Shown here: positions 1 through 64,000 of the stretch, in pieces | Numbering within the stretch: the first letter of the stretch is position 1 | Layout of the letters: each line of letters opens with the position of its first letter | Assembly (NCBI GenBank): GCA_017515635.1 | Contig: JAFWFO010000035.1 | Location: 1-64,000, forward strand | Origin: Selenomonadaceae bacterium | GTDB taxonomy: Bacteria > Bacillota > Negativicutes > Selenomonadales > Selenomonadaceae | Direction of reading: 5' to 3' | Length of the DNA stretch: 64,000 bases | The notes under the pieces: model-generated | What the model saw: only the letters and a program-made list of their open reading frames with translations | What the model was told of the DNA's origin: nothing | Database searches by the model: none | Program-made: the position numbers and the translations under genes

Positions 1-3
1 CCC

Positions 4-33
4 GCGGCAACGTGACGTTGCATCCAATTGGAG
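4..33 (+). repeat. Interspersed palindromic repeat, copy 1
   Basis: This 30-base stretch contains the near-palindrome GCAACGTGACGTTGC followed by ATCCAATTGG. Almost the same sequence (GCAACGTGGACGTTGC then ATCCAATTTGG) occurs on the minus strand at 30767-30800, inside a duplicated 5' gene end. It lies beyond the 3' end of the flavodoxin gene, at the edge of the window, so its left context cannot be seen. Confidence 0.6.
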
Positions 34-84
34 CAGTCCGCAACGTTGTCGCAAAAAAATTCGTCATATGCATTTTGGTCGACA

Positions 85-561
85 TTAAATCGATAAACTC
101 TTGACCCACGCGCTCAACGAATCTTTATCGACGTGCCCGCGAAAAACTTTGCCTTCAATCCATTTGACCGAATCTGCACAACTCGGCTTGAGTTCCGCCA
201 ACGTGTTGCCGAAGCCCGAACCGCCCGAAGTCGCGAAAACTACAATCGTCTTGCCCGCGAAATCTGCGCTCTCCAAAAAGCTGTTGATAATGTGCGGCGC
301 GACGTACCACCAAATCGGAAAGCCCAAAAAAATCGTGTCGTAAGCGGAAACGTCGGCAGTCTCCGCCAATTCGGGACGAGAATTTTTGTCCGCCATCTCA
401 ACGGAACTGCGCGACTTTGAATCGTTCCAGTTTAAATCTTTGCCGGTGTAAGTCGTCGCAGGTTTAATTTCGTAAGCGTCCGCGCCGAGAATTTCCGCCA
501 AATTTTTTGCAAGCTTGCGCGTGGAGCCGCTCGCCGAAAAGTAAGCAACCAAAGTTTTCAT
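85..561 (-). CDS. Flavodoxin
   Basis: A 158-residue flavodoxin, a soluble FMN electron carrier. The N-terminus has the FMN phosphate loop pattern (YFSASGSTRKLA, residues 7-18), followed by the usual central segment FLGFPIWWYVAPH with aromatic residues expected to stack on the flavin, and a late ATSGGSGFG loop. Length fits short-chain or YgiN-neighbour type flavodoxins. Its ATG overlaps the stop of the small upstream gene (ATGA), and an iron-sulfur aldo/keto reductase lies just upstream, so the three are probably cotranscribed as a small redox operon. The electron partner is not known. Confidence 0.9.
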   Translation of the reverse strand: MKTLVAYFSASGSTRKLAKNLAEILGADAYEIKPATTYTGKDLNWNDSKSRSSVEMADKNSRPELAETADVSAYDTIFLGFPIWWYVAPHIINSFLESADFAGKTIVVFATSGGSGFGNTLAELKPSCADSVKWIEGKVFRGHVDKDSLSAWVKSLSI

Positions 562-752
562 TTCAATACCTCCGTAGTTTTTTGCCCCGCGAATTCAAAA
601 TTAACCGCGTCATAGCCGAAAGATTTTTTTGACACTTCGTAACGAATTGCCGCGTCGGACATGGGGCGATTTTTTTTGTCGTCGTCTTTGTCCAAAGTCG
701 GCGGGCGCAACACGTTCAAAATGTCGTCGAGTTTCGCGCCTTCGTCAAACAT
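558..752 (-). CDS. Small conserved-looking hypothetical protein
   Basis: I do not recognise this 64-residue protein. A GGGGGA ribosome binding site sits 8 bases before an ATG at 752, which I prefer to the upstream TTG at 770. The sequence is charged and acidic in the N-terminal half (FDEGAKLDDILNVLRPP) with an Asp/Lys-rich middle, and has no signal peptide or membrane segment. It is squeezed between the aldo/keto reductase (17-25 bases) and flavodoxin (ATGA overlap), which argues for translation in the same operon. It might be a remnant of a larger redox protein. Confidence 0.6.
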   Translation of the reverse strand: MFDEGAKLDDILNVLRPPTLDKDDDKKNRPMSDAAIRYEVSKKSFGYDAVNFEFAGQKTTEVLK

Positions 753-776
753 AAACTCATCCCCCGTCAAAATTTT

Positions 777-1925
777 TCAATAGCCGAAGACTTCCGCCGC
801 ACGTTTCATATTTTCGCGAATGTTGACGCCGAACGGGCAACGAGTTTCGCAGACGCCGCATTGAATGCACTCGCCCGCGTGATTTTTCAACGCCGCGTAA
901 TGTTCGCGCACGGTTTCGGGCACGGACTTTTGAGCGTCAGTCAAATGCAAAAATTTCGTGACGGACGCAATGTCGATTTTCTTGACGCACGGCGCGCAGT
1001 GACTGCAGTAGACGCAATGCCCCTGCCAGCTGATTTTCGGGAAGCTCGCGAAAGTTGTCGCGTAATCTTTTTCGTCGGCAGAAGCGTTTTCGTAGGCAAC
1101 GGATTGATTAAATTGCTCGACGGAATGCGCTCCCGCCAACACGCAGGCAACACCGGGGCGACTCAACGCGTAGTGAATGCATTGGTGAGCCGTCAACGCA
1201 ACGCCCGCAGGTGAAAGTTCCGCGTCAAGCAAATCGCCGCCGCCGAAACATTTCATGACGGTTATTCCGACGCCCGAACGCTGGCAAGTTTCGTAAAGTT
1301 TTTGACGATCGGGATCCATATTCGTCAATTTGCCCGCGTAATTTTCTTCGTTCCAAAGTTGCTCGACATCTTCGGACGCGGGAAGTAAATCGTAGCACGG
1401 ATTGACGCTGAACATCAAAACTTCAATCGCGCCGCTCTCGACGGCCTTCAACGCAACTTGCGGATTGTGACTGCTCAAACCGATATGACGAATTTTGCCC
1501 GCCGATTTCAATTCCTGCACATAATCCAAAATGCCGCCCGTTACAATCGTCTGCCAATCGTCAAGCGCGTCGCAATAATGAATCGTGCCAACGTCAATAT
1601 AATTCGTCTGCAACTGCTCAAGAGACTCCTCGAAGCCGGCTTTGACTTCCGAAAGTTTGCGCGTGCGTTTATATTGCCCGTTCTGCCACACGGAACAAAT
1701 GTGCGACTGCGCGATAAATTTTTCTCGACGATTGCACAAAGCCTCGCCGACAGCTTTTCGGACGTTCGGATTGGACGTGTACAAGTCGAAATAATTCACG
1801 CCCGCAATTTCCGCCGCGTCAAAAAGTTTCTTCGTCATCGCGCAGTTTTCTTCGGCAAAACCTTCGCAACCAAGACCAATTTCGCTGACTTTCAAGCCGG
1901 TATTACCCAATTCGCGATAAATCAC
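777..1925 (-). CDS. Aldo/keto reductase with C-terminal ferredoxin-type domain
   Basis: The N-terminal part starts RELGNTGLKVSEIGLGCEG, typical of aldo/keto reductases, and continues as a TIM barrel with YFDLYTSNPNVR and the IGLSSHNP strand. The C-terminal part holds two cysteine clusters, CVYCSHCAPC and CIQCGVCETRCP, as in the 4Fe-4S-containing predicted oxidoreductases of anaerobes. It probably reduces a small carbonyl compound or passes electrons to the adjacent flavodoxin; the substrate is unknown. The GTG at 1934 lies only a base or two from the AGGAG, while the GTG at 1925 has 9-base spacing, so I place the start at 1925 (382 residues). Confidence 0.85.
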   Translation of the reverse strand: MIYRELGNTGLKVSEIGLGCEGFAEENCAMTKKLFDAAEIAGVNYFDLYTSNPNVRKAVGEALCNRREKFIAQSHICSVWQNGQYKRTRKLSEVKAGFEESLEQLQTNYIDVGTIHYCDALDDWQTIVTGGILDYVQELKSAGKIRHIGLSSHNPQVALKAVESGAIEVLMFSVNPCYDLLPASEDVEQLWNEENYAGKLTNMDPDRQKLYETCQRSGVGITVMKCFGGGDLLDAELSPAGVALTAHQCIHYALSRPGVACVLAGAHSVEQFNQSVAYENASADEKDYATTFASFPKISWQGHCVYCSHCAPCVKKIDIASVTKFLHLTDAQKSVPETVREHYAALKNHAGECIQCGVCETRCPFGVNIRENMKRAAEVFGY

Positions 1926-2003
1926 GGCGTTCACTCTCCTTTCAATACGCGCAAAAAATTAGACAGGAACAAAATTTTTCCTGCCTGCAGTTATCTCCAA
2001 CAT

Positions 2004-2086
2004 TCAGACAAAATTTTTTAGCGCGGGCGGCGTCAAATTTCGTTCGATAATCAATCGTTCAATCGCGTCCAAAACTTGTCGCGGAG
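2004..2086 (-). pseudogene. Duplicated, diverged 3' end of the heptosyltransferase gene
   Basis: Read on the minus strand this segment encodes SPRQVLDAIERLIIERN followed by LTPPALKNFV and a stop. The true gene at 2168-3475 ends SPRQVLDAIEQLIIDRK then LIPPILR and a stop. The two DNA segments are clearly homologous but differ at many third positions and by conservative substitutions, so the fragment looks like the end of a once-functional relative or allele. It is separated from the gene by an 81-base spacer carrying the CGCTTTTAAAGCG palindrome. Confidence 0.75.
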
Positions 2087-2167
2087 ACCCGCTTTAAAAG
2101 CGGGGGAACAGTTGACGCTACGCGTCATTATCGTAGTCCAAACGTTATCGCCGCGAACTAATTTTTT
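2087..2167 (-). repeat. Palindrome-bearing spacer between duplicated gene ends (locus 1)
   Basis: In gene orientation the spacer ends AACTGTTCCCC then CGCTTTTAAAGCG and GG. The spacers at 19853-19915 and 59311-59383 have the same TGTTCC plus CGCTTTTAAAGCG ending, the same orientation relative to the upstream gene, and also lead directly into a second copy of the gene's 3' end. A weakly shared block (ACGTTTNGGA) lies further upstream at this locus and at 59.3 kb. Confidence 0.65.
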
Positions 2168-3475
2168 TCAGCGCAAAATCGGCGGAATTAACTTTCGATC
2201 GATAATCAGTTGTTCAATCGCGTCCAAAACTTGTCGCGGCGAAATTTTTTTCTGACATTCAAGCTCGCGTTCCGTGCCGCCGTAATGCGGGCAAATATTT
2301 CCCATAAAATTGACGCGCACATTGTTAAAACAGCCGTTGCAAACATTTCGATTGGCGACGCGATACGGCGCGTCGAATTCAAACCAGTCCTCTGAAAAGC
2401 CGCAAATCAGCACGACGGGACAATTCACCGCATTTGCAACCCATGAAAGCCCGCTACCAAGCCCGATAAAAAATTCCGCGTGATAAAGCATGTTCGCCCT
2501 GTGCATAATCGGAAAATCGCCCGTGAAATCTTCGGCACCTTCAGGCTTGCGAATCGTCATGCCGTCCGAAATTTCCTGCGCGTTTTTGTCAATGCAAAAA
2601 ACTTTGTAGCCCAAACTTTTCAGGTAGTCGACGACGATATCCCAGCCGTTCGGGTAAAGCCAACATTTTCGGGCGTTCGAAGTCTGCACGGCGATACAAA
2701 CATACGGCTTATCGGTGACGGGCGGCGCGGTCGGTTTGAACGTCGGATTTTGCATTTGTCCGCTCAAGCCCAAAATCCTGCCCGTGACAAGTTCCATCGG
2801 CATGTTGCGAATGTCGACGGGCACGCTCGGATAATCGCCGATACACATTGTCGGGAAATACGTCGCGTAATTTTCAAAGTTCATTTCGTCGACGAAAGTG
2901 AATTCGGGATAAAGATTCGCCGCAAATTCGCGCAGATATTTCGGAATCAAAATCGACAGCTTACAACGGTGACGCTTTTGGAATTCGGCAACGGCAGGCA
3001 GAATTGAAATCACGTCGCCCAATCCGTTCAAGCGCACGGCAATCAGCACGGGTTGATTTTCCAAGTCGAGCGCGTGAGCAAAAATTTTTTCGTCGTCCAA
3101 AAAAACTTCAACACGCCAGCGGATAAAATATTTTTCAAAGGACACAATCCGCACGTCGGAAATTTTTTCGTCCAAAAAAGTTTCGCCGCCGACTTCGCCG
3201 ATTTTCACGCGGAAATTTCCTGCAGGCACTTCAAGGCGCAGACCGAAATTAAAATCCAGTCGCAAGCCGTCAATGCCCGTTTCGCCCGCAATCGGCGCGC
3301 TTAAAGCTTCGTCGCGATCGGCGTAAAAATGCAACTTGCGATACAAAAAATTTTGCAAACGGTCGCTGTCCAAAATATCCCGCACGTTTGCCCCGACGTG
3401 AGTCGCTCGGTCGCTCGCGTCGCGATATGTCAAAAAATCTCTGAAATCTCTTACGCAAAAAGTTACAGTTTTCAT
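2168..3475 (-). CDS. Autotransporter-type O-heptosyltransferase (TibC/AAH-like GT9)
   Basis: A 435-residue family 9 glycosyltransferase. The Rossmann-type core shows GLGDVISILPAVAEF (donor side) and FIGLGSGLSWVANA (acceptor/nucleotide loop). The C-terminus carries CNGCFNN, then ICPH, then LECQKKISPRQV: the four-cysteine iron-binding finger typical of TibC/AAH-like protein O-heptosyltransferases, which modify adhesin serines. No classical autotransporter is nearby; the RTX-type protein at 21.5-25.7 kb is a possible acceptor, but that is inference. A GGGAG site lies 8 bases before the ATG at 3475, favouring it over the GTG at 3481. The 3' end is duplicated downstream. Confidence 0.8.
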   Translation of the reverse strand: MKTVTFCVRDFRDFLTYRDASDRATHVGANVRDILDSDRLQNFLYRKLHFYADRDEALSAPIAGETGIDGLRLDFNFGLRLEVPAGNFRVKIGEVGGETFLDEKISDVRIVSFEKYFIRWRVEVFLDDEKIFAHALDLENQPVLIAVRLNGLGDVISILPAVAEFQKRHRCKLSILIPKYLREFAANLYPEFTFVDEMNFENYATYFPTMCIGDYPSVPVDIRNMPMELVTGRILGLSGQMQNPTFKPTAPPVTDKPYVCIAVQTSNARKCWLYPNGWDIVVDYLKSLGYKVFCIDKNAQEISDGMTIRKPEGAEDFTGDFPIMHRANMLYHAEFFIGLGSGLSWVANAVNCPVVLICGFSEDWFEFDAPYRVANRNVCNGCFNNVRVNFMGNICPHYGGTERELECQKKISPRQVLDAIEQLIIDRKLIPPILR

Positions 3476-3561
3476 GAGCACGGCTCCCGAAAAATTTTGC
3501 GTGTATGATAGCGAATTGTCGGCTCAAAGTAAAGCGACGGCACGGCTTAACGATTTTTTTA

Positions 3562-3590
3562 TTGCGTCGAAAATTTCTGCGTGATAGAAT
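3562..3590 (+). promoter_or_regulatory. Predicted sigma-70 promoter of the LCP gene
   Basis: TTGCGT and TAGAAT separated by exactly 17 bases, ending about 28 bases before the TTG start codon at 3619. It lies in the short divergent interval between the heptosyltransferase and the LCP gene. Confidence 0.55.
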
Positions 3591-3618
3591 TCATATAAAT
3601 TTTTTTGGAGGTGTCGCG

Positions 3619-5028
3619 TTGGACAACAACGAAAACCCGAAGCCTAAGACAAGTATTTTTTCGGTGATTCTCCTGATTGTGTGCTTTATCGGTGCAGCTG
3701 TCGCGGGTGCAATGTTCGCCGAATCCAGCCTGTTCGACGGCAAAGAACCGTCTCGCAGAGTCACCGGCGGCAAGGACGAAAAAACCGAGGAACTTATAAA
3801 AGCTCGCGACAAAGCGACGATTTTAATTATGGGCGTGGACAAGCGCGAAGATGATGTCGGGCGTTCCGATACAATGATGATTGCGACGGTTGACCCGCGA
3901 CTTGATCAGGCAACTTTGTTGTCCGTGCCCCGTGATACACGCGTAAAAATTTTCGGACACGGCTACGACAAAATCAACGCGGCTTTTGCTTACGGCGGAG
4001 TTGAATTGGCGGAAGAGACAGTTGAACATTTTCTCGGCATTGACATTGACCATTACATCATGATTGACACAAGCAGTTTCGTTAAAATTATTGACGCGAT
4101 TGGCGGCGTGGACATTGACGTTGAAAAGCGCATGTTTTACGAAGACCCCTGGGATGACAACGGCGGTTTGGTTATCGATTTGTATCCCGGTCAACAGCAC
4201 ATGGACGGGAAAACTGCCGTGACTTACGTTCGTTATCGTGATTCGGAAGGCGACATCGGGCGTGTGAAACGTCAGCAGGCGTTTATGGCGGCGTGTTTGG
4301 ACAAAGTCACTTCGCCCGAAATTGTTCCGCGCATTCCGAAAATAATTCGTGAGATAATTGACGCCGTTGAAACGGATATGTCGTTGCGTCAACTTTTGGA
4401 AGTTGCGGGCGCGTTAAAAGCAGCTCAACAAAACGGACTTGAAACGGATATGGTGCCCGGCTATCCGCTTTATATCGACGATATAAGTTATTGGATACCT
4501 GACGTGGAACTTTTGCGGCTGTCCGTTGCCGACGCGTTGGGAATTTCCGTTGACCCGATGCTTCGCGAACGTTTCGAGCGTGCGGCGCGTGAATACAACG
4601 ATTCAATTCCCGACGACGCTAAAGATGTTCCCGACGGCGAAGATTATATCGGGCGTCCTTCACGCGAAAACCGCGACCGTCGCCGTATTGAAGACCGCAC
4701 GACCGTCACCGAACGCAGAACTTATGACGACGAGCGCACAACTTCCGACGACAGACGAACTTACGATAACGAGCGCACGCGTTCCGACGACAGGCGAACT
4801 TACGACACCGAGCGCACGCGTTCCGACGACAGGCGAACTTACGACACCGAGCGCACGCGTTCCGACGACAGGCGAACTTACGACGACGAGCGTACACGTA
4901 CTGACGACAGGCGAACTTACGACAGCGACCGTAGAACTTACGAGACTCCGCAAATTGAGCGGCGCGACGTTCCCGACACGAGCTTTACCGAGCCTAGCCG
5001 TGACGACGCGTCGAAAACGAGGTATTGA
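3619..5028 (+). CDS. LytR-CpsA-Psr (LCP) family protein with Arg/Asp repeat tail
   Basis: LCP proteins transfer undecaprenyl-linked polymers to peptidoglycan at the outer face of the membrane. A membrane anchor (about residues 12-35, SVILLIVCFIGAAVAGAMF) precedes the LCP domain with ILIMGVDKREDDVGRSD, SVPRDTRV, GYDKINAAFAYGG and YVRYRDSEGDIGRVKRQQ. Unusually, the last 110 or so residues are about six copies of a 12-residue unit, DDRRTYDNERTR-like. The start is the TTG at 3619, 7-8 bases after GGAGGTG; 469 residues. A paralogue without this tail is at 16407-17495. The next gene begins 3 bases downstream. Confidence 0.88.
   Translation: MDNNENPKPKTSIFSVILLIVCFIGAAVAGAMFAESSLFDGKEPSRRVTGGKDEKTEELIKARDKATILIMGVDKREDDVGRSDTMMIATVDPRLDQATLLSVPRDTRVKIFGHGYDKINAAFAYGGVELAEETVEHFLGIDIDHYIMIDTSSFVKIIDAIGGVDIDVEKRMFYEDPWDDNGGLVIDLYPGQQHMDGKTAVTYVRYRDSEGDIGRVKRQQAFMAACLDKVTSPEIVPRIPKIIREIIDAVETDMSLRQLLEVAGALKAAQQNGLETDMVPGYPLYIDDISYWIPDVELLRLSVADALGISVDPMLRERFERAAREYNDSIPDDAKDVPDGEDYIGRPSRENRDRRRIEDRTTVTERRTYDDERTTSDDRRTYDNERTRSDDRRTYDTERTRSDDRRTYDTERTRSDDRRTYDDERTRTDDRRTYDSDRRTYETPQIERRDVPDTSFTEPSRDDASKTRY
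4714..4935 (+). repeat. 36-bp tandem repeats encoding the LCP tail
   Basis: About six direct repeats of a 36-base unit (core GACGACAGGCGAACTTACGA) lie in frame within the LCP gene. They encode the DDRRTYD-x-ERTRS units. Several adjacent units are nearly identical in DNA, so copy number could change by slippage or unequal exchange. Confidence 0.85.
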
Positions 5029-5031
5029 CAC

Positions 5032-5646
5032 ATGGAAAAAATTATTTTGACGGACGATTTATTTCTGGGCGACGGTAACCACAAAATCGTTTACGCTCAC
5101 CCGACCGATAAAAATCTTTGCGTGAAACTTTTGCGCACGCCCGACGACCCCGACTTCAAAAAAGAAATGCGCTACCGAAAAGCTTTGGGCAAGCGCGCAG
5201 ATTCAATGACGCTCTTGACAAAATATTTCGGCGAAGTCGAAACGAACAAAGGTACGGGCTATCTTTTTGAACGCGTGATTGATTTTGACGGAAAATCTTC
5301 GCCGACAATGTTAAACGTGCTTGCCGACGCCGTCATTAACCGCGATTCACTTCCCGAACTCGAAAATTTGTTGCTTGACTTCAAGAAAAAATATTTCGAC
5401 GAACGATTTTTGCTTGCCGGCGTCGACCCCGATAATTATTTGGTGCAAAAAATTTCGACGACCGAACGCCGCGTCAGAGTTATCGACAATATCGGAATTG
5501 CCTCCCTCGTGCCGTTGCCGTATTACTTCGATTACTTTGCTTTGAAGCGCGGAAAAAAATATTGGCGGCGTTTCGTTAATTTGATTCGCACAGATTACGG
5601 AAAAATTTTCTCGAAAGAATTTCTGAACAAGCTTGCCAAGCTGTAA
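5032..5646 (+). CDS. YrbL-like (PhoP regulatory network) kinase-fold protein
   Basis: A 204-residue protein resembling the YrbL family. It has a short kinase-like N-terminal pattern: GDGNHKIVYAHP, then CVKLLR (the lysine would match the ATP-binding lysine), and later AGVDPDNYLVQK and VRVIDNIG, which resemble the catalytic and metal-binding loops of small protein-kinase-like folds. The biological role of YrbL proteins is poorly known. The ATG follows the LCP stop by 3 bases, so the two are probably cotranscribed and translationally coupled. A strong terminator follows. Confidence 0.7.
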   Translation: MEKIILTDDLFLGDGNHKIVYAHPTDKNLCVKLLRTPDDPDFKKEMRYRKALGKRADSMTLLTKYFGEVETNKGTGYLFERVIDFDGKSSPTMLNVLADAVINRDSLPELENLLLDFKKKYFDERFLLAGVDPDNYLVQKISTTERRVRVIDNIGIASLVPLPYYFDYFALKRGKKYWRRFVNLIRTDYGKIFSKEFLNKLAKL

Positions 5647-5652
5647 AAAAAG

Positions 5653-5686
5653 TCCCCGGCGGCTGAAAAACCGACGGGGATTTTTT
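5653..5686 (+). terminator. Rho-independent terminator after the LCP/YrbL operon
   Basis: TCCCCG-CGG and CCG-CGGGGA arms around an AAAAA-rich loop, followed by six Ts. Confidence 0.8.
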
Positions 5687-5729
5687 GTGTGCAAATTGAC
5701 GATTCAAAGGAAACAGCTGTTATTTTGCG

Positions 5730-5758
5730 TTGCACAAAGCAGGCGTTTGCGGTAAAAT
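5730..5758 (+). promoter_or_regulatory. Predicted sigma-70 promoter of the membrane protein/tubulin-like operon
   Basis: TTGCAC and TAAAAT with a 17-base spacer, about 30 bases upstream of the 5788 start. Confidence 0.55.
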
Positions 5759-5787
5759 TCGCTTGAATTTTTTCGGAAGGCGGCGAC

Positions 5788-6282
5788 TTGATGACTCGAA
5801 CGACGCGCACGGTTATAAAAATTTTTTTTATCGCGGCAGTGACCGCAGCTTGTATAGCACCCGCGTATTATCTCGGCTCGAATTTGACGGGGCACGCTTT
5901 GGCGACGGCGGCCGACAACATGAACTATTCGCGCTGGTTGGAAAAATATTTCGTCTTGACGCGGACAACGGGACTTTTGAACGGCGTTTGCGCGTTGATT
6001 TGGTTCCTCGCGGCAAGATTTTTTTTCGCGGTTGATTCAACTTTCGGCGCAGGCAAAAGAATTATTTGGTTCGGACTGTTTTTCACGTCTCTGGCGATAA
6101 GTTTGGGCGTTCCTCATTTTTATGCGCCATTGCTCGGAATTAAACTTAACGGAATAATTTTTGCACTGTTCGCGGCAATTTTCACGGGTATCGGCTTTTG
6201 GTTGCTGACGATTTTCACGACGCCGCTTGCGTTCAAATATACGCCGCTCGGCGCGCAACTTTTGAGGAGGCGACGCGCATGA
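5788..6282 (+). CDS. Small integral membrane protein paired with a tubulin-like gene
   Basis: I do not recognise the family. The 165-residue protein has about four hydrophobic segments (FFIAAVTAACIAPAYYLGS; LNGVCALIWFLAARFFFAV; IIWFGLFFTSLAISLG; IIFALFAAIFTGIGFWLLTIF) and a basic C-terminal tail LLRRRRA. GGAAGG precedes a TTG (7 bases) and an ATG (10 bases) in tandem; either could start it. Its TGA overlaps the ATG of the tubulin-like gene (ATGA), so the two are tightly coupled and may act together, perhaps with the membrane protein anchoring a filament. That role is inference. Confidence 0.7.
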   Translation: MMTRTTRTVIKIFFIAAVTAACIAPAYYLGSNLTGHALATAADNMNYSRWLEKYFVLTRTTGLLNGVCALIWFLAARFFFAVDSTFGAGKRIIWFGLFFTSLAISLGVPHFYAPLLGIKLNGIIFALFAAIFTGIGFWLLTIFTTPLAFKYTPLGAQLLRRRRA

Positions 6283-7694
6283 GTTATCTTTTTGTGTCAA
6301 TCGGCGGCACCGGCGCGAAAATTATGGAGTCTTTGACGCATTTTTGTATCGCGGGCACGTTTCCGACTGATGAAAAACTTTATATTGCGGCGATTGATCC
6401 CGATGTCGGCAACGGAAATCTCGAAAGAACGTCAACCGCGCTGAATAATTACGTGGTTTTTCAAAATTTTGCCGTCGGAAATGATTCTGTGCTGTTCAAA
6501 AATAAAATTTCCGTGTTGAAACCGTTTCCGTGGAATCCGACGGGGCACGATAAAACGCTTGACGATTTAATTTCGTTTCATCAGTATAAAAATTCGCCCG
6601 TCGGCAAGCTTTACGAAACTTTATACACGCGGCGCGAACGCTCGACCACGCTGAACGAAGGTTTTCGCGGGCACCCGTCGATTGGCGCGGCAGTTTTGGC
6701 GAAAAATTTTGATGACGGGCGAATTTGGGCGACTTTGACAGCTCAAATTGAAAAAATCCTCGGCGAAGGTGAAGTTTTAAAGATTTTTCTTGCCGGTTCA
6801 GTTTTTGGAGGCACGGGCGCGGCAGGTTTACCGACCATTGCACGACTTTTGCGCGATAATTTGAGAGATTACGCCGACAGAATTTCAATCGGAGCCGTTT
6901 TGGTGTTGCCTTACTTCAGCTTTTCGCCCGAAAATCAACATATGGACGAACTTTTTGCGCGTTCGGAGAATTTTTTGGCGAATACAAAGGCGGCTTTGAA
7001 ATATTATTCGGAGCGCGAAAATATTTTTGACGCAATTTATTTTGTCGGCGACGAAAATTTAACTCCCGTAGCCGAATTTTCTGTCGGAGCAGCGAATCAA
7101 CGCAACGAAGCGCACATCGTGGAGCTTTACGCGGCTTTGGCGGCAGAAAATTTTTTTGCAAGACCGATTCACGCGTCGAAAACGTTTAAATACGTCTGTC
7201 ATCACGAAAAAAATCGTTTCGCTTGGCAAGATTTGCCGAATGCCGCTGAAGATTTTTCGCTGAATGATCGCTTTGTGCAGTTCGCACGATTTATTTTCGC
7301 GTATATTCATCTGATTAAGCCCGTTTTGAGCGATTTGGTTGCGGGAAATGCCAAAACTTACAAATATCCGTGGTTCGTCGACTATCTCGAAGGGATAAAT
7401 TTGACATCTCAAGACGTTGTGAACTTTAATTTTTATGCCGAAGCGTTCGTTGCGTGGCTGAAACAGCTTGAAACGCTCGACGGGCGCGAAGTTTTTTTGA
7501 TTGATTCGGCAATGTTTGAATCAAATCCCGCCAAATTGGTCGACAAAAAACTTTTTTCGGCACTCGACGGCAATAAAACTTCGCTTGACGTGCGCGAAGT
7601 GTGGTACAGATTAACCGAGCCGTGTAAAATTGATTCGTCGGCGAAAGGTTTCGGGAAATTTTTACGCCGATTGTATGATTCTTGCGCGGTTTGA
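6279..7694 (+). CDS. Tubulin-like (Tubulin_2-type) GTPase-fold protein
   Basis: The protein starts YLFVSIGGTGAKIME, a Rossmann-type nucleotide loop, and at about residues 173-183 has GSVFGGTGAAG, which resembles the tubulin/FtsZ signature loop in the divergent bacterial Tubulin_2 family. The start is the ATG at 6279 after GAGGAGG, overlapping the upstream stop. At 471 residues it is shorter than many family members, which are often about twice that size, and its stop lies about 10 bases from a broken FkbM fragment, so the 3' end may have been cut off by recombination. A filament-forming role is inference. Confidence 0.7.
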   Translation: MSYLFVSIGGTGAKIMESLTHFCIAGTFPTDEKLYIAAIDPDVGNGNLERTSTALNNYVVFQNFAVGNDSVLFKNKISVLKPFPWNPTGHDKTLDDLISFHQYKNSPVGKLYETLYTRRERSTTLNEGFRGHPSIGAAVLAKNFDDGRIWATLTAQIEKILGEGEVLKIFLAGSVFGGTGAAGLPTIARLLRDNLRDYADRISIGAVLVLPYFSFSPENQHMDELFARSENFLANTKAALKYYSERENIFDAIYFVGDENLTPVAEFSVGAANQRNEAHIVELYAALAAENFFARPIHASKTFKYVCHHEKNRFAWQDLPNAAEDFSLNDRFVQFARFIFAYIHLIKPVLSDLVAGNAKTYKYPWFVDYLEGINLTSQDVVNFNFYAEAFVAWLKQLETLDGREVFLIDSAMFESNPAKLVDKKLFSALDGNKTSLDVREVWYRLTEPCKIDSSAKGFGKFLRRLYDSCAV

Positions 7695-7703
7695 ACATTT
7701 TAA

Positions 7704-7770
7704 TGGCTATAAAGTTTACGGCTTCGAGAGGGAAAAAACGAATTACTTGACAGCCGTCAAAATCGGCGAT
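7704..7770 (+). pseudogene. Internal fragment of an FkbM methyltransferase gene
   Basis: In one frame this encodes GYKVYGFEREKTNYLTAVKIG, matching GYKVYGFEMDKTNYLTAVKVG inside the intact gene at 8411-8480. It joins directly to a copy of the leader found before the ROK kinase. The simplest reading is a second FkbM gene almost entirely deleted. Confidence 0.8.
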
Positions 7771-7820
7771 CGACGTATTGTTGAGACGAATTTTTTTGGG
7801 GAGGCTATCACGTGAAAAAT
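7770..7820 (+). repeat. Duplicated leader, copy 1 (before FkbM gene)
   Basis: About 50 bases from CGACGTATTGTTGAG through TTTTTTTGGGGAGGCTAT to the GTG start are nearly identical to 8978-9028 before the ROK kinase gene, differing at a few positions. Both copies supply the GGGGAGG ribosome binding site and GTG start. Confidence 0.85.
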
Positions 7821-8951
7821 TTTGTTAAACTCATTCAGCAGGTGCACGAAGAACGCTACATGAAAGTCTTGAAAAAAATTGTTACAGAGAAAATGCCCGT
7901 TGTTTTGCTATCGACGCTAAAAATTCCCGATGCGATAGGTACCGTCAAAGAATTTCGTGAACAAGGCTTAAACATCATATTGCTAATCACCACAGACAAG
8001 CCCGTCGACGAAACAGATTTTGAAGTCGTAACTTTGTCCAACGCCGTGAAAATTTATCCGCAACCCGAATACATTTTGACGAATAACGGTTTCGAAATTG
8101 ACGCACGAGTTGCGCTGAAAAATTTCCCCGCGTCAAAAGTCCTCAGCATCAACAGAGGAAATACCGAGCAAGCTTACGAAATATTCATGACGCATCTTGA
8201 CGAATTGCAGGAAGTTTACGCATCTTTGATTGACGAGGAGTCGAAAAAAACTTTTTGCGGCTATTGGCTTGGCAACATCACCAATCAGCTCGGCAAGATT
8301 GCTTTCGCGAACACACCACATTATATGTGCGCGGGCTTCATTCCCGAACGCGGTGCGATTGCCATTGACGGCGGACTTTGCGACGGAGGCACAGCGGCAA
8401 GATTTTCTCAGATGGGTTATAAAGTTTACGGCTTCGAGATGGACAAAACGAATTACTTGACAGCCGTCAAAGTCGGCGAAGTAAATAATTTTGTTGTGGA
8501 AAATCTGGGACTTGGTGCTTACGATCATAAAATGACATATTCACACATGCTTAACCCCGGAGCAAGCAGACTTGACCCGAATGGTTCAGAAATCACGCAA
8601 ATTATAACGATCGACGGTTACGTTCGCGAAAAAAATTTGCCCCGCGTCGACTTTATTAAACTTGATGTTGAAGGCGCAGAACTTGACGTTCTCAAAGGTG
8701 CGGCGACAACCATTGCTCGTTTCAAGCCGATTCTTGCGCTCAGTGCCTATCACAAATGGGATGATTTTTGGACGTTGATGAATTTCGTTAAGTCGATTCG
8801 TCCCGATTATGAATTTGCCATGCGTCAATTTGTAATCTCAAAAGAAGACGGCGCATATCATTTCAATAACAACTTGGAAAAAAATCTGTACAATTTGGGT
8901 TTGCATCCCGCGTTGGCAATTTATCAAGAATGTGTTTTGTTCGCACGCTAA
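7812..8951 (+). CDS. FkbM family methyltransferase
   Basis: The C-terminal half is an FkbM-type SAM-dependent methyltransferase: AIAIDGGLCDGGTAARF is the SAM-binding loop, YKVYGFEMDKTN the following strand with the acidic residue, and VDFIKLDVEGAELDVLKGA the FkbM signature. The N-terminal 150 residues are not recognised. Such enzymes usually O-methylate sugars or polyketides; near envelope glycosyltransferases a sugar substrate is plausible. GTG start 7-8 bases after GGGGAGG. A broken relative lies immediately upstream, showing local duplication of this gene. Confidence 0.85.
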   Translation: MKNFVKLIQQVHEERYMKVLKKIVTEKMPVVLLSTLKIPDAIGTVKEFREQGLNIILLITTDKPVDETDFEVVTLSNAVKIYPQPEYILTNNGFEIDARVALKNFPASKVLSINRGNTEQAYEIFMTHLDELQEVYASLIDEESKKTFCGYWLGNITNQLGKIAFANTPHYMCAGFIPERGAIAIDGGLCDGGTAARFSQMGYKVYGFEMDKTNYLTAVKVGEVNNFVVENLGLGAYDHKMTYSHMLNPGASRLDPNGSEITQIITIDGYVREKNLPRVDFIKLDVEGAELDVLKGAATTIARFKPILALSAYHKWDDFWTLMNFVKSIRPDYEFAMRQFVISKEDGAYHFNNNLEKNLYNLGLHPALAIYQECVLFAR

Positions 8952-8958
8952 AAAATTA

Positions 8959-8988
8959 TTGACAAAACATTTCGCTTCGACGTATTGT
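8959..8988 (+). promoter_or_regulatory. Predicted sigma-70 promoter of the ROK kinase gene
   Basis: A consensus TTGACA, 18-base spacer and TATTGT. The -10 half belongs to the duplicated leader, whereas the other leader copy at 7770 has its TTGACA 23 bases away and so probably lacks a good promoter. Confidence 0.55.
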
Positions 8989-9028
8989 TGAGGCGAATTT
9001 TTTTGGGGAGGCTATTCACGTGAAAAAA
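8978..9028 (+). repeat. Duplicated leader, copy 2 (before ROK kinase)
   Basis: Second copy of the leader at 7770-7820, including the GGGGAGG site and GTG start. Confidence 0.85.
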
Positions 9029-9913
9029 TTTTTGGCGATTGACGTTGGCGGCACGTTTACAAAATTTGCCGTAATGAGCGGCGTACGTTCTTTCAAGATT
9101 ACGAAACAGGACAAAATTTCGACGCCGAAAAAAAGTCACGAACAATTTCTTGACGCGCTTGCCGACATTTATAACACTTATGACGACGTGGAAGGCATTG
9201 CGCTTTCGTCGACGGGCATTATCGATTCGGTTCGCGGAATTTGTCTGATGAGCAACAACCTGCCGTTTTTAAGCGGGCATTGTATTGCCGAGGAACTTCA
9301 AGCGATGTGCGGCGTGCCGGTCACCGTAGAGAACGACGCGAATTGTGCCGCGCTTGCCGAAGTAAAATCGGGCTGTCTCGTCGACGTGAACAATGCTTTC
9401 GTTTTGGTTTTCGGAACGTCCGTCGGCGGCGCGTTCGTGTGCAACAAGGAAATTTATCGCGGTGCACATTTCTGCGCGGGCGAAGTCGCTATGACGCTCA
9501 AAAGCATTAATTCCGTCGTCAGCGAAAAAAATTTTTACGCGAACGATATTGGCGCGTTGGCTCTGATGAAAAGTTGCGCGAAAACTTTGGGAATGCCCCT
9601 TGACGAAGTCGCGCCGGAAATGGTTTTCGATTTAATTGACGAAAACGATGATGACATGCTCGATTGTCTGTACAAATACGCGGCGGGCGTGGCGGTAAAA
9701 ATTTTTAATCTGCAGATGTTGTTTGACCCTGAACGAATTGCGATTGGCGGCGGCGTGAGTTCGCGACAAAGTTTTATCGACGCGATTCAAGATAAAGTCG
9801 ATGAGCTTTACGAAAAAATTCCCGCTGAAATTCCGCGCCCCGAAATTGTTCCGTGCAAAATCGGCAACGATGCAAATTTATTCGGCGCACTCTATCGGCA
9901 CTTGAAAAAGTAA
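9020..9913 (+). CDS. ROK family sugar kinase
   Basis: A 297-residue cytoplasmic sugar kinase. FLAIDVGGTFTKFAV is the ROK phosphate-1 loop, VTVENDANCAALAE contains the catalytic aspartate motif, and VLVFGTSVGGAFV the phosphate-2 region, with AIGGGVSSR late in the chain. The zinc-binding cysteine cluster (CxCGxxGC) usual in many ROK proteins is absent; RGAHFCAGEV stands at the expected place. Many hexokinase-type ROK members also lack it. The substrate may be glucose, an amino sugar or a mannose derivative. GTG start preceded by GGGGAGG; expression probably from the promoter at 8959. Confidence 0.88.
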   Translation: MKKFLAIDVGGTFTKFAVMSGVRSFKITKQDKISTPKKSHEQFLDALADIYNTYDDVEGIALSSTGIIDSVRGICLMSNNLPFLSGHCIAEELQAMCGVPVTVENDANCAALAEVKSGCLVDVNNAFVLVFGTSVGGAFVCNKEIYRGAHFCAGEVAMTLKSINSVVSEKNFYANDIGALALMKSCAKTLGMPLDEVAPEMVFDLIDENDDDMLDCLYKYAAGVAVKIFNLQMLFDPERIAIGGGVSSRQSFIDAIQDKVDELYEKIPAEIPRPEIVPCKIGNDANLFGALYRHLKK

Positions 9914-9975
9914 TTTGAGCTTTGAGCTTTAAGCTTTGAGCTTTAAGCTTTGAGCTTTAAGCTTTGAGCTTATAG
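9914..9975 (+). repeat. Tandem AGCTTTGAGCTTTA repeats
   Basis: About four direct copies of a 14-base unit (TTTGAGCTTTAAGC register) lie between the ROK gene and metN. A relative of the same family occurs at 29934-30009. The units are rich in AGCTT and could form imperfect hairpins. No coding function is apparent. Confidence 0.85.
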
Positions 9976-10034
9976 GGTTTTTTGCTATCAGCTATCCACT
10001 ATAAGCTATCCAGTCACTTACAAAGGAGTAACCA

Positions 10035-11087
10035 TTGATTAAACTTATCGGCATAGAAAAAGTTTACGATTCACCTTCGGGCAAAGTTCACGCGCTCAAA
10101 GGCATTGATCTTGAAATTGCTCGCGGCGAAATTTACGGAATTATCGGCTTGTCGGGCGCGGGCAAGTCAACGCTCGTTCGCTGTATCAATATGCTTGAAC
10201 GCCCCACGGCGGGAAAAGTTATCGTCGACGGGCAAGACATGACGACTTTAACTGACGCTGAACTTCGGGCGGCGCGAAAAAATATCGGAATGATTTTTCA
10301 GCACTTCAACTTGTTAAGTTCCGCGACGGTCTACGAAAACATTGCTTTTCCGCTGAAACTTTCAAACACGCCCGACAAAGAAATTCAAAAAAAAGTTCAG
10401 CCGCTTTTGGATTTGGTCGGCTTGAGCGACAAGGCGCAACAATATCCGTCACAGCTCAGCGGCGGACAGAAACAACGCGTCGGCATTGCGCGGGCACTTG
10501 CAAGCGATCCGAAAGTTTTGTTGTGCGACGAAGCAACTTCCGCGCTCGACCCGCAGACGACGAAATCAATTCTTGCGCTGATTAAAGACATCAACAAAAA
10601 ACTTTCGCTGACTGTCGTCATAATCACGCACGAAATGCAAGTCATCAAAGAAATTTGCGACAAAGTTGCCGTTATCAGCGACGGTGTCATTGCTGAACGC
10701 GGCTTGGTGCTTGACGTGTTCACCAATCCCCGCCACGACATCACCAAAGAATTTATCAGCGTGCTTTTGTCGAACGAATTGCCCGCCGCGTTCAGAGGCA
10801 ACGACGTTTCGCAGGACAGAACGTCCGGCAGTTTGCTGTTGATTCGATTAAATTTTTTGGGCGACAGAGCCGATGACCCCGTCCTTGCAACCATGATTCG
10901 CACATGCCGCGGTTTGGAATGCACGATGCTTTTCGGCAACTTGGACGAAATTCACGGCGTGCCTTTCGGGCGATTTATTGTCGGCTTAAGCGGCTCGGAC
11001 GACGTGATTAATGACGCGCTGAAATTTCTTGACGGGCAAGATGTGCGCGTTGAGATTATCGGTTACGTTAAAAGAAATTCTGCTTAG
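10035..11087 (+). CDS. metN: Methionine ABC transporter ATP-binding protein MetN
   Basis: A 350-residue ATPase that energises uptake of D/L-methionine. Walker A GLSGAGKST, Q-loop IFQHFNLL, signature QLSGGQKQRV, Walker B VLLCDEATSALDP and switch histidine VIITHEM are all intact. The C-terminal 90 residues form a NIL regulatory domain, which in the family binds methionine and inhibits transport. Start is a TTG 6 bases after AAAGGAG. A secreted protein and metI follow; no MetQ-type binding protein is next to them. No SAM-responsive S-box was seen upstream. Confidence 0.92.
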   Translation: MIKLIGIEKVYDSPSGKVHALKGIDLEIARGEIYGIIGLSGAGKSTLVRCINMLERPTAGKVIVDGQDMTTLTDAELRAARKNIGMIFQHFNLLSSATVYENIAFPLKLSNTPDKEIQKKVQPLLDLVGLSDKAQQYPSQLSGGQKQRVGIARALASDPKVLLCDEATSALDPQTTKSILALIKDINKKLSLTVVIITHEMQVIKEICDKVAVISDGVIAERGLVLDVFTNPRHDITKEFISVLLSNELPAAFRGNDVSQDRTSGSLLLIRLNFLGDRADDPVLATMIRTCRGLECTMLFGNLDEIHGVPFGRFIVGLSGSDDVINDALKFLDGQDVRVEIIGYVKRNSA

Positions 11088-11099
11088 GAGGTTATTACC

Positions 11100-11507
11100 G
11101 TGAAAAAATTTTTCTTGGCATTGGTCGCCGTGTTTGTGTTGGCAATTCCGCAAATCGTTTCTGCGGCGGACGTGCCCGACATCAGACAAATTTCGTCAAG
11201 CATTGTGCTCGTGCGGGAAACTGTCGGCGACGAAAATTCTGCAGATCTTTACGAATACACTTGCGAAGACGGCAACGCAACGCGTTATTTCAATCAATAC
11301 GCTCAGTTGCTGATTGACAGCGGCTTTGAAATTATCGACGGCAGAGAGCAAGGCGATGACATGATGATCTGGGGACTTGTTCACACGGGCAAAGATGTTC
11401 CCTTGTTTCAATTTAAACTTGATACGCCGGTTCACGTTTTGATTGAACAAACGGGCTCGGTATTTCAAATTCGGACGGCACCGGGTATCACATACGGCAA
11501 CGAATAA
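11100..11507 (+). CDS. Secreted small protein inside the met operon
   Basis: Family not recognised. The 135-residue protein has a clear Sec signal peptide (KKFFLALVAVFVLAIPQIVSAAD) with a likely cut after SAA near residue 22. There is no lipobox cysteine. The mature part is small and acidic, about 110 residues, too short for a MetQ substrate-binding protein. It lies 12 bases after metN and 22 bases before metI, so it is cotranscribed with the transporter. GTG start after AGGAGG. Its relation to methionine uptake is unknown. Confidence 0.75.
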   Translation: MKKFFLALVAVFVLAIPQIVSAADVPDIRQISSSIVLVRETVGDENSADLYEYTCEDGNATRYFNQYAQLLIDSGFEIIDGREQGDDMMIWGLVHTGKDVPLFQFKLDTPVHVLIEQTGSVFQIRTAPGITYGNE

Positions 11508-11529
11508 AATTTTCGGCAGGTGAATTTTA

Positions 11530-12180
11530 TTGGAAGAAATAATTCCGCTGTTGACTAAAGCTCTCGGCGAAACAATTTATATGGTCGTCGTGTCAATGGT
11601 TATCGCGTCGGCTGTCGGCGTGCCGCTCGGAGTTTTACTTCACACCACGGCGAAAGGACAAATTCTGGAAAATGTTTTCGTCAATCAAACAGTCGGCTCG
11701 GTCGTCAACGCGATAAGATCAATTCCGTTTATAATTTTGATGGTCGCAATTATCCCGCTGACAAGATTGTTGGTCGGTTCGGCTATCGGCACGACGGCGG
11801 CGATTGTCCCGCTGGTTATCGCGTCAATTCCGTTTATCGGGCGGCAAGTCGAAACGTCGCTTAAAGAAGTCCCCGCAGGTTTGGTCGAGGCGGCTCAGTC
11901 AATGGGCGCAACTCCCGCGCAGATTATCACGAAAGTTTTATTGCCCGAAGCAATGCCGGGGATTGTTGCACAGTTGACGACGGTAATAATTGCTTTGGTC
12001 GGCGAATCGGCAATGGCGGGCGCAATCGGCGGCGGCGGTCTCGGCGACTTGGCAATTCGTTACGGCTATCAGCGTTTTCGCCCCGAAGTCATGTTGGCGA
12101 CGGTTGTCGTGCTGATTGTTTTGGTTCAGCTCGTGCAGTTCGCGGGCAACACTTTGGCGAAAAAACTTGATAAGCGTTGA
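11530..12180 (+). CDS. metI: Methionine ABC transporter permease MetI
   Basis: A 216-residue inner-membrane permease of the MetI family, with five hydrophobic stretches. The EAA-type coupling loop is present around VEAAQSMGATPAQIITKVLLPEAMPG, which contacts the ATPase MetN. Start is a TTG shortly after GGCAGGTG. Together with metN it would form the MetNI core. The binding protein gene must be elsewhere in the genome, or the intervening secreted protein takes an atypical role. Confidence 0.92.
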   Translation: MEEIIPLLTKALGETIYMVVVSMVIASAVGVPLGVLLHTTAKGQILENVFVNQTVGSVVNAIRSIPFIILMVAIIPLTRLLVGSAIGTTAAIVPLVIASIPFIGRQVETSLKEVPAGLVEAAQSMGATPAQIITKVLLPEAMPGIVAQLTTVIIALVGESAMAGAIGGGGLGDLAIRYGYQRFRPEVMLATVVVLIVLVQLVQFAGNTLAKKLDKR

Positions 12181-12201
12181 CGGGCGCGACGTTGACAGTT
12201 G

Positions 12202-12210
12202 TGTTATAAT
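12202..12210 (+). promoter_or_regulatory. Extended -10 promoter element before metK
   Basis: TGTTATAAT, an extended -10 hexamer, 35 bases before the metK ATG. A TTGACA is present but only 7 bases away, so it cannot be the partner -35. The same TGTTATAAT occurs before ftsX (13542) and at 43506. Confidence 0.5.
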
Positions 12211-12244
12211 CGATAAAAATTTTTCTTGAAAGCGGGGCATAAGA

Positions 12245-13432
12245 ATGCGCAGAATTTTATTTACTTCCGAATCCGTGACAGAAGGACACCCCGACAAAGT
12301 TGCGGACAGAATTTCCGACAGCATTTTGGACGCGATTATCGAAAAAGATCCTCAAAGCCGCGTCGCTTGTGAAACTTTGGTGACGACGGGACAAGTTCAC
12401 GTTGTCGGCGAAATTTCAACGACTTGTTACGTCGACATTCCGAAAATTATTCGCGGCGCGATTCGCGACATCGGCTATACAAATTCGGCTTACGGCTTCG
12501 AGGCAGACACCGTCGGCGTGTTGGTTTCGTTGGACGAACAAAGCCCCGACATTGCGCAGGGCGTCAACAAAGCTCTTGAGGCTCGCGAAGGCGACATGGC
12601 GATTGAAGATGCGATTGGTGCCGGAGATCAAGGCATGATGTTCGGTTACGCGACAAACGAAACTGAAGATTTTATGCCGTTGCCGATTTATTTGGCGCAC
12701 AAATTGGCGCGTCGTCTCGCCGAAGTCCGCAAAGTCACGCACGAAGTTGACTACCTGCGCCCCGACGGAAAAACTCAAGTAACCGTCGCTTACGAAGGTC
12801 GCAAGGCGGTTGCCGTCGACGCGATTGTCATTTCCACGCAACACAATCCGGAAGTTTCGCTCGAACAAATTAAGCGCGACATGATTGAATACGTCATCAA
12901 GCCGATTGTCCCCGCAGAACTTTTGACGGACGCGACAAAAATTTTCGTGAATCCGACGGGCAAATTCGTTATCGGCGGCCCGCAAGGCGACAGCGGTTTG
13001 ACGGGCAGAAAAATTATCGTCGACACTTACGGCGGTTGGGCACGTCACGGCGGCGGCGCGTTCAGCGGCAAAGACCCCACGAAGGTTGACCGCTCGGCAA
13101 GTTATGCGGCTCGTTACGTCGCGAAAAATATTGTTGCGGCAGGTTTGGCGGACGAATGCGAAATTCAGCTGGCTTATGCAATCGGCGTTGCTCAGCCCGT
13201 CAGCGTGCGCGTCGAAACTCGCGGCACGGCGAAAGTTGACGAAGAACTTATCGAACGTCTCGTTAAAGAAAACTTCGATTTGCGTCCTGCGGGAATTATC
13301 AAAATGCTTGACTTGCGCCGCCCGATTTACAAGCAAACTTCGGCTTACGGACATTTCGGACGGACGGACGCTGATTTTCCTTGGGAACGCACCGACAAGG
13401 CCGAAACTCTCCGCAAGGCCGCCAATTTATAA
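12245..13432 (+). CDS. metK: S-adenosylmethionine synthetase
   Basis: A 395-residue enzyme making S-adenosylmethionine from methionine and ATP. The N-terminal [16 protein letters not shown], central [12 protein letters not shown] and [16 protein letters not shown] motifs are the MetK signatures. Length is normal. It follows the methionine transporter, so uptake and activation of methionine are grouped. It appears to have its own promoter (extended -10 at 12202). An ATG start is used, with a weak GCGGGGC site upstream. Confidence 0.96.
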
Positions 13433-13463
13433 TTCGTAATGCGTAATGCGTAATTCGTAATGA
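13433..13463 (+). repeat. AATTCGTAATGCGTAATG direct repeats
   Basis: Four tandem units of roughly 8 bases, TAATGCG/TAATTCG, directly after the metK stop. Similar units occur at 14474-14505 and 18381-18406. They look like a simple repeat family that spreads in intergenic spaces. Confidence 0.75.
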
Positions 13464-13471
13464 AAAAATTT

Positions 13472-13499
13472 TCCTCGTCGACAACGGCGGGGATTTTTT
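13472..13499 (+). terminator. Terminator after metK
   Basis: CCTCGTCG-ACAA-CGGCGGGG can pair over eight positions with some G-U pairs, followed by six Ts. Confidence 0.6.
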
Positions 13500-13541
13500 G
13501 TTGACGTTGCTGAAAAGTTTTCATGTGGAAAATAATTTTTG

Positions 13542-13550
13542 TGTTATAAT
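13542..13550 (+). promoter_or_regulatory. Extended -10 promoter element before ftsX
   Basis: TGTTATAAT, 30 bases before the ftsX ATG, with no good -35. Same element as before metK. Confidence 0.45.
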
Positions 13551-13580
13551 CTTTCGCAAGTAATTTTCGGGAGTGGTCGA

Positions 13581-14468
13581 ATGAAATTTCAAACAATCGA
13601 GTATTTTTTCCGCGAAGTCATTATGTCGATGATACGCAATCGCCTGATGACTTTCGCGTCAATCGGGACGGTTGCTGTGTCGCTGTTCGTGCTCGGCGTC
13701 TTTTTAATTTTGGTTATGAACATGTCAAAAATGGCGTCGAGTCTTGAAAATCAAGTGCAAATTTCAGTTTACATCAACGACAACTTGCCGGAAGAAGGCC
13801 GCAAAGAAATCGAACGCATGACGCGGGATTTAAAAAATGTCGCCTCGGTCGAATACGTGCCGCGTGAAGAGGCAATGAAAATTTTCCGCGAACGGCTCGG
13901 CGAAAATAAAAAAATTTTGGACGCGCTCGGCGAAGCAAATCCCTTGCCGAATTCGTTTTTGGTGACGGTCAACAATGCCGACGACGTGAAAAAAACTGCG
14001 GCGGCTATTTCGGATTTGTACGGCGTCGATGAAGTCAAATACGGGCAGGACGTTGCCGCGAATCTTTTTGAGCTGACACACTTGATGAGATTTTTCGGCG
14101 TGGTTTTGGTGATTTTGTTGCTCGGCGCGACGGTCTTCATAATTTCCAACACGATTCGGCTGACGGTTTTCGCTCGCCGCAAAGAAATTGCAATCATGAA
14201 ATATGTCGGCGCAACTGATTGGTTTATTCGCTGGCCGTTCATTTTGGAGGGCGTGGCACTCGGCATAATCGGCGGCGGCGTGAGCGCGTTGGCGTTGCGC
14301 AGTTTTTATTCGGCGATGATCTCAAAAATTTACGAATCGTTGGCGTTTTTCCCGATGGTCGAACAATATCCGTTCATGAATTATTTGACGCTGGCATTAA
14401 TCTGCGCGGGAATTTTTATCGGCACTTTGGGCAGTACCGTTTCGCTGAAAAGATTCATGGAAGTCTGA
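13581..14468 (+). CDS. ftsX: Cell division protein FtsX
   Basis: A 295-residue permease-like protein of the FtsEX complex, which activates peptidoglycan hydrolases at the septum. An N-terminal cytoplasmic part (FREVIMSMIRNRLMTF) leads to a first membrane segment, an extracellular domain of about 110 residues (VQISVYINDNLPEEGRKEIE) and three more segments. ATG at 13581 after GGGAG. Normally ftsE lies just upstream; here the upstream gene is metK and no ftsE is in the window. The next gene encodes an EnvC-like hydrolase activator, the expected FtsX partner. Confidence 0.93.
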   Translation: MKFQTIEYFFREVIMSMIRNRLMTFASIGTVAVSLFVLGVFLILVMNMSKMASSLENQVQISVYINDNLPEEGRKEIERMTRDLKNVASVEYVPREEAMKIFRERLGENKKILDALGEANPLPNSFLVTVNNADDVKKTAAAISDLYGVDEVKYGQDVAANLFELTHLMRFFGVVLVILLLGATVFIISNTIRLTVFARRKEIAIMKYVGATDWFIRWPFILEGVALGIIGGGVSALALRSFYSAMISKIYESLAFFPMVEQYPFMNYLTLALICAGIFIGTLGSTVSLKRFMEV

Positions 14469-14473
14469 AAAGC

Positions 14474-14505
14474 AATTTGGAATGAGGAATTAGTAATGAG
14501 GAATT
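14474..14505 (+). repeat. GGAATGAGGAATTAGTAATG repeat forming a ribosome binding site
   Basis: Repeated AATGAGGAATT units span the region before and into the M23 peptidase gene. One unit provides the GAGGAA ribosome binding site and the next supplies ATG-AGG-AAT, the first three codons. Confidence 0.7.
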
Positions 14506-15734
14506 TTTTTGTGGCGTGCGCGGCGTTGATGATTTTTTTGACAACTTCGCCCGTCAATGCCGACGACGAAGAAATTCAGCAACTCGAAGAGGAAAAAGCA
14601 ACTTACGAACAGGCGGCCGAAAAAGCGCGTGCGGCGTCCGAATTGATTCAAGGCAAAATTGATTCGGTGTCGGAATTCAAGCGGCAACTCGACGAAGAAG
14701 CGGCGGAGGCCACGGCGGTTTACGAGGAACGACAAGCGGCGTTGAACGAAACAATTTCCCGTATCGGCGAAAACGAAACCAAACTTGTCGAAGTCACCGA
14801 GGAATTAAATTCCAAACATGGCGTGCTTGAAAACCGCGTGCGCGACATTTATATCAACGGGCAAATTTCTTATCTGGACGTTTTATTCGGCGCGCAGGAT
14901 TTCGGCGACTTTTTGACGCGAATGGATTTGCTCAAACGCGTCATGATGAAAGATGCCGAACTTGTGTCGGAAGTTTTGCAGTATCGAAATGAAATTCTCG
15001 AAGTCGGCAAGCAGCTTGAAGCCGATAAACGAATTCAGGAAGAACTTGCCGCTAAAGCCGAAGCCGCCAAAGATGTTCAGCTTGAAAAGGTTGCCAAACA
15101 ACAAGCACTTATTGATTTAATGCAGAACGACAAAGACGTTTACGACCGCCAATATGATGAAATGATGGCGTCGTCCAAAGAAGTTGAGCGGCTGATTCAG
15201 GAGAGCAAATATCGTGCGCAGGCGGAGGCCGAGGCTCAACGTCGACAAGCCGAAATGGAGGCGCAACGTCAACAGGCGGCGGAGACCGGCAATATCGTCA
15301 TCGTTGAAGGCGACGACGGCGGCGAAAATTACGTAATGCCCCCCACGGGCGGCGGCGGAATGATTTGGCCGATTTCCGGTCCGATAACAAGCGAATTCGG
15401 TTGGCGCAGTCATCCGATTTTCGGCGACGCACGTTTCCACAGCGGGCTTGACATTGGCGGCGATTACGGCTTGCCGATTCACGCGGCGCAAAGCGGTATC
15501 GTCATTGAATCGGGCTGGATCGGCGGCTACGGCAATACGGTAATGATTGAGCACGGCAACGGCGTTGTCACGCTTTACGGGCACAACGAAAGTTTGGCTG
15601 TCAGCGTCGGGCAACAAGTCAATCAAGGCGACGTTATCGCTTATTGCGGCTCAACGGGCAACTCGACGGGGCCTCACTGCCATTTTGAAGTTCGACTCGG
15701 CGGCGAACCCGTAAGCCCGTGGAATTATCTGTAA
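14496..15734 (+). CDS. EnvC-like murein hydrolase activator / M23 peptidase
   Basis: A 412-residue exported protein: signal peptide (FFVACAALMIFLTTSPVNADD), a long coiled-coil region rich in Glu, Ala and Gln (residues 25-260), then a LytM/M23 domain. The domain keeps the zinc ligands: HSGLDIGG supplies His and Asp and HCHFEVR the HxH motif. It may therefore be an active endopeptidase rather than a degenerate activator. It follows ftsX by 27 bases, the usual pairing in which FtsX drives a coiled-coil M23 partner during division. Confidence 0.92.
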   Translation: MRNFFVACAALMIFLTTSPVNADDEEIQQLEEEKATYEQAAEKARAASELIQGKIDSVSEFKRQLDEEAAEATAVYEERQAALNETISRIGENETKLVEVTEELNSKHGVLENRVRDIYINGQISYLDVLFGAQDFGDFLTRMDLLKRVMMKDAELVSEVLQYRNEILEVGKQLEADKRIQEELAAKAEAAKDVQLEKVAKQQALIDLMQNDKDVYDRQYDEMMASSKEVERLIQESKYRAQAEAEAQRRQAEMEAQRQQAAETGNIVIVEGDDGGENYVMPPTGGGGMIWPISGPITSEFGWRSHPIFGDARFHSGLDIGGDYGLPIHAAQSGIVIESGWIGGYGNTVMIEHGNGVVTLYGHNESLAVSVGQQVNQGDVIAYCGSTGNSTGPHCHFEVRLGGEPVSPWNYL

Positions 15735-15773
15735 AAAATTTTTCAGCGGCGACACAACGTTAAGCAACAAAAA

Positions 15774-15802
15774 ATCCCCTGCAAACCGCAGGGGATTTTT
15801 TT
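15774..15802 (+). terminator. Terminator after the ftsX operon
   Basis: TCCCCTGC and GCAGGGGA arms, loop AAACC, then seven or more Ts. Confidence 0.85.
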
Positions 15803-15826
15803 ATGTCCGATATTTTTTTCAAGATA

Positions 15827-15902
15827 TGGTGCTCGCTGAGAGACTCGAACCCCCGACCTCCTCCATGTGACGGAGATGCTCTACCAACTGAGCTAAGCGA
15901 GC
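15827..15902 (-). tRNA. tRNA-Val(CAC)
   Basis: On the minus strand a 76-base cloverleaf with CCA encoded. Acceptor GCTCGCT pairs with AGCGAGC; the D-arm has AGCTCAGTTGGTAGAGC; the anticodon loop GTCACAT gives anticodon CAC (codon GTG); the T-loop has GGTTCGAGTC. It is downstream of the tRNA-Val(GAC) gene in the same transcript. Confidence 0.9.
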
Positions 15903-15913
15903 CTAAAAAAAAA

Positions 15914-15990
15914 TGGTGGGGCTGACAGAACTCGAATCTGTGACCTCCTCGATGTCAACGAGGCACTCTAACCATCTGAGCTACAACCCC
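15914..15990 (-). tRNA. tRNA-Val(GAC)
   Basis: On the minus strand, 77 bases including CCA. Acceptor GGGGTTG pairs with CAGCCCC with one G-U; the anticodon loop TTGACAT gives GAC, reading GTC and GTT; the T-loop GATTCGAGTT is standard. Cotranscribed with the other valine tRNA 11 bases away from a consensus promoter upstream. Confidence 0.9.
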
Positions 15991-16028
15991 ATGTCCTTCA
16001 AGAACCACTGTCCCTTAAGACAAGCGCA

Positions 16029-16057
16029 ATTATAAACGTTCGACTTCAAACTGTCAA
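16029..16057 (-). promoter_or_regulatory. Consensus promoter of the tRNA-Val pair
   Basis: Read on the minus strand: TTGACA, 17 bases, TATAAT, about 38 bases upstream of tRNA-Val(GAC). This is the best sigma-70 match in the window. Confidence 0.8.
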
Positions 16058-16066
16058 GAAAAATTT

Positions 16067-16384
16067 TCACAGACCCGGGAACGCGTCCACGAATTTAATT
16101 TTGATGTCGGGGAACGAGTCAACAAATTGAATCGTGAAATCTTCGCCGCTGGTGACGAATTGCCATTCGCCGAGCTTGTTTGGGAATGCGGAAACTTTTT
16201 TGACTTTCAAATCGGCAAAGGCGTCGACAACCTTAACTTTGATGTCAGGGAACGCGGTAACGACTTTGACGCGCCCGCAAAGTTTAATGCCGTTGAAATA
16301 ACCGTCGCTTGAAATCGGATTGGCAAGCGCGACCGTCGACACCAAAGTTATCAGCAAAACCGTCACGACAAAAATTTTCCGCAT
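16067..16384 (-). CDS. Secreted septoil-knot-like small protein
   Basis: A 105-residue protein with a Sec signal peptide (FVVTVLLITLVSTVALANP). The mature part consists of short beta units repeating K-V-x-x-V-x-A/S-F-P-D: KVVTAFPDIKVKVVDAFAD, KVSAFPN, QFVDSFPDIK, KFVDAFPG. This pattern matches what I recall of small proteins described as 7(1) septoil knot domains; the family assignment is from memory of the motif. Function is unknown. ATG start; the second LCP gene lies 22 bases upstream on the same strand. Confidence 0.75.
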   Translation of the reverse strand: MRKIFVVTVLLITLVSTVALANPISSDGYFNGIKLCGRVKVVTAFPDIKVKVVDAFADLKVKKVSAFPNKLGEWQFVTSGEDFTIQFVDSFPDIKIKFVDAFPGL

Positions 16385-16406
16385 GATTCGTCAGCTCCTT
16401 CGCTCG

Positions 16407-17495
16407 TCAAAGTTTGTTTTCCGGCAAATCCAAATTGCGACGATCCAAATAATCCAGCAAGCGCAAATCTTTTTCGGGATTGGGATTCACATCGTAATAA
16501 TCCGCGTCATTGCCGGGCGTGTATTCGTCGGCAAGTTTCTCGAAATGTTTTTTGTTCACGTCGAAGCCCAAATTTTTCGACATGACTTTTCCGAGCCGTT
16601 CGGCGTTGGGGATGAGATAACTTATTTCGTCAATGTACTGCAACCAACCGGGCACGACGCCGGTTTTAATGTTGCCCGCTGCCTCCGCGCTTTTGAGTGA
16701 GCCGGCCGCCGCAAGCATTTCCGTCGACGACAAATCTGTTTCGACAGCCTTAACCGCCACGCTCAACAATTCGGGAATTTTAATCAGCATACTCGGTTCG
16801 CTCAATCTGTCCGCGCAAGCCTTCATGAAAGCCTGTTGACGACGAACACGCCCAACGTCGCCTTCCTCGTCACGGAAACGCACGAATTCAATCGCGGTTT
16901 GCCCGTCAAGATGATGAATTCCCTGCTTCAAGTCGATATAAAGTCCGCCGTTGTCGTCCCAAGGGTCTTCGTAATGCATGTCGCGTTCGACGTAAATATC
17001 AACGCCGCCCATTGCGTCAATGACTTCAGCAAAGCGCGCCTTGTTAATCATGACGTAATGATCGATTTCGATGCCCAAAAAATCTTCGACAGTCTCGCGG
17101 GAAAGTTTCGCCCCGCCGTGAGCATAAGCCGCGTTGACTTTCTGGTAGCCGTGTTTTTCGATGTAAACTAAAGTATCACGCGGAATTGTCAAAAGCGACG
17201 CCGAATCTTTCGACAGTTGCACGACCATCAACGTATCTGAGCGACCAACGTCGTCTTTGCGTTCGTCCACGCCCATAAGCATTATCGTCGTTGGTTTTTG
17301 AAGTGTCGGCAAAATTGTTTCGGGCGCGACTTTCGACGTGAAATCTTCCTTGATTCGCGTGAAGTCCGAATTAAAACCCAAGTGCGCCAGCGAGCCGACG
17401 ACTATCAGCGTGCAAATAATTAATGACCAAAATAATTTCCGATTACGCATTTTTCGTCCCAGTTTGCGCCGACGTTCTTCTAAACGTTCGCGCAT
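16407..17495 (-). CDS. LytR-CpsA-Psr (LCP) family protein, second paralogue
   Basis: A 362-residue LCP protein expected to attach polymers to peptidoglycan. The basic N-terminus (ERRRKLGRKMRNRK) precedes one membrane segment (FWSLIICTLIVVGSLAHLGF) and the LCP domain: IMLMGVDERKDDVGRSD, TIPRDTLV, GYQKVNAAYAHGG, FVRFRDEEGDVGRVRRQQ. It is close to the LCP protein at 3619 but lacks the repeat tail. AAAGGAGG lies 8-9 bases before the ATG at 17495. It follows the MsrA-like gene by about 30 bases, probably in one operon. Confidence 0.92.
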   Translation of the reverse strand: MRERLEERRRKLGRKMRNRKLFWSLIICTLIVVGSLAHLGFNSDFTRIKEDFTSKVAPETILPTLQKPTTIMLMGVDERKDDVGRSDTLMVVQLSKDSASLLTIPRDTLVYIEKHGYQKVNAAYAHGGAKLSRETVEDFLGIEIDHYVMINKARFAEVIDAMGGVDIYVERDMHYEDPWDDNGGLYIDLKQGIHHLDGQTAIEFVRFRDEEGDVGRVRRQQAFMKACADRLSEPSMLIKIPELLSVAVKAVETDLSSTEMLAAAGSLKSAEAAGNIKTGVVPGWLQYIDEISYLIPNAERLGKVMSKNLGFDVNKKHFEKLADEYTPGNDADYYDVNPNPEKDLRLLDYLDRRNLDLPENKL

Positions 17496-17525
17496 GATGT
17501 TCACCTCCTTTGGCAAATCTTTCAG

Positions 17526-18056
17526 TTAAAATCTAAGTGAAGTTTTCAGCTTTGTCAAGTCAATATCCGTAGAAAGTTCGGGATGTTTTTGCAAAATATT
17601 TTGTTCGTCTTCGGGCGCGGCAACAAAGCTCGTCAATCGCCCGACGCGCACGAAACATTTTCGGACAGCTTTATCGATATTCGGGTCGTTAATCGTCAGA
17701 CAAGCTTTTGTAACGACGGGTTCCCTGCCGCGATTGGCGATAAAATTCAGGTGCAATTCAACTTGCGGCTCGTCCTCGCCCGTCGCGTAGTAAACGCCCA
17801 AATTGTTTTCGACGTAGGGATTGAGCGCGTTGAAAAGCACGTCCATCAAAACGGACAAATCGCGGCGTTTCGGGTTGAATTCAATTTCGACGGCGGAAAT
17901 ATTTTCGACATTGCGCGGCTCCGGCTCCACGTAACTGCGGACATTTTTCGCGGCGACGGTGCCGACCAAAACATTCACGACGCCCGGCACGTCACGGAAA
18001 ATTTCCTGCAGTTCACAAACTTTGCCGCCGCTGAAATAAATTTTTTTAGTGTACAA
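17526..18056 (-). CDS. MsrA-fold protein lacking the catalytic cysteine
   Basis: The order of motifs follows peptide methionine sulfoxide reductase A: YFSGGKVCELQEIFRDVPGV at the place of GGCFWCxE-xF-xxLxGV, then ISAVEIEFNPKRRDLSVLMDVLFNALNP for the HAExVxVxYDP...LLxxFFxxHDP block, and DEQNILQKHPEL for the terminal YHQxYLxKNP. The nucleophilic Cys of GCFW is replaced by Lys, and the GHAE His/Glu and HDP are also changed, so reductase activity is unlikely. The role is unknown; a binding or sensor function is possible. TTG start at 18056, 7 bases after GGGGAGG, rather than the TTG at 18062. Confidence 0.7.
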   Translation of the reverse strand: MYTKKIYFSGGKVCELQEIFRDVPGVVNVLVGTVAAKNVRSYVEPEPRNVENISAVEIEFNPKRRDLSVLMDVLFNALNPYVENNLGVYYATGEDEPQVELHLNFIANRGREPVVTKACLTINDPNIDKAVRKCFVRVGRLTSFVAAPEDEQNILQKHPELSTDIDLTKLKTSLRF

Positions 18057-18211
18057 GTTCAAACCTCCCCAAAAATTTAATCGCTACCTGTGATTTGTCC
18101 TCGTTGTTGTCTGCGTGTTGTGTGTGTAAAGATTTTGAGTGATGTTGACATGCCATTTTCGACGACCTTACGCTTGCGTGTTTTACCTGCGCCGGCACAA
18201 GCACTCGCCTA

Positions 18212-18244
18212 AAAAATTACCCTCCGCCGAGGAGGGCTTTTTTA
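18212..18244. terminator. Bidirectional terminator
   Basis: CCCTCC-GCCGA-GGAGGG with a T-run on the plus side (CTTTTTT) and a T-run on the minus side (AATTTTTT). It could end the minus-strand small transcript starting near 18320. Confidence 0.75.
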
Positions 18245-18301
18245 TTCCCGAATCATGCCTTTGCAGTTCAACCGATTCGTTATTTTATATATCTCTATCA
18301 T
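18242..18301 (-). CDS. Possible 19-residue peptide downstream of an inverted-repeat promoter
   Basis: A small open frame (ATG at 18301, starts MIEIYKITNR) follows a good minus-strand promoter and an AGGTGA ribosome binding site 5 bases before the ATG, and ends at the bidirectional terminator. The first codons (ATGATAGAGATATAT) match those of the mirror-image small frame at 18600. No family is recognised; it could be a leader peptide or chance. Confidence 0.35.
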   Translation of the reverse strand: MIEIYKITNRLNCKGMIRE

Positions 18302-18362
18302 CGCAGTCACCTGAAAAATTTTTTTGAGTATAACACAGGCAAAAGTCTTTGACAATCGCTGA
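18287..18362 (-). repeat. Inverted repeat, left arm with promoter
   Basis: About 76 bases that match the right arm at 18541-18617 when reverse complemented, with scattered differences. The arm carries promoter, ribosome binding site and the first five codons of a small frame, all reading outward to the left. Confidence 0.85.
18327..18355 (-). promoter_or_regulatory. Predicted promoter in the left inverted-repeat arm
   Basis: On the minus strand TTGTCA, 17 bases, TATACT. The same hexamers and spacing occur in the right arm. Confidence 0.65.
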
Positions 18363-18540
18363 ATTGCAATTAGAAATTGGGAATGCGTAATTCGTAATGA
18401 AATCATTACACATTGCAGTTTTCCGGCTCTCGCAAGTAATGAAGTCGCCGAAACAAAAAACGTGGCGCGTCATATTGAAAAAGCGTTCGATAGGAATATC
18501 GTCGGCCGGGTAATCGGCACTGTCCTCCTCTGCCGCGACT

Positions 18541-18617
18541 CGGCGATTGTCAAAGGTTTTCGCTTATGCTATACTCGAAAAAATTTTTTGGTGATTGCAA
18601 TGATAGCGATATATGAA
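18541..18617 (+). repeat. Inverted repeat, right arm with promoter
   Basis: Mirror copy of 18287-18362. The 178 bases between the arms hold an AATGCGTAATTCGTAATG-type repeat and no clear gene. Overall the 18063-18718 interval has no long coding region. Confidence 0.85.
18547..18575 (+). promoter_or_regulatory. Predicted promoter in the right arm, upstream of the GT9 gene
   Basis: TTGTCA, 17 bases, TATACT, reading toward the glycosyltransferase at 18719 with a leader of about 135 bases. Confidence 0.65.
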
Positions 18618-18650
18618 AACATGCGCAACACCATTAGCAAGCTTCAGTAA
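18600..18650 (+). CDS. Possible 16-residue leader peptide
   Basis: ATG at 18600 begins MIAIYENMRN and ends TAA at 18650, with GGTGA upstream. It mirrors the small frame at 18242-18301. It would be translated ahead of the GT9 gene. Confidence 0.3.
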   Translation: MIAIYENMRNTISKLQ

Positions 18651-18718
18651 ACATCTGCAGACAGTTAAGAGGACAAATTCTTTGAATAACATTTTGAACG
18701 GCTTTCTGAGGGTTTGAA

Positions 18719-19852
18719 ATGAAAATTCTTGTGATTAATCTTATGCATTTGGGCGATTTGATGTTGGTCACGCCGACTTTAACGACGTTGAGAAAAAATT
18801 TTCCGACGGCGCATTTGGCGTTGCTTGCCGACAAAAAACTTGCCGACCTCGTCGAGCTGAACAAAAATCTTGACGAATGCATTTTGATTGACAAAACGAT
18901 TTCCGACCTGCTCAAAACAATCCCGAAACTCCGCGCAGAAAATTTCGACCTGGTAATTAATCTTCACCGCAACGAGCGGGCGAGCGCGTTGGCGGCGTTC
19001 AGCGGCGCGAAAAAAATCGTCGGCTACTCAAAACCGCTGTTTTCGTGGCTGTTCACGAAGACCATGCCGAATCCTTCGATAGCGCGTCATATCAAGCACG
19101 GATTCAAAACGGAATATATCCCCGGCTCTCAGCATCAAGTTCATTCGCATTTCGACGTTTTGCAACAGGCTTGCGGCGTGGAAAAAATTTTCGACAACGG
19201 ACTTGAAATGTGGATTTCCGACGAAGCGTCACGTGAGGCAGAAAAAATTTTCCGCGAGAATTTCGGCGACACGAAAGTTGTTGCGTTCAATATCGGCGCG
19301 AGTTGGCTGACGAAACGTTGGCTTGATTCGTATTTCGCCGAATGCGCGGATATTTTGCTTGAACGCGGCTACGGCGTGGCATTTTTGGGCGGCACGATGG
19401 ACGAGGAAATTGTTTCGTCCTGCGTCGCGAAAATGAATCACCGCGACAGCGACCGATTAAAAATTTTCACGGGCAAATTTTCGTTGGCATTGGTTGCAGG
19501 TTTTCTGGACAACTGCGTTTTATTTTTGACGACGGATTCCGGCCCTATGCATATCGGCGTTTCGCGAAACATTCCGATTGTGACGATGTTCGGCGCGTCG
19601 CCCGTGCCGGGATTTTATCCCTACGACGCGAAAGATATTTTAATTAAGGCGCCCGAACCGTGTCACCCGTGCGGCAAACATTCCTGCCCGAGAGTCGGCG
19701 AAGAAAATCTGGCGTGCATGAAAAAAATTCCCGTCGCTGTCGTCATGAAATATGTTTTCGAGCTTTTGGAAACTTACGGTCAGCCCGCCAAAGAAATTCC
19801 GCGTGTGCACGGAGCTTACAAGTGCCGAGTTATCGACATTACGAAAAATTGA
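18719..19852 (+). CDS. Glycosyltransferase family 9 (LPS heptosyltransferase-like)
   Basis: A 377-residue cytoplasmic GT9 enzyme, resembling ADP-heptose:LPS heptosyltransferases of the WaaF group. The N-terminus LVINLMHLGDLMLVTPTL is the acceptor-side GT9 motif, FDLVINLHRNERAS the following loop, and FLTTDSGPMHIGVSRN with VTMFGASPV the donor-binding region. A C-terminal cysteine cluster (CHPCGKHSC...CM) resembles that seen in some GT9 proteins. It implies outer-membrane lipopolysaccharide synthesis. Expression is probably from the inverted-repeat promoter. Its last 16 codons are duplicated downstream. Confidence 0.88.
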   Translation: MKILVINLMHLGDLMLVTPTLTTLRKNFPTAHLALLADKKLADLVELNKNLDECILIDKTISDLLKTIPKLRAENFDLVINLHRNERASALAAFSGAKKIVGYSKPLFSWLFTKTMPNPSIARHIKHGFKTEYIPGSQHQVHSHFDVLQQACGVEKIFDNGLEMWISDEASREAEKIFRENFGDTKVVAFNIGASWLTKRWLDSYFAECADILLERGYGVAFLGGTMDEEIVSSCVAKMNHRDSDRLKIFTGKFSLALVAGFLDNCVLFLTTDSGPMHIGVSRNIPIVTMFGASPVPGFYPYDAKDILIKAPEPCHPCGKHSCPRVGEENLACMKKIPVAVVMKYVFELLETYGQPAKEIPRVHGAYKCRVIDITKN

Positions 19853-19915
19853 TTGTGCGCGGACAATTTCGGCAATGAGATTATTACCAAACTGTTCCCC
19901 CGCTTTTAAAGCGGG
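19853..19915 (+). repeat. Palindrome-bearing spacer between duplicated gene ends (locus 2)
   Basis: Ends AACTGTTCCCC then CGCTTTTAAAGCG and GG, identical over about 25 bases to the spacer at 2087-2113 and in the same orientation relative to the upstream gene. Confidence 0.75.
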
Positions 19916-19969
19916 CGCGTGCACGGAGCTTACAAATGTCGAGTCATTGACATTACGAAAACTTCATAA
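19916..19969 (+). pseudogene. Duplicated 3' end of the GT9 gene
   Basis: Encodes RVHGAYKCRVIDITKTS and stop; the intact gene ends RVHGAYKCRVIDITKN. The first 15 codons differ only at third positions (for example AAG/AAA, TGC/TGT, GTT/GTC, ATC/ATT), so the fragment diverged while it was still coding. A terminator follows directly, which suggests this copy is the original gene end. Confidence 0.85.
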
Positions 19970-19977
19970 AAAAGAAA

Positions 19978-20008
19978 CCCCGTCGTATTTCGACGGGGAA
20001 ATTTTTTT
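19978..20008. terminator. Terminator between GT9 region and the convergent small gene
   Basis: CCCCGTCG-TATTT-CGACGGGG followed by AAATTTTTTT; A-rich on the other side, so it may serve both convergent genes. Confidence 0.85.
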
Positions 20009-20021
20009 CGGCTAATTTTCT

Positions 20022-20270
20022 TCACGCGGCATTGTCCTCTTTCAGCACATAGCGCATGTACATCGGAATTTTTTCGATCGTCTTGTCCAGACGGGGATTT
20101 TTGCGCCACAGATTGTATTTGTGCAACTCAGCTTCGGAACGCCCGCCCTTGAAGAATTGATACACGCCTTTAGAAAAATCTTGCGTGAACAGATAGTAAC
20201 GTTTGCCGTTCGAGATAAGATAAAAATGCAGTTTCTCGTTCAGCTTGTTGACCGTAATTTTGTTTTTCAT
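20022..20270 (-). CDS. Hypothetical 82-residue protein
   Basis: Not recognised. The protein is basic and rich in Lys, Tyr and Phe: KLHFYLISNGKRYYLFTQDFSKGVYQFF, followed by a Lys/Arg-rich segment and PMYMRYVLKED. There is no signal peptide or membrane helix. The pattern resembles small host-nuclease or DNA-binding-like proteins, but no family can be named. An AGGAG lies 9-10 bases before the ATG at 20270. It is a single-gene unit between the GT9 terminator and ubiA. Confidence 0.65.
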   Translation of the reverse strand: MKNKITVNKLNEKLHFYLISNGKRYYLFTQDFSKGVYQFFKGGRSEAELHKYNLWRKNPRLDKTIEKIPMYMRYVLKEDNAA

Positions 20271-20392
20271 GATGCCGTCACTCCTATGAAATAAGCCTGA
20301 AAGTTTTTACTTGCTTCGTTATTTTAATCGATAATTTTCCGCTTGTCCATAAGCAAAAAATAAATCTTAACCAAAATTTAATGGCGTCCCAA

Positions 20393-20416
20393 CAAAAAAA
20401 CCGCCCGCAGGCGGCT
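20393..20416 (-). terminator. Terminator after ubiA
   Basis: On the minus strand CCGCCTGCGGGCGG followed by seven Ts. Confidence 0.75.
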
Positions 20417-20431
20417 GAAAATATTTTGAAA

Positions 20432-21277
20432 TCAATCGTAGCTGAGCCACGTGAAAATAAAAATTGCGACGGAAACAATGCCGTTGCGCATGAAATAAGC
20501 CTGAGTTACTTCACGATAATCGCCCGCCCGAACAATCGAATGCTGATAGATTAACGCAAGTGCGGCGATAAAAACTCCGACGAAGTAAAGCGCGTTTAAG
20601 TCAAGCAGGACGCCGACCGTCACGAAACAGGCGATTGAAATCACGTGCAAAATTTTCGCGATTAACAACGCGCCCGCTTGCCCGTAACGGGTTGCCAGCG
20701 AGTGAAGTTTTTGCGACTTGTCGAAGTGTTCATCTTGCGCGCCGTAAACCGCGTCGAAAGCTCCAATCCACAGCGCGACGGCAACGCACAAAATTATCAT
20801 CGGCGGGGAAATTTTTTCCGTGACGGCGACCCACGCGCCCGCAGGTGCCATTGCAATCGCCACGCCCAAAAACAAATGACACCACGGAGTAAATCTTTTC
20901 GTGAACGGGTAGATTATGAACGGTATCGCCGCGACGGGCAAAAGTTTCAAACAGATCGGCGGAAGTTGCGCGACCGTCACGACCAAAACAATCAGGCAAA
21001 TCAGCACGAACAGCAGAGCTTCGGATTTTGAAATTTCGCCGCGAACCATTGCCCGATACGACATGCGCGGTTGAAGTCTGTCGTATTTTAAATCGGCGAG
21101 GTTGTCGATAACGATAGCCGCCCAGCGTGCCGCAGTGACGGCGAGCGCGATTAACAAAACTGTTTTCAGCGGCGGGTGACCGTCGGCGGCCATGACTGCG
21201 CTTGCAAACGCGAACGGCAAACTAAAAATCGTGTGCGGCAAGGCGACGTTGTTGGCATGAGCTTTGAATTTCGACAA
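20432..21277 (-). CDS. UbiA family prenyltransferase
   Basis: A 281-residue membrane enzyme with about eight hydrophobic segments. The two aspartate-rich motifs of the family are present: DNLADLKYDR and AVYGAQDEHFD. It attaches a polyprenyl chain to an aromatic acid. In Negativicutes the likely pathway is menaquinone synthesis through 4-hydroxybenzoate or futalosine-type intermediates (MqnP/UbiA role), which is inference. TTG start at 21277 lies 7 bases after GGGAGG; the TTG at 21292 lies inside that site. It is transcribed toward the 82-residue gene. Confidence 0.88.
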   Translation of the reverse strand: MSKFKAHANNVALPHTIFSLPFAFASAVMAADGHPPLKTVLLIALAVTAARWAAIVIDNLADLKYDRLQPRMSYRAMVRGEISKSEALLFVLICLIVLVVTVAQLPPICLKLLPVAAIPFIIYPFTKRFTPWCHLFLGVAIAMAPAGAWVAVTEKISPPMIILCVAVALWIGAFDAVYGAQDEHFDKSQKLHSLATRYGQAGALLIAKILHVISIACFVTVGVLLDLNALYFVGVFIAALALIYQHSIVRAGDYREVTQAYFMRNGIVSVAIFIFTWLSYD

Positions 21278-21296
21278 AGTTTTTCCTCCCAAAATC

Positions 21297-21329
21297 TAAA
21301 AAAAATGAGCCCCTCACGCGAAGAGGCTC
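21297..21329 (-). terminator. Terminator after the RTX-type giant gene
   Basis: On the minus strand GAGCC-TCTTCGCGTGAGG-GGCTC followed by ATTTTTTTT. It separates the giant gene from ubiA. Confidence 0.75.
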
Positions 21330-21416
21330 TGACTTGTGTAGGTTTTCGTTGGTTGTAAACATGCGCCGCGGGTTCAGTTCGGCACACGTTTACGGGAGTA
21401 AATCCGCAGGACGAGG

Positions 21417-21432
21417 GAGCCGCTCAAAATTT
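21417..21432 (+). repeat. 16-bp direct repeat flanking the giant gene, copy 1
   Basis: GAGCCGCTCAAAATTT, identical to 25948-25963 on the other side of the giant gene. Confidence 0.5.
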
Positions 21433-21483
21433 GGGGAGAATCTTAAGCGGAATTCTCATCCCGAAAAAGGTTCGTGTTACTGA

Positions 21484-24400
21484 TTAAGCTTCCTTAGTCC
21501 ACTTGTTGTCGGACTCGCTGTCTTTGTTGGTAACATAGATTTCGGTACCGCTGTTGATAGCGAAGCGGACATCGTCCAAGCCGTCGACAGTCAAGCTGCC
21601 GCCGTTTTTGAAGTTGACCACAACGGAGTTGTCGGTGACTTCGGTGCTCGCAATGTCGTCGAGGGTGGTATCGCCGAGCCAGACAATATCGTTGTCGAGA
21701 TCGTAGTTGTAAACGGTGTCGTTACCGCCGGTGACAGTATCGTCGACGCCTTGCAGGTAAGCACCCGCATTGCGGACATAGAAGAACACGTCGTTGCCTT
21801 CCTCGGAGCCGATAAGGACGTTGTCGCCCGCGCCGCCCCACAGGGAGTTGTTGGTGCCTGCGCCGCCGCCGTAAAGCGTGTTGTTGTTGCCGTTACCTGC
21901 AATGGCGACGTTGGTGTTGGTTTCCGCACTCGCGTTGACGACTGCAATGCCGCGATAGTATTGTTCGTCAGCGTTGGTGTCGTAAGTGCCGTTCGTGCCG
22001 TCGAGCCAAATGTTGGCGTTTGCGATTTCGTTGCCGACGTTGAGGGTATCCTGCGCATTTTCTGCGGAGCTGCCGACGTAGTAGTCAACTTTATCGCTGT
22101 AGGTGAATTCGTTCGAGCCGTTGGAGTAACCAATCTTGGCAAGTTTGGTGTCGAATTCGCCGAGTTTGATTTGATAGACGTTGTTGACGTTAATGCCTTC
22201 GTTTTCGTAAATCGAAATGCGGTTGTCGCCTTCGGTAAAGAAGTCAATGCGTGCTCCGCCGTTTTCGCCCGTGCCGGTGGTGATACCGTTGTATTTTTCG
22301 ACAACGAGGGTATCTGCATACTGCTTGTCAGGATCTTGTTCAACGCCGAGGTAATGACCGAAGCCGCGGATGGTGTCGAGGCCGTCATTTGCGCCAAAGT
22401 AGAACATGTGACCTGCAGTAAGGGAGCTGTCGCCGCTCGAAACGATAACGTCGTTGCCCGCGCCGAGGGAGACTTTCTTGTTTGCGCCCGCATCTGCGTC
22501 GCCGCTGACAACAATAGTTTCGCGTTCGCTTGTGCCGAAGACAGAAGCTTTGCTGTTGTTGGCGAGCACCAAATGGGTAATGTCTTGATAATTGGTGGGA
22601 TCGTTGTAGCGGCTGAGGTTGATTACGCCGAGATCTTGAGTAACGCCGGAGCCAAAGATGAGGTTGCCTTCACGTTCTGCAATGTAGTTGTCGGCAATAT
22701 CCTCGTTCGAGGCAACGAGACCATAGCTGGTGTAGCCTTTGTTGCCGTCGTTGGTACGAATCGCCATCCACTTGGTGTCGTTGATGAGAATGTTATATTG
22801 ACCGTGGTTGTTGTCGTCGTGTGTGGTGTCGTCGATGAGAATTTCGCCGTTGGAGTCGGTAACTTTGAGGCGGTCGTTTTCAAACTCGGCTTGATAACCT
22901 TCGCCCGCGATAAGTTCGGTTGCGCCCGCGTTTTTGTCGAAGCCGAACGTCCAGCCCGAAATGGTGTCTCTGCCCGCGCTGAGCTGAACCGTCACGCCTG
23001 CGCCGCCGGTGGAAGGACCGCCGATGCTGATTGCGTCGTTGCCTTCGCCCGCGTTGACGGTATCGTTGAGACCGACATAAATCGTATCGCTACCGGCCGT
23101 GCCGATGACGTTGTCGCCCGAAATACCGTTGCGATCATAATCGGCAACGATGAGAGCCGCGCCGTCAAGAGTGGAGGCGTCAAGCGCACCGCCGTTGATG
23201 CCCGCGACAGCCACATTACGGTAACCGACGACATCCGCGTTGGTGTCCATGACTGCAACTTTCATGTTGAGCGAAGCATTCTGGTTTGTGCCGATGGTGA
23301 ATTCCTTGTTGCTGGAACCAAAGCCGATTTCGTTGCCCGCGTCGCCGTAATTGAGGATGCCTTTGTCGATGTCGGCAACGGAGTTGACACGTGTAGCGAT
23401 AAGGAGATCGCCTTGGGAAGCGTCATAGTCGCTGACGGTGTAGTTTGCGCTGTCATAGAAATAGTCTGCACCTGCGCCGCCGGTGACGATGTCATTTCTG
23501 CCTGCCCAGATGGTGTCGTTGCCGCTGTTGCCGGTGATGGTTGCGCGAACGCCGTCGTGACGAATTTGCGAACCTGCCGTGCCTGCAAAGATTTTGTTTT
23601 GTCCCGTGGCAAGTGCGCCGATATAAGCCGTACTCTTGGCAGCATTGCTCAGGTAAACTTCGTGCGAAGCAGAGACGCTTCCGAGCGTACCAATCGCAAC
23701 ATTGGGAGCACCGCTCGCAGTGCGCAGGTCAATCGTCACGTCGTAAACATTGGAGCTTTCGTCAGCTTGAATGTTAAGCTCAGTTAAGCCGACAGCCGAG
23801 CCAGCAGTCAAAGTGACATGATTTGCTTGTGCAAGAACGTCACTGCCAACAATTTCGACGCCCGTCGAATTGGAAACGGTATCAAATTCGGTGGAATCTT
23901 CGTTGGCGAAGCTTGCGACGGAAACTTGACCCGCCTCGGAAACGTCGAGATTATAGAATTGTTCGTAAGCATCCGCATGGTTTGCGACAACGCTGTCTTC
24001 CGCACTGCCGATGGACGAAACGTCATTCCATTTGTTGTCGTCGTTTACTTTCTTCATGTAGTTTTCTTCGTCAATGGAATCTGCCACGTTGCCCGCGCTG
24101 TCGAGCGTGACATACACCGTTTCGCCTGCACCGACTTTGACTTGGTTTTCTTTGGTATCATCTTTGAAGTGATAGGTCATGCCCGTCGTGCCGCCGGAAA
24201 CCGAAACTTTTTCGGTGTCTGCCATACCCGTAACAACGGTAACACTGTTGCTGTCCGCGCCGACTGAAATAGCAACGCCCATGGTGTCGGCAATGTCTGC
24301 CGCTGTGATTGAAGCGTTGTTGACTTGGAAGACATGTTCGCTGTCGTCGCTGACCGGCAAGTAATTGGCGGTAAAGCCATCGGCATCGCCCGTAACGCTG

Positions 24401-25716
24401 ACTTTCGCGTCCGCTGCCAAGACGACAGCGCTAATGCCTGCTTCGCCGTCGATAGCAGTGGCAAAGAGAGTACCGGAGCTGACGGAAACTGCCGCACCGT
24501 TGAGCGAGGCTTTATTCGCGCCGTCAACACCTTCGAAGAGAGCATTGCCGCCGGTAACGGCATAACCTTTGTCGGCCTCAACGTCGACTTCGAGAGCGTT
24601 GGCCACAGCTTCGAAATTAATTTTGTCCGCGTCGGTTGCAACGGCGTAGGTTTTAGTGCCGACATTGACATCGAAGAGATTGTCGCCGGCGACGGTGAGT
24701 TCAGTATCTTTCTTCATGCCAATGGCAGAAATTCCGCCGCCTTCGACGGTCTCAAGCGTGAAGGAAACTTCGGCAGTTTCTTCCGCTTTGACTGCGACAT
24801 CATTGACGATCGCGGAGTCGAGATTTTTGATGGTAAGTTGTGCGCCGTCTTCACCGTCAGCAACGACAAAGCCGCTGTTGTCGACGGTTGCCGAGCCGAC
24901 CGAATCAAACTTGATTGTGTTGAGGACACCCGAAATTTCGTTCCAAGTGGTTTCGTTGAACGTAACACCGCTGATACCTGTGGACGTGGTGAGCGTTGCG
25001 CTTTTGGCACCGGCGATTGAGGCGGTTGTAAGCAGAGCAACTTGAGCGTCAGAAGTTTTGAGATCCAAAACACCTGCAGGCAAAGTGATTGTGTTGTTTC
25101 CGGTAACGAAGCTGATTTCGCCGTTGGTGTTCGCGGCGGTGATACCTTCCTTAAAACCTAAACCGCTGATCGAAAGTGAATCTTTTGCTACACCCAAAGT
25201 AATGTCGGTGGAGTTTTTGCCGAAAATTGCAGCCGTTCCTTCCGGAAGAGCGACATCGACGTCGTTAGCGTCTTTCTCGAAAGTGTAAAGGAGACCCGTG
25301 CCCGTCCCGCTGTTGCCGACAGTTGCGTTGATATCGCCACTGACATACTGATCAATACCGTTGACGTTTTCTTCAAAAGTGCCGTCGACATCAAGGGTTG
25401 AGTTGGTGCCTGCAAAAGCGTGGTTTCCATCTTTGCTTGCTTTAAGGATATCTTCGTCAGCAAGTGCAAGCGACCATTCTTTGTTTTGAATCGAGAAAGA
25501 ATAACCATCTTTGCCGGTGAGATAAACTTCCGAGCCGGCGACCGCCGAAACGCCGCCGGTTGCCGCCCAGTATGCGGGGTTTGTTGCCGAGCCGACATTT
25601 GCCGTGCTGTCACCGCCGCCGACGAATTGGCCGTTGTCCCATTCGAAACCGGTGCTGGTGCCGCCGAGCACGACATCTGCGGCGAAACGTTGCAGATCAA
25701 AAAACGTATCTGTCAT
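21484..25716 (-). CDS. Giant RTX-type surface or secreted protein (1410 residues)
   Basis: The protein begins TDTFFDLQRFA, a short N-terminal signature I associate with large exported proteins of Negativicutes, and has no Sec signal. Residues 20-800 are repetitive, rich in Gly, Ala, Val, Thr and Asp, and look beta-stranded. The C-terminal half has calcium-binding RTX nonapeptides: GNSGNDTIWAG, GTAGSDTIYVG, AGEGNDAISIGG, GGAGDNVLIGSEEGND. I see no cysteine. These features fit type I secretion, though no ABC/HlyD/TolC genes are in the window. AGGAGG 9 bases before the ATG at 25716 sets the start. A strong promoter lies 400 bases upstream, leaving a long leader. Confidence 0.85.
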   Translation of the reverse strand: MTDTFFDLQRFAADVVLGGTSTGFEWDNGQFVGGGDSTANVGSATNPAYWAATGGVSAVAGSEVYLTGKDGYSFSIQNKEWSLALADEDILKASKDGNHAFAGTNSTLDVDGTFEENVNGIDQYVSGDINATVGNSGTGTGLLYTFEKDANDVDVALPEGTAAIFGKNSTDITLGVAKDSLSISGLGFKEGITAANTNGEISFVTGNNTITLPAGVLDLKTSDAQVALLTTASIAGAKSATLTTSTGISGVTFNETTWNEISGVLNTIKFDSVGSATVDNSGFVVADGEDGAQLTIKNLDSAIVNDVAVKAEETAEVSFTLETVEGGGISAIGMKKDTELTVAGDNLFDVNVGTKTYAVATDADKINFEAVANALEVDVEADKGYAVTGGNALFEGVDGANKASLNGAAVSVSSGTLFATAIDGEAGISAVVLAADAKVSVTGDADGFTANYLPVSDDSEHVFQVNNASITAADIADTMGVAISVGADSNSVTVVTGMADTEKVSVSGGTTGMTYHFKDDTKENQVKVGAGETVYVTLDSAGNVADSIDEENYMKKVNDDNKWNDVSSIGSAEDSVVANHADAYEQFYNLDVSEAGQVSVASFANEDSTEFDTVSNSTGVEIVGSDVLAQANHVTLTAGSAVGLTELNIQADESSNVYDVTIDLRTASGAPNVAIGTLGSVSASHEVYLSNAAKSTAYIGALATGQNKIFAGTAGSQIRHDGVRATITGNSGNDTIWAGRNDIVTGGAGADYFYDSANYTVSDYDASQGDLLIATRVNSVADIDKGILNYGDAGNEIGFGSSNKEFTIGTNQNASLNMKVAVMDTNADVVGYRNVAVAGINGGALDASTLDGAALIVADYDRNGISGDNVIGTAGSDTIYVGLNDTVNAGEGNDAISIGGPSTGGAGVTVQLSAGRDTISGWTFGFDKNAGATELIAGEGYQAEFENDRLKVTDSNGEILIDDTTHDDNNHGQYNILINDTKWMAIRTNDGNKGYTSYGLVASNEDIADNYIAEREGNLIFGSGVTQDLGVINLSRYNDPTNYQDITHLVLANNSKASVFGTSERETIVVSGDADAGANKKVSLGAGNDVIVSSGDSSLTAGHMFYFGANDGLDTIRGFGHYLGVEQDPDKQYADTLVVEKYNGITTGTGENGGARIDFFTEGDNRISIYENEGINVNNVYQIKLGEFDTKLAKIGYSNGSNEFTYSDKVDYYVGSSAENAQDTLNVGNEIANANIWLDGTNGTYDTNADEQYYRGIAVVNASAETNTNVAIAGNGNNNTLYGGGAGTNNSLWGGAGDNVLIGSEEGNDVFFYVRNAGAYLQGVDDTVTGGNDTVYNYDLDNDIVWLGDTTLDDIASTEVTDNSVVVNFKNGGSLTVDGLDDVRFAINSGTEIYVTNKDSESDNKWTKEA

Positions 25717-26123
25717 AGTGAATTTGCCTCCAAAAAAAATTTGTACTGGAAAAATTCCTGTCGCAGTCCGAATGCCGTTTTCCCTACACCGAAAGCATCC
25801 GTCTTGTGCCGCGCTCTTGAATCGGTTCCTCACGCCGCGACGAACGAGGAAACGCGGGCACACTGTTTTACGACGCCTTTTTGACGGTTCGCAAAAAAAG
25901 GAAGCGAAACCGGCCGATCACGCTTTAGATGGTCACCTCCTTTTTCCGAGCCGCTCAAAATTTCGTGCGTCGAAATATTTAATCCTGCACCGTGTTTAAC
26001 GGGTAGGGATTGTATGGGAGCGGTCGGACTCAAAACTCTGAGTCCTTCGACAAGGCGGGCGAGTGATCAAATCGCTGACCTTGTCGGCGCGTCAAAAGCA
26101 AAAGTGCCTTTGAATGCGGCAAT
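25717..26123 (-). other. Long untranslated leader of the giant gene
   Basis: About 400 bases lie between the predicted promoter and the ATG, with no convincing open frame. It contains a second ribosome-binding-like AAAGGAGGTGACC (minus strand, around 25932-25945) and GC-rich segments able to form hairpins. I looked for a cyclic-di-GMP riboswitch pattern and did not see one. Some post-transcriptional control is plausible but unproven. Confidence 0.4.
25948..25963 (+). repeat. 16-bp direct repeat flanking the giant gene, copy 2
   Basis: GAGCCGCTCAAAATTT within the leader of the giant gene; see 21417-21432. Confidence 0.5.
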
Positions 26124-26151
26124 TTTATAACCAACTTCCCCTTTGTGTCAA
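26124..26151 (-). promoter_or_regulatory. Predicted sigma-70 promoter of the giant gene
   Basis: Minus strand: TTGACA, 16 bases, TATAAA. No closer promoter to the giant gene is as good. Confidence 0.55.
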
Positions 26152-26235
26152 TAGCCGCGAATTCGTGCGCCCGCGTCAAAATTGATTGCGTCATGATTTT
26201 TTAACGTAACTTTAATTTGTGACGCCGCAGAAAAT

Positions 26236-26263
26236 CAAAAAGCCCCGACGCTTTGTCGGAGCC
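26236..26263 (-). terminator. Terminator after the LPP20-like gene
   Basis: Minus strand GGCTCCGAC-AAAGC-GTCGGGGC then TTTTTG. Confidence 0.8.
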
Positions 26264-26287
26264 TTGAATTTTGCATTTGTGACGAGT

Positions 26288-27157
26288 TTACTTGATGAAA
26301 ACGACGGCGCAGTTATCCAAAAATCTGTCGTGAGCGTTCGCCGCAAGAATTTTGTCGGCGTCAGCAACGGAGACAACGGGATTTGCATTAAGATCGTCCA
26401 AACGAACTGCCTTGATGACGAGCGGATTTTTGCCTGCGCGTTGCGAACTGATTTGGTCGTAAGCGTCGTTTGAATAAGCCGCCATGCCGTTGACGATAAT
26501 TTTATCATAGTCAAGATTCATGTGCCCGTAAATTTTCGTGCCGTTGGCGTTTTTGATGACGGGACTCATGACGCAGTTAATGTTCATGCCGCGGCAGTCG
26601 ATAATCAAGCCCGTGTAATTTTGATTGATGACGGTCGGTTGAGTGGTGACGGTTGCATCGACGGGCGGCGGGAAATCCGTCCTCGGAGTGTCTTTGAACG
26701 GCAGAAAAGCGGCCTCGGAAAGTGAATTTCCGCCGGTGGGGCTTGCCGAACCGAACAGCGGCATTTCCAAGACGACGCGGCAATTTTTTCCGCCGTCGAC
26801 AAATTCGTAGCTGACTTCGGTCATACCTTTGATGATTGCGTTGACAGTTGTTCTGACATTGTCGTTTTCAAGTTCCAAATCTTTAATAGTTGAATCTGAC
26901 GTGACTTGAACGCCTTCAACAGCTTCAGCCAATTTGCGTTGAGCGTCCATTGTTGCGGCACGTCTTGCCTGTTCGCGATAGAGACCGGGATTTGTTTTTA
27001 GGAACTTCGCTTTGCCTGCGCCGAATCCCGTTGCTCGAACAACGCCGCGTTCCCAGTCAACGCCGTTTTCAATCGCCGCGAATGCAACCGTCGTCGTCAT
27101 CGCAAAAGCGAACAACATTACAGTTAAGCACGCCGCAAATTTTTCTGTGAGCTTCAC
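26288..27157 (-). CDS. LPP20-like exported protein
   Basis: A 289-residue protein with a Sec signal peptide (FAACLTVMLFAFAMTTTVAFAA) and an LPP20-like domain: RGVVRATGFG then YREQARRAATMDAQRKLAEAVEGV, a pattern of helix plus strand found in Gram-negative envelope proteins (also in the FlgT N-terminus). The later part has IIDCRGMNINCVMSPVI, similar to the second domain in such proteins. No lipobox cysteine follows the signal. The start is the GTG at 27157, 9 bases after AAAGGAG. It is a single-gene unit with its own terminator. Exact role unknown; an envelope or flagellar accessory protein is possible. Confidence 0.75.
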   Translation of the reverse strand: MKLTEKFAACLTVMLFAFAMTTTVAFAAIENGVDWERGVVRATGFGAGKAKFLKTNPGLYREQARRAATMDAQRKLAEAVEGVQVTSDSTIKDLELENDNVRTTVNAIIKGMTEVSYEFVDGGKNCRVVLEMPLFGSASPTGGNSLSEAAFLPFKDTPRTDFPPPVDATVTTQPTVINQNYTGLIIDCRGMNINCVMSPVIKNANGTKIYGHMNLDYDKIIVNGMAAYSNDAYDQISSQRAGKNPLVIKAVRLDDLNANPVVSVADADKILAANAHDRFLDNCAVVFIK

Positions 27158-27269
27158 GTTAAACAACTCCTTTGTGAAAAAAATTTTTCTGCACAAATTT
27201 TACTTAACACGTCGGAAGGCGTCAAGGTATCGGCGAAGAGTTTAACCAACTTCCAATTTATTTTTGCGC

Positions 27270-27293
27270 AAAAAAAATCCCGTCATGCGGGAG
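27270..27293 (-). terminator. Terminator after the GT2 gene
   Basis: Minus strand CCCGCATGACGGG followed by ATTTTTTTT. Confidence 0.75.
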
Positions 27294-27299
27294 AATTTT

Positions 27300-28556
27300 T
27301 CAGTAGGTACGTTTCTTGACAAAGTCGTCGTAACTCATTGAGCGCGTGTGTTTGGTGTGCGCCCACTCGTGTTCGTTGCGGTGAATGAAGCCTATGAAAA
27401 TTATCGGTATCCACGAATAAATGAACAGCGGATAAAAAAGCAGGTACCACCACGATTTTAGTTTGGCACGGACTTTGAACAAAATTATCATCGGCAGGAC
27501 GTATTGAGCGATCATTACTACCATCAAAATTTGCGACGGCAGGACGGAATAAATATTTGTGTAAAGCGTCGTACCCGCGAAAAGTTGAATGTAGCTCATC
27601 AGGAAGAAAAACGACGACAGCATCAGAAAATGTGGTTGCAACAGATACAAACAGCCGTCCAACATGCGAATATCTTTTCGCCGCAAACCTTCACGAAACA
27701 TTTTCGGAATAAATCGGTGTGCCACGTCAAATTGTCCCTGCGCCCAACGTTTTCTTTGCGTCCACGATTGAGCGAACGTCAGCGGCTTTTCGTCGTAAAC
27801 AATCGCGTCGTGTGCCCAAGTCGTCTTCAAACCTTCGGCAAGCGATTTCATTGTAAATTCCATGTCCTCAGTCAAGCACGTTGCCCGCCAGCCGTGTTTC
27901 TTGAGCACGTCCAAAGTAATGCACATGCCCGTTCCGCCGAGAACCGCCGACAAGCCGATATTCGTTTTGGCGAGGTGCGACACGTAATCGATAACCCAAA
28001 AGGCAATCGCAAAAGTTCCGCTGACCCACGTGTCGTAAGGATTTTTCGCGTCAAGGAAGCCCTGAATAATTTTGTCGCCCTTGCAAAGTCGGTTGTTCAT
28101 TTCCATTAAAAAATTCGGGTGGACAAGATTATCAGCGTCGAAAATCGCAACGGCGTCATAAACTTGCCCGCGAGTTTCCATTTCAAAAAGTTTCTCGAAC
28201 ATCCATTCAAGCGCGAAACCTTTAGATTTCTTCGTCTCGTCGACGCGTTTGCAGACGATTGCGCCGGCGCGTTCGACAATTTCGGCGGTGTCGTCATTGC
28301 AGTTGTCCGCGATAACAAAAATGTCGTAAAGTTCGTCGGGATAATCCAGCGACTTCAGATTTTTTATCAGCGGCTCGATAACCGTGCTTTCGTTGTGTGC
28401 GGCGACAATCACGGCGAATTTTTTTTGCGGAACTTTGATTTTATCTTCGCGCCGCCGCCACATGCCGAAAAATCCAATCAGACACAGGTAAAACGTAAAC
28501 ACGAACAGTACTACTTGCAATGGAACCATGAGAACATCTAACGGGTAATTAAACAT
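27300..28556 (-). CDS. Membrane-bound processive glycosyltransferase family 2
   Basis: A 418-residue GT2 enzyme with an N-terminal membrane pair (VVLFVFTFYLCLIGFFGMW), a cytoplasmic catalytic domain and three to four C-terminal membrane segments. The catalytic motifs are VIVAAHNE, FDADN (D-x-D), LTEDMEF (the acidic base) and QRKRWAQGQ (Q-x-x-R-W), the set found in processive synthases such as cellulose, hyaluronan and poly-N-acetylglucosamine synthases. It therefore probably polymerises and exports a polysaccharide. Product unknown; no partner genes are adjacent. It is transcribed after pssA, 22 bases away. Confidence 0.87.
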   Translation of the reverse strand: MFNYPLDVLMVPLQVVLFVFTFYLCLIGFFGMWRRREDKIKVPQKKFAVIVAAHNESTVIEPLIKNLKSLDYPDELYDIFVIADNCNDDTAEIVERAGAIVCKRVDETKKSKGFALEWMFEKLFEMETRGQVYDAVAIFDADNLVHPNFLMEMNNRLCKGDKIIQGFLDAKNPYDTWVSGTFAIAFWVIDYVSHLAKTNIGLSAVLGGTGMCITLDVLKKHGWRATCLTEDMEFTMKSLAEGLKTTWAHDAIVYDEKPLTFAQSWTQRKRWAQGQFDVAHRFIPKMFREGLRRKDIRMLDGCLYLLQPHFLMLSSFFFLMSYIQLFAGTTLYTNIYSVLPSQILMVVMIAQYVLPMIILFKVRAKLKSWWYLLFYPLFIYSWIPIIFIGFIHRNEHEWAHTKHTRSMSYDDFVKKRTY

Positions 28557-28577
28557 TTGTTTTGCCTGCCTCGATTG

Positions 28578-29282
28578 TCAAAGTTTGTCGCGATTCATTA
28601 ACGCCAAGAGCGAATTGACGATGCCGAAAACCGCGTAAGTTGCGAAAATCGCCGTCAAAATCCCCTGCACGGGAAATTCTATCGCCAGATAAATTATTCC
28701 CGCGAACATTGCCGCCGCGAAAATTTTTGCGACAAGAAAAATTTTTTCGCCGTCGCCTTTGAAGTCGGGATAATGCACGTGCGAAACCATCAAATACGCG
28801 ACGATTATTATTGTTATCGGGTAAACCAATCCGAAATTTTCGGGGTGAATGTCCATTGCCAAAAATAAAAGCGTCGTCGTTGCGACAATGCAACCGCCCG
28901 CGGGAATCGCCAGCCCCATGAAAAATCCGTGTACGACGCTTGTGTTGACGTTGAATCTTGCAAGCCGCCACATACCGCACAGCGCGAAAATTATTGCCGC
29001 CGCCTTGCCGAGCAACCCGAAATTGTGCATACAAAACGCGTAAGCAAGAAACGCCGGCGCAACTCCGAACGATCCCAAGTCACACAGCGAATCCATTTCC
29101 TTGCCAAGCTCCGATGCGGCGTTCAAAGCGCGAGCAACTCTGCCGTCCATGCCGTCGGCTATCAACGCGAGCAATATGAAAACTGACGCGTAAAAGTAAT
29201 CGCCTTCATACGTCGCCAAAATCGAACACATTCCGAAAAACAAATTTGCCGCCGTGCAAGCGTTCGGCAATATCCATTTCAT
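28578..29282 (-). CDS. pssA: CDP-diacylglycerol-serine O-phosphatidyltransferase
   Basis: A 234-residue membrane enzyme that makes phosphatidylserine from CDP-diacylglycerol and serine. The CDP-alcohol phosphotransferase motif D-G-x2-A-R-x8-G-x3-D-x3-D is visible as MDGRVARALNAASELGKEMDSLCD at about residues 44-67. Six or more hydrophobic segments follow. It lies 9 bases after psd, so the two steps of phosphatidylethanolamine synthesis are cotranscribed. ATG start after GAGGTGG. Confidence 0.93.
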   Translation of the reverse strand: MKWILPNACTAANLFFGMCSILATYEGDYFYASVFILLALIADGMDGRVARALNAASELGKEMDSLCDLGSFGVAPAFLAYAFCMHNFGLLGKAAAIIFALCGMWRLARFNVNTSVVHGFFMGLAIPAGGCIVATTTLLFLAMDIHPENFGLVYPITIIIVAYLMVSHVHYPDFKGDGEKIFLVAKIFAAAMFAGIIYLAIEFPVQGILTAIFATYAVFGIVNSLLALMNRDKL

Positions 29283-29291
29283 TGCGCCACC

Positions 29292-29927
29292 TCATTTAAT
29301 CCGACCGATAATTGATTCGCCGCCTTTGACTTTGTCGCCCTTCTTGACGAGAATTTCCACGTTTTCGGGGACAACAATTTCCGTGCATGAACCGAAACGA
29401 ATCAAGCCGTAAAGTTCGCCTTTTTCAAGTTTGTCGTCAAGAGTAACCCAGCTGACAATTCGCCGCGCCAAAATGCCCGCGATTTGCGTCACCGTCACAC
29501 GAATTTTGTCGTTCTCAAGCCCGATTAAATGTCGTTCGTTCTCGAAACCAACCGAATCTTTATACGCGGGACGAAATCTGCCGCAGACATATTTTTGAAC
29601 TTTAATTTCGCCGGCAATGGGACTGCGATTGACGTGAACATCAAATACCGACAGAAAAATTATCACTTTGCGGCAGGGCGCGTTGACAAAATCGTCGTCG
29701 TCAACCTCCGTCACGTCCTGAACCGTACCGTCGGCGGGCGACACAATTAAATTTTCGTCGGCGGGAATTATCCTTTTCGGGTTGCGGAAAAAATACAGGA
29801 AGTAACACGCCAGCACCGTCGGCACAATCGCGGCGTAGGGATGAAGCAACACGCCGAGGAAAATCGCGACGAGGAGCGCGACGCCCGCAAAATAATATCC
29901 TTCCTTAATTATGCTCAAAACTTTCAC
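29292..29927 (-). CDS. psd: Phosphatidylserine decarboxylase
   Basis: A short-form (211-residue) pyruvoyl-dependent decarboxylase producing phosphatidylethanolamine. Two N-terminal hydrophobic segments precede the domain with NPKRIIPADENLIVSPADG and FLSVFDVHVNRSPIAG. The self-cleavage site is RFGSCTEI: the serine of GS would become the pyruvoyl group, here followed by Cys where many enzymes have Thr. The GTG at 29927 is only 1-2 bases from AGGAG, so the TTG at 29918 with 9-base spacing could be the true start. Confidence 0.9.
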   Translation of the reverse strand: MKVLSIIKEGYYFAGVALLVAIFLGVLLHPYAAIVPTVLACYFLYFFRNPKRIIPADENLIVSPADGTVQDVTEVDDDDFVNAPCRKVIIFLSVFDVHVNRSPIAGEIKVQKYVCGRFRPAYKDSVGFENERHLIGLENDKIRVTVTQIAGILARRIVSWVTLDDKLEKGELYGLIRFGSCTEIVVPENVEILVKKGDKVKGGESIIGRIK

Positions 29928-29933
29928 GCTCCT

Positions 29934-30009
29934 GTTAAGCTTTAAGCTTAGAGCTTTAAGCTTTAAGGAAATTTTTCGTCACACCTTAAAGCTCAAAGCT
30001 TACAGCTTG
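29934..30009 (-). repeat. AAGCTTTAAGCT repeat cluster overlapping the wecG-type gene end
   Basis: A run of AAGCTTT/AGCTTTA units in both orientations, related to the tandem array at 9914-9975. The right end forms the last codons of the WecG/TagA gene (encoding ASSCKL), so the repeat has replaced or extended that gene's 3' end. Confidence 0.75.
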
Positions 30010-30736
30010 AAGCTTTCTTTTGTTGATGAACTTTCAAAACGAATTTCGGCAAGGCGACCAATCGACCTGCGCGGGAAGGTTGCAACATTGCTCGGAAAAG
30101 CCACTCGAGTTTCGCCCGTTGCATCCAAAGCGGTGCACGCTTGACGACGCCCGCCATTACGTCAAATGTTCCGCCCACGCCGATTGATACGGGAATTTGT
30201 AATTCGTCGCGGAATTTCGCAAGCCATTTTTCTTGTTTAGGGACGCCCAACGCCGCAAGCAAAATATCTGCGCGGGAAGATTTTATTTGCGAAATAATTT
30301 CCGGCTCGTCGTCTGCGGTGAAATAACCGTTGCGCGTACCGACAATTTTTATGCCGGGGTAAAGTTCTTCGGCTTTGGCTTTGGCTTTGTCGGCGATATT
30401 CGGCGCGGAACCGAACAGAAAAAATTTCCAACCTTTGACGGGCGAAATTTTCATCAGCTCTTGCACCAGATCAAAGCCCGCGACGCGTTCGGGCATTTCT
30501 TTGCCGAGATGTCTCGCCGCCCAAACTGTTCCCGCACCGTCCGGCACGACCAAACTTGCCGCGTTCAAAATATTTTTCAATTCGTCGTCGTGTGTCGCCC
30601 TCAAAAGCATTTCAGCATTCGCAGTCGCCACGATTGACGATTTTTTTTCGGCGATTAAATTTGCCACGCGTTCAACGGCTTGAGCCATCGTCACCGCGTC
30701 GACCTTCACGCCCAAAATTTCCACTTGTTCACTCAT
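29993..30736 (-). CDS. WecG/TagA/CpsF family glycosyltransferase
   Basis: A 247-residue family GT26 enzyme that typically adds N-acetylmannosamine or a related sugar to a lipid-linked acceptor. Motifs: ATANAEMLLRA, VVPDGAGTVWAAR (the catalytic Asp/Thr region), FFLFGSAPNIADKA, LLAALGVPKQEKWL and SIGVGGTFDVMAGVVKRAP. The ATG at 30736 has GGAG 8 bases upstream. The last residues ASSCKL come from an AAGCTT-type repeat. Immediately upstream lies a second copy of the gene's 5' end. It ends about 65 bases before psd. Confidence 0.9.
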   Translation of the reverse strand: MSEQVEILGVKVDAVTMAQAVERVANLIAEKKSSIVATANAEMLLRATHDDELKNILNAASLVVPDGAGTVWAARHLGKEMPERVAGFDLVQELMKISPVKGWKFFLFGSAPNIADKAKAKAEELYPGIKIVGTRNGYFTADDEPEIISQIKSSRADILLAALGVPKQEKWLAKFRDELQIPVSIGVGGTFDVMAGVVKRAPLWMQRAKLEWLFRAMLQPSRAGRLVALPKFVLKVHQQKKASSCKL

Positions 30737-30821
30737 GTGAAAAGCTCCGAATAAAATGTCGGCTTGCCAAATTGGATGCAACGTCCACGTTGCCGCCGAG
30801 AATTTCTACACGTTCACTCAT
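30729..30821 (-). pseudogene. Duplicated 5' end of the WecG/TagA gene with palindrome insertion
   Basis: Begins ATG-AGT-GAA and encodes MSERVEILGG, against MSEQVEILGV in the real gene that starts at 30736. After ten codons the sequence runs into the GCAACGTGGACGTTGC palindrome and then continues to a stop overlapping the real start. The ATG lies directly against the stop of dpnD. Confidence 0.75.
30767..30800 (-). repeat. Interspersed palindromic repeat, copy 2
   Basis: GGCAACGTGGACGTTGC then ATCCAATTTGG on the minus strand; matches 4-33 with two single-base differences in length. Confidence 0.65.
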
Positions 30822-31022
30822 TTAAAATGCAATCCAATCTGTAAGTTCGCCGTCTTCATCGACTACCGAAATTTGTCTTTGCTCAACGTTATCGGAACTC
30901 ACGACAAAATTGCCCGCGTTATATTCTCGAATTGCTTTTTCGACGGCATCTTCTTCGGAAGTCGCTTCAATCTCAAATTCTTCCGAAATGGTTTCTTCGA
31001 TAACCACACGATATTTTTTCAC
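30822..31022 (-). CDS. dpnD: DpnD/PcfM-like small protein
   Basis: A 66-residue acidic protein: KKYRVVIEETISEEFEIEATSEEDAVEKAIREY followed by NVEQRQISVV. The pattern (beta strand, then EA-S-E-E-E-A-I/V-E-K) is that of DpnD/PcfM proteins. In Streptococcus pneumoniae dpnD lies directly after dpnC, the DpnI gene, exactly as here (3 bases between genes), so the assignment is well supported by context. DpnD's function is not established. GTG start, 8 bases after AGGTGG that lies within dpnC. Confidence 0.8.
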   Translation of the reverse strand: MKKYRVVIEETISEEFEIEATSEEDAVEKAIREYNAGNFVVSSDNVEQRQISVVDEDGELTDWIAF

Positions 31023-31025
31023 GGA

Positions 31026-31790
31026 TTAAACCACCTTTCGATAAACGCCGCGACTGACGAACTCGATAAAACCTTTGTCGCGCAGGAATTGCAACTGCTG
31101 ACGGATTTTCGCTTCGACGTGGCGATTTTGTTCGTGTTTCGCACCGAGAATGCCCGCATACTTGTAAATATCTTGTGACGTAAAAATTTCGGTGCCGATT
31201 TCGTTTACACATTTCAAAACGTCCAAAAGCCAGCCGCGCAGATTAATATTGTTCGTTTGAAGTTTCTTCGCCTTGTCGTAGGAACGCAAAACTTCCGCGA
31301 CTGCAACTTCTGTCCCGCCGCGAATAACGGCAATTTTTCCCTGCGCGGGAATTTTCTCGTACAAAATGTTGCAACCGACCCAGCCGCGCCGTCTTGCGGT
31401 TGGCGGCAAAGGTTTTCGTTTTTCGATAACGTCGGGCGTGAAGAAAAATTTCGGTACAAGCGTCAAGTCCGTTACGGATAAATTTGAATATTGCATAACG
31501 AAAAGTTGCGGGTTGACGTTGCTCGTGATTCGCTCAATCATCGTGTGATAAGCCCCGTCAAGAATTTTCGCGCCGATATGATTTCGTTTGCTCTTCAACT
31601 CAAAAGTTTCACCGCAGTTTTCGCAGTACACGTCGGCAACGGGTGAGTTATTCGGCATTTTTTCAACGCGAATGTTTCCGCAACACGGGCAGAATAAATT
31701 TTGCGTCAACCAAACTTCACTCATGACACGAATTTTTTGTGCAGTACTTTTGTAATTCGCGGCAAGTGATTCGTCAAATTGTAAATTCAT
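31026..31790 (-). CDS. dpnC: DpnI-type methyl-directed restriction endonuclease
   Basis: At 254 residues it has the same length as pneumococcal DpnI, which cuts GATC only when the adenine is methylated on both strands. Catalytic residues fall at the DpnI positions: Asp53 in VADVY, Glu64 and Lys66 in FELKSK. Zinc ligands Cys34, Cys37, Cys56 and Cys59 are visible in CPCC and CENC. The C-terminal winged-helix region (TSQDIYKYAGILGAKH...RQQLQFLRDKGFIEFVSRG) is the methyl-GATC reader. Its ATG overlaps the glmS stop (TAATG), so it is translationally coupled to a housekeeping gene. Confidence 0.93.
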   Translation of the reverse strand: MNLQFDESLAANYKSTAQKIRVMSEVWLTQNLFCPCCGNIRVEKMPNNSPVADVYCENCGETFELKSKRNHIGAKILDGAYHTMIERITSNVNPQLFVMQYSNLSVTDLTLVPKFFFTPDVIEKRKPLPPTARRRGWVGCNILYEKIPAQGKIAVIRGGTEVAVAEVLRSYDKAKKLQTNNINLRGWLLDVLKCVNEIGTEIFTSQDIYKYAGILGAKHEQNRHVEAKIRQQLQFLRDKGFIEFVSRGVYRKVV

Positions 31791-33619
31791 TATTCAACCG
31801 TAACCGACTTCGCCAAATTGCGCGGCTTGTCAACGTCGCAACCGCGAGTTATCGCAGCGTAATATGCCAAAAGTTGCAACGGCACAACCGTCAACAACGG
31901 GATTAAAAGCTCGTCGGTTTCGGGGACAAAAATCACGTGGTCAAGATATTTTTCCAATTCCGAATCGCCTTGAGCCGCAATGCCGATAACAACCGCGTCA
32001 CGGGCTTTGACTTCCTTGATGTTCGACAAAGTTTTTTCGTAGACGCTTTTTTGAGTGGCAAGCGCGATAACCGGGACGCCTTCGACAATCAGCGCAAGTG
32101 TGCCGTGTTTGAGTTCGCCGGACGCGTAGGCCTCCGCGTGAATGTAAGAAATTTCCTTGAGCTTGAGCGCGCCTTCCAAAGCAACATCATAGTCAAGCGA
32201 ACGCCCGATATAAAAAACATCTTCGTTAAAGCCGTATTGACGTGCGAAAGTTTTAATCGGCTCCACGTCGCTTAAAGTTTCGGAAATCTGCGCGGGAATT
32301 TTTTTCAGCTGGTCAATCAGAGCGCGAATTTTTTCAGCAGACAACGTGCCGGAAATTTGAGCCATGTAAAGCGCAAGCATGAACATCAAAATTAATTGCG
32401 TGGTATAAGCTTTGGTCGACGCAACGGCAATTTCCGGCCCCGCCCAAGTGTGAATGACTTGATGAGCTTCGCGGGCAATCGAAGAGCCGACGACGTTGGT
32501 TATCGCCAAAGTTTTCGCGCCCAAACGTTTTGATTCTTTCAACGCGGCAAGAGTGTCGGAAGTTTCGCCCGATTGGCTGACGACGATAACCAAAGTTTTT
32601 TCGTCGACAATCGGATCGCGGTAACGGTATTCGCTCGCCAAATCGACTTCAACCAATTTGCGCGCAAGTTTTTCGATATAAAATTTCCCGACAAGTCCCG
32701 CGTGATAAGCCGTGCCGCACGCCACGATATAAATTTTGTCAATGCCGTCAAGAAAATCTTTCGTCCAGTTCAGCTCGTCGAGGACGATTGAGCCGCCGTC
32801 TTTGGCAATGCGCTTGCTCATTGTGTCGCGCACGGCTTTGGGTTGCTCGTTAATTTCCTTCAGCATGAAATGTTCGTAACCGCCTTTTTCGGCAGCTTCG
32901 GCGTTCCAAGTGACGTGGAAAACTTTTTTGTTGAGACGTTCGCCGCGACGGTTGAAAATTTCTACGGAATCTTTTTTGACCAGCGCAAGTTCGCCGTCGT
33001 TCAAAATAAAGGTTTCACGCGTGTGATTGATTATCGCGGGAATGTCGGACGCAATGAAATTTTCGCCTTTACCCAAACCGATGACAAGCGGATTGTCTTG
33101 CTTCGCGCAGATTAAAACGTCGGGATGATTTTTCGCCATAAACGCAAGCGAATAAGAGCCTTCGATTTTTTTCAAAACTTCGCGAACGGCTTCGACGAAA
33201 TCGCCGCGATAAAGTTCCTCAAGCAAATGCGCAACGACTTCGGTATCGGTCTCGGACGTGAACTTGTGCCCGCGTGAAATCAAATCTTCCTTGAGCGACA
33301 AATAATTTTCGATAATGCCGTTGTGCACGACGACGAAATCCCCGTGGCAATCGGTGTGCGGGTGCGCGTTGCTGTCCGAAGGCCGCCCGTGAGTTGCCCA
33401 GCGCGTGTGCCCGATACCGACCGTGCCCGCAGGTAAATTATTTTTGAGTTTGTCTTTGAGCGCGTCGAGCCTGCCGACCGACTTTTCAATAAAAACACTT
33501 TCGCCGCAATCGACGGCAATGCCCGCCGAATCGTAACCGCGATATTCAAGTTTCGTCAAGCCGTCCAAAAGAATCGGCGCGGCTTTTTTTTCACCGATAT
33601 ATCCGACAATTCCGCACAT
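31790..33619 (-). CDS. glmS: Glucosamine-6-phosphate synthase (isomerizing)
   Basis: A 609-residue amidotransferase making glucosamine 6-phosphate from fructose 6-phosphate and glutamine, the first step to peptidoglycan and LPS amino sugars. The N-terminal CGIVGYIGEKKAAPILLDGL carries the catalytic Cys2 (Cys1 after Met removal), and the two SIS isomerase domains show CGTAYHAG, SQSGETSDTLAAL, GRSLDYDVALEGALKLKEIS and the terminal DKPRNLAKSVTVE. No glmS ribozyme was recognised upstream; a promoter lies at 33678-33706. dpnC follows with overlapping stop and start. Confidence 0.97.
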   Translation of the reverse strand: MCGIVGYIGEKKAAPILLDGLTKLEYRGYDSAGIAVDCGESVFIEKSVGRLDALKDKLKNNLPAGTVGIGHTRWATHGRPSDSNAHPHTDCHGDFVVVHNGIIENYLSLKEDLISRGHKFTSETDTEVVAHLLEELYRGDFVEAVREVLKKIEGSYSLAFMAKNHPDVLICAKQDNPLVIGLGKGENFIASDIPAIINHTRETFILNDGELALVKKDSVEIFNRRGERLNKKVFHVTWNAEAAEKGGYEHFMLKEINEQPKAVRDTMSKRIAKDGGSIVLDELNWTKDFLDGIDKIYIVACGTAYHAGLVGKFYIEKLARKLVEVDLASEYRYRDPIVDEKTLVIVVSQSGETSDTLAALKESKRLGAKTLAITNVVGSSIAREAHQVIHTWAGPEIAVASTKAYTTQLILMFMLALYMAQISGTLSAEKIRALIDQLKKIPAQISETLSDVEPIKTFARQYGFNEDVFYIGRSLDYDVALEGALKLKEISYIHAEAYASGELKHGTLALIVEGVPVIALATQKSVYEKTLSNIKEVKARDAVVIGIAAQGDSELEKYLDHVIFVPETDELLIPLLTVVPLQLLAYYAAITRGCDVDKPRNLAKSVTVE

Positions 33620-33677
33620 AACAAGTCCTCCAAAAATTTATTTGTGTCACTGAATTTTTCGTGAAGCAATATCGGCG

Positions 33678-33706
33678 ATTATATCAAGGAAAGTTGCAAG
33701 CGACAA
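33678..33706 (-). promoter_or_regulatory. Predicted promoter of glmS
   Basis: Minus strand TTGTCG, 17 bases, TATAAT preceded by TGA (extended -10), about 55 bases before the ATG. Confidence 0.6.
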
Positions 33707-33774
33707 GTGACACGCGCAAAAAGTTTTTGTCGGAACCGCAATGAAATTTTTCGGCAAGTGCACATCATTGAACA

Positions 33775-33803
33775 TTGTCAGGACGATTTTTTTTGCTATA
33801 ATT
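33775..33803 (+). promoter_or_regulatory. Predicted promoter of the ATPase-domain symporter gene
   Basis: TTGTCA, 17 bases, TATAAT. Transcription would start near 33810, only a few bases before the ribosome binding site. Confidence 0.65.
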
Positions 33804-33813
33804 CGGCGCGAGG

Positions 33814-35390
33814 TGATTTTTACGAAACTTTCAAACCAAAATATCGCGACCGTCATGGAAGCAATCAAGAACTTTTTTGACTCCGTGAACGTGCCGCGTA
33901 AAGATAAGCTCAAGATTTGCCTTTTGCTGGAAGATTCGTTGATTCAGTGTCAAGAAAAATTCGGCGAGGATCAAGAATTTACTTTCGTAACGAAAAAATG
34001 GCTCGGAACGCCGCGCATTTCGATAAAAATCAAAGGCAGACCGTTCAATCCGCTCGAATATGACGACGAAGGAATTTTTTCGGAAAATATCCTGCACGAT
34101 CTTTTGAGTTACGAAAAAGCGCGGGTAATTTATCGTTACGAAGGCGGTTGCAACGAAATAATTGCGCTTTCGCCACGCGAAATAAAAAATTTAAAAATTC
34201 CCGGCGGCTCAAGCACGCTTGCAATTCTGTTGGCGATAATTTTTGCGGCGATTATCGGGAATTTTTCCGCCGGAACGCAAAATTTAATCGTAACAATCAT
34301 CACGCCGATACTGAATACACTTTTCGGCGCGCTTATCGCGGTAAGTATCCCGCTGGTTTTTATTTCGATTGTGGCGAGTATCTGCGCGATGGAAAATGTG
34401 GCGACGGTCAACGAAGTCGGGACGAAACTTTTGTTCAGGTTTTTCAAAATCGTGTCGTTTATCACCGTCGTGACGATTGCCGTCAGTGAAATTTTTTTCC
34501 CCGTGGTGAATTTCAGCTTCGACGGGCAAATTTTATCGTCAAACACCGGCGAAACGTCAAAAATTTTAGATTCAATAGTATTGATTGTGCCGCAAAATTT
34601 CATTGAGCCGTTCTTGAAAGGAAATATCCTGCAAATTGTCGTTTTGGCGATACTTTTGGGCATTTGCGTGACGATTTTGGGCGACCGCGTCAGCGAATTC
34701 AAAAAAGTAATCGCGGACAGCAAGCAAATTATTTTTAAAATGGTCTCGCTCGTACTGAAAATTATTCCGCTGATAATTTTCTTGAGCATCGTGAAGACAA
34801 TTTTGGTTTATTCGCTCGACGAAATTTTTACGCTGTGGAAAATCGTTGCGGCGCAATATCTTGCGTTCGCGATAATTCCTGCGGCAATGCTTTTGTGGAT
34901 TTCGTTTAAACACGGCGTAAACATTCGGGACTTCCTGCGCGAAATTTATCCCGCGTGCCTGATTACTTTCACGACATCAAGCGGAAGCGCGTCAATGCCG
35001 CTGAACATTGAGATTTGCAAGAAAAAATTCGGCGTCAACGAAAACCTGTGCGACTTTTACATTCCGTTATCGCACGCGCTGTGTCCGATACCTTTGACAA
35101 TCGGGATAATTGTTCACTTATTTTTCGCGGCGGAATTTTCGGGCGTCGAAATGACGATTTTGCAACTGATAGTCGTCGCATTTTTTTCCGTGCAGTTCGC
35201 ACTTTCGACACCAAATGAAAACGGCGGGATAATCGCGACGATGATGCTTTTGTTGGCTGAATTCGGACTTTCTGCGGACTCAATCGGTCTGATAATAGCG
35301 GCGAACATTTTTGTCGTGAATATTTCCGGCGTGGTCGGCATAATCGTCCGCGATTGTGATTTATATGATATGTCGCGAACGAAAAATTGA
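33814..35390 (+). CDS. Dicarboxylate/amino acid:cation symporter with N-terminal GHKL-like domain
   Basis: The C-terminal 400 residues are a GltP/DctA-type symporter: FGALIAVSIPLVFISIVAS, TFTTSSGSASMPLNIE (the S-S-x-S-A-S-M-P substrate hairpin) and a late TPNENGG. The N-terminal 130 residues are soluble and resemble an RsbW-like ATPase fold (KLKICLLLEDSLIQ, ISIKIKGRPFNPLEY), probably degenerate. The start is uncertain: the GTG at 33814 lies in GAGGTG, while ACG at 33823 sits where ATG stands in the similar GAGGTGATTTTATG site of the gene at 48423. An ACG start is possible. Confidence 0.8.
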
Positions 35391-35451
35391 AAAAAGCCCC
35401 GATGAATCAATTAAAAATTATTTTGGCGAGTTTATAATTCCAAATTCCAAA

Positions 35452-35482
35452 TTGAAAAAAGCCCGTCCAGTTGACGAGCTTT
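35452..35482 (-). terminator. Terminator after rpsT
   Basis: Minus strand AAGCTCGTC-AACTG-GACGGGCTT followed by TTTTC. Confidence 0.7.
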
Positions 35483-35490
35483 GAAAAAAT

Positions 35491-35757
35491 TTAAGCCGAA
35501 ACCGCGTTGACTTTCAGCGCGAGTTTTGATTTCTTGCGTGCAGCCGCGTTTTTGTGAATCGTGTTGTTCGCCGCCGCCTGATCGATGGCTTTTTGAGCTG
35601 CGGGGAGCAATTCTTTCGCTTTTGAAGCGTCGCCAGCCGCGATTGCCGCCAAGACGAGTTTTTGTGCTCTCTTCATGCGAATTTTTTCGGATACGTTGCG
35701 AGCACGGCGTTTCGCGTCGATTCTCATGCTTTTGATTGAAGATTTAATGTTCGGCAA
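35491..35757 (-). CDS. rpsT: 30S ribosomal protein S20
   Basis: An 88-residue basic protein: PNIKSSIKSMRIDAKRRARN at the start, AAADQ-type AIDQAAANNTIHKNAAARKKSKLA near the end, as in S20, which binds 16S rRNA in the small subunit. The initiation codon is TTG, 8 bases after AAGGAGG; S20 commonly uses TTG or other weak starts. It has its own promoter at 35797-35825 and a terminator, so it is monocistronic. Confidence 0.97.
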   Translation of the reverse strand: MPNIKSSIKSMRIDAKRRARNVSEKIRMKRAQKLVLAAIAAGDASKAKELLPAAQKAIDQAAANNTIHKNAAARKKSKLALKVNAVSA

Positions 35758-35796
35758 ATGCGTGACCTCCTTAAAAAATTTTTTTACAGCTGTGGA

Positions 35797-35825
35797 AGTT
35801 TAGCACAGGACGCGGCAAATTGCAA
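35797..35825 (-). promoter_or_regulatory. Predicted promoter of rpsT
   Basis: Minus strand TTGCAA, 17 bases, TAAACT, about 35 bases before the start. Confidence 0.6.
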
Positions 35826-35832
35826 GCGAAAT

Positions 35833-36648
35833 TCACGGCAGGACGGCGGAAATTGTATCGGCGTCGGTGAACGTGACGGGCGCAAGCAACATGTAAGCCG
35901 AGATTATCAACAGCGCGACGAACAATCCCGCGAAAATGTTTCTCTTGAGCCGCAGGTCTTTGCCGAGCGAGTCAAAATCTTCCGTGCGAGTCTTGACGGT
36001 AAAAAATATCGTTGCCGCCAAAAGCAAAATTTCAGCCAGTGCCGTCAAAAAAATTTTGTCACGGTGCCAAATTTTGAACTCAACGCGCATGTGTTTATCC
36101 GTGCCGCTCAAAAGCGACGGAGCTAAATTCCACGTCAAAACTTTCCGGGCGGCGTCAATTTTGTCCGCGTTGTGATTTTCGGCGGCGTGCGGCAACTCAA
36201 TCGTCAAATCGAAAGTTACCTGCGACAAAACGCTTTGCACGGCGGCGGCTTCACTCGGCGAAAAACTTTGATCGCCCGACGAAATAAAATCGAAATTGTA
36301 CGAGTCGAAGAACCAGCCCTTGCGTTGACGAATGCCCGCGCATTTATCTTTGTGCGCCGCGAAGAGCGAAAAATTTTCTGCCGCAAAACTTTCGACGCTC
36401 GGATAATTGACGCGAACTTCAAAGCCGCTCATGTTATTTTCCGCGACGGGCGAAATTTCCGCGTTCGGATTATGCGCGAAATTTTCTTTGAACGATTCAA
36501 TTTGCTCGGCAAGAAGCGGGACGCCGATAAATTTGTCGCGCATGTAAACTTTTCCGTCGTCCGTGATAATCAGCGTCGAATTGCCTTGAAAACAACCCGC
36601 GCAGGTTACGCAGAAAAAAATCGTCGCGAACACAAAAAATTTTTTCAT
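35833..36648 (-). CDS. LppM-like membrane lipoprotein, copy 1
   Basis: A 271-residue lipoprotein. Signal peptide VFATIFFCVTCAGC ends in a lipobox with the modified Cys near position 19. The globular part begins STLIITDDGKVYMRDKF, a pattern like that in LppM/DUF3153 proteins, and the C-terminus has two membrane segments (FLTALAEILLLAATIFFTV and IFAGLFVALLIISAYMLLAPVTF). The gene upstream is a paralogue of the same architecture, about 40 percent similar by eye. ATG after GGAGCGACG. Function unknown; LppM itself is implicated in envelope polymer handling in mycobacteria. Confidence 0.78.
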   Translation of the reverse strand: MKKFFVFATIFFCVTCAGCFQGNSTLIITDDGKVYMRDKFIGVPLLAEQIESFKENFAHNPNAEISPVAENNMSGFEVRVNYPSVESFAAENFSLFAAHKDKCAGIRQRKGWFFDSYNFDFISSGDQSFSPSEAAAVQSVLSQVTFDLTIELPHAAENHNADKIDAARKVLTWNLAPSLLSGTDKHMRVEFKIWHRDKIFLTALAEILLLAATIFFTVKTRTEDFDSLGKDLRLKRNIFAGLFVALLIISAYMLLAPVTFTDADTISAVLP

Positions 36649-36686
36649 CGGCGTCGCTCCTTCGTTCGTTCAAATTGCAAGATGCT

Positions 36687-37502
36687 TTATTTTATGGTTT
36701 GCGAAATTGTATCGGCGGGCGTGAACGTAACCGGCGCATAACCCAAGAACAGGAAGGCTATCAGCAACACGACGAACAATCCGAAGCAAATGTTGCGTTT
36801 TTTGGTAATGCTCGCCGCAATTTCTTCGTTCGCCGCAGATTTTATTTTATCGTTGAAATTTATTCCCGCGACAAAAAGCGCAATCATAATTGCCAAAACG
36901 ATGTAAATGCGTGTGGTGTGCCAAATTTTGAACGTGAATTGCACGGGGACTTCTTTTCCTTCGCCCAATCCGATGTCCAAATTCCAACTCAGCTCTTTTT
37001 GAGCGGGGTCGATGGGGTAGGAGTTGGTTTTTTCTGCCGAGTGCGGCAATTTGACCGACACATTGACGAAACCTGCACTGATCGCCGATTTCATTTTTTC
37101 GGCTTCTTCGGGCGAAAGATTCGGATTAATTTCCGCAATCAGGTCGAAATTGTACGTGTCGCACAAAAGCCCCTTGTGTTGCTGAATTCCGGCGCATTTT
37201 CCTTCACGGGCGGAGAAGAATGTAAATTTTTCCGCCGCGAAAGCTTCAATGCTCGGATATTTTACGTCGATTTCGTAGCCGCTCACATTCTCTTCGGTTA
37301 CGGGCGTGATTTTTGCGTCGGGATTGTTCGCGAATTTGTTTTTGAGTTCTTCAATCTTGGCAGCCCCTTCCGGAGGCGCGACAAATTTGTTGTGCATTGA
37401 AACTTTGCCGTCTTCGGAAATTGTCAGCGTCGTTTCGATGTTCATGCACCCCGTGCACGCCACGCAAAGCAGAAGGAACGCGAGCAAAACCAGTTTCCGC
37501 AT
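36687..37502 (-). CDS. LppM-like membrane lipoprotein, copy 2
   Basis: A 271-residue paralogue of the gene at 35833. Signal peptide LVLLAFLLLCVACTGC with lipobox cysteine, then MNIETTLTISEDGKVSMHNKF, a matching middle (GYEIDVKYPSIEAFAAEKFTFFSAREGKCAGIQQ against GFEVRVNYPSVESFAAENFSLF), and two C-terminal membrane helices. The identical length and conserved shape show a tandem duplication that has diverged. GGAGGG lies 8 bases before the ATG at 37502. The pair is probably an operon. Both proteins would be anchored outside the cytoplasmic membrane. Confidence 0.78.
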   Translation of the reverse strand: MRKLVLLAFLLLCVACTGCMNIETTLTISEDGKVSMHNKFVAPPEGAAKIEELKNKFANNPDAKITPVTEENVSGYEIDVKYPSIEAFAAEKFTFFSAREGKCAGIQQHKGLLCDTYNFDLIAEINPNLSPEEAEKMKSAISAGFVNVSVKLPHSAEKTNSYPIDPAQKELSWNLDIGLGEGKEVPVQFTFKIWHTTRIYIVLAIMIALFVAGINFNDKIKSAANEEIAASITKKRNICFGLFVVLLIAFLFLGYAPVTFTPADTISQTIK

Positions 37503-37533
37503 GTTGAAACCCTCCAAGCAAAAAATATAAAAC

Positions 37534-39012
37534 TCAAGCTCTTGACGAGCCGACTTTGTCGAACGTCGCTTGAATATCTTTATCGGGTTCCGAGTCGAGC
37601 TTGCTGACAATCCAAATTGCAAGCAGTGCGAAAATAAATCCGGGAACAATTTCATACAGCCCGAAAAGCTCAAATTGTTTCCACACAAGCACAGTCACTC
37701 CGCCGACGATAATTCCCGCGATAACTCCGCGCCGTGTCGTGCGTTTCCAAAACAGACTCATCAACACGACGGGGCCGAACGCCGCGCCGAAGCCCGCCCA
37801 AGCGTAAGCAACCATGTCGAGAATGAAACTGTCGGGATTGAAGCCGAGGAACACCGCGATTGACGCGATAATCAAAACCGACGCCCGCGAAATCCAAACC
37901 AGTTCCGTTTGATTGGCGTCTTTACGGAGCAAAGTTTTGTAAAAATCCTGCGCGAAGGCCGACGCCGCAACCAAAAGTTGTGACGAGGCAGTTGACATTA
38001 TCGCCGCCAAAACCGCGCTCAAAACCAAACCCGCAATTATCGGCGGGAAAAGCTGATTCGTCATCACGAGGAAGACAGTTTCGGAATTCGTGCCCTCAAG
38101 CGGCGTGGACAAGTAAACCGTGCCGACCATGCCGACCGCGACAGCCGCCGCCAAACTCAAAATAACCCACGTCATTGCGATATGCGTTGCCTGCGGAATT
38201 TCTTTCGTCGACTTTATCGCCATGAATCTAACCAAAATGTGCGGTTGACCGAAATAGCCGATGCCCCACGCCAAAAGCGAAATTAATTCAATCGCGCCGA
38301 GTGTCGTGCCGTCCGGTTTCAGGAACGGTTCAAACAACGTCGATTTGTATTCGGAAATTGCGCTGATTGTGTCGCCGAATCCGCCCAAACTCATTGCCGC
38401 GCAGATTGGCACAAGCAAAATCGCGAAAAACATCATCACGCCTTGAATAAAATCTGTGCGACTGACTGCCAGAAATCCACCGATTAAAGTGTAAAAAACG
38501 ACCGAGCCGGCTCCGAGAAAAATTGCGTATTGGAACGGCAGACCGAAGACCGTTTCAAAAAGTTTTCCAGCCGCAACAAATCCGCTTGACGTGTACAGAA
38601 TAAAAAATATCAGAATGAAAATTGCGGGGACGATTCGCAAAAGTCCGCTTGTGTCCTTGTAACGGTTCTGCAAAAATTCGGGGAGCGTCAACGCGTTGCC
38701 CGCCAGTTCCGTGTATTGACGGAGTCGCGCCGCAACAAAATGCCAGTTCGCCCACGTGCCGATAGCAATGCCGACGGCGATCCAGCCCGCGTTCAAGCCC
38801 GCAAGATACGCGAAACCCGGCACGCCCATAAGCATCCAGCCGCTCATGTCGGAGGCTTCCGCGCTCAACGACGTAACCCACGCACCGAGTTTGCGGTTGC
38901 CCAAAAAATAATCGCTCATGTTTTTCGTGCGGCGGTAGTAGTAAACGCCAATCGCCATCATCAGCCCGATATACAGGACAAACGTGTTGATAATTATGAT
39001 GTCGTTTGTCAA
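37534..39012 (-). CDS. putP: Sodium/proline symporter
   Basis: A 492-residue sodium:solute symporter with about 13 membrane segments. Family motifs of PutP are visible: YFLGNRKLGAWVTSLSAEASDMSGWMLMGVPG in the N-terminal third, TLIGGFLAVSRTDFIQGVMMFFAI (the SSF signature region), and SSQLLVAASAFAQDFYK. Imports proline with Na+. TTG start at 39012, 8 bases after AAGGAGAG. Divergent from nagA. Confidence 0.9.
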   Translation of the reverse strand: MTNDIIIINTFVLYIGLMMAIGVYYYRRTKNMSDYFLGNRKLGAWVTSLSAEASDMSGWMLMGVPGFAYLAGLNAGWIAVGIAIGTWANWHFVAARLRQYTELAGNALTLPEFLQNRYKDTSGLLRIVPAIFILIFFILYTSSGFVAAGKLFETVFGLPFQYAIFLGAGSVVFYTLIGGFLAVSRTDFIQGVMMFFAILLVPICAAMSLGGFGDTISAISEYKSTLFEPFLKPDGTTLGAIELISLLAWGIGYFGQPHILVRFMAIKSTKEIPQATHIAMTWVILSLAAAVAVGMVGTVYLSTPLEGTNSETVFLVMTNQLFPPIIAGLVLSAVLAAIMSTASSQLLVAASAFAQDFYKTLLRKDANQTELVWISRASVLIIASIAVFLGFNPDSFILDMVAYAWAGFGAAFGPVVLMSLFWKRTTRRGVIAGIIVGGVTVLVWKQFELFGLYEIVPGFIFALLAIWIVSKLDSEPDKDIQATFDKVGSSRA

Positions 39013-39087
39013 AAGATCATCTCTCCTTTCGTAACGGCGATATTATATCCGTGAAGGAGCTTTTCTGCAACGTTCGGGGCGTCGACG

Positions 39088-39096
39088 TGATATAAT
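39088..39096 (+). promoter_or_regulatory. Extended -10 promoter of nagA
   Basis: TGATATAAT about 30 bases before the ATG; no convincing -35. Confidence 0.5.
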
Positions 39097-39125
39097 CGGC
39101 AAAAATTTTTCGGAGGGAATTTTTA

Positions 39126-40259
39126 ATGACGAGCATTGTAAACGGGCGATTGATTTTACCCGACGACGACGGAAATTTTAAAATCTGCGAAGGAAAAGTT
39201 TTGAACTTCGACGAGAAAATTTTTTCGATAAGCGATTCGGTCGACGGCGAAATTTTCGACGCGGAAAATGATTTCGTTGCGCCCGGATTTATCAACGTGC
39301 ACATTCACGGCTGCGCGGGAGCCGACACAATGGACGACGATTTAAACGCGTTGAAAACCATGCGCGAATTTTTACCGACTTCAGGCGTCACAAGTTTTTT
39401 GCCGACGACTATGACAATGCCGCTTGAAAAAATTTCCGCCGCACTCGAAAGAATTCGTCGCGAACAGAAAATTTCTCACGGGGCAAAAATTATCGGCGCA
39501 CATCTCGAAGGTCCTTTTATCAGCAAAAAATTCAAAGGCGCGCAGGCTGAAGAAAACATTATCCCAGCCGATTTCGCGTTCGTCGAAAAATTTGCGGACG
39601 TGATTAAAATCGTCACCGTCGCGCCCGAAGAAATTTCGTTCGACTTTATTGATCGTTGTCGCAAAAAAAATATCGTCGTGTCAATCGGGCACAGCGCGGC
39701 GACTTACGAAATTGCACGGGCGGCGATTGAGCGCGGAGCCAAACACATCACGCACCTTTTCAACGCTCAAAGTCCGTTGCACCACAGAAAACCCGGCGTT
39801 GTCGGGGCGGCTCTCGATTCGGACGCGGTGGTTGAAATTATCGCCGACAATGTTCACGTTCACCCCGTCGCTCAACGGCTTGCAAAAAAAATTAAGCCGC
39901 GCAGTCAAATCGTTTTGATAACGGATTCGATGCGGGCTTGCGGTTTCGGTGACGGAATCAGCGAACTCGGCGGTCAAAAAGTTTTCGTCAACGGAAATTT
40001 TGCCACTTTGGCGGACGGGACACTTGTCGGCTCCGTCGCCACGTTAAATAATGTGCTGAAAAATTTCTGCGCGAACACGGGGCTTGACGTTGCGTCGGGC
40101 GTCGAACTCGTGACGAAAAATCCCGCCGTTGAGCTGAAAATTTTTGACAGTTTCGGAAGTCTCGAAGTCGGGAAATCTGCCGACATTACAATTTTCGACG
40201 ACGATTTTAACGTCAAAGAAACTTTTATCGACGGCGCAAAATACGTGACGCAACAGTAA
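39126..40259 (+). CDS. nagA: N-acetylglucosamine-6-phosphate deacetylase
   Basis: A 377-residue amidohydrolase that removes the acetyl group from GlcNAc-6-P, feeding amino sugars into glycolysis or reuse by GlmS products. Motifs: APGFINVHIHG (metal His), GAHLEGPF (metal Glu), VSIGHSAA, THLFNAQSPLHHRKPGVVGA and ITDSMRACGFGDG (catalytic Asp). Start ATG after GGAGGG. No nagB is in the window. The gene stop is followed within a few bases by the composite hairpin repeat. Confidence 0.95.
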   Translation: MTSIVNGRLILPDDDGNFKICEGKVLNFDEKIFSISDSVDGEIFDAENDFVAPGFINVHIHGCAGADTMDDDLNALKTMREFLPTSGVTSFLPTTMTMPLEKISAALERIRREQKISHGAKIIGAHLEGPFISKKFKGAQAEENIIPADFAFVEKFADVIKIVTVAPEEISFDFIDRCRKKNIVVSIGHSAATYEIARAAIERGAKHITHLFNAQSPLHHRKPGVVGAALDSDAVVEIIADNVHVHPVAQRLAKKIKPRSQIVLITDSMRACGFGDGISELGGQKVFVNGNFATLADGTLVGSVATLNNVLKNFCANTGLDVASGVELVTKNPAVELKIFDSFGSLEVGKSADITIFDDDFNVKETFIDGAKYVTQQ

Positions 40260-40263
40260 TTCC

Positions 40264-40369
40264 GGCCGTCATGGATGACGGCCGCTCCGCCTGTCGCATT
40301 TCGCGTGACGCGAAATACCGCAGGCGCAGTTTTCTTTGGTTACTTTCTTTTGCTGCCAAAAGAAAGTAA
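40264..40369 (+). repeat. Three-hairpin intergenic element, copy A
   Basis: Hairpin 1: GGCCGTCAT/ATGACGGCC. Hairpin 2: outer stem CGCCTG/CAGGCG around inner GCATTTCGCGTGACGCGAAAT. Hairpin 3: TTACTTTCTTTTG/CAAAAGAAAGTAA. The same three hairpins, in the same order, occur on the minus strand at 55150-55318 with different stem bases that keep pairing. It lies tail-to-tail between nagA and rsmB and could also act as a terminator. Confidence 0.8.
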
Positions 40370-40372
40370 CAT

Positions 40373-41656
40373 TCAACGACGAATCAATTTCGCGGCAAAA
40401 AATCCGTCAGTATTCGTGACGTGCGGCAGGAAAATTTTCGTCTCGACAAGTTCAAAGTCTTTATGCGTCGACAAAAAATTTTCGACGACCGATTGATTTT
40501 CGCGCTTTAAAATCGTGCACGTTGAATAAACCAAAGTGCCGCCGTGCTTGAGAGTTTCCGCCGCGCTTGACAAAATTTCACCCTGCAACGTCGGCAACGC
40601 GTCAATGTCGGCAATATTTTTCCAGCGCATGTCGGCTTTTCGACGAAGCACGCCCAAGCCCGAACACGGCGCGTCAACCAAAACTTTATCGGCCTGCGCG
40701 GGAAATTTTTTGCCGAGTTCGCGAGCGTCAATCAAAAGCGGTTCGATAATTTTTATTCCGAGACGTTCGGCATTTTGCTTGATGTGTTCGATTTTCGTTT
40801 CGTAAATGTCCGCCGCGACGATTCGCCCGCGATTTTGCATAAGTTCCGCCATGTGCGTGGATTTGCCGCCCGGTGCCGCGCAACAATCGATGACGAATTC
40901 GCCCGCCTGCGGATTCAAAAATCTTGCCGCCGACATTGAGCTTTCGTCCTGAACTTGACAAAGCCCGTCGCGCAGCGGTCGAAATTTATCAAGTGCGCCG
41001 TGTCCGCGACAAATTATACCTTCGGGCGCGAAAGTTGACGGTTCGGCTTGAACGTCGAATTTTTTCAGTGCGTCCAAAATTTTTTCTCGCGTCGTCCGCA
41101 AAAAGTTCACGCGTAAACAAAGCGGCGGGTCTGTGTTGTCGAAGTCCAAAAGTTTTTTCGTCGCGTCAAGCCCGAATTCTTCGACGAAAATTTTCACGAG
41201 CGGCGCGGGGTGAAAACTTCTTAACGCCAGCGATTCAACGTCGTCGCCCGTCGGGAAATCTGATTTTGTCGGTTCGCGAACGGCCGAGCGCAAAACTCCG
41301 TTGACGAATTTCGCCGCGCTTTGTGAACAAAATTTTTTCGCCAGCTCCGTCGATTCGTTGACCGCCGCTGAATTCGGCACGCGGTCGAGGAAAAAAATTT
41401 GATACATGCCGACACGCAACACCGCCAAAACTTTTGCGTCGATTTTTTTCAGCGGGCGATTCAGGTATTTTGAAATTTTCCAATCGAGTGACGCGCCGGC
41501 TTTAACTGTGCCGTAAACCAGCTCCGTGCAAAATTTTCTGTCGCGGTCGTCGAATTTTTCTTGCCGCAAAGTTTGTGCCAAAACGACATTAGCCCACGCG
41601 CCTTTTGTTGCGACTTCGTGGACAATTTTTGTTGCCGCCAATCTGATTTTATCCAA
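40373..41656 (-). CDS. rsmB: 16S rRNA (cytosine-967-C5)-methyltransferase
   Basis: A 427-residue enzyme with an N-terminal NusB-like RNA-binding domain (residues 1-140) and a C-terminal SAM methyltransferase domain. Motifs: VIDCCAAPGGKSTHMAEL (SAM loop), VLVDAPCSGLG (catalytic region) and YSTCTI (second cysteine). Initiation is a TTG at 41656 after AGGAGG. The 3' end runs into hairpin 3 of the composite repeat. The NeuD-like gene is 10 bases upstream, suggesting cotranscription. Confidence 0.94.
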   Translation of the reverse strand: MDKIRLAATKIVHEVATKGAWANVVLAQTLRQEKFDDRDRKFCTELVYGTVKAGASLDWKISKYLNRPLKKIDAKVLAVLRVGMYQIFFLDRVPNSAAVNESTELAKKFCSQSAAKFVNGVLRSAVREPTKSDFPTGDDVESLALRSFHPAPLVKIFVEEFGLDATKKLLDFDNTDPPLCLRVNFLRTTREKILDALKKFDVQAEPSTFAPEGIICRGHGALDKFRPLRDGLCQVQDESSMSAARFLNPQAGEFVIDCCAAPGGKSTHMAELMQNRGRIVAADIYETKIEHIKQNAERLGIKIIEPLLIDARELGKKFPAQADKVLVDAPCSGLGVLRRKADMRWKNIADIDALPTLQGEILSSAAETLKHGGTLVYSTCTILKRENQSVVENFLSTHKDFELVETKIFLPHVTNTDGFFAAKLIRR

Positions 41657-41665
41657 GGTTGCCTC

Positions 41666-42307
41666 CTAAATTTCGATTGCGGGATTGCCGAAAACTTTTG
41701 CGCCGGCTTTGACGCGTTTCAAAACGACCGCACCTGCTCCAACCGTCGCGCCGTCATCGACTTTCGCTTTCGGGACAATAATTGCGCCGCTGCCGATAAA
41801 AACTTCCGCGCCGATTTTGCTCCAGCCGGCAATGTTCGCGTGCGGCATAATGCAGGAAAAATTCCCGATCGTTACGTCATGCCCGATAATCGTCATTGCG
41901 TTCGTCGCAACAAAATCGCCGATAACCGCGCTGTCGCCAATGTCCGTGTGCGGGGAAATTATCACGCCGCGACCGAGTTTGACCGTCGGCATGACGTAAG
42001 CCAATTCGCTGACGAGATTTATAAATTCGCCGCCGCGTGACAAAATTTTTTCGCACAAAACTTTTCGTGCCTTGGGAGTTCCGACCGCGCAGGTGAAAAC
42101 GTCATCGGCGCAAATTTCGTAATTGTTCACGTCGCCGAGCACGGGAACATCTTCGGGCAAGCGCGCATAATCTTCCGCCGAAAGTTTAACATCGCCGTCG
42201 AGAAAACCTTTTATGCGCCAGTCGACATCAAAGCCGATTGATTGTTGCGCGTGCCAAAAAAGTTCGCGGGCAAAAGCTCCCGTACCAATGATAATCAAAT
42301 TTTTCAT
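41666..42307 (-). CDS. NeuD/PglD-like sugar O-acyltransferase
   Basis: A 213-residue protein with a NeuD-type N-terminal Rossmann domain (NLIIIGTGAFARELFWHAQQ) and a C-terminal left-handed beta helix of hexapeptide repeats (IISPHTDIGDSAVIGDFV, NSCIMPHANIAGWSKIGAEVFIGSGAIIV, GATVGAGAVV). Family members acetylate sialic acid or UDP-amino sugars using acetyl-CoA; GHDVTIGN holds the likely catalytic His. It probably modifies a surface glycan. GAGGTG lies 5 bases before the ATG at 42307. It starts 13 bases after the RNase G stop. Confidence 0.87.
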   Translation of the reverse strand: MKNLIIIGTGAFARELFWHAQQSIGFDVDWRIKGFLDGDVKLSAEDYARLPEDVPVLGDVNNYEICADDVFTCAVGTPKARKVLCEKILSRGGEFINLVSELAYVMPTVKLGRGVIISPHTDIGDSAVIGDFVATNAMTIIGHDVTIGNFSCIMPHANIAGWSKIGAEVFIGSGAIIVPKAKVDDGATVGAGAVVLKRVKAGAKVFGNPAIEI

Positions 42308-42319
42308 GCTCACACCTCT

Positions 42320-43414
42320 TTAATGTTGCGAACCGTGCCGCGTGATTTCGACAAGTCCCAGCGGCGTCATGTCAACGATTGTCGTTTTGTTTCGGTCAAG
42401 CCGCGCACCTTCGCGCAGGAAGTCCAGCAATTTTTTTTTGTGCGCGTCGCCGGTCATGTCGATAAAATCCACGATAATTATTCCGCCGATGTCGCGCAAT
42501 TTCAGTTGCCGCAGAATTAATTCCGCCGCCTCCAAATTCGTGAGCAAAATCGTTTCGTCGAAGTCGTTTCGCCCGACAAATTTATTCGTGTTCACGTCAA
42601 TCGCCGTCAAAGCTTCGGTTTTGTCGAAAATAATTTGTCCGCCGCTGGGCAACGGCAATTCGCGTTTGTGAACGTCGGAAATTTCACCGGCAATGCCAAA
42701 CGTTTCAAAAATCGGCGCGTCGCCTTCGTGGAAGGAAATTTTTTCGGGCGGAACAAGTTCGCCGAATCGACGCAAAATTTTCAGGTTGTCGACGATAAAA
42801 TTTTCTGTATCGGGTTCGTCGCGCAAAAGTTTTTCGATTAAATCATTGTCGTTGTACAAAAGCGCGGGCGGTTTGCGTTTGGAATTGCGTTCGAGAATTC
42901 TCGCCCAAAGTTTTTCGAGCGCGGCAAGTTCGTCGAGCAAAATTTCTTCGTCGCAACCTTCCGCCGCCGTTCGGACAATCAAGCCCGTTTCATTCGGACG
43001 AATTTTTTTCGCCAGCGCGTGAAGTCGGTTGCGTTCGTCGCCGCGAATTTTGTTTGACACGCCGATATATCCCATCGTCGGCAAAAAAATCAAAAACCGT
43101 CCCGCCAAACTGAAATTCAACGTCGCCCGTGCCGCTTTCGTGCCGACAGATTCTTTTTCGATTTGAATCAACACGCTTTGCCCGATTGAAAATTTTTGCG
43201 TCGATTTGAATTGCAGAAAAACATTTTTGTCGCGCCCGATGTCTACGAAAACCGCCTTCATGCCCGGCAAAATATTTTGCACGCGTCCTTTGTAAATGTT
43301 GCCGCTCAAGCGCGGGTTGTCGTCGCTTGCGGAATAAATCGCTTCAAGTTGCCCGTCGACGAGCACCGCCGCAGTCGTTTCGCCGCCTCTGCAACTCACG
43401 AGGATTTTTTTCAT
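42320..43414 (-). CDS. Ribonuclease E/G family protein, C-terminally short
   Basis: A 364-residue endoribonuclease of the RNase G type. The S1 domain (IYKGRVQNILPGMKAVFVDIG), RNase H-like and DNase I-like parts are present, with the metal aspartates in TAIDVNTN and VDFIDM. The protein ends at VEITRHGSQH, just where family members normally continue for about 100 residues through the zinc-link cysteines (CPxC) needed for tetramer formation. No continuation is found in other frames before the next gene, so the tail has been lost. Activity may be altered. ATG start. Confidence 0.88.
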   Translation of the reverse strand: MKKILVSCRGGETTAAVLVDGQLEAIYSASDDNPRLSGNIYKGRVQNILPGMKAVFVDIGRDKNVFLQFKSTQKFSIGQSVLIQIEKESVGTKAARATLNFSLAGRFLIFLPTMGYIGVSNKIRGDERNRLHALAKKIRPNETGLIVRTAAEGCDEEILLDELAALEKLWARILERNSKRKPPALLYNDNDLIEKLLRDEPDTENFIVDNLKILRRFGELVPPEKISFHEGDAPIFETFGIAGEISDVHKRELPLPSGGQIIFDKTEALTAIDVNTNKFVGRNDFDETILLTNLEAAELILRQLKLRDIGGIIIVDFIDMTGDAHKKKLLDFLREGARLDRNKTTIVDMTPLGLVEITRHGSQH

Positions 43415-43505
43415 TAAATCAGCTCACTTTCCGCCGCGCATTGTACCACAACGAAAAATTTTCGTCGCGGCTTGAAAAAAAATTTTCGTTTCGTCGGAAA
43501 GTCTG

Positions 43506-43514
43506 TGTTATAAT
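43506..43514 (+). promoter_or_regulatory. Extended -10 promoter element
   Basis: TGTTATAAT upstream of an AAAGGAGG and a leader with a CGGCAT/ATGCCG hairpin (43545-43574). The downstream gene starts at 43611. Only ATT (with AAAGGAGG 7 bases upstream) starts the short frame in the leader. Confidence 0.4.
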
Positions 43515-43610
43515 TCCGCGCAAAGGAGGAATTTTTATTTACGGCATGATGATTAACCGAATATTATGCCGAATCTCGAAGTAACTAATGCTTGGAGTTG
43601 ATGACAAACG

Positions 43611-44168
43611 TTGAAAAAATTTTTTCTTGCGATTATAGCGGTGCTGTTCGCTTTGACTTGTTCGGCTGACGCGGCTGACAACGTCAATCTTGTTCGCGTG
43701 TCGGATTTCAACCCGAAAGAATTTATTGACCGAATGGGCACCGGCGTCGTTTACCAAACTTTTCGGCAAAGCGGCAAGCTCGTCGCTTTCACGCAGCTGA
43801 AAAGTCGCCCGCAATTTTACGACGCGGAAAATTTCCCCGGCATGAGCGTTGTGGGGACAGTCTTCGGCGTTGAAGGCGATCCCTTGCCCGACGGTGAAGT
43901 TCGTTTCTTCGTCGACAACGAAGGAAATGTTTTCGTCGTGCAATTTCTTGCGTCCGACATCGGCAACGCCAAAACTTCGGGCATGGTGCTTTTGATGGTT
44001 ATGGAAGCTCTCGGCTTGAATGAAAACGAAGTTGACGCGCTGATTAATCGTCAGTCACCGATCACCGAAGTTTTTTGCGCGAACACGAAACGCCGAATCA
44101 TCCGCCAAATTTCCGACCGCGAAGGCAGAGTTATAACTTTCTTCGGCGCGTCGAATTCCAAATTGTAA
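43611..44168 (+). CDS. Exported protein of unknown function
   Basis: A 185-residue protein with a Sec signal peptide (FFLAIIAVLFALTCSADAAD; the Cys is not in a lipobox). The mature part is mixed: VNLVRVSDFNPKEFIDRMG then GKLVAFTQLKSRPQFYDA and VRFFVDNEGNVFVVQF. I recognise no family. The TTG start has only a weakly placed GGAG (13 bases upstream); an ATG 11 bases upstream opens a different frame, so translation efficiency may be low or coupled to a leader frame. It lies between a promoter-leader region and ssrA. Confidence 0.7.
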   Translation: MKKFFLAIIAVLFALTCSADAADNVNLVRVSDFNPKEFIDRMGTGVVYQTFRQSGKLVAFTQLKSRPQFYDAENFPGMSVVGTVFGVEGDPLPDGEVRFFVDNEGNVFVVQFLASDIGNAKTSGMVLLMVMEALGLNENEVDALINRQSPITEVFCANTKRRIIRQISDREGRVITFFGASNSKL

Positions 44169-44179
44169 CACGATAAACG

Positions 44180-44208
44180 TTGACAAGAAATTTTCGGCGT
44201 GATAAACT
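44180..44208 (+). promoter_or_regulatory. Predicted promoter of ssrA
   Basis: TTGACA, 17 bases, TAAACT, about 20 bases upstream of the mature 5' end. Confidence 0.65.
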
Positions 44209-44227
44209 TCAACAACTTTGAATTAAC

Positions 44228-44575
44228 GGGAGTGAAATAGGATCGACGGGGATGAACGGGGTTAAATAAGCAAGCATCGGCTCCGCAACCGATTGACAAG
44301 CGGAAAACTTTTTATAACTGCGAACGAAGAGTACGCACTCGCGGCTTAAGCCGCGCCCTTGCTTGACCGATTCCGCCTGTCAGGTCGAGGTCAAGGGTCA
44401 ATAACAGGCTACCGCGTTTGAGCGCACTGTAGAGCGCGGGAAATTCCAAAGTGCCGGGCTTTGCAGAGGTTGTTGTTGAACTTTGCAGAGTCGAGATTAA
44501 TCAGCAACTGAGCTTGGAGAAAATTTTTCGTCTTCATTTTCGGACGGGGAGGGCGGTACTCCCCCACTTCCACCA
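44228..44575 (+). ncRNA. ssrA: Transfer-messenger RNA (tmRNA)
   Basis: tmRNA rescues stalled ribosomes and tags the nascent peptide. The 5' end GGGAGTG pairs with CACTTCC before ACCA at the 3' end, and GGATCGACGGGGATG is the conserved 5' block. The tag frame starts at 44320 and reads ANEEYALAA then TAA, ending in the typical ALAA. About 348 bases, normal for the molecule. The arm that should be the T-arm (GGGGA...TCCCC) has the loop GGGCGGTAC instead of the usual TTCGA pattern, which is odd. A terminator follows. Confidence 0.93.
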
Positions 44576-44587
44576 TAAGACAACAAC

Positions 44588-44618
44588 AGCCCGAAGGTTA
44601 AAAACCCTCGGGCTTTTT
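44588..44618 (+). terminator. Terminator after ssrA
   Basis: AGCCCGAAGGTT-AAAA-ACCCTCGGGCT followed by TTTT. Confidence 0.85.
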
Positions 44619-44629
44619 CGATTGCGTTT

Positions 44630-45607
44630 CTAAGTGTTCGTGTAAGGCGTGGCTATTCGTGCGAATGTTCGTCCGCAGTAACAAGGCTCGCCCATGCGCC
44701 GAACTGCCTGCCCCGTTCGATAGCGAATCAGCGGGATAGCCTGCGCGGTGAGCGTGGTAACGACCAATTCGCCCATGCAGTCATCTTCCTCGATAACTTT
44801 GTCGCTGTCGAACTTGAGCAACTCGAACAGGTAATGATCTTCCTGCACGTGTTGCCCGACGGCCTCTTCGCATTGAAAAATCATTGAGGCATTACCGATT
44901 TCCGGTGGCGCGAACAGATTAAAAAATTTCGTGGACGTGCGCTCTTCAAGCAGGTGTTGCATCGGATTTTGAATGTTATTCGGGTTTATGCAAATGATTT
45001 TTGACAACGGGTAGTCGGTTAAATTTCGTTCGTCCGTCTGCATTTGGATAATCAGTTGCATAACGAGTTGCGGCGTGCTGACGAGCGTGTCTATACTGAA
45101 AGAGTCCATTAATTCCATCCAATGATGGAGTTTGGTGCCGAAAGGGACGACGGCAACACCGAGCGATTCGAGAGCGTAAAGCACGTCAAGAACGCGGCTG
45201 TCGCTCAAATCGCCTTGAAGGCCGACCACCGAACCGCGCAGGACGTTCACCGCCGCAAGACAGCGAATCATCATTGCGACGTTGTTTTGAATGTCGCCCT
45301 TGGTGTACATGTTCGTTATCTTCCCGAAAGGTTCATCGTGATGATTTATTCGCAAGATGCTTGACAGCGGCAACGTCAAAAATTCCGTCGCGTCCATTCG
45401 GCGCAGTTGGGCAGTCGTCACGAAAGGCAACCTGCGCACGTCCGACAGACTTTGAATGTCCGAAGGTTTGACGCCGCGTTCTCTAAACGCACGGTGATAA
45501 TATTCACTTTTTTCGTAAACCCACGCGACTTGTTGTTTCAATCGGTCGAGTTGCAGAATTTCCAATTCTTCGCGGCGGATCTTCTCCATTTGCGCATCTG
45601 CAAACAT
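44630..45607 (-). CDS. Degenerate PaaK-like (adenylate-forming) protein
   Basis: Resembles phenylacetate-CoA ligase: N-terminal QMEKIRREELEILQLDRLKQQVAWVYEKSEYYHRAF and SLSDVRRLPFVTTAQLR, later LVSTPQLVMQLI and a C-terminal MGELVVTTLTAQAIPLIRYRTG. But the ATP-binding loop S-S-G-T-T-G-K-P is replaced by INHHDEPFGKITNM, and the protein stops at 325 residues, about 100 short, missing the mobile C-terminal domain. Ligase activity is therefore unlikely. It overlaps closely with cheR (14 bases apart) and may have a regulatory or structural role. ATG after AAGAAGG. Confidence 0.75.
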   Translation of the reverse strand: MFADAQMEKIRREELEILQLDRLKQQVAWVYEKSEYYHRAFRERGVKPSDIQSLSDVRRLPFVTTAQLRRMDATEFLTLPLSSILRINHHDEPFGKITNMYTKGDIQNNVAMMIRCLAAVNVLRGSVVGLQGDLSDSRVLDVLYALESLGVAVVPFGTKLHHWMELMDSFSIDTLVSTPQLVMQLIIQMQTDERNLTDYPLSKIICINPNNIQNPMQHLLEERTSTKFFNLFAPPEIGNASMIFQCEEAVGQHVQEDHYLFELLKFDSDKVIEEDDCMGELVVTTLTAQAIPLIRYRTGQAVRRMGEPCYCGRTFARIATPYTNT

Positions 45608-45621
45608 AAATCAAACCTTCT

Positions 45622-46407
45622 TCATTTTTCGGGTCTTTGGTAGAAAAACGGTTGAAATGTCGTGTAGCCGATTTGTCTTGCGTTCAAAATTGATTCCGTG
45701 CCGCCGACGAAGAGAATGCCGCCGGGACGAAGTGCCTTGAAAAAGTTCGTGTAGAGAACGGATTTTGCTTCTTCGGTGAAGTAAATGACGACGTTGCGGC
45801 AAAGAATCAAGTCGAAATTATTCTCGAAACGATCTTTCAAGAGATTGTGACGACGGAATTCGACGGCGCTTTTGATTTCGGGCTTGATGGCAAATTTTCC
45901 GTCGGGCGTCTTGGTGAAATATTTCGTCTTGCGGTCGGGACGCATTGCGCGCAATTCGTCGGGCGTGTAAATGCCCTGTTTGGCCTTGCCGATGATTTCA
46001 ATGTCCAAGTCGGTCGCCAAAATTCTGTGACGTTGACCGGGCGTCAATTCCTTCATGATTATCGACAGCGAATAAGGTTCCGCGCCGATTGAACAGCCTG
46101 CGCTCCAGATGTTGAGCGAATTGTTTTTCTTGAGCAGGTAAGGAATAATGTCCGTTTCAAGCTTGCTGAACTTGTCGGGCGTGCGGAAGAATTCCGAGAC
46201 GTTGATTGTAAGGTACTCGATAAAGTCCGCGAACTTCTGTTTGTCTCTGACCGCGTCGGCAAAAAAAGACGTGTAGGATTTGAATTCCGTCTTGCCAATG
46301 AGGTTGTTGATTCGACGGCGCATTTGCTGTTCCTTGTACAACTGCAAATCAATGCCGGTTTTGCGATTCAGTTGTTGCTTAAAAATTTCCCAGTCCTTGT
46401 CGTCCAT
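45622..46407 (-). CDS. cheR: Chemotaxis protein methyltransferase CheR
   Basis: A 261-residue SAM-dependent methylase of chemoreceptor glutamates. N-terminal domain ends with ITINVSEFFR (the N-x-T-x-F-F-R motif is NVSEFFR here); the SAM domain has IWSAGCSIGAEPYSLSIIM, ILATDLD, and FDLILCRNVVIYF, with GGTESI near the end. Length is normal. No other chemotaxis genes are visible; the PaaK-like gene downstream is probably cotranscribed. ATG start after GGGGGA. Confidence 0.95.
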   Translation of the reverse strand: MDDKDWEIFKQQLNRKTGIDLQLYKEQQMRRRINNLIGKTEFKSYTSFFADAVRDKQKFADFIEYLTINVSEFFRTPDKFSKLETDIIPYLLKKNNSLNIWSAGCSIGAEPYSLSIIMKELTPGQRHRILATDLDIEIIGKAKQGIYTPDELRAMRPDRKTKYFTKTPDGKFAIKPEIKSAVEFRRHNLLKDRFENNFDLILCRNVVIYFTEEAKSVLYTNFFKALRPGGILFVGGTESILNARQIGYTTFQPFFYQRPEK

Positions 46408-46492
46408 AAAATTTCCCCCTTAAATTGATTGTCGCGAAAACTTATTTGCATTGTAACAGAGCCACAGAATATTTTCAACGCAACGAAAAATT

Positions 46493-47719
46493 TTATAGGG
46501 TTTGTAAAGCATGAGCCGCGCCCAAAATTCCAATCGCCGCGTGTTCAAAAGTCAAGCCGCCCTGTAAAAATACGGTGAACGGTTCGCGAATCGGTGCGTC
46601 GGCAGAAAGTTCGATTGACGCGCCCTGAACGAAGGTGCCCGCCGCCATGATGACTTTGTCCGCGTAACCGGGCATGTCCCACGGTTCGGGCGTCGCGAAA
46701 GAATCCACGGGCGAAAAATTTTGTATCGCCTGACAGAATTTTATCAGCCGCTCCGCTGTTTTGAGTTCGATTGCCTGAATTATGTCGCCGCGAATTTCTT
46801 CGGGCAAAGGATGAGTTTTGTAGCCGAGTTTCGTAAAAATTCCCGCCGCGAAAATTGCCGCCTTGATTGCCTGCGCGGTTACGTGCGGTGCCAAAAATAA
46901 ACCTTGATACAAAAGTCGCGGCGTTCCGAGACTCGCGCCCAATTCGTCGCCCATGCCGGGTGCCGTCAAGCGATACGACGCAAGCTCAACTAAATCTTTT
47001 CTGCCGACAATGTAACCGCCGGTTGGAGCCAATCCGCCGCCGATATTTTTAATCAAGCTGCCTGCAACAAAATCCGCGCCGACTTCGACGGGTTCGCGGG
47101 TCTCGACAAATTCGCCGTAGCAATTATCAATCAGCGTCGCGCAATTCGGATTGACGGCTTTAACTTCCGCGCAGATTTTTTCGATGTCGGCGGTCGTCAA
47201 CGGTTCGCGCAACGAATAGCCGCGACTGCGTTGAATCAGCGCGAGTTTCGTTTTCGGCGTGATGAAATTTTTTATCGCGGGGAGGTCGACTTTCCCGTTG
47301 ACCAGCGGCAGTTCGCGATAACTGACGCCGAATTCTTTCAGTGAGCCGCGTGATTCGTGCGCGTGCCCGATAACCGTTTGCAACGTGTCGTAAGGTTCGC
47401 CCGTCAACGAAACAAGCTCATCATTCGGGCGCAGGACGCCGAAAAGTGCCGTCGCAAGCGCGTGCGTGCCCGAAACAAATTGCGTGCGGACAAGTGCCGC
47501 CTGAGCAAAAAAAATCTGCGCGAAGAGCTCATCAAGCTTCTCGCGCCCGATGTCGCCGTAAGCGTAGCCCGTCGACGTTTTAAAGTGCGCGTCGGAAATT
47601 TTCAGTTGCCGCATTGCGTCCAGAACTTTTTCGGTGTTGCGTTCGGAAATTTCGTCGACGCGGGCAAAACTTTCGACGACTTCGCTAAGGACGATTTTTT
47701 TTAATTCGTTTAAGTTCAT
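46493..47719 (-). CDS. PLP-dependent lyase-like protein (aluminum resistance family)
   Basis: A 408-residue protein of the cystathionine/methionine lyase superfamily, the branch annotated as aluminum resistance or methionine gamma-lyase-like. Motifs: YAYGDIGREKLDELFAQIF, TQFVSGTHALATALFG, TLQTVIGHA, ATLIDNCYGEFV (PLP-contacting Asp), and AGSLIKNIGGGLAPTGGYIVG with the probable PLP lysine in SLIKN. Substrate unknown, likely a sulfur amino acid. The ATG at 47719 overlaps the TGA of the kinase gene (ATGA), so the two are coupled. Confidence 0.88.
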   Translation of the reverse strand: MNLNELKKIVLSEVVESFARVDEISERNTEKVLDAMRQLKISDAHFKTSTGYAYGDIGREKLDELFAQIFFAQAALVRTQFVSGTHALATALFGVLRPNDELVSLTGEPYDTLQTVIGHAHESRGSLKEFGVSYRELPLVNGKVDLPAIKNFITPKTKLALIQRSRGYSLREPLTTADIEKICAEVKAVNPNCATLIDNCYGEFVETREPVEVGADFVAGSLIKNIGGGLAPTGGYIVGRKDLVELASYRLTAPGMGDELGASLGTPRLLYQGLFLAPHVTAQAIKAAIFAAGIFTKLGYKTHPLPEEIRGDIIQAIELKTAERLIKFCQAIQNFSPVDSFATPEPWDMPGYADKVIMAAGTFVQGASIELSADAPIREPFTVFLQGGLTFEHAAIGILGAAHALQTL

Positions 47720-48423
47720 GCCTTGATAAATTCTCCGTCTAAAAATTTCCAAGTCGCGTCGGCTTTGGCGGAATTGTTTATGACGCGTTCAATGTTTCGT
47801 GCGTCACTGAACTCGAAAAATTTTTCCGCCGCTTCGGGTGACGAGCCGCCTTGAATTTTGCGATTAATCAGTCGCGGGCGAAGAATTTCACGCGGCACGT
47901 CCAGAAAAACCGAATAATCGGTAAGCGTGCGAATGGTCGTCCAGCCCGTGTCCTTGAGCAAAAGATAGTTGCCCTCGATTAAAATAATTTCGTCCTCGAC
48001 GCTCAAATAATCGGGCAACACGTCATGAATTTTTCGGTCGTAAATATTCCAGTTGGTGCCCTCTTGCCGAACTTCGCGGATTTTGTCAACCAACAAATCC
48101 ACGTCAAAAGTTTCGGGCGCACCTTTGATGTCCCGCATTAAAATTTGTTCGCCGTCGCGCTCAACGGTCGTGATGTCCATGTACGCCGCCGAAAAGTGAT
48201 AGCCGTCCATCGGCAGTGCGCGAATCGTATCAACTTCGCTTTTGCGTTCGCGGCTGAGTTGCTCCAAAAAATTCGCCAACGTCGACTTTCCCGAACCCGG
48301 TGCGCCGACAAGGTACGCGATAACTTTTCGGTCAAGCGTCATGCGCAATGAAGTTAATTCGTGCAGAAACGGCATAAAAATTTCTTCAATCGTATCCGCG
48401 TTGTAAATGTTTTTTTCGTCCAT
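47716..48423 (-). CDS. P-loop nucleoside/pantothenate kinase-like protein
   Basis: A 235-residue kinase of the phosphoribulokinase/uridine kinase group. Walker A VGAPGSGKSTLANFL (about residues 38-52), then PMDGYHF (the D-G-Y/F-H motif), DLLVDKIREV and IILIEGNYLLL are typical of the YggC/FrcK-like members. The substrate may be a sugar or pantothenate-like alcohol; not determined. GAGGTGATTTT precedes the ATG at 48423. Its stop overlaps the lyase start. Confidence 0.85.
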   Translation of the reverse strand: MDEKNIYNADTIEEIFMPFLHELTSLRMTLDRKVIAYLVGAPGSGKSTLANFLEQLSRERKSEVDTIRALPMDGYHFSAAYMDITTVERDGEQILMRDIKGAPETFDVDLLVDKIREVRQEGTNWNIYDRKIHDVLPDYLSVEDEIILIEGNYLLLKDTGWTTIRTLTDYSVFLDVPREILRPRLINRKIQGGSSPEAAEKFFEFSDARNIERVINNSAKADATWKFLDGEFIKA

Positions 48424-48432
48424 AAAATCACC

Positions 48433-50433
48433 TCAAGATTTGCCACGAACAATTTTGCAGAACAGCGCAATCATCGAGACAAAAACAATTAATCCCAAAA
48501 TTTCGGCCGTGCCGCCGAAGTCACTGCCGACCAAGTCCAACGGTGAATCCAAGCCGCCGGCGGAAACGGAAATTGCAACCACAGCCGCCAACAACACGCC
48601 GATTAAACTTTCGCCGACTATTAAGCCCGACGCAAACAAAGTTCCGCGACGTTTGCTTTTCTCGACTTCGACTTGATTGGACATTGAGCGTTCCAAAAAA
48701 TATCCCATGACCGCGCCGATAACCAACGGCGTTTGCAGTGACGGCGGAAGATACATTCCAATTCCGACAGCCAACGACGGTAAGCAAAGATTTTTCGTGT
48801 TGCTTCTCAATAAGCTGTCGATAACGACAATTACCACGCCGAGCGCAATCCCGAAATAAATATATTCCCAAGCAAGATTCGCGGAAAAAATTCCCTGCGC
48901 AATCATCGTCATTAATGTCGCTTGAGGAGCCGCCAACGCATCATCGGGATTTCATGTCGGGACGCGGCAAAGCTCCACTGAAACCGTAAGCCTGATATAG
49001 CAAATTCAGCACGGGCGCAATGACCAACGAACCGACAATGCACCCCAGCAACAACGCAATCTGCTGATTTTTCGGCGTTGCGCCGACAAGATAGCCCGTC
49101 TTTAAATCTTGCATATTGTCGTTGGAAACACAGGCTATCGCAAGAATTATGCTTGTCGTAAAAATTGCCGCCGCCGTCGCAAATTTCGTGCCGCCCTCCA
49201 AATCGAAAATCCCGAACGATTTACATAACGCCATCATCACCGGAGACGAAATTATTATTCCCAAAATGCCGATACCGGAAATCGGGGATGAGGACGTGCC
49301 GACCAAGCCCGCCATATACGTACAGGCCGCCGCAATCAAAAATCCCATGATAACTGCCAACAATACGCCGGCCAATGTAAACGTCAATGTCTGTTCGACG
49401 GGGAGACCTTCCACGCTGACGAACAAATAAAAAATTCCCAACAAGCCCGCGAACATCACCAAAAAGACTATCAAGATTGAACGAATTGACATGTCGGTAT
49501 CCGTGCGTTGCCCGGCTTGATTTGCATTCGTTGTTCGCGCAGATTGAATTGCTTCTTTGATGCCGTCAATGACGGGACGAGACAACTTTATCAGCGTCCA
49601 AATTGCCGCAACGCCCATTGCACCCGCGCCGATTAATCGAACTTTGCCTGTGTAACACATCTGCGCGAATTCTTGCATCGTTTGACCGTCGGCAGGTGCG
49701 CCCGTTATTGTGAAATAGGGAATCATATCATGACGCCCCACGCCAAAATTACGCCCGTGAGCAACGCAAGCCCGCTTGAAATGCCGATTAAATAGCCCGC
49801 ACCAACCAAAGCCGTCGAATAACCCATTGACAGTTGCGTCATGCCGGAGCCGACGTAAAACCAAAGTCCGAGACCGTCCGACAAAACTTTAAAGCCGCTT
49901 GTGCACAGCGCGATAACTCCCGAAATTCCGCTGCCCGTCAAAAGTTCGCGAATATCTGCGGAATTGTCTTGACTGTTCGACTCGCCGACTTTCAAAATTT
50001 CCGCCGTCGCCACGCCTTCAGGGTACGGTAAATCGCTGTGTACAACCATTGCACGACGCAAAGGAATTGTGAACAGCACGCCGAGACAACCGCCGCATGC
50101 CGAAACCAAAAGCGTTTGCCACAGCTCAAAATCTTGCCAATAGCCGATCATCAACATACCGGGAATAATGAACATTAACGCTGCCAACGTGCCCGCCGCC
50201 GATGCCTGAGTTTGTACCATGTTATTTTCCAAAATGTTGGAACCGTGCGCCATTCGCAAAACCGCCATTGAAATGACGGCTGCGGGAATTGCCGACGAAA
50301 ATGTTAAGCCGACTTTCAGCCCCAAATAGACATTTGACGCCGTGAAAATAACTGTGAGCACCGCACCGAGTAACATGCCGCGAAAAGTCAGCTCAGGCAT
50401 TTCGATATGTGTGAAGCCCGAATTTTGTTTCAT
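48433..50433 (-). pseudogene. OPT family oligopeptide transporter, two frameshifts
   Basis: The three consecutive frames together are about 667 codons, the size of a full OPT/YSL transporter. Frame 1 (50433-49723) begins MKQNSGFTHIEMPELTFRG and includes NVYLGLKVGLTFSSAIPAAV; frame 2 (49732-48941) continues MIPYFTITGAPADGQTM and TSSSPISGIGIL; frame 3 (48936-48433) has GVGMYLPPS-type AVGIGMYLPPSLQTP. The first break is a tandem ATGAT duplication (ATGATATGAT) near 49725; the second is a one-base shift near 48942. OPT proteins import peptides. Real mutations or two sequencing errors are both possible; the 5-base duplication favours mutation. Confidence 0.8.
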
Positions 50434-50588
50434 AATCCTCCAATCAAGTCATTAAAATTTTTTTCGTAACAAAACCCTTACAAGCTTGAAAGTATAAACG
50501 GAACTTGTATAAAAGTCTACGTGGGCGGTAAAAATTTTCCACGCAACCAAAAAGCCTCGACCGATTGTCGAGGCAAAAATTTTTCGAT

Positions 50589-51080
50589 TTACATGTCGCC
50601 GTGCTTAACAAGTTCACGAGCCGCCTTGCCCGTCAAATGCTCAATTTCCAAAACGAGCACCGCCAAAGCGTCTACGCGGGCAAGTTCACGTTCGCGGCGT
50701 TCATCACTTGCCGACGCACAAAATTTATCAGCCAAAAGTTCCAGCCCGTGAACTTTTTCCGCAACATCCTCGACGACTTTAATTCGCCCGAAAGCAATTG
50801 CGCTTGAAAAATACGTGGTGAATTCTTCGGCAATGACTTCGTGCCTGTCGACGACGCAGAACGAAACTTTTTCGTTGCGGGCAATGGCGTCGATTTTGTG
50901 TCCGACTTTCGCGCTGTGAAAATAAATTTTTTTGCCGTCGACCGCGTAATTAATCGGCACGGCGTAACTGTAACCGTCGTCGCCGGAAAGTGCCAAAATT
51001 CCGTAATCGCCTTCGCGCAGAATTTTTTCGGCGGTTTCAGTCGAAATGACGCAATTTTTTCGCCGCATTTCTCTGAACAC
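50589..51080 (-). CDS. Pyridoxamine 5'-phosphate oxidase-like (NimA-type) protein
   Basis: A 163-residue FMN-binding split-barrel protein: MRRKNCVISTETAEKILREGDYGILAL then YAVPINYAVDGKKIYFHSAKVGHKIDAI, VSFCVVDRHEVI and SAIAFGRIKVVED. The layout matches the NimA/PPOX-like oxidoreductases often linked with nitroimidazole reduction. No other genes define its role. GTG start 6 bases after GGTGA within the end of the upstream gene. A conserved His in GHKID is present, as in the family. Confidence 0.87.
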   Translation of the reverse strand: MFREMRRKNCVISTETAEKILREGDYGILALSGDDGYSYAVPINYAVDGKKIYFHSAKVGHKIDAIARNEKVSFCVVDRHEVIAEEFTTYFSSAIAFGRIKVVEDVAEKVHGLELLADKFCASASDERRERELARVDALAVLVLEIEHLTGKAARELVKHGDM

Positions 51081-51086
51081 GTCAAA

Positions 51087-51467
51087 TCACCGTCCCGCGC
51101 TCACTCCGTCGCGAATAAATTTGGCAAGCTTTTCGCTCTCTTTTGCCGCGCTGTCGACTTTGACAATTTCCATGCGAAGTTCCATAAGCATTTTAATTGC
51201 CGCGTCGATTTTTTTGACGGTCAAACCTTCTTCATCTTCGCCGAGTTTTTTGAGCGACTGCGAACAACTGCGCAAAAGTTTTTCACGCAATTCAGTGCGA
51301 TATTTTTTCCGCGATTCGATTTCCGCCGCCAAATTTTCCAGTTGCTCCATCGTGTGAATTGCCGCCAGCCAATCATATTTGAGTTGTGCGGAAAACGGAA
51401 CGTCAATGTCGCCTGACTTAATTTTTCCGCTGTCCATCATTTCTTTGAATCTGTCTATCGTTGCCAA
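51087..51467 (-). CDS. Hypothetical helical protein
   Basis: Not recognised. The 126-residue protein is mostly alpha-helical by composition: ATIDRFKEMMDSGKIKSGDIDVPFSAQ then LENLAAEIESRKKYRTELREKLLRSC and LTVKKIDAAIKMLMELRMEIVK, likely coiled-coil. There is no signal or membrane segment. TTG start at 51467 has GGGAG 8 bases upstream; the TTG at 51473 is too close to the site. It precedes the PPOX-like gene by 6 bases and follows an AGTTAGG heptamer array. Confidence 0.65.
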   Translation of the reverse strand: MATIDRFKEMMDSGKIKSGDIDVPFSAQLKYDWLAAIHTMEQLENLAAEIESRKKYRTELREKLLRSCSQSLKKLGEDEEGLTVKKIDAAIKMLMELRMEIVKVDSAAKESEKLAKFIRDGVSAGR

Positions 51468-51486
51468 CTTCAACGCTCCCTTTCTA

Positions 51487-51549
51487 TCAGTTAGGAGTTA
51501 GGAGTTAGGAGTTAGGAATTAGGAGTTACAACTTCAAACTTCAAACTCC
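51487..51549 (+). repeat. AGTTAGG heptamer repeats
   Basis: Five or more tandem copies of GTTAGGA, followed by AACTTCAAACTTCAAACTCC-type units, lie between pnp and the helical protein gene. They resemble the short tandemly repeated heptamers known in some bacterial genomes. Confidence 0.85.
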
Positions 51550-51567
51550 CAACTCCACACTTTAAAT

Positions 51568-53832
51568 TTATCTGTCACGGCGACGACGCGGGTCGCGGTT
51601 TTTCAAGTCACGCAAATCTTTAATCGTGCGCGAGCCGTCGGAATTGCGCGGGCGATTGTCACTGCGCGGCGGGCGATTGTCACTGCGCGGAGGACGATTA
51701 TCACTGCGCGGCGGTCTGTCATTTCGTTGCGGTCGCGGCGAATCACCTTCCAAAAGTGCGCGGTGACTTGCGTTGATTCTGCCTTTGTCGTCAACCTCGG
51801 TGATTTTGACTTTAAGCTTGTCGCCGACTTTAACAACTTCCTCGACGGTCTCAATGCGCCGCGTCGACAGTTGCGAAATGTGGCACAGTGCTTCCTTGCC
51901 GAAAGAAATTTCCACGAACGCGCCGATCGGCATGATTCGCGTGACGGTGCCTTCGTAGACTTCGCCGACGGTGACTTCGTGAACAATTTCCTCGATAATT
52001 TCAATCGCACGGTCAATGCCTTCGACACTCTTGCTTGTGACGAAAATTTGTCCGTCTTCGTGAATGTCGATTTCAACGCCCGTTTCTTCGATAATTTTGT
52101 TGATGACTTTGCCGCCCGTGCCGATAACTTCGCGAATTTTATCAACGTCAATTTTAAGCGTGCGGACACGCGGAGCATACGGCGACAAATCGGACGCGGG
52201 TTCGCTGATAACTTCAAGCATCTTGCCCAAAATGAAACTTCTGCCGCGTTTCGCCTGAGCAAGCGCGTCGCTTAAAATTTCCCGCGAAATGCCGGCAACT
52301 TTGATGTCCATTTGAATTGCCGTGACGCCTTCGGTTGTGCCCGCAACTTTAAAGTCCATGTCGCCGAGCGCATCTTCCATGCCTTGAATGTCCGTTAAAA
52401 TTGTGTGCGCGTCGCCGTCTTTGACGAGACCCATTGCCACGCCGCTGACGGGACGTTTAATCGGAACGCCGGCTTGCATGAGGCTTAACGTGCTTCCGCA
52501 AACGCTACCCATTGAACTTGAGCCGTTACTTTCCAAAACTTCCGAGACAAGGCGAATCGTGTAAGGAAAATCTTCAATCGACGGAATGACGGGGACAAGT
52601 GCACGTTCAGCCAACGCGCCGTGACCGATTTCGCGACGACCGGGCGAACGAGCGGGACGAGCTTCGCCGACGCTGTAGCCGGGGAAATTGTAATGGTGAA
52701 TGTAATGCTTCGTGTATTCCGGCTCAAGCCCGTCAATAATTTGTTCGTCGCCGATTGAGCCGAGAGTTGTAATTGTCAAAACTTGAGTTTGTCCGCGTGT
52801 GAAAAGTCCCGAACCGTGCGTGCGAGCAAACAAGCCGACTTCACAACTTATCGGGCGAACTTCTTCGAGAGCGCGACCGTCGGGACGAATTTTTTCGTGC
52901 GTTATCATCTTGCGGACAACTTCTTTTTCGGTCTTGTAGAAAATCGCGCCGATTTCTTTTTCAAGCGTCGGGAATTCATCGGCGGGAAATTTTTCTTTCA
53001 GCGTTTCGACAACTTCAGTTTTCACCGCGTTGAGTGCCGCCTCTCGTTCGAGTTTGTCGGGGTTGCGAACGGCTTTGTCAATTTTTTCCGTGGCAAGTTC
53101 ACGGACAGCCGCGTCAATTTCTTCGTTCGGCTTGAACAGTTTGACTTCGCGTTTCTCTTTGCCGACAGCCGCTTTAATTTCGTTCTGGAACGCGACAATT
53201 TTTTTAATCTCTTCGTGTCCGAACAGAATTGCTTCCAAAACAATTTCTTCGGGAAGTTCTTTAACGCCGGCTTCAACCATCATGACGGCATCCGCCGAGC
53301 CCGCGACAATCAAATCCATTTCGGATTCGTCGAGTTGTTCTTTCGTCGGGTTGATGATAAATTCGCCGTTGATTCTGCCGACATGCACGCCCGCTATCGG
53401 GCCGCCGAAAGGAATATCCGACACGCTCAACGCGCAGGACGCACCAATCATGCCCGCGATTTCGGGCGCGTTGTCTTCGTCGAAACAAATTACCGTCGCG
53501 ATAATCTGCACGTCGTTACGAAAACCGTCGGGGAACAACGGACGAATCGGGCGGTCAATCAGACGGCTTTTCAAAATTCCTGAAGTTTGCGGACGACCTT
53601 CGCGCTTGATGAATCCGCCCGGGATTTTGCCCGCCGAATACATTTTTTCTTCAAAGTCGACAGTCAGCGGAAAGAAGTCGACGCCTTCGCGGGGTTCTGC
53701 GGACATTGTTGCCGCAACGAGGACGGCCGTATCGCCGTAGCGCACGAGAACTGCGCCGTTGGCCTGTTTAGCCATCTTGCCGTGCTCGACGATTAATTTT
53801 CTGCCGCCGAGCTCCATTTCAAAAGTGTTCAA
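51568..53832 (-). CDS. pnp: Polyribonucleotide nucleotidyltransferase
   Basis: A 754-residue phosphorolytic 3'-5' exoribonuclease: two RNase PH domains ([32 protein letters not shown], with [28 protein letters not shown]), then a KH domain ([17 protein letters not shown]) and an S1 domain ([15 protein letters not shown]). The C-terminal tail adds about three PPRSDNR repeats plus an Arg-rich end, unlike most PNPases, possibly an RNA-binding extension. TTG start 9 bases after AGGAGG. No rpsO upstream. Confidence 0.97.
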
Positions 53833-53898
53833 AATTTTTTCCTCCTAATTGTTTGTCAAGCCTAGACTTTCGACAAAAAGTTTTATCTTCCTTCAACG

Positions 53899-53940
53899 AA
53901 AAAACCGCCCCTCGAAATGAAGAGCGGTTTATTTGTATTC
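53899..53940 (-). terminator. Terminator after fba
   Basis: Minus strand AAACCGCTCTTC-ATTTC-GAGGGGCGGTTT followed by TTTTC. Confidence 0.75.
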
Positions 53941-53957
53941 GGATTGTGTCCGAAAAA

Positions 53958-54956
53958 TTATTTCGCGTTGGCAAGTTCCATGATGGCAGCCGCGGTGCCT
54001 TCGGAGCCGAGAACTTCTTTAATCTTGTGCGCAACGAGCTCTTTGATGTAGTTGCGAGCCGGCGTAAGATATTGACGCGGGTCGAAGTGTTCGGGGAACT
54101 GGTCGAAGTGTTCACGGATACCGGCAGTCATTGCGAGACGAAGGTCGGAGTCGATGTTGATTTTGCAAACTGCGGATTTCGCGGCTTTACGGAGCTGATT
54201 TTCGGGAATACCGACAGCATCTTTCAATGCGCCGCCGTGGTCGTTGATGATTTTGACGTATTTCGGAATAACCGAGGATGCGCCGTGGAGAACGATCGGG
54301 AATCCGGGGATTTTCTTCTCGATTTCTTCGAGAATGTCAAAGCGCAGTTCAGGCGGCTCAAGAACGCCGGTTTCGGGATTGCGCGTGCACTGTTCGGGCG
54401 TGAATTTGAATGCGCCGTGGCTGGTGCCGATAGCGATAGCCAAGGAGTCGCAGCCGGTTTTTTCGACGAACTCGAAAACTTCTTCCGGTTTGGTGTAGTG
54501 AGCTTTGTCGGCGTCAACGGAAACATCATCTTCAACGCCTGCGAGCTGACCGAGTTCAGCTTCGACAACAACGCCGTGTGCGTGTGCGTATTCGACGACT
54601 TCTTTTGTTTTCTCGATGTTTTCGGCGAACGGATAATGCGAGCCGTCGAACATAACGGAAGTGAAGCCGCCGTCGATGCAGGATTTGCAGGTTGCGAAAT
54701 CGGGACCGTGATCAAGGTGCAGAGCAATCGGAATGTCGTTGACTTCCAGAGCCGCTTTCACAAGATGAACGAGGTATTGATGGTTTGCGTACTTTCTTGC
54801 GCCGGCGGAGCATTGAAGAATGACGGGCGATTGAAGTTCGGCCGCGGCACCCGTGATGCCCTGGACGATTTCCATATTGTTGACGTTGAATGCGCCGATT
54901 GCGAAGCCGCCTTCGTGAGCTTTCTTGAACATAGCTTTGGTCGTAATCAATGGCAT
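53958..54956 (-). CDS. fba: Class II fructose-bisphosphate aldolase
   Basis: A 332-residue zinc aldolase of glycolysis. Motifs: FAIGAFNVNNMEIVQGI, ALHLDHGPDFATCKSCIDGGFTSVMFDGSHYPFAENI (metal and catalytic residues), VEAELGQLAG and LHGASS. Class II type B length. ATG start 9 bases after GGAGG. It has its own predicted promoter at 55025-55053 and a terminator. Confidence 0.96.
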   Translation of the reverse strand: MPLITTKAMFKKAHEGGFAIGAFNVNNMEIVQGITGAAAELQSPVILQCSAGARKYANHQYLVHLVKAALEVNDIPIALHLDHGPDFATCKSCIDGGFTSVMFDGSHYPFAENIEKTKEVVEYAHAHGVVVEAELGQLAGVEDDVSVDADKAHYTKPEEVFEFVEKTGCDSLAIAIGTSHGAFKFTPEQCTRNPETGVLEPPELRFDILEEIEKKIPGFPIVLHGASSVIPKYVKIINDHGGALKDAVGIPENQLRKAAKSAVCKINIDSDLRLAMTAGIREHFDQFPEHFDPRQYLTPARNYIKELVAHKIKEVLGSEGTAAAIMELANAK

Positions 54957-55024
54957 TTGGCATTACCTCCTAAAAATTATCACACGATTCGCGGGGCTTG
55001 AACCCCTCCTAATCAACGCGCACA

Positions 55025-55053
55025 TTTTAACACATTTGCGGCGGAAGTTGCAA
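55025..55053 (-). promoter_or_regulatory. Predicted promoter of fba
   Basis: Minus strand TTGCAA, 17 bases, TTAAAA, about 70 bases upstream of the fba start. Confidence 0.45.
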
Positions 55054-55149
55054 CCTGCAGTTGAAAAAAATATTTCGACAATTTTAGCGGAGGTTGACGG
55101 TTTTGGCGCGTCGCTTCGATTAATTTCGTTCGTGAATTTGAGTTTTAAT

Positions 55150-55318
55150 CTACTTTTTCTTTGCTTGCCCAAAGAAAAAGTAGCAAAAAGAAAAGGCACG
55201 CCTGCGCGGCGGGCGATGAATGAGTATTCGCGTTGAAATTGGGTTGTCGTAATGCTTTTTGGCCGACGGTATTTGCGTCACGCAAATGCGTCGGCAGAGG
55301 CCGTCATCCGTGACGGCC
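55150..55318 (-). repeat. Three-hairpin intergenic element, copy B
   Basis: On the minus strand, hairpin 1 GGCCGTCACGGATGACGGCC, hairpin 2 with outer stem GCCGAC/GTCGGC around GCATTTGCGTGACGCAAAT, then a longer spacer and hairpin 3 CTACTTTTTCTTTG/CAAAGAAAAAGTAG. Compared with copy A, the outer stem of hairpin 2 and the stem of hairpin 3 differ in sequence but stay complementary. The element fills much of the 54957-55419 interval; no gene is seen there. Confidence 0.8.
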
Positions 55319-55419
55319 TCAAAATTCGATTTCGGATTATGTTATCTTAAAAATTTTTCGCGGCAGGAACTTTCCAAACTCAACCAGAATTAATCAAAAA
55401 AAATTTGGGAGGTTATATT

Positions 55420-56073
55420 TTGGTTCACATTGTAATTGATTTGGAAATGAATCCCGTCAGCAAGACTTTCAAGGATATTCGGCGGCGCACAACCGACGAG
55501 GTCATAGAAATCGGCGCGGTCAAACTCGACGAGAATTATCAACAGGTCGACGAGTTTCAATGCTACGTCCGCCCCGAATACGGCGAGATAACCAAACACA
55601 TCACGAAGCTGACGGGCATAACTCAAGCGACCGTTGCCGACAAGCCGCTTTTTGCCGAGGCGTTCCAAAATTTCATGGACTGGATCGGCACGTGGGACAT
55701 GACGCTTTATTCGTGGAGCAATTCCGACATCAAACAGCTCAAAGTCGAGTGCGCGTTCAAAATCCCCGGCTACGACATTGCGAAACTTGAAAAACGTTGG
55801 CGCGATTTGCAAAAGGCGTTCGACGACAGAATCGGTTTGCATTCGAGTTTGGCACTCAAACACGCAATCGGCGCGATGAATCGGGACTTCGAGGGCACGC
55901 AACACACCGCTCTTGCCGACGCCGCGAACACTGCCGCAATTCTCACGTTGCTTCAGGACGACGAAGAATTTTTCCGCGTCATGCAACCCGTGATTGATTT
56001 GCTCAAGCCCAAAACACTTTCGCAGTCTATCGGCGACAAATACCCCGAACTGATGAATTTGAAATTCGATTGA
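55420..56073 (+). CDS. DEDDh-type 3'-5' exonuclease domain protein
   Basis: A 217-residue nuclease of the RNase T/DnaQ superfamily. Exo I IVIDLEMNP, Exo II TLYSWSNSDIKQL and Exo III HTALADAANTA carry the acidic residues and the His of the DEDDh class; ITKHITKLTGITQATV is the usual loop between. It is a single-domain enzyme for DNA or RNA trimming; the exact role is unknown. TTG at 55420 is 7 bases after GGGAGG. The stop is about 10 bases from pheA, so they are cotranscribed. Confidence 0.86.
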   Translation: MVHIVIDLEMNPVSKTFKDIRRRTTDEVIEIGAVKLDENYQQVDEFQCYVRPEYGEITKHITKLTGITQATVADKPLFAEAFQNFMDWIGTWDMTLYSWSNSDIKQLKVECAFKIPGYDIAKLEKRWRDLQKAFDDRIGLHSSLALKHAIGAMNRDFEGTQHTALADAANTAAILTLLQDDEEFFRVMQPVIDLLKPKTLSQSIGDKYPELMNLKFD

Positions 56074-56083
56074 GGTGACAGCG

Positions 56084-56941
56084 TTGAAGAAATTTGGAAT
56101 TCTCGGCCCGAAAGGCACGCATTCGGAAGAAGCCGCGCTTTGGCTGAAAAAATTTCTGCGCGAAGATTTTCGGCTTGAAATCTGCGCGGACATCTTCGAC
56201 GTGTTGACCGCAGTTGCCGAAAAAAATTTGGACGCGGGACTTGTGCCCGTCGAAAATTCGTTGGAAGGTTCAATTAATGTCACGCTCGACATTTTGGCGC
56301 GTTCGGATACTTTGACCGTCGCCCGCGAACTCGTTTGGCCGGTGAAAAATTTTTTGCTGACGAAACCGAACGTTGAAGTTGACGCCGTCCGAAAAATTTT
56401 CTCGCACGCTCAACCGCTGGCGCAATGTCGAAATTTTTTGCGGAAAAATTTTCCCGACGCCGAAATTGTCGCGACTGCCTCGACCGCCCGCGCCGCAGAA
56501 ATTGTTGCCGAATCTCAGCCCGAAGAAAATTTCGCCGCTATCGGAACGGAACGCGCCGCCAAACTTAACGCGCTGACCGTCGCCGCAAAAAATATTCAAG
56601 ACAATCCGAACAACTTCACGCGATTTTTTGAAGTTCATTACCGCCCGCGTGATGCCGCGCCGATTGAAACTTTCGACGGCGATAAAGTTTTGCTCATCTG
56701 CCAAATCGACGGCTCCCGCGCAGGTTCGCTCTGTGATGTGCTTGCCGAATTCGCCCGCCGCAACGTGAACATGACGCGAATTGAATCACGTCCCGCCCGC
56801 ACGATTTTGGGAGCGTATATTTTTTTCTTTGAACTTGACACCGACGCCGGTAATGAAAAGCTCCGCGACGCAATCCGCGCCGTTTACGACAAAAGTATTT
56901 GGTTGAAAAATTTGGGCGTCTTCCCCGTCATAAATGCGTAA
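56084..56941 (+). CDS. pheA: Prephenate dehydratase
   Basis: A 285-residue enzyme converting prephenate to phenylpyruvate in phenylalanine synthesis. KFGILGPKGTHSEEAALWL, VPVENSLEGSINVTLD and the catalytic TRF region NPNNFTRFF are present, with a C-terminal ACT domain (GSRAGSLCDVLAEFARRNVNMTRIESRP), whose ESRP motif binds phenylalanine for feedback inhibition. No chorismate mutase domain is fused. TTG start at 56084 after GAGGTGA. Confidence 0.94.
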   Translation: MKKFGILGPKGTHSEEAALWLKKFLREDFRLEICADIFDVLTAVAEKNLDAGLVPVENSLEGSINVTLDILARSDTLTVARELVWPVKNFLLTKPNVEVDAVRKIFSHAQPLAQCRNFLRKNFPDAEIVATASTARAAEIVAESQPEENFAAIGTERAAKLNALTVAAKNIQDNPNNFTRFFEVHYRPRDAAPIETFDGDKVLLICQIDGSRAGSLCDVLAEFARRNVNMTRIESRPARTILGAYIFFFELDTDAGNEKLRDAIRAVYDKSIWLKNLGVFPVINA

Positions 56942-56942
56942 A

Positions 56943-56976
56943 AAAATTCCCTCTCGACTTCGGGAGGGATTTTTTA
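56943..56976. terminator. Convergent terminator between pheA and the ABC gene
   Basis: CCCTC-TCGACTTCGG-GAGGG with T-run on the plus side and A-run on the other, suited to both directions. Confidence 0.8.
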
Positions 56977-57678
56977 TTTCGTCAGCTCTATAAAAGTTTC
57001 CTCAAGCGAACGTCCCGCGCAAAGATTTTTTACCGTGTCCAATGCAACCAACTTGCCGCGATTTAAAATTGCCGCTCTGTCGCACAAAAATTCCGCCTCC
57101 TCGATATAATGCGTCGTCAACACGATTGTTATTCCCCGCGATTTCAAGTCGGCTATCAGCTCCCAAATTTTTCGGCGAACTTGCGGATCAAGCGCAACCG
57201 TCGGCTCGTCCATGAATAAAATTTTCGGTCGGTGAATCAGCGCACGCACGATTAGCAATCGCCGCTTCATGCCGCCGGAAAGTTCCTGCACGAAAGATTT
57301 GCGAACTTTTTCCAGCTCAACGAATTTCAACAGCTCGTCAATTCTTTCGCGCCGCTCGATTTTCGGCAAGTGATGTAATCGGGCGTGCAGTTCCAAATTT
57401 TCTTCGACGGTCAAATCGCGGTCAAAGTTCAAATGTTGCGGCACCAGTCCCAGCAAACTTTTTACAAAAATTTCGTTGCCGTCAACGTTTTGTCCCTCGA
57501 AAAAAATTTCGCCCGCCGTCGGTTTAAGTTGCAGCGTCAACATTTTAATTGTTGTGGTTTTGCCCGCGCCGTTTTTGCCAAGCAATCCGAAAACTTCACC
57601 GCGAAAAATTTTCAAGCTGAGATTATCTACTGCCCGCGTTTCGCCGAAAAATTTTTTCACGTTGCAAAGTTCAATCAT
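56974..57678 (-). CDS. ABC transporter ATP-binding protein (ABC-2 exporter type)
   Basis: A 234-residue ATPase: Walker A GLLGKNGAGKTTTIKML, Q-loop GLVPQHLNF, signature QELSGGMKRRL, Walker B ILFMDEPTVALDP, and switch His LTTHYIEEAEF. It resembles NatA/CcmA/NodI-type exporter ATPases. No permease gene is adjacent, so it may pair with one encoded elsewhere. ATG at 57678 with GGAGG 7 bases upstream; the longer frame upstream is only a shadow of the LysR gene. It is divergent from the LysR regulator, which may control it. Confidence 0.9.
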   Translation of the reverse strand: MIELCNVKKFFGETRAVDNLSLKIFRGEVFGLLGKNGAGKTTTIKMLTLQLKPTAGEIFFEGQNVDGNEIFVKSLLGLVPQHLNFDRDLTVEENLELHARLHHLPKIERRERIDELLKFVELEKVRKSFVQELSGGMKRRLLIVRALIHRPKILFMDEPTVALDPQVRRKIWELIADLKSRGITIVLTTHYIEEAEFLCDRAAILNRGKLVALDTVKNLCAGRSLEETFIELTK

Positions 57679-57789
57679 GATTAAACCTCCGAAAAATTTT
57701 CGTTGCAAGTTAATTTCGTACCGTGTAAAATATAAATAGCAGTTATGATGAATTATCCCGTATTTGTCGACCGAAAGGAAGGGATTAAT

Positions 57790-58659
57790 TTGGAGCTGAG
57801 ACAACTTGAGTATTTTCAGATGGCGAGCCGACTGAAAAATATCACCCGCGCCGCGCAAAGACTTCGAGTTTCGCAACCTAATATCACCGTCGCGATAAAA
57901 AAACTTGAGGCGGAACTCGGCGTGCAACTTTTCGACCGCAGTCAAAAACAGCTGAGCTTGACGCTCGAAGGCACGGTTTTTCTGAAACGAATCGAAATCG
58001 CGTTGCGCAACATTGAAGACGCCGTACTTGAAGTCAACGACTACAAACAGTTGCAAAAAGGCACGATAAAAATCGGAATCCCGCCGATGATGGGCGCGTA
58101 TCTGTTCCCGAAAGTTTTTTCCGGCTTCAGGCGCGCTCACCCGCATTTGGATGTTTTGCTTTACGAAGAAGGTTCGCTGACAATCCGCGAAAAACTCGAA
58201 AGCGACGAACTCGACTTCGGAATAATAATTGTGCCGGACACCGTGCCGAATCTCAACGTGCTGAAGATGAGCCGCAATCAACTGATGGTTTGCGTGGCGC
58301 AGACCAGCCCGCTCGCCGACAAAGAAAAAATCACCGCGAAAGAAATTGCCGCGTCGGATTTAATCATGCTCAAAGAGGGCGCGTATCTGCGCGAAGTCGT
58401 TCAACAAAAATTATCCGCGATGAAAATTTCGCCGCGCACGGTGCTTGAATCCAGCCAAATCGTCACGATAAAAGGTCTCGTCGCGCACGACGTTGGCATT
58501 GCGTTTCTGCTCGACTTCATCTGTAAAAATTCGTCGGACATAAAAACAATTCCTTTTTGCGAACCGATTTTCGTCGACATCGGGCTTGCGTGGAAAAAAG
58601 AACGCTACGTTTCCAAGGCCGCGCAGGCGTTTATAGATTTTTGCAAAAATCCGCTGTGA
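57790..58659 (+). CDS. LysR family transcriptional regulator
   Basis: A 289-residue regulator: MELRQLEYFQMASRLKNITRAAQRLRVSQPNITVAIKKLEAELGVQLFDR is the winged-helix DNA-binding domain, followed by a linker and a substrate-binding domain (GTIKIGIPPMMGAYLFPKVF). The TTG at 57790 follows AAGGAAGGGA and gives the usual LysR N-terminus. It is divergent from the ABC ATPase gene at 57678, a common arrangement for LysR targets; the effector is unknown. Confidence 0.93.
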   Translation: MELRQLEYFQMASRLKNITRAAQRLRVSQPNITVAIKKLEAELGVQLFDRSQKQLSLTLEGTVFLKRIEIALRNIEDAVLEVNDYKQLQKGTIKIGIPPMMGAYLFPKVFSGFRRAHPHLDVLLYEEGSLTIREKLESDELDFGIIIVPDTVPNLNVLKMSRNQLMVCVAQTSPLADKEKITAKEIAASDLIMLKEGAYLREVVQQKLSAMKISPRTVLESSQIVTIKGLVAHDVGIAFLLDFICKNSSDIKTIPFCEPIFVDIGLAWKKERYVSKAAQAFIDFCKNPL

Positions 58660-58675
58660 AAAATTTCCGCAACGA

Positions 58676-58707
58676 AAAAATCCCGACTCCGTTTGGAATC
58701 GGGTTTT
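58676..58707. terminator. Terminator between LysR and the small exported gene
   Basis: CCCGACTCC-GTTT-GGAATCGGG followed by TTTTT; A-rich opposite side, convergent. Confidence 0.75.
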
Positions 58708-58725
58708 TGTTTTTGTGACGAAAAA

Positions 58726-59211
58726 TTATTTTGAGTCTTCAAGCAGTTCGCCGAGAATGCGTTTTTTGGTCGTTTCGAGAACGTCGCCGTAAACTTTGAG
58801 ATTGTCGGTGAATTTGTCGGCTTCGGCTTGATACTTCGCTTTGGCGTCGGCGGCCAATTCTTTGCCAATCGCCTCCGAACGCATTACGCCTTTCGCGAAA
58901 ATCGAACGACCAAATTGAATGAAGGCTTTTTGGACTTCGGGATCTTGATTCGCTTTTTGGGCAAGTTCAAGTTCCGCTTTGTCTTCGGGCGCGCTTTCCT
59001 TCATGATAATTTTCATCCATTCCTCGCCGTGTTCCAAAACGAATTGATTTTGTGCCGCCTCGTCAAGCTGAACGTACTGGCGAAGTTGCGGCTCTTTTTC
59101 TTTGACGATTTCATCAAGTGCCGAATCGACCGCGAAATAAGTAATCAAGGCGATGCCGACACCCGCAACGAGACCGAGAATCAGAAGACCGATAAGAATT
59201 TTTTTAAACAC
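58726..59211 (-). CDS. Single-span membrane-anchored hypothetical protein
   Basis: Not recognised. The 161-residue protein has one N-terminal transmembrane or signal-anchor segment (ILIGLLILGLVAGVGIALITYFAV) and an acidic, mostly helical domain of about 130 residues with many Glu, Lys and Gln. It would sit at the outer face of the cytoplasmic membrane. GTG start at 59211, 7 bases after GGAGG. It is convergent with the LysR gene and is separated from the next gene by the duplicated gene-end region. Confidence 0.7.
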   Translation of the reverse strand: MFKKILIGLLILGLVAGVGIALITYFAVDSALDEIVKEKEPQLRQYVQLDEAAQNQFVLEHGEEWMKIIMKESAPEDKAELELAQKANQDPEVQKAFIQFGRSIFAKGVMRSEAIGKELAADAKAKYQAEADKFTDNLKVYGDVLETTKKRILGELLEDSK

Positions 59212-59232
59212 ATAAAAACCTCCAAAAAAATT

Positions 59233-59246
59233 TTAACTCAACGGAC
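59233..59246 (-). pseudogene. Short third copy of the ABC exporter gene end
   Basis: On the minus strand CG...CCGTTGAGTTAA matches the last four codons (RALS-stop) of the YddA-like gene, with a degenerate CGTTTTTAAAGCG palindrome directly before it. Confidence 0.5.
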
Positions 59247-59273
59247 GGACGCTTTAAAAACGTCGTCAAGTTT

Positions 59274-59310
59274 TTAACTCAACGCTCGAATTTTGTAATT
59301 GCCCGTGCCG
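59274..59310 (-). pseudogene. Duplicated 3' end of the YddA-like ABC gene
   Basis: Encodes GTGNYKIRALS and stop; the real gene ends GTGGYKLRALS. Differences are mostly third-position or conservative, so this copy was under coding constraint. It lies just after a spacer ending TGTTCCGACGCTTTTAAAGCGTC. Confidence 0.8.
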
Positions 59311-59383
59311 GACGCTTTAAAAGCGTCGGAACAATTTTTGCAAGCAGATTCGCATCCGAAACGTTTTCGCAGACCCGCAACGA
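59311..59383 (-). repeat. Palindrome-bearing spacer between duplicated gene ends (locus 3)
   Basis: In gene orientation the 73 bases after the YddA-like stop end with TTGTTCC then GACGCTTTTAAAGCGTC. Sequence and placement match loci 1 (2087) and 2 (19853). Confidence 0.7.
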
Positions 59384-61084
59384 TTAACTCAATGCCCGCA
59401 ACTTGTAACCGCCCGTGCCGTCAAGATTTAATTCCGTGTCGTGCATACTGAACAGCGTCGACCTGTGCCCCACGCTCACGACCGTCAATTTCGGCAACTC
59501 TTCACGCAGAAGTTTGTACATTTCAATTTCACGCGGCTCGTCGAGTGCCGAAGTTGCTTCGTCAAGGAAAATGTAATCGGGCGCGCTCAACAAAACTCGT
59601 GCGAAGGCAAGCCGCTGTTGTTCGCCCAGTGACAAAATTCGGCTCCAATCGTCCGCCGTGTCGAGTTTGTCGACAAGCGCAGGCAAGTCAACCAGTTGCA
59701 AAGTTTTTTTCAACACGTCGTCGGGCGGCGAATCTTTTTCGGCTGACGGATAAATCAGCGCACGTCGAAGAGTTCCCAACGGCAAGTAAGGTTTTTGCGG
59801 CAGGAACATCACGCGGGCATTTTCCGGCAGTGAAATTTCGCCCGAAGCATATCGCCACAGTCCCGCCAAAGTTCGGAGCAACGTCGATTTTCCGCAACCC
59901 GATGCGCCCGTCACCAAAAGAGATTTTGCATTTTGAAATTCAAGCGAAAGTTTTTTCAACAGCTCGCGTCCCGTCGGCAAGGAAACGTTCAAGCCGGAAA
60001 TTCTCAATTCGGGAGCGGTTGCGTGCGTGACTTTGCTTTGAACTTTTTTCGCCTCGTCCATGTGTTCGGTGAAGCCGTAAAGACGATTGACCACCGCCGC
60101 CAAATTAGCCAACGTGTCGTAAGAATCGACGAAGAAACTTAACGCGTCTTGAACTTTACCGAACGCCGACGAAATTTGCATGAGCCCGCCGAGCTGAATT
60201 TCTTTGGCAAAATATCTTGGGTACGCCATGATATACGGCACGAGTACCGCCAGTTGCGCGTAGCCGTTCGCGTAAAAATTTAAGTGCTTGGTCTTCTTCA
60301 TGAGTTGCCAATAATTTTTAATGACGTTGTTGAACTTCAAATCAAAGACTTCGCGTTCGGCAGGTTCTCCGCGATAAAACGCAATGCTTTCGGAATTTTC
60401 GCGAACACGCATCATACTGAAACGAAAATCAGCCTCGAATTTCTGTTGGTCGAAATTCAGTCCGATTAACTTGCGTCCGACTTTGTGCGCGATAACCGTT
60501 CCGATTCCGGAATAAATCAACGAAAACCAGAACATGTAACCTGCAATGACGATTTCGACGCCGCCAACCGTGAACGAGAAAGAACCGCTCAAATTCCACA
60601 GCACCACGCCGAACGCCGCCAACGTCGTCAACTGTTTTAAAAATCCGATAAGCAACGCGAGCGATAAATTGACGAATTGCCCGATGTCTTCGGAAATACG
60701 CTGATCGGGGTTGTCCGTCGCGTCCTGCAGTCGATAATAAGTCTGTCCGTCCATCCACGCCTGCAAATAATTATTCGTCATCCACGTGCGCCACTTAATT
60801 TGCAACATTTGACGCAGATAAATCGCGTAAACCGCAATAATTATGTAAATGAAAGCAATCGCACTGAATCGCCCGATTAACGGCCAAAAACTTTCTTCCT
60901 CGTAATTTTGCAACGCGTCCCAAAAAATTTGATACCACTCATTCAACTGGACAAGCAGATAAACCATCGCGAAATTCATTGCGATAACAACCGCCAACAG
61001 TCCGCGTGCTTTCCATTTTTCTTCGCTCGACCAATAGCCTTTGAACAGTGCCCACAAGCCGCGAAATAATTTTTTCGTTTCCAA
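59384..61084 (-). CDS. YddA/SbmA-like ABC transporter, fused permease-ATPase
   Basis: A 566-residue half transporter. N-terminal about 330 residues have the SbmA/BacA-like six-helix membrane domain (LNEWYQIFWDALQNYEE, WRTWMTNNYLQAWMDGQTYYRLQ, NPDQRISEDIGQFV, a motif set of this family). C-terminal ATPase: Walker A GASGCGKSTLLR, signature LSLGEQQRL, Walker B YIFLDEATSALDE. Relatives move peptides or vitamin B12-like compounds. TTG at 61084 with GGGAGG 8 bases upstream. Its 3' end is duplicated twice downstream. Confidence 0.9.
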   Translation of the reverse strand: METKKLFRGLWALFKGYWSSEEKWKARGLLAVVIAMNFAMVYLLVQLNEWYQIFWDALQNYEEESFWPLIGRFSAIAFIYIIIAVYAIYLRQMLQIKWRTWMTNNYLQAWMDGQTYYRLQDATDNPDQRISEDIGQFVNLSLALLIGFLKQLTTLAAFGVVLWNLSGSFSFTVGGVEIVIAGYMFWFSLIYSGIGTVIAHKVGRKLIGLNFDQQKFEADFRFSMMRVRENSESIAFYRGEPAEREVFDLKFNNVIKNYWQLMKKTKHLNFYANGYAQLAVLVPYIMAYPRYFAKEIQLGGLMQISSAFGKVQDALSFFVDSYDTLANLAAVVNRLYGFTEHMDEAKKVQSKVTHATAPELRISGLNVSLPTGRELLKKLSLEFQNAKSLLVTGASGCGKSTLLRTLAGLWRYASGEISLPENARVMFLPQKPYLPLGTLRRALIYPSAEKDSPPDDVLKKTLQLVDLPALVDKLDTADDWSRILSLGEQQRLAFARVLLSAPDYIFLDEATSALDEPREIEMYKLLREELPKLTVVSVGHRSTLFSMHDTELNLDGTGGYKLRALS

Positions 61085-61157
61085 ATGCAAAACCTCCCGC
61101 GCAAGTATAATCGCCGCCGAATAATTTTTCAAGACTGTAAAAAAAATGAACGCCGCC

Positions 61158-61186
61158 TTGAATTCGGTCGACGCATGATTTATAAT
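61158..61186 (+). promoter_or_regulatory. Promoter of toxin-like mRNA, module 1
   Basis: TTGAAT, 17 bases, TATAAT. The identical arrangement occurs at 61503-61531. Confidence 0.75.
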
Positions 61187-61227
61187 CCGTTTGCTTGATG
61201 CCTTCGCGGCGATGGCGGTTTAAATCC

Positions 61228-61250
61228 AAAAAAAGCCCCCGGAAAGGGGG
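61228..61250. promoter_or_regulatory. Hairpin over the toxin ribosome binding site / antisense terminator, module 1
   Basis: GCCCCCGGAAAGGGGG: on the plus strand the GGGGG, which is the ribosome binding site of the small peptide, pairs with CCCCC. On the minus strand the same hairpin is followed by CTTTTTTT, a rho-independent terminator for the antisense RNA. Confidence 0.7.
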
Positions 61251-61258
61251 TGAAGCGG

Positions 61259-61333
61259 ATGTTCACGATTATCTTCCGAATCATCGTCATAACCCTGATA
61301 ATCCTCTGGATATTCACAGGAACGGCCGCCTAA
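61259..61333 (+). CDS. 24-residue hydrophobic peptide, module 1 (type I toxin-like)
   Basis: ATG at 61259, stop TAA at 61331. The peptide begins MFTIIFRIIV and ends TGTAA, with one central hydrophobic span rich in Ile, consistent with a membrane-inserting toxin. GGGGGTG lies 6 bases before the ATG and is inside a hairpin. The transcript has its own promoter and terminator, and a convergent antisense promoter lies at 61450. The second module encodes a related peptide. No family is recognised; the type I toxin call rests on architecture. Confidence 0.7.
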   Translation: MFTIIFRIIVITLIILWIFTGTAA

Positions 61334-61449
61334 GCTTCCCGGCGAATAGCGGCTTACCTTTTGTAACTCACTTACAGACGAGGGGCTGAACCGCCTTCAA
61401 GCACTTCGCCTCGCACGGACGCGGGGCATTTTTGTTTTGTTGTGACGAA

Positions 61450-61478
61450 ATTATAATCTGCGCGGGAAATTTTTGCAA
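61450..61478 (-). promoter_or_regulatory. Antisense RNA promoter, module 1
   Basis: Minus strand TTGCAA, 17 bases, TATAAT. Repeated exactly at 61801-61829. Confidence 0.7.
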
Positions 61479-61502
61479 GCTGTAAAAAAAATGAACGCCG
61501 CC

Positions 61503-61531
61503 TTGAATTCGGTCGACACATGATTTATAAT
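61503..61531 (+). promoter_or_regulatory. Promoter of toxin-like mRNA, module 2
   Basis: TTGAAT, 17 bases, TATAAT, as in module 1. Confidence 0.75.
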
Positions 61532-61578
61532 TCGTGTTGCTTGATGCCTTCGCGGCAAAAGGCGGTTTTAATCGGAAA

Positions 61579-61595
61579 CCCCCCGAGAAAGGGGG
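61579..61595. promoter_or_regulatory. Hairpin over the toxin ribosome binding site, module 2
   Basis: CCCCCCGAGAAAGGGGG. The pairing is kept although the loop changed. On the minus strand it is followed only by GTTTCC, so antisense termination here may be weaker than in module 1. Confidence 0.65.
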
Positions 61596-61603
61596 TGACG
61601 CTG

Positions 61604-61678
61604 ATGTTTACGATTATAGTACGCGTGGTGATTATCACCGTTGTAATCCTCTTAATTCTCAGCAAAACAGCCGCCTGA
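61604..61678 (+). CDS. 24-residue hydrophobic peptide, module 2 (type I toxin-like)
   Basis: ATG at 61604, TGA at 61676. Begins MFTIIVRVVI and ends SKTAA. It keeps MFTII, an Arg at position 7, the Ile/Val/Leu span and the TAA end of the module 1 peptide, while many codons differ. Conservation at protein level with changed DNA supports a translated gene. GGGGGTG lies 7 bases upstream. Confidence 0.7.
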   Translation: MFTIIVRVVIITVVILLILSKTAA

Positions 61679-61800
61679 GCTCCCAACTCATGCGACTGTT
61701 TAAACCTTGTTTGATTTTGTTAATTTCGTATAGATGAGGGGCAAAACCGCCTTCAAGCACTTCGCCTCGCAAGGACGCGGGGCATTTTTGTTGTGACGAA

Positions 61801-61829
61801 ATTATAATCTGCGCGGGAAATTTTTGCAA
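61801..61829 (-). promoter_or_regulatory. Antisense RNA promoter, module 2
   Basis: Minus strand TTGCAA, 17 bases, TATAAT, ending directly at the 3' end of mnmA. Confidence 0.7.
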
Positions 61830-61832
61830 GCG

Positions 61833-62858
61833 TCAATCGATAATCGCGCCGCCCAAAACTTCTTCACCGTCATAAAAAACAATTGACTGTCCCGCCGTGA
61901 TTGCCCGTTGAGGCTCCGAAAAAATCACGCGCAAAAAATTTTTTTCCTCCGAGACTGTGCAAGTTGCCGTTCGTGAGCCGTAACGAATTTTCGCCTGAAA
62001 AGTTTTCGGCAATTCGGGCTTGTAAATCCAGTGCGCGTCGGATGCCGTCAACGTTTCGGAAAAAAGTTTTTCGCCCGTGTCGACGACGATTTGACGATTA
62101 TCAACGTCAAGGCGCGTGACGTAAAGCGGTTGCGGCGCGGCAATGCCCAAACCTTTTCGCTGACCGATTGTGTAATTCGCAACGCCGTTGTGACTGCCCA
62201 AAATTTTTCCGTTACCGTCGACGATATTGCCCGCCCGCAATGCTTGAGCGTCGGGCACGCGTTGAGCCAAAAAATTTTTGTAATCGTCATTCGGGACGAA
62301 ACAAATTTCTTGACTGTCGGGCTTGTTCGCAACGGGTAAATTTTTTTCTGCGGCAAGTCGGCGCGTGTCGGTTTTGGAAAATTCTCCGAGTGGCAAAATA
62401 ATTTTCGCCAACTTTTCGGGCGTCAAGTTGTACAGCACATAAGATTGATCTTTTCGCACGTCGACAGCTTTTTTGAGCTTAAATCGCCCGTCCTCGAAAA
62501 CAATTCGCGCATAATGTCCCGTCGACAAAAAATCCGCGCCGATTGAAATTGCGAAATCGAACAGCTTGCCGAATTTAATTTCGCGATTGCAACGAACACA
62601 GGGATTCGGCGTGCGTCCGCGCAAATATTCCGCAACAAAATAATTCACGACATTTTTTCGGAAATCGTCGCGCAGGTCAACGACATGATGATTTATTCCG
62701 AGATGTTCGCAGACATTTCGGGCGTCGGAGATATTTTTTTCGTCGTCGTCAAGCAACATAGTCACGCCGACAACTTCAAAGCCGCGTTCAAACAAAAGTG
62801 CCGCAGTCAATGAACTGTCAACACCTCCGCTCATTGCCACGGCAACTTTTTGTTTCAA
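61833..62858 (-). CDS. mnmA: tRNA-specific 2-thiouridylase MnmA
   Basis: A 341-residue enzyme that thiolates U34 of Glu, Gln and Lys tRNAs. The PP-loop VAMSGGVDSSLTAALL binds ATP; the catalytic cysteines lie in NPCVRCNREIKF and SQEICFVP; GQRKGLGIAAPQPLYV and a C-terminal barrel complete the fold. TTG at 62858 is 8 bases after TTGGAG; the upstream GTG at 62867 lies too close to that site. Follows the VanW gene by about 20 bases. Confidence 0.95.
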   Translation of the reverse strand: MKQKVAVAMSGGVDSSLTAALLFERGFEVVGVTMLLDDDEKNISDARNVCEHLGINHHVVDLRDDFRKNVVNYFVAEYLRGRTPNPCVRCNREIKFGKLFDFAISIGADFLSTGHYARIVFEDGRFKLKKAVDVRKDQSYVLYNLTPEKLAKIILPLGEFSKTDTRRLAAEKNLPVANKPDSQEICFVPNDDYKNFLAQRVPDAQALRAGNIVDGNGKILGSHNGVANYTIGQRKGLGIAAPQPLYVTRLDVDNRQIVVDTGEKLFSETLTASDAHWIYKPELPKTFQAKIRYGSRTATCTVSEEKNFLRVIFSEPQRAITAGQSIVFYDGEEVLGGAIID

Positions 62859-62879
62859 GCCAATCACTCCAAAATTTAA

Positions 62880-64000
62880 TCAGGTTCCGGACGTTCCGTA
62901 AACGTCGGTGTGCAAATATTCATCTTTGATGACTTCGCCGCCGTTGCGCCAGACGCGATACAGCGAATTGCCGTCAAGCTCAATGGAAATATCCGCGCCG
63001 TTCAAATCGGATTTCGTGCCGAGAACGTACATTGTCACCGTCGAGCCGGACGCTTCGCCGAGCAAGTAAACGTTGTGCAAAAGATCGTTGCGGAATTTGA
63101 AATCAATTTGTCCGTCGGCAACTGTGGCGTCGCGCCCGTAGCCGATATAACTTGACTGGAAGAAATGCGGCGTACGTTCGACGGGAGTAAGTCCCGCAAG
63201 AAGTACCGCGTTGTACAGCGTGGAGCTGACTTGGCAGACACCGCCGCCGTAGTCAACGTCGGGTTTCCCGTTGATGATGACGCCCGCAACTTTGTAGCCC
63301 GTCTCCCATGAACGGGGGCCGACAGTGTCGTTAAATGAAAATGTCCACGCAGGTTTAACGATTTTGTGCGAAACGGAATTTGCGGCAAGCCAGATGTTAT
63401 CGCCGCGGTCGCCGGGATAATAATGAGTGCTGTACATGCCGAGAACCGTATCAATTTGCGCAATGTCTTCCGTCGTGATAAACGGCGCAATATCTTCCGG
63501 CTCAAGTTCTATGACGCCTTTGGGCAAGTCAAGTGTCGTGAGCGGATCTTTCAGCGACGCGGCAAGTTGTTCGGTATTTAATTTTTTGCCGATGACGCCG
63601 GGGATTTTTTCAATCGCACCGCCCGAACCGAATTCAACGACGGCATTTACGGGGTCGAGGTTGACTTTGGCGGCAATTTCCGCAAGTTTCGCGTCGAGCA
63701 AAGCCGAATCGTATTCGGCGGTAAGTTTCACGTCGCGGCCGTTGAGCGCGCATTTAATTTGGTTATTGAAATTATCCAGTGCCGAGCCGCCGCGTCCGTA
63801 AGCGAAAGCCTCATTTGTCGCCTTGTCGACAAGCGGTTTCAAATTAATATCTTCCGGCGTCACGACAAATTCTTCGTTGCCGTAACGAAAAGTAAGCGGA
63901 TGAATTTTCTGCGCGGCAACGTTGGTGAAAAGTTTCTGCGCACTCGCTTTATCCATGCCGCCAATCGCTTGACCTTCCGCACGCACGCCGAGGACAATTT
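62880..64000 (-). CDS. VanW family / YoaR-type peptidoglycan-associated protein, 5' end outside window
   Basis: The gene runs off the right edge (the frame continues through IVLGVRAEGQAIGGM at 64000). The N-terminal part shown is a YoaR-type domain (KLFTNVAAQKIHPLTFRYGNEEFVVTPEDINL, repeated-like fold), and the C-terminal half is the VanW domain: TFSFNDTVGPRSWETGYKVAGVIINGKPDVDYGGGVCQVSSTLYNAVLLAGL. VanW-type proteins are envelope proteins of unclear function linked to cell-wall metabolism. A signal or anchor is expected in the missing N-terminus. Confidence 0.88.
   Translation of the reverse strand, partial: IVLGVRAEGQAIGGMDKASAQKLFTNVAAQKIHPLTFRYGNEEFVVTPEDINLKPLVDKATNEAFAYGRGGSALDNFNNQIKCALNGRDVKLTAEYDSALLDAKLAEIAAKVNLDPVNAVVEFGSGGAIEKIPGVIGKKLNTEQLAASLKDPLTTLDLPKGVIELEPEDIAPFITTEDIAQIDTVLGMYSTHYYPGDRGDNIWLAANSVSHKIVKPAWTFSFNDTVGPRSWETGYKVAGVIINGKPDVDYGGGVCQVSSTLYNAVLLAGLTPVERTPHFFQSSYIGYGRDATVADGQIDFKFRNDLLHNVYLLGEASGSTVTMYVLGTKSDLNGADISIELDGNSLYRVWRNGGEVIKDEYLHTDVYGTSGT

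Follow-up and report, generated by a model that had tools for sequence, protein, structure and literature searches.

A gene-less, hairpin-ended repeat element between doubled gene ends in Selenomonadaceae

Results and Discussion

A glycosyltransferase gene with a doubled end

The 64-kb window, which is the whole stretch of DNA analyzed, contains a GT9-family glycosyltransferase gene whose 3′ end is present twice (Table 1). The copy attached to the gene (copy A) carries the gene stop, and 63 bases separate this stop from a fragment that repeats the gene end (copy B). The fragment begins exactly at the foot of a hairpin, reaches its own stop (TCA TAA) and is followed by a terminator at ~19976-20012. 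A and B match at 87% across 52 bp. The mismatches at positions 3, 21, 24, 30 and 33, numbered from the start of B, are all synonymous; the first 15 codons have third-position changes only, after which differences appear in the final sense codon (N/T) and around the stop. The alignment confirms the initial annotation, which had described a repeat of the gene end with third-position-only changes over 15 codons followed by the terminator and had correctly placed it at 19798-19969. The repeat at the gene end stands, but what had been taken for a simple spacer at 19853-19915 is itself one copy of a repeat element, hereafter element E. On its own, the GT9 locus is only mildly informative on synonymy (5 synonymous versus 1).

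The 26-mer AACTGTTCCCCCGCTTTTAAAGCGGG occurs twice in the window versus zero times expected (100 shuffles), and at 16 places in the genome with up to 3 mismatches, while its reversed control gave no match. The second window copy lies at 2088-2113, on the opposite strand to the GT9 gene. Four loci in the window have the arrangement A-E-B, including the GT9 locus (locus 2). At the others (2004-2242, minus strand; 30709-30838, plus strand; 59274-59420, minus strand), B likewise runs from the hairpin foot and the protein sequence is largely kept. A TGGATGCAACGTCACGTTGC hairpin is also found at 7-26 (minus strand), beside the window edge.

Table 1. Features of the four doubled gene ends or starts in the window.
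Feature	Position	Strand	Evidence
GT9-family glycosyltransferase gene, 377 aa, insertion host (locus 2)	18719-19852	+	ORF; Pfam PF01075 Glyco_transf_9, E 6.6e-31
Locus 2 copy A, doubled gene end attached to the GT9 gene, RVHGAYKCRVIDITKN then stop	19802-19852	+	Sequence comparison
Locus 2 element E, in order: a degenerate left portion that includes GCGCGGACAA (~19856), AACTGTTCC and the hairpin CCCGCTTTTAAAGCGGG	19853-19915	+	
Locus 2 terminal hairpin of E; 3′ foot is the exact right boundary	19899-19915	+	Fold
Locus 2 copy B, displaced original GT9 end, RVHGAYKCRVIDITKTS then stop, terminator next	19916-19969	+	
Locus 1 copy A, end of second gene (451-codon open frame)	2168-2242	-	
Locus 1 core of E, CTGTTCC and hairpin	2088-2111	-	
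Locus 1 copy B, own in-frame stop	2004-2087	-	
Locus 3 copy A, 5′ end of minus-strand gene, M-S-E-Q-V-E-I-L-G	30709-30752	+	
Locus 3 element, second hairpin type TGGAT-GCAACGTCCACGTTGC	30773-30793	+	
Locus 3 copy B, begins at hairpin foot	30794-30838	+	
Locus 4 copy A, gene end ...GTGGYKLRALS then stop	59384-59420	-	
Locus 4 element core TTGTTCC-GACGCTTTTAAAGCGTC	59311-59334	-	
Locus 4 copy B, ...GTGNYKIRALS then stop, begins at hairpin foot	59274-59310	-	

The window has further features of its own. Upstream of the GT9 gene is a 54-bp inverted repeat (18314-18367 / 18535-18588; 81% complementary, 167 bp between). At 61231-61439 / 61576-61795 are direct repeats measuring 109 bp (71%) and 81 bp (86%), ~350 bp apart and with GAGGGGCTGAACCGCCTTCAAGCACTTCGCCTCGC, for which Rfam gave no match. 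At least five repeats of 39 bp lie at 4693-4965, one frame of which reads as RTYD-ERT-SDDR repeats. An open frame of 1459 codons with a high content of Asp, Asn, Gly and Val spans 21484-25863 (minus strand) and has no Pfam match.

Structure and target sites of the element

Element E is a small, non-autonomous, gene-less mobile element. Its copies are dispersed and close relatives have empty orthologous sites, as is characteristic of a mobile repeat. It is ~55-100 bp in length (typically ~70 bp), non-coding, and composed of a CGCG-closed stem-loop, CTGTTCC and a perfect hairpin. The consensus of 20 copies reads RCGCGGYGA, ~20 variable bases, CGCG, 4-5 bases, CTGTTCC and the hairpin. The CGCG/CGCG closing stem is uninformative by itself because it is invariant among these copies; in the terminal hairpin, the base pair at the base is changed on both sides, from GC to CG, in 5 of the 20. 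Left ends are variable, and some copies are truncated there (loci L018 and L158). The same body is also joined to other terminal hairpins (GCAACGTCACGTTGC and ACTTTTTAAAAGT types), with the duplication again running from the hairpin foot, and at one tRNA-adjacent site the genomes G065 and G082 bear different terminal hairpins. In two pairs of loci from close genomes (L340 and L362, L316 and L347), the element position is equal and the terminal hairpins are unlike, as if a module had been swapped or added. The hairpin foot abuts the 5′ end of a tRNA gene at L015 and L316. A search of Rfam gave no match to E above the gathering score, the best hit being sub-threshold.

A duplication is detectable at 84 of 200 distinct copies. 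B begins at offset 0, the base right after the hairpin foot, in 76 of these 84 duplications, and likewise in 22 of 28 in a new locus set. Single weak duplications are uncertain because the background of the alignment test is above zero (16 of 364 shifted positions reach an equal score with a start within 6 bases); the offset-0 peak is unaffected. The duplications are ~6-120 bp in length, and A-B identity ranges from 100% to ~60%. Among the 71 targets listed, position +1 is a pyrimidine (Y) in all, +2 is G in 50 and +4 is C in 44, while A is found at -7 and at -6 in ~40 each. Both 3′ and 5′ ends of genes are targeted, and at 3′ ends the left part of E often provides the new stop codon. As the target stretch stands on both sides of E, the gene remains complete through A, while its original end persists beyond the element as B. 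Tandem X-E-X-E-X arrays are also present.

All data on E come from metagenome assemblies that are 60-95% complete. Copies of the related pattern number 21 in the source genome, 190 in the congener G010 and 68 in G020, and the pattern is absent from ~20 of 36 congeners. The named genomes with the E core are all Selenomonadales/Selenomonadaceae MAGs, mostly from ruminant gut. A phage origin was rejected: the E core had no match in IMG/VR and the GT9 locus had none in phage records.

Synonymous differences between the copies

Where the target is coding, the differences between A and B are almost exclusively synonymous. The first coding set, made up of 48 loci with A in a long open frame, yielded 88 synonymous (S) and 48 nonsynonymous (N) differences and a pN/pS of 0.154 (bootstrap 0.097-0.226). 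A further set of 17 loci, fetched later, gave 0.067. For the 65 loci pooled, pN/pS is 0.134 (0.09-0.19), versus at least 0.5 expected for a decaying fragment (P 1.2e-17; this P value and the next assume independent sites and are indicative). Under a model with A constrained and B free, the synonymous share expected in the 48 loci is 0.35, and the share observed is 0.65 (P 2.6e-12). Third-position mismatches extend across the whole duplication from codon 1, without a clean left breakpoint inside it. Nonsynonymous changes, as expected of a decaying B, are present at L003, L009, L049, L119 and L197. Taken over the 65 coding loci, these data bear out the earlier view that the fragment is not decaying like dead sequence.

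Several processes were discarded. The pooled pN/pS rules out neutral decay of B as the sole process. Gene conversion between A and B accounts for shared variants, yet B would be neutral afterwards, so the synonymous excess would be unexplained. A diversity-generating retroelement is contradicted by A-B changes that are not adenine-specific, and no reverse transcriptase was found in the most E-rich genomes tested (80-89% complete).

Empty sites and comparison between genomes

The relationship of the copies to resident DNA was assessed at loci where a relative lacks E. The genomes G065 and G082 are ~95% identical and have ~4 E loci in common; the other compared loci hold the single-copy target. 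Nine loci were polarized in this way (L305, L311, L312, L313 and L315 with E in G065; L332, L335 and L337 with E in G082; and ccmE in G016/G035), using the E-less relative as the third state in three-way alignments delimited by hand. The gene bodies and downstream DNA at these loci are resident, the bodies being no farther from the empty-site relative than the remainder of the locus is. A and B agree against the empty allele at 19 sites; A alone is changed at 16, B alone at 10, and all three differ at 2. The pattern resembles a changed A on a resident B at L337, L305, L315 and the ccmE gene of G016, but not at L313, L312 and L335. In the G016 ccmE gene, A is 1/28 from G014 and B is 1-2/28 from G076/G035; in the L337 leader, A is 7/29 and B is 1/29 from the empty allele. 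Import of A is thereby evident at only a minority of the polarized loci, and at most of them A and B agree against the empty allele.

These comparisons bear on the two readings put forward in the initial annotation. The idea that a diverged allele replaced the greater part of the gene conflicts with the polarized loci, where body and B are both resident relative to a ~95% identical empty-site relative. Body and fragment therefore share a history there, the pattern which the annotation itself had named as contrary to replacement. The other reading, an element that brings a recoded tail, is right in kind because a mobile element is present at every such junction, but a foreign tail A is found only at some loci. 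A diverged tail that is brought or picked up by an element fits better than replacement of most of the gene.

At the end of ccmE, E occupies the identical position in six species (G084, G020, G019, G016, G026 and G032), with a remnant in a seventh (G077) and single ends elsewhere. G019 and G077 are 98% identical: 44 bases comprising distal A and E are the same in both, while proximal A differs at 5/30 bases, and ~80 bases of B and downstream sequence are also patchy. At L108/L112, E is 7% diverged and the adjacent coding A much more so, with A and B of one species agreeing close to where the duplication starts. At L304/L323, the E sequences do not differ, and A and B have the local variants in common at two synonymous sites. 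Such patterns point to short-tract exchange ending at E or to transfer of E with a short flank, and do not favor one over the other.

For the GT9 gene, affinity of the body to relatives is even along its length, with no switch. A and B are at roughly the same distance from all relatives, and an A-versus-B phylogeny was set aside as the sequences are too short and the relatives too distant. The donor step at this locus is accordingly drawn from the other loci, since the nearest relative is only ~84% identical there. A tandem paralogue, which the initial annotation had held would count against its reading if present in full in sister strains, was not seen at any of 29 orthologous loci.

Explanations considered

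The data suggest that one of the two copies was swapped in from a related strain. As a whole, we consider it somewhat probable that E inserts, that the target is thereby doubled, and that a homologous but diverged tail of a related strain takes the place of the short gene-side tail A. E sits at gene ends and gene starts, where the foot of its hairpin meets the target exactly; under this explanation, E and the duplication would arise when the element inserts at a site with loose preferences (AA at -7/-6, YGNCG at +1 to +5). During or after insertion, tail A would be wholly or partly exchanged. The diverged tail could be carried in with E by homing-like transfer of the element and a short 5′ flank, or it could be acquired through short-tract recombination unable to cross E. 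The A-B differences would be synonymous because each copy was, presumably, recently part of a working gene. At the GT9 locus, by extension from the other loci, the resident end is probably B and the diverged tail A. Among the mechanisms considered, we place first the import of such a tail, whether during insertion or later. The agreement of A and B at most polarized loci, the third-position differences from codon 1 onwards and the nonsynonymous changes at five loci weigh against it, as does the failure to find a mobility enzyme in the incomplete assemblies searched.

A plain transposable element with a long target duplication, in which A equals B at insertion and drift follows in a dead B, is an improbable account. 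It explains the exact junction, the empty sites, the range of A-B identity and the species-specific variants common to A and B at most polarized loci; a dead B nevertheless predicts a far higher pN/pS than the 0.13 observed (P ~1e-17), and the low value was repeated on new loci. An assembly artefact, whereby bins merge A of one strain with B of another, appears unlikely. Every named E-bearing genome is a metagenome assembly, and strain mixing could contribute, but E, the compensatory stem change, the exact junctions and the tandem arrays recur in bins from several animals, and fragments with locus-specific sequence are found at many loci. We give just as little credence to target-primed reverse transcription, in which the 3′ end of the RNA would be the hairpin foot, the left end would vary and the template would include upstream gene sequence. 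The exact 3′ junction and variable, sometimes truncated left ends agree with it, but reverse transcriptase (PF00078) was not found in G000, G010 and G020, the most E-rich genomes tested (80-89% complete). Marginally less credible again is a replacement that took in most of the gene but spared its old 3′ tail: the nearest relatives of A and B do differ at ccmE of G016, but this is outweighed by the resident bodies at the polarized loci and the even affinity of the GT9 body.

Least probable of all is RNA-guided self-spreading, where E would be a scaffold, the first bases of B a guide, and A recoded to escape cutting, like a designed gene drive. It would account for B exactly abutting the hairpin foot, since the guide would follow the terminal hairpin on its 3′ side in the layout of TnpB/Cas12 RNAs, and for one ccmE site having been occupied repeatedly across several species. 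Against it, there is no mismatch excess near the start of B, many loci have their first 20 or more bases identical, no TAM-like motif is adjacent, and TnpB-like genes (PF07282) are uncorrelated with E copy number, with none found in G020. Among other enzymes, Y1 transposase (PF01797) was found only in G014 and G028 among 24 genomes and is missing from the E-rich ones; IS110 transposase (PF02371) is absent from G010, G020 and G088. Genes for reverse transcriptase, Y1, TnpB and IS110 do not track E copy number in these assemblies, which are 60-95% complete. A RAYT partner and an IS110 bridge-RNA partner were rejected on these distributions, and identity with integron attC sites was rejected as the core sites, judged by eye, do not fit.

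If import of the tail is correct, bacteria harbor a dispersed element able to edit the ends and starts of genes while leaving them intact. The A/B pairs would then document, many times over, natural recombination of short tracts between strains, and the exact junction at the hairpin foot makes the enzyme searchable. We tentatively propose, as a possibility that we rate below the explanation itself, that E belongs to an undescribed kind of bacterial element: gene-less, hairpin-ended, spreading between strains and species in a homing-like manner with an exact junction at its 3′ hairpin, and carrying a locus-specific synonymous tail that keeps the target gene working.

Comparison with known systems

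Element E resembles several known classes of repeat in part. Like REP/RAYT sequences (PMC2817692), it is a short, hairpin-forming, high-copy, extragenic and non-autonomous bacterial repeat; it differs in its long flanking duplications, its asymmetric body, the lack of Y1 in E-rich genomes and its occurrence beyond intergenic sites. Likewise, bacterial MITEs (PMC10969869) are small, non-autonomous, dispersed and flanked by target duplications. In E, the ends are not paired by terminal inverted repeats, there being instead an internal CGCG/CGCG stem and a one-sided terminal hairpin, and the duplications are of variable length (6 to ~120 bp) rather than short and fixed. Both REP elements and MITEs thus match E in size and copy number, but not in its junction and duplication. 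IS200/IS605 elements and their TnpB RNA (PMC8612924) have in common with E a hairpin near the end and an exact right-end junction. E is unlike them in its target duplication, in the absence of Y1 from E-rich genomes and in its lack of correlation with TnpB. IS200/IS605 elements are not known to make target duplications.

A literature search for a bacterial precedent of the arrangement found none. The closest arrangement is that of the mobile ORF elements (mORFs) of fungal mitochondria (Allomyces atp6; Glomus atp6, atp9, cox2 and nad3), which are elements located at gene ends (PMC3630166). In these, the gene is followed by a foreign, mostly synonymous C-terminal tail, the mobile element and the native tail, with element-free relatives resembling the native tail most and a homing endonuclease driving the arrangement (PMC3630166). 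E has the order of gene, tail, element and second tail in common with mORFs; a diverged inserted tail beside a native tail nearest to the element-free relative was observed at G016 ccmE, L337, L305 and L315, but not at L313, L312 and L335. In contrast, mORFs are ~1 kb and encode the homing endonuclease, whereas E, at ~70 bp (55-100 bp), encodes nothing; it also differs in occupying tens to hundreds of loci and gene starts in addition to gene ends. If the explanation favored here is correct, E would be the tiny, gene-less equivalent in bacteria of homing elements that carry a tail, of which descriptions have so far come from fungal mitochondria.

Follow-up and report, generated by a model that had tools for sequence, protein, structure and literature searches.

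What keeps three hairpins in the same order at two places in one genome when the bases of their stems differ? We addressed this question in a window of 64,000 nt from a Selenomonadaceae bacterium (contig JAFWFO010000035.1, positions 1 to 64,000), which is the whole stretch of DNA analysed here. The genes nagA (39126-40259, plus strand) and rsmB (40373-41656, minus strand) converge, and copy A of the element (40264-40370, plus strand) occupies their 113-nt gap. Copy B (55107-55320, minus strand) lies between divergent neighbors, fba (54956, minus strand) and an exonuclease-like ORF (55405, plus strand); the names nagA, rsmB, and fba are our reading of the ORFs.

The first-pass annotation described hairpins HP1, HP2, and HP3 in that order at both loci, with altered but still paired bases in HP3 and in the outer stem of HP2 around a retained GCGTGACGC, and took this as selection for structure. 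These descriptions proved correct. HP1 (GGCCGTCAYGGATGACGGCC) comes first in each copy, and the outer stem of HP2 is GCCTG/CAGGC in A and GCCGACG/CGTCGGC in B, enclosing GCGTGACGC in both. As RNA, copy A folded at -56 kcal/mol (z -7.3) and copy B at -69 kcal/mol (z -7.2), far below their shuffles (equalled by 0 of 200 in each case); folded as DNA, copy A had a z of -9.7. The short form, represented by copy A, consists of the three hairpins alone. The long form, represented by copy B, has approximately 62 nt separating HP2 from HP3 plus a 3' tail, and the 43 nt after HP3 of B recur in other copies (Table 1).

Table 1. Parts of copies A and B, in positions of the window
Feature	Position	Strand	Remark
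Copy A HP1, hairpin with TGGA loop	40264-40283	+	almost every family copy has an NGGA loop here
Copy A HP2, outer stem GCCTG/CAGGC, inner stem around GCGTGACGC	40289-40325	+	
Copy A S1 5' strand GCAG, partner loop CTGC	40326-40329	+	GCGG/CCGC at the orthologous site of G020
Copy A third strand TTTTCTTTG (T4CT3)	40330-40338	+	mirrors HP3 5' arm (T3CT4)
Copy A HP3 (S2) 5' arm GTTACTTTCTTTTG	40339-40352	+	
Copy A HP3 loop CTGC	40353-40356	+	S1 3' strand
Copy A HP3 (S2) 3' purine arm CAAAAGAAAGTAAC	40357-40370	+	
Copy B HP1, hairpin with CGGA loop	55297-55320	-	
Copy B HP2	55262-55295	-	
Copy B spacer	55200-55261	-	long form only; GC-rich hairpin at 55199-55215
Copy B S1 5' strand TGCC, partner loop GGCA	55195-55198	-	
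Copy B third strand TTTTCTTTTTG	55184-55194	-	
Copy B HP3 (S2) 5' arm CTACTTTTTCTTTG	55170-55183	-	
Copy B HP3 loop GGCAAG	55164-55169	-	S1 3' strand is GGCA (55166-55169)
Copy B HP3 (S2) 3' purine arm CAAAGAAAAAGTAG	55150-55163	-	
Copy B 3' tail	55107-55149	-	common to other long-form copies

The first-pass annotation had proposed a covariance-model search of the genome, and held that a lack of further copies or the presence of variants with broken pairing would speak against the element. Neither was seen: BLAST of the same genome gave 17 matching places with copy A as query and 26 with copy B. The covariance-model search returned 32 rows, which we read as about 24 distinct places after removal of opposite-strand readings (one, C19, is weak). 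Copies A and B are thus members of one repeat scattered between the genes of this gut bacterium. The element was found in 16 of 25 genomes of the same genus and, patchily, in 5 of 149 genomes of the phylum, its own included. Rfam gave no match on the element at gathering score in the window or in 11 proteobacterial loci, and phages gave no match to copy B. The open-access literature, searched for the sequence or fold, yielded no paper naming the motif. The window also holds a tmRNA gene at 44228-44575 (Rfam RF00023, 120.6 bits).

The window contains other repeats as well. A second dispersed hairpin, CCCGCTTTAAAAGCGGGGGAACAGTT, is present as exact inverted copies at 2088-2113 and 19890-19915, 17.8 kb apart, with a close copy in the nagA-rsmB gap of the related genome G020 (locus L266, near 2780). 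At 9908-9982 and 29935-30019 the 14-nt unit TTGAGCTTTAAGCT is repeated in tandem, and the two arrays are in part inverted with respect to one another. A 39-bp tandem array at 4693-4965, made of five overlapping copies of a 117-nt reference, is probably a coding repeat.

What the first-pass annotation overlooked, together with the NGGA loops of the preceding hairpins, is the main feature of the element: HP3 is part of a larger fold, in all probability a triple-helix pseudoknot. A T-rich strand just 5' of HP3 mirrors that hairpin's 5' arm, the relation that a third strand in parallel orientation requires. Where the 5' arm reads T(p)CT(q), the third strand reads T(a)CT(b), with b equal to p and a equal to or greater than q. 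Indeed, b equalled p in 113 of 114 Selenomonadaceae copies. A direct repeat was rejected, as it fits none of the 94 Selenomonadaceae copies with unequal runs, of which the mirror fits 93. The mirror was better in 122 cases and the direct repeat in none, with three antisense readings set aside. In some relatives (loci L073-L075) the 3' flank of HP3 reads GTAGAAGAAAAAA, by which the opposite strand gains a second T-rich tract that mimics the third strand; this accounts for the three false direct readings. Since neither duplication nor palindrome repair yields mirror repeats, we infer selection for a triple helix.

To avoid selecting for the third strand, we scanned a genome collection with a pattern that named just the two arms of HP3. 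This gave at least 133 places in at least 120 loci. By the titles of the 80 loci listed, these belong to Xanthomonadales, Burkholderiales, Pseudomonadales, Methylomonas, Aeromonas, Pasteurella, Desulfobacterota, Bacteroidota, Clostridia, and Selenomonadaceae. Among the matches listed, a third strand was present at 124 of 133 places, always on one side only, and a contig end cuts four of the nine places without one. A fixed-register alignment retained 61 of 73 rows, the 12 out-of-register rows being dropped. Across its eight triples, T.T-A changes to C.C-G at three positions and C.C-G to T.T-A at a fourth, with a single broken triple (CTA) in the 61 rows. At the three variable positions tested, third strand and purine arm agreed in 183 of 183 cells, 14 of which had changed on both sides (1.2 in shuffles).

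The loop of HP3 in turn pairs with the bases immediately 5' of the third strand, forming a stem that we call S1. Its variants include TGCC/GGCA, TGTC/GACA, TGGC/GCCA, TCGC/GCGA, AGCCG/CGGCT, GTACG/CGTAC, and GCACC/GGTGC. Four or more S1 pairs were present in 61 of 134 elements, a set that includes some chance and antisense readings, which lower the score (1000 loop shuffles: mean 9.8, maximum 19). Among 60 distinct Selenomonadaceae combinations the count was 35 (2000 shuffles: mean 7.7, maximum 17). When S1 and the HP3 stem (S2) were taken together over 61 ungapped rows (alignment A3), 97.9% of cells were paired. Change on both sides was seen in 157 cells against a shuffled mean of 46.8, and covariation was 0.406 against 0.116; as aligned rows share ancestry, shuffle figures such as these are not probabilities. 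Sliding the partners destroyed the signal. S1 alone was paired in 92.6% of cells, and all four of its pairs show both-side change. A subset of copies with a CGC loop has no S1.

Together, these patterns argue strongly for an H-type pseudoknot with a U.A-U/C.G-C triple helix of about 8-9 triples, its loop pairing 5' of the third strand. Within this model the pyrimidine strand very probably occupies the S2 major groove and runs parallel to the purine 3' arm. The strands of the knot change together in distantly related bacteria, which indicates that the shape has been kept by evolution. Selection for structure is therefore borne out more strongly than first proposed, through three-way covariation of the triple helix and through the pairing of the pseudoknot.

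The hairpins 5' of the knot carry a second shared feature. Of 109 Selenomonadaceae copies, nearly all have an NGGA loop in HP1, and the HP2 loop is GGA in 43 of 85 and UGA in 42 of 85, with copies A and B both in the UGA group. NGGA hairpins stand at a fixed spacing 5' of the knot in gammaproteobacteria and Selenomonadaceae. Among the matches listed for the scanned taxa, 71 hairpins lay within 230 nt on the 5' side of the knot, 43 with NGGA and 3 with its complement, compared with NGGA in 5 of 51 hairpins 3' of the knot and in 6 of 61 background hairpins. Where NGGA loops were paired in these taxa (again among the matches listed), 29 of 34 cases had a separation of 26-29 nt, and among 85 Selenomonadaceae copies the HP1 and HP2 loops were separated by 28-32 nt in 81. 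CsrA-binding RNAs carry GGA in a hairpin loop, a property present here, with UGA in HP2 of A and B. Two of the NGGA sites read GATACAAGGATGTATC and GACATGGATGTC, and the former contains the CsrA SELEX consensus RUACARGGAUGU.

The distribution of csrA parallels that of these hairpins. In a sample of 25 loci (24 genomes), picked with the NGGA state already known, csrA was present in 11 of 11 genomes with NGGA hairpins and 1 of 13 without (p = 1e-5, ignoring phylogeny); because csrA follows lineage, part of this association is phylogeny. Counting the weak 5-bp hairpin of locus L104 as NGGA changes the table from 11/0/1/12 (p = 1e-5) to 11/1/1/11 (p = 1e-4). The one genome with csrA and no NGGA hairpins is that of Pasteurella testudinis. 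In the genus of the window, csrA was found in 13 of 16 genomes, the remaining three being incomplete (60-84%). Three genomes (G003, G004, and G006) have csrA and no copies of the element, such that csrA does not imply the element.

The first-pass annotation listed a structured RNA, a REP/BIME-like element, and a terminator cassette as possible identities, and structured RNA remains the leading reading. The unit would be active as RNA when transcription from the preceding gene reads through. CsrA would then bind the NGGA hairpins HP1 and HP2, some 28-32 nt apart, while the knot would protect the 3' side from 3'-to-5' nucleases or stall a polymerase or helicase. Each transcribed copy may in this way act as a small CsrA decoy tied to the expression of its host gene, and the unit may also spread in genomes. 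We propose this mechanism as a whole tentatively, as plausible but short of probable. The most far-reaching version is rather unlikely, namely an undescribed cross-phylum RNA element in which a CsrA-binding NGGA hairpin pair, fixed before a triple-helix pseudoknot, occurs in tens of intergenic copies whose transcripts would serve as distributed, nuclease-resistant CsrA sponges, with lineages lacking CsrA keeping the knot and not the NGGA hairpins.

Wobble pairs gave a divided picture. At the variable S2 pair (19-48), the 61 rows held 20 U.G, 3 G.U, and no A.C, with 2 rows unpaired; among 237 relaxed hits there were 35 G.T and 2 A.C, mostly at the same position. HP1 and HP2 had 8 G.U against 42 A.C and 1744 Watson-Crick pairs, so that with almost no G.U the wobble test gives an RNA no support there. 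The U.G and G.U pairs without A.C at the variable S2 pair, along with the csrA association, point to an RNA role. Against it count the scarcity of G.U in HP1 and HP2, a weak orientation bias, back-to-back pairs, and the patchy distribution. Also counted against the proposed RNA explanation were the return link from S1 to S2 (a tight 2 nt), the location of copy B, the UGA loops in half of the Selenomonadaceae HP2 hairpins, the CGC-loop copies that lack S1, and the csrA of Pasteurella testudinis.

Counts of orientation relative to genes, as the first-pass annotation had suggested, showed that divergent gaps are avoided, a point in favor of the RNA reading. We kept 114 of 130 Selenomonadaceae copies and classed 94, leaving out 12 at contig edges and 8 overlapping ORFs. 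The gaps were convergent in 26 cases, tandem sense in 38, tandem antisense in 21, and divergent in 9. Outside Selenomonadaceae, where a home-made gene finder was used and 75 of 145 readings were classed (68 at an edge or far and 2 overlapping left out), the counts were 30, 24, 19, and 2. Convergent gaps thus exceed divergent ones by 26 to 9 and by 30 to 2. The tandem sense excess was 38 to 21 in Selenomonadaceae (p = 0.036) and 24 to 19 elsewhere (p = 0.54), for a weak pooled excess of 62 to 40 (p = 0.037). Among five stretches two were annotated, from Pasteurella and Burkholderia plasmids, and both of these copies are antisense in tandem gaps. Copy B does not conform to any 3'-UTR rule: its flanking genes diverge and it stands upstream of the fba promoter predicted at 55053-55024 (minus strand), so that it is probably in neither mRNA.

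Near the end of the window, 61230-61800 carries a small gene in two tandem copies about 345 nt apart, with a promoter-like TTGAAT/TATAAT, a ribosome site, and a GC hairpin plus T run thereafter. Read by eye, the genes encode hydrophobic peptides of about 24 aa, MFTIIFRIIVITLIILWIFTGTAA and MFTIIVRVVIITVVILLILSKTAA. The arrangement resembles that of a type I toxin-antitoxin system or of a locus for a small membrane peptide.

A close rival to the RNA reading is a palindromic element that moves at the DNA level (MITE- or REP-like), whose triple-helix pseudoknot would be an end read in single-stranded DNA by a transposase or recombinase, and whose positions would be tolerated insertions near 3' ends. 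We consider this a serious candidate, though not a probable one. The patchy distribution and the near lack of G.U in HP1 and HP2 fit it, as does the arrangement of neighboring knots in Proteobacteria. Among the matches listed, 34 of 37 neighboring pairs there stand back to back like inverted ends, with purine arms outward and 316-593 nt between them. Each half of such a pair has the polarity of the single Selenomonadaceae unit, and no such pairs were seen in Selenomonadaceae loci among the matches listed. At locus L105 (5600-6150) and other Paraburkholderia loci, the pair is enclosed in a long inverted repeat, and the outer flanks of this repeat (TTCGCGTTTCCTTGTGTTCG...) are inverted too, so that the unit of about 550 bp examined at L105 resembles a giant palindrome.

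Comparison of the two sites among relatives bears on both readings. A copy upstream of fba was present in only one (G020) of 8 genomes, with a different gene on its other side, which counts for the mobile element. Among 24 loci compared, G020 alone keeps nagA adjoining rsmB, and its gap is likewise occupied by a unit. Its HP1 is identical, while its HP2 is unrelated in sequence and still foldable. S1 shows a compensating change (GCGG/CCGC compared with GCAG/CTGC), and one S2 pair changes from T-A to C-G, which counts for the RNA reading. No clean empty site was obtained, as nagA-rsmB synteny is kept only in the occupied G020 and the gene upstream of fba varies between genomes. No target-site duplication was shown, and no linked transposase was found; Y1_Tnp is absent from the genome of the window and from 10 of 11 element-rich genomes. 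The U.G and G.U pairs without A.C in S2 and the NGGA loops that accompany csrA also speak against a purely DNA-level role. The CsrA-binding RNA and the mobile DNA element can both be true.

Less convincing is a DNA non-B structure, an intrastrand triplex that would stall replication or drive rearrangement, as proposed for TM-ECO/PIT repeats. The order Hoogsteen-pyrimidine-purine on one strand, with the third strand parallel to the purine strand, is that of a class IV intrastrand triplex in the scheme of PMC4666352, whose text ties another triplex motif to genome instability. We hold this explanation to be improbable, as it leaves the S1 loop pairing, the U.G wobbles, and the NGGA hairpins unexplained.

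An intrinsic, bidirectional terminator cassette, to which the excess in convergent gaps might point, is very unlikely. No T run follows HP3, scoring of terminator-like sites yielded none at HP3 in the two copies, copies also occupy tandem antisense and divergent gaps, and copy B is upstream of the predicted fba promoter. The REP/BIME-like identity held for dispersal, intergenic palindromic sites, and back-to-back pairs in Proteobacteria, and failed for an associated RAYT. A REP/BIME mobilised by a RAYT (TnpA-REP) was rejected as barely credible, despite the many short intergenic palindromes and alternating-orientation pairs, since the unit spans 100-240 nt with a triplex rather than the 20-40 nt of a REP and Y1_Tnp (PF01797) is absent where elements abound (none in the genome of the window; 7 of 60 genus genomes, with only a partial match in G002 among the 11 element-rich ones).

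Few natural triple helices have been proven by covariation. Here, three strands that co-vary over several phyla would provide ready-made mutants, with one strand broken or the triple restored, and repeats between bacterial genes would be seen to contain a fold like that of telomerase RNA. Should the NGGA hairpins be bound by CsrA, a global regulator would be titrated by repeats beside many genes. Even with a DNA-level role, the knot would define by its structure a repeat whose copies have little sequence in common beyond it.

Several known systems resemble parts of this element. In telomerase RNA, a pyrimidine loop lies in the S2 groove, parallel to the purine strand. Known triple-helix pseudoknots likewise have S1 on the 5' side, a pyrimidine loop in the S2 groove, and the S1 3' strand in the loop; unlike these, the present motif is a dispersed multi-copy repeat with 8-9 consecutive triples and an S1 of only 4-5 pairs. 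SAM-V, presented in PMC6061858 as a triple-helix pseudoknot riboswitch, is one of this group. REP/BIME elements are also intergenic, palindromic, multi-copy, and scarce in divergent gaps, and the inverted pairs of Proteobacteria add to the likeness. In contrast, our element has no RAYT, a larger unit, and a triplex module. Other stem-loop repeat families near 3' ends are treated by Petrillo et al. (2006; PMC1590033).

The hairpins invite comparison with CsrA/RsmA-binding RNAs and their sponges, which also have paired hairpins with ANGGA-type loops, often ACANGGAUGU. CsrB and RsmZ are such RNAs, and the binding consensus is RUACARGGAUGU. In contrast to these sponges, tens of copies are here scattered beside genes and joined to a pseudoknot, and their hairpins are candidate binding sites judged from sequence.

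The PIT/TM-ECO (BoxC) repeats resemble ours in that they are triplex motifs of a single strand and lie between bacterial genes. Class IV intrastrand triplexes, as defined by Holder et al. (2015; PMC4666352), make up 4% of the hits in that study, and the present motif fits this class (5' Hoogsteen, pyrimidine, purine). The subject of that article is TM-ECO, a G/C-rich purine-motif (class II) repeat stated to be unable to form in RNA, and the word pseudoknot is absent from its main text. Our motif differs from TM-ECO in its pyrimidine Hoogsteen strand, in the pairing of its loop, and, in some lineages, in the NGGA hairpins ahead of the knot. What emerges is a conserved repeat with a very probable triple-helix pseudoknot, for which a CsrA role is a pointed hypothesis.
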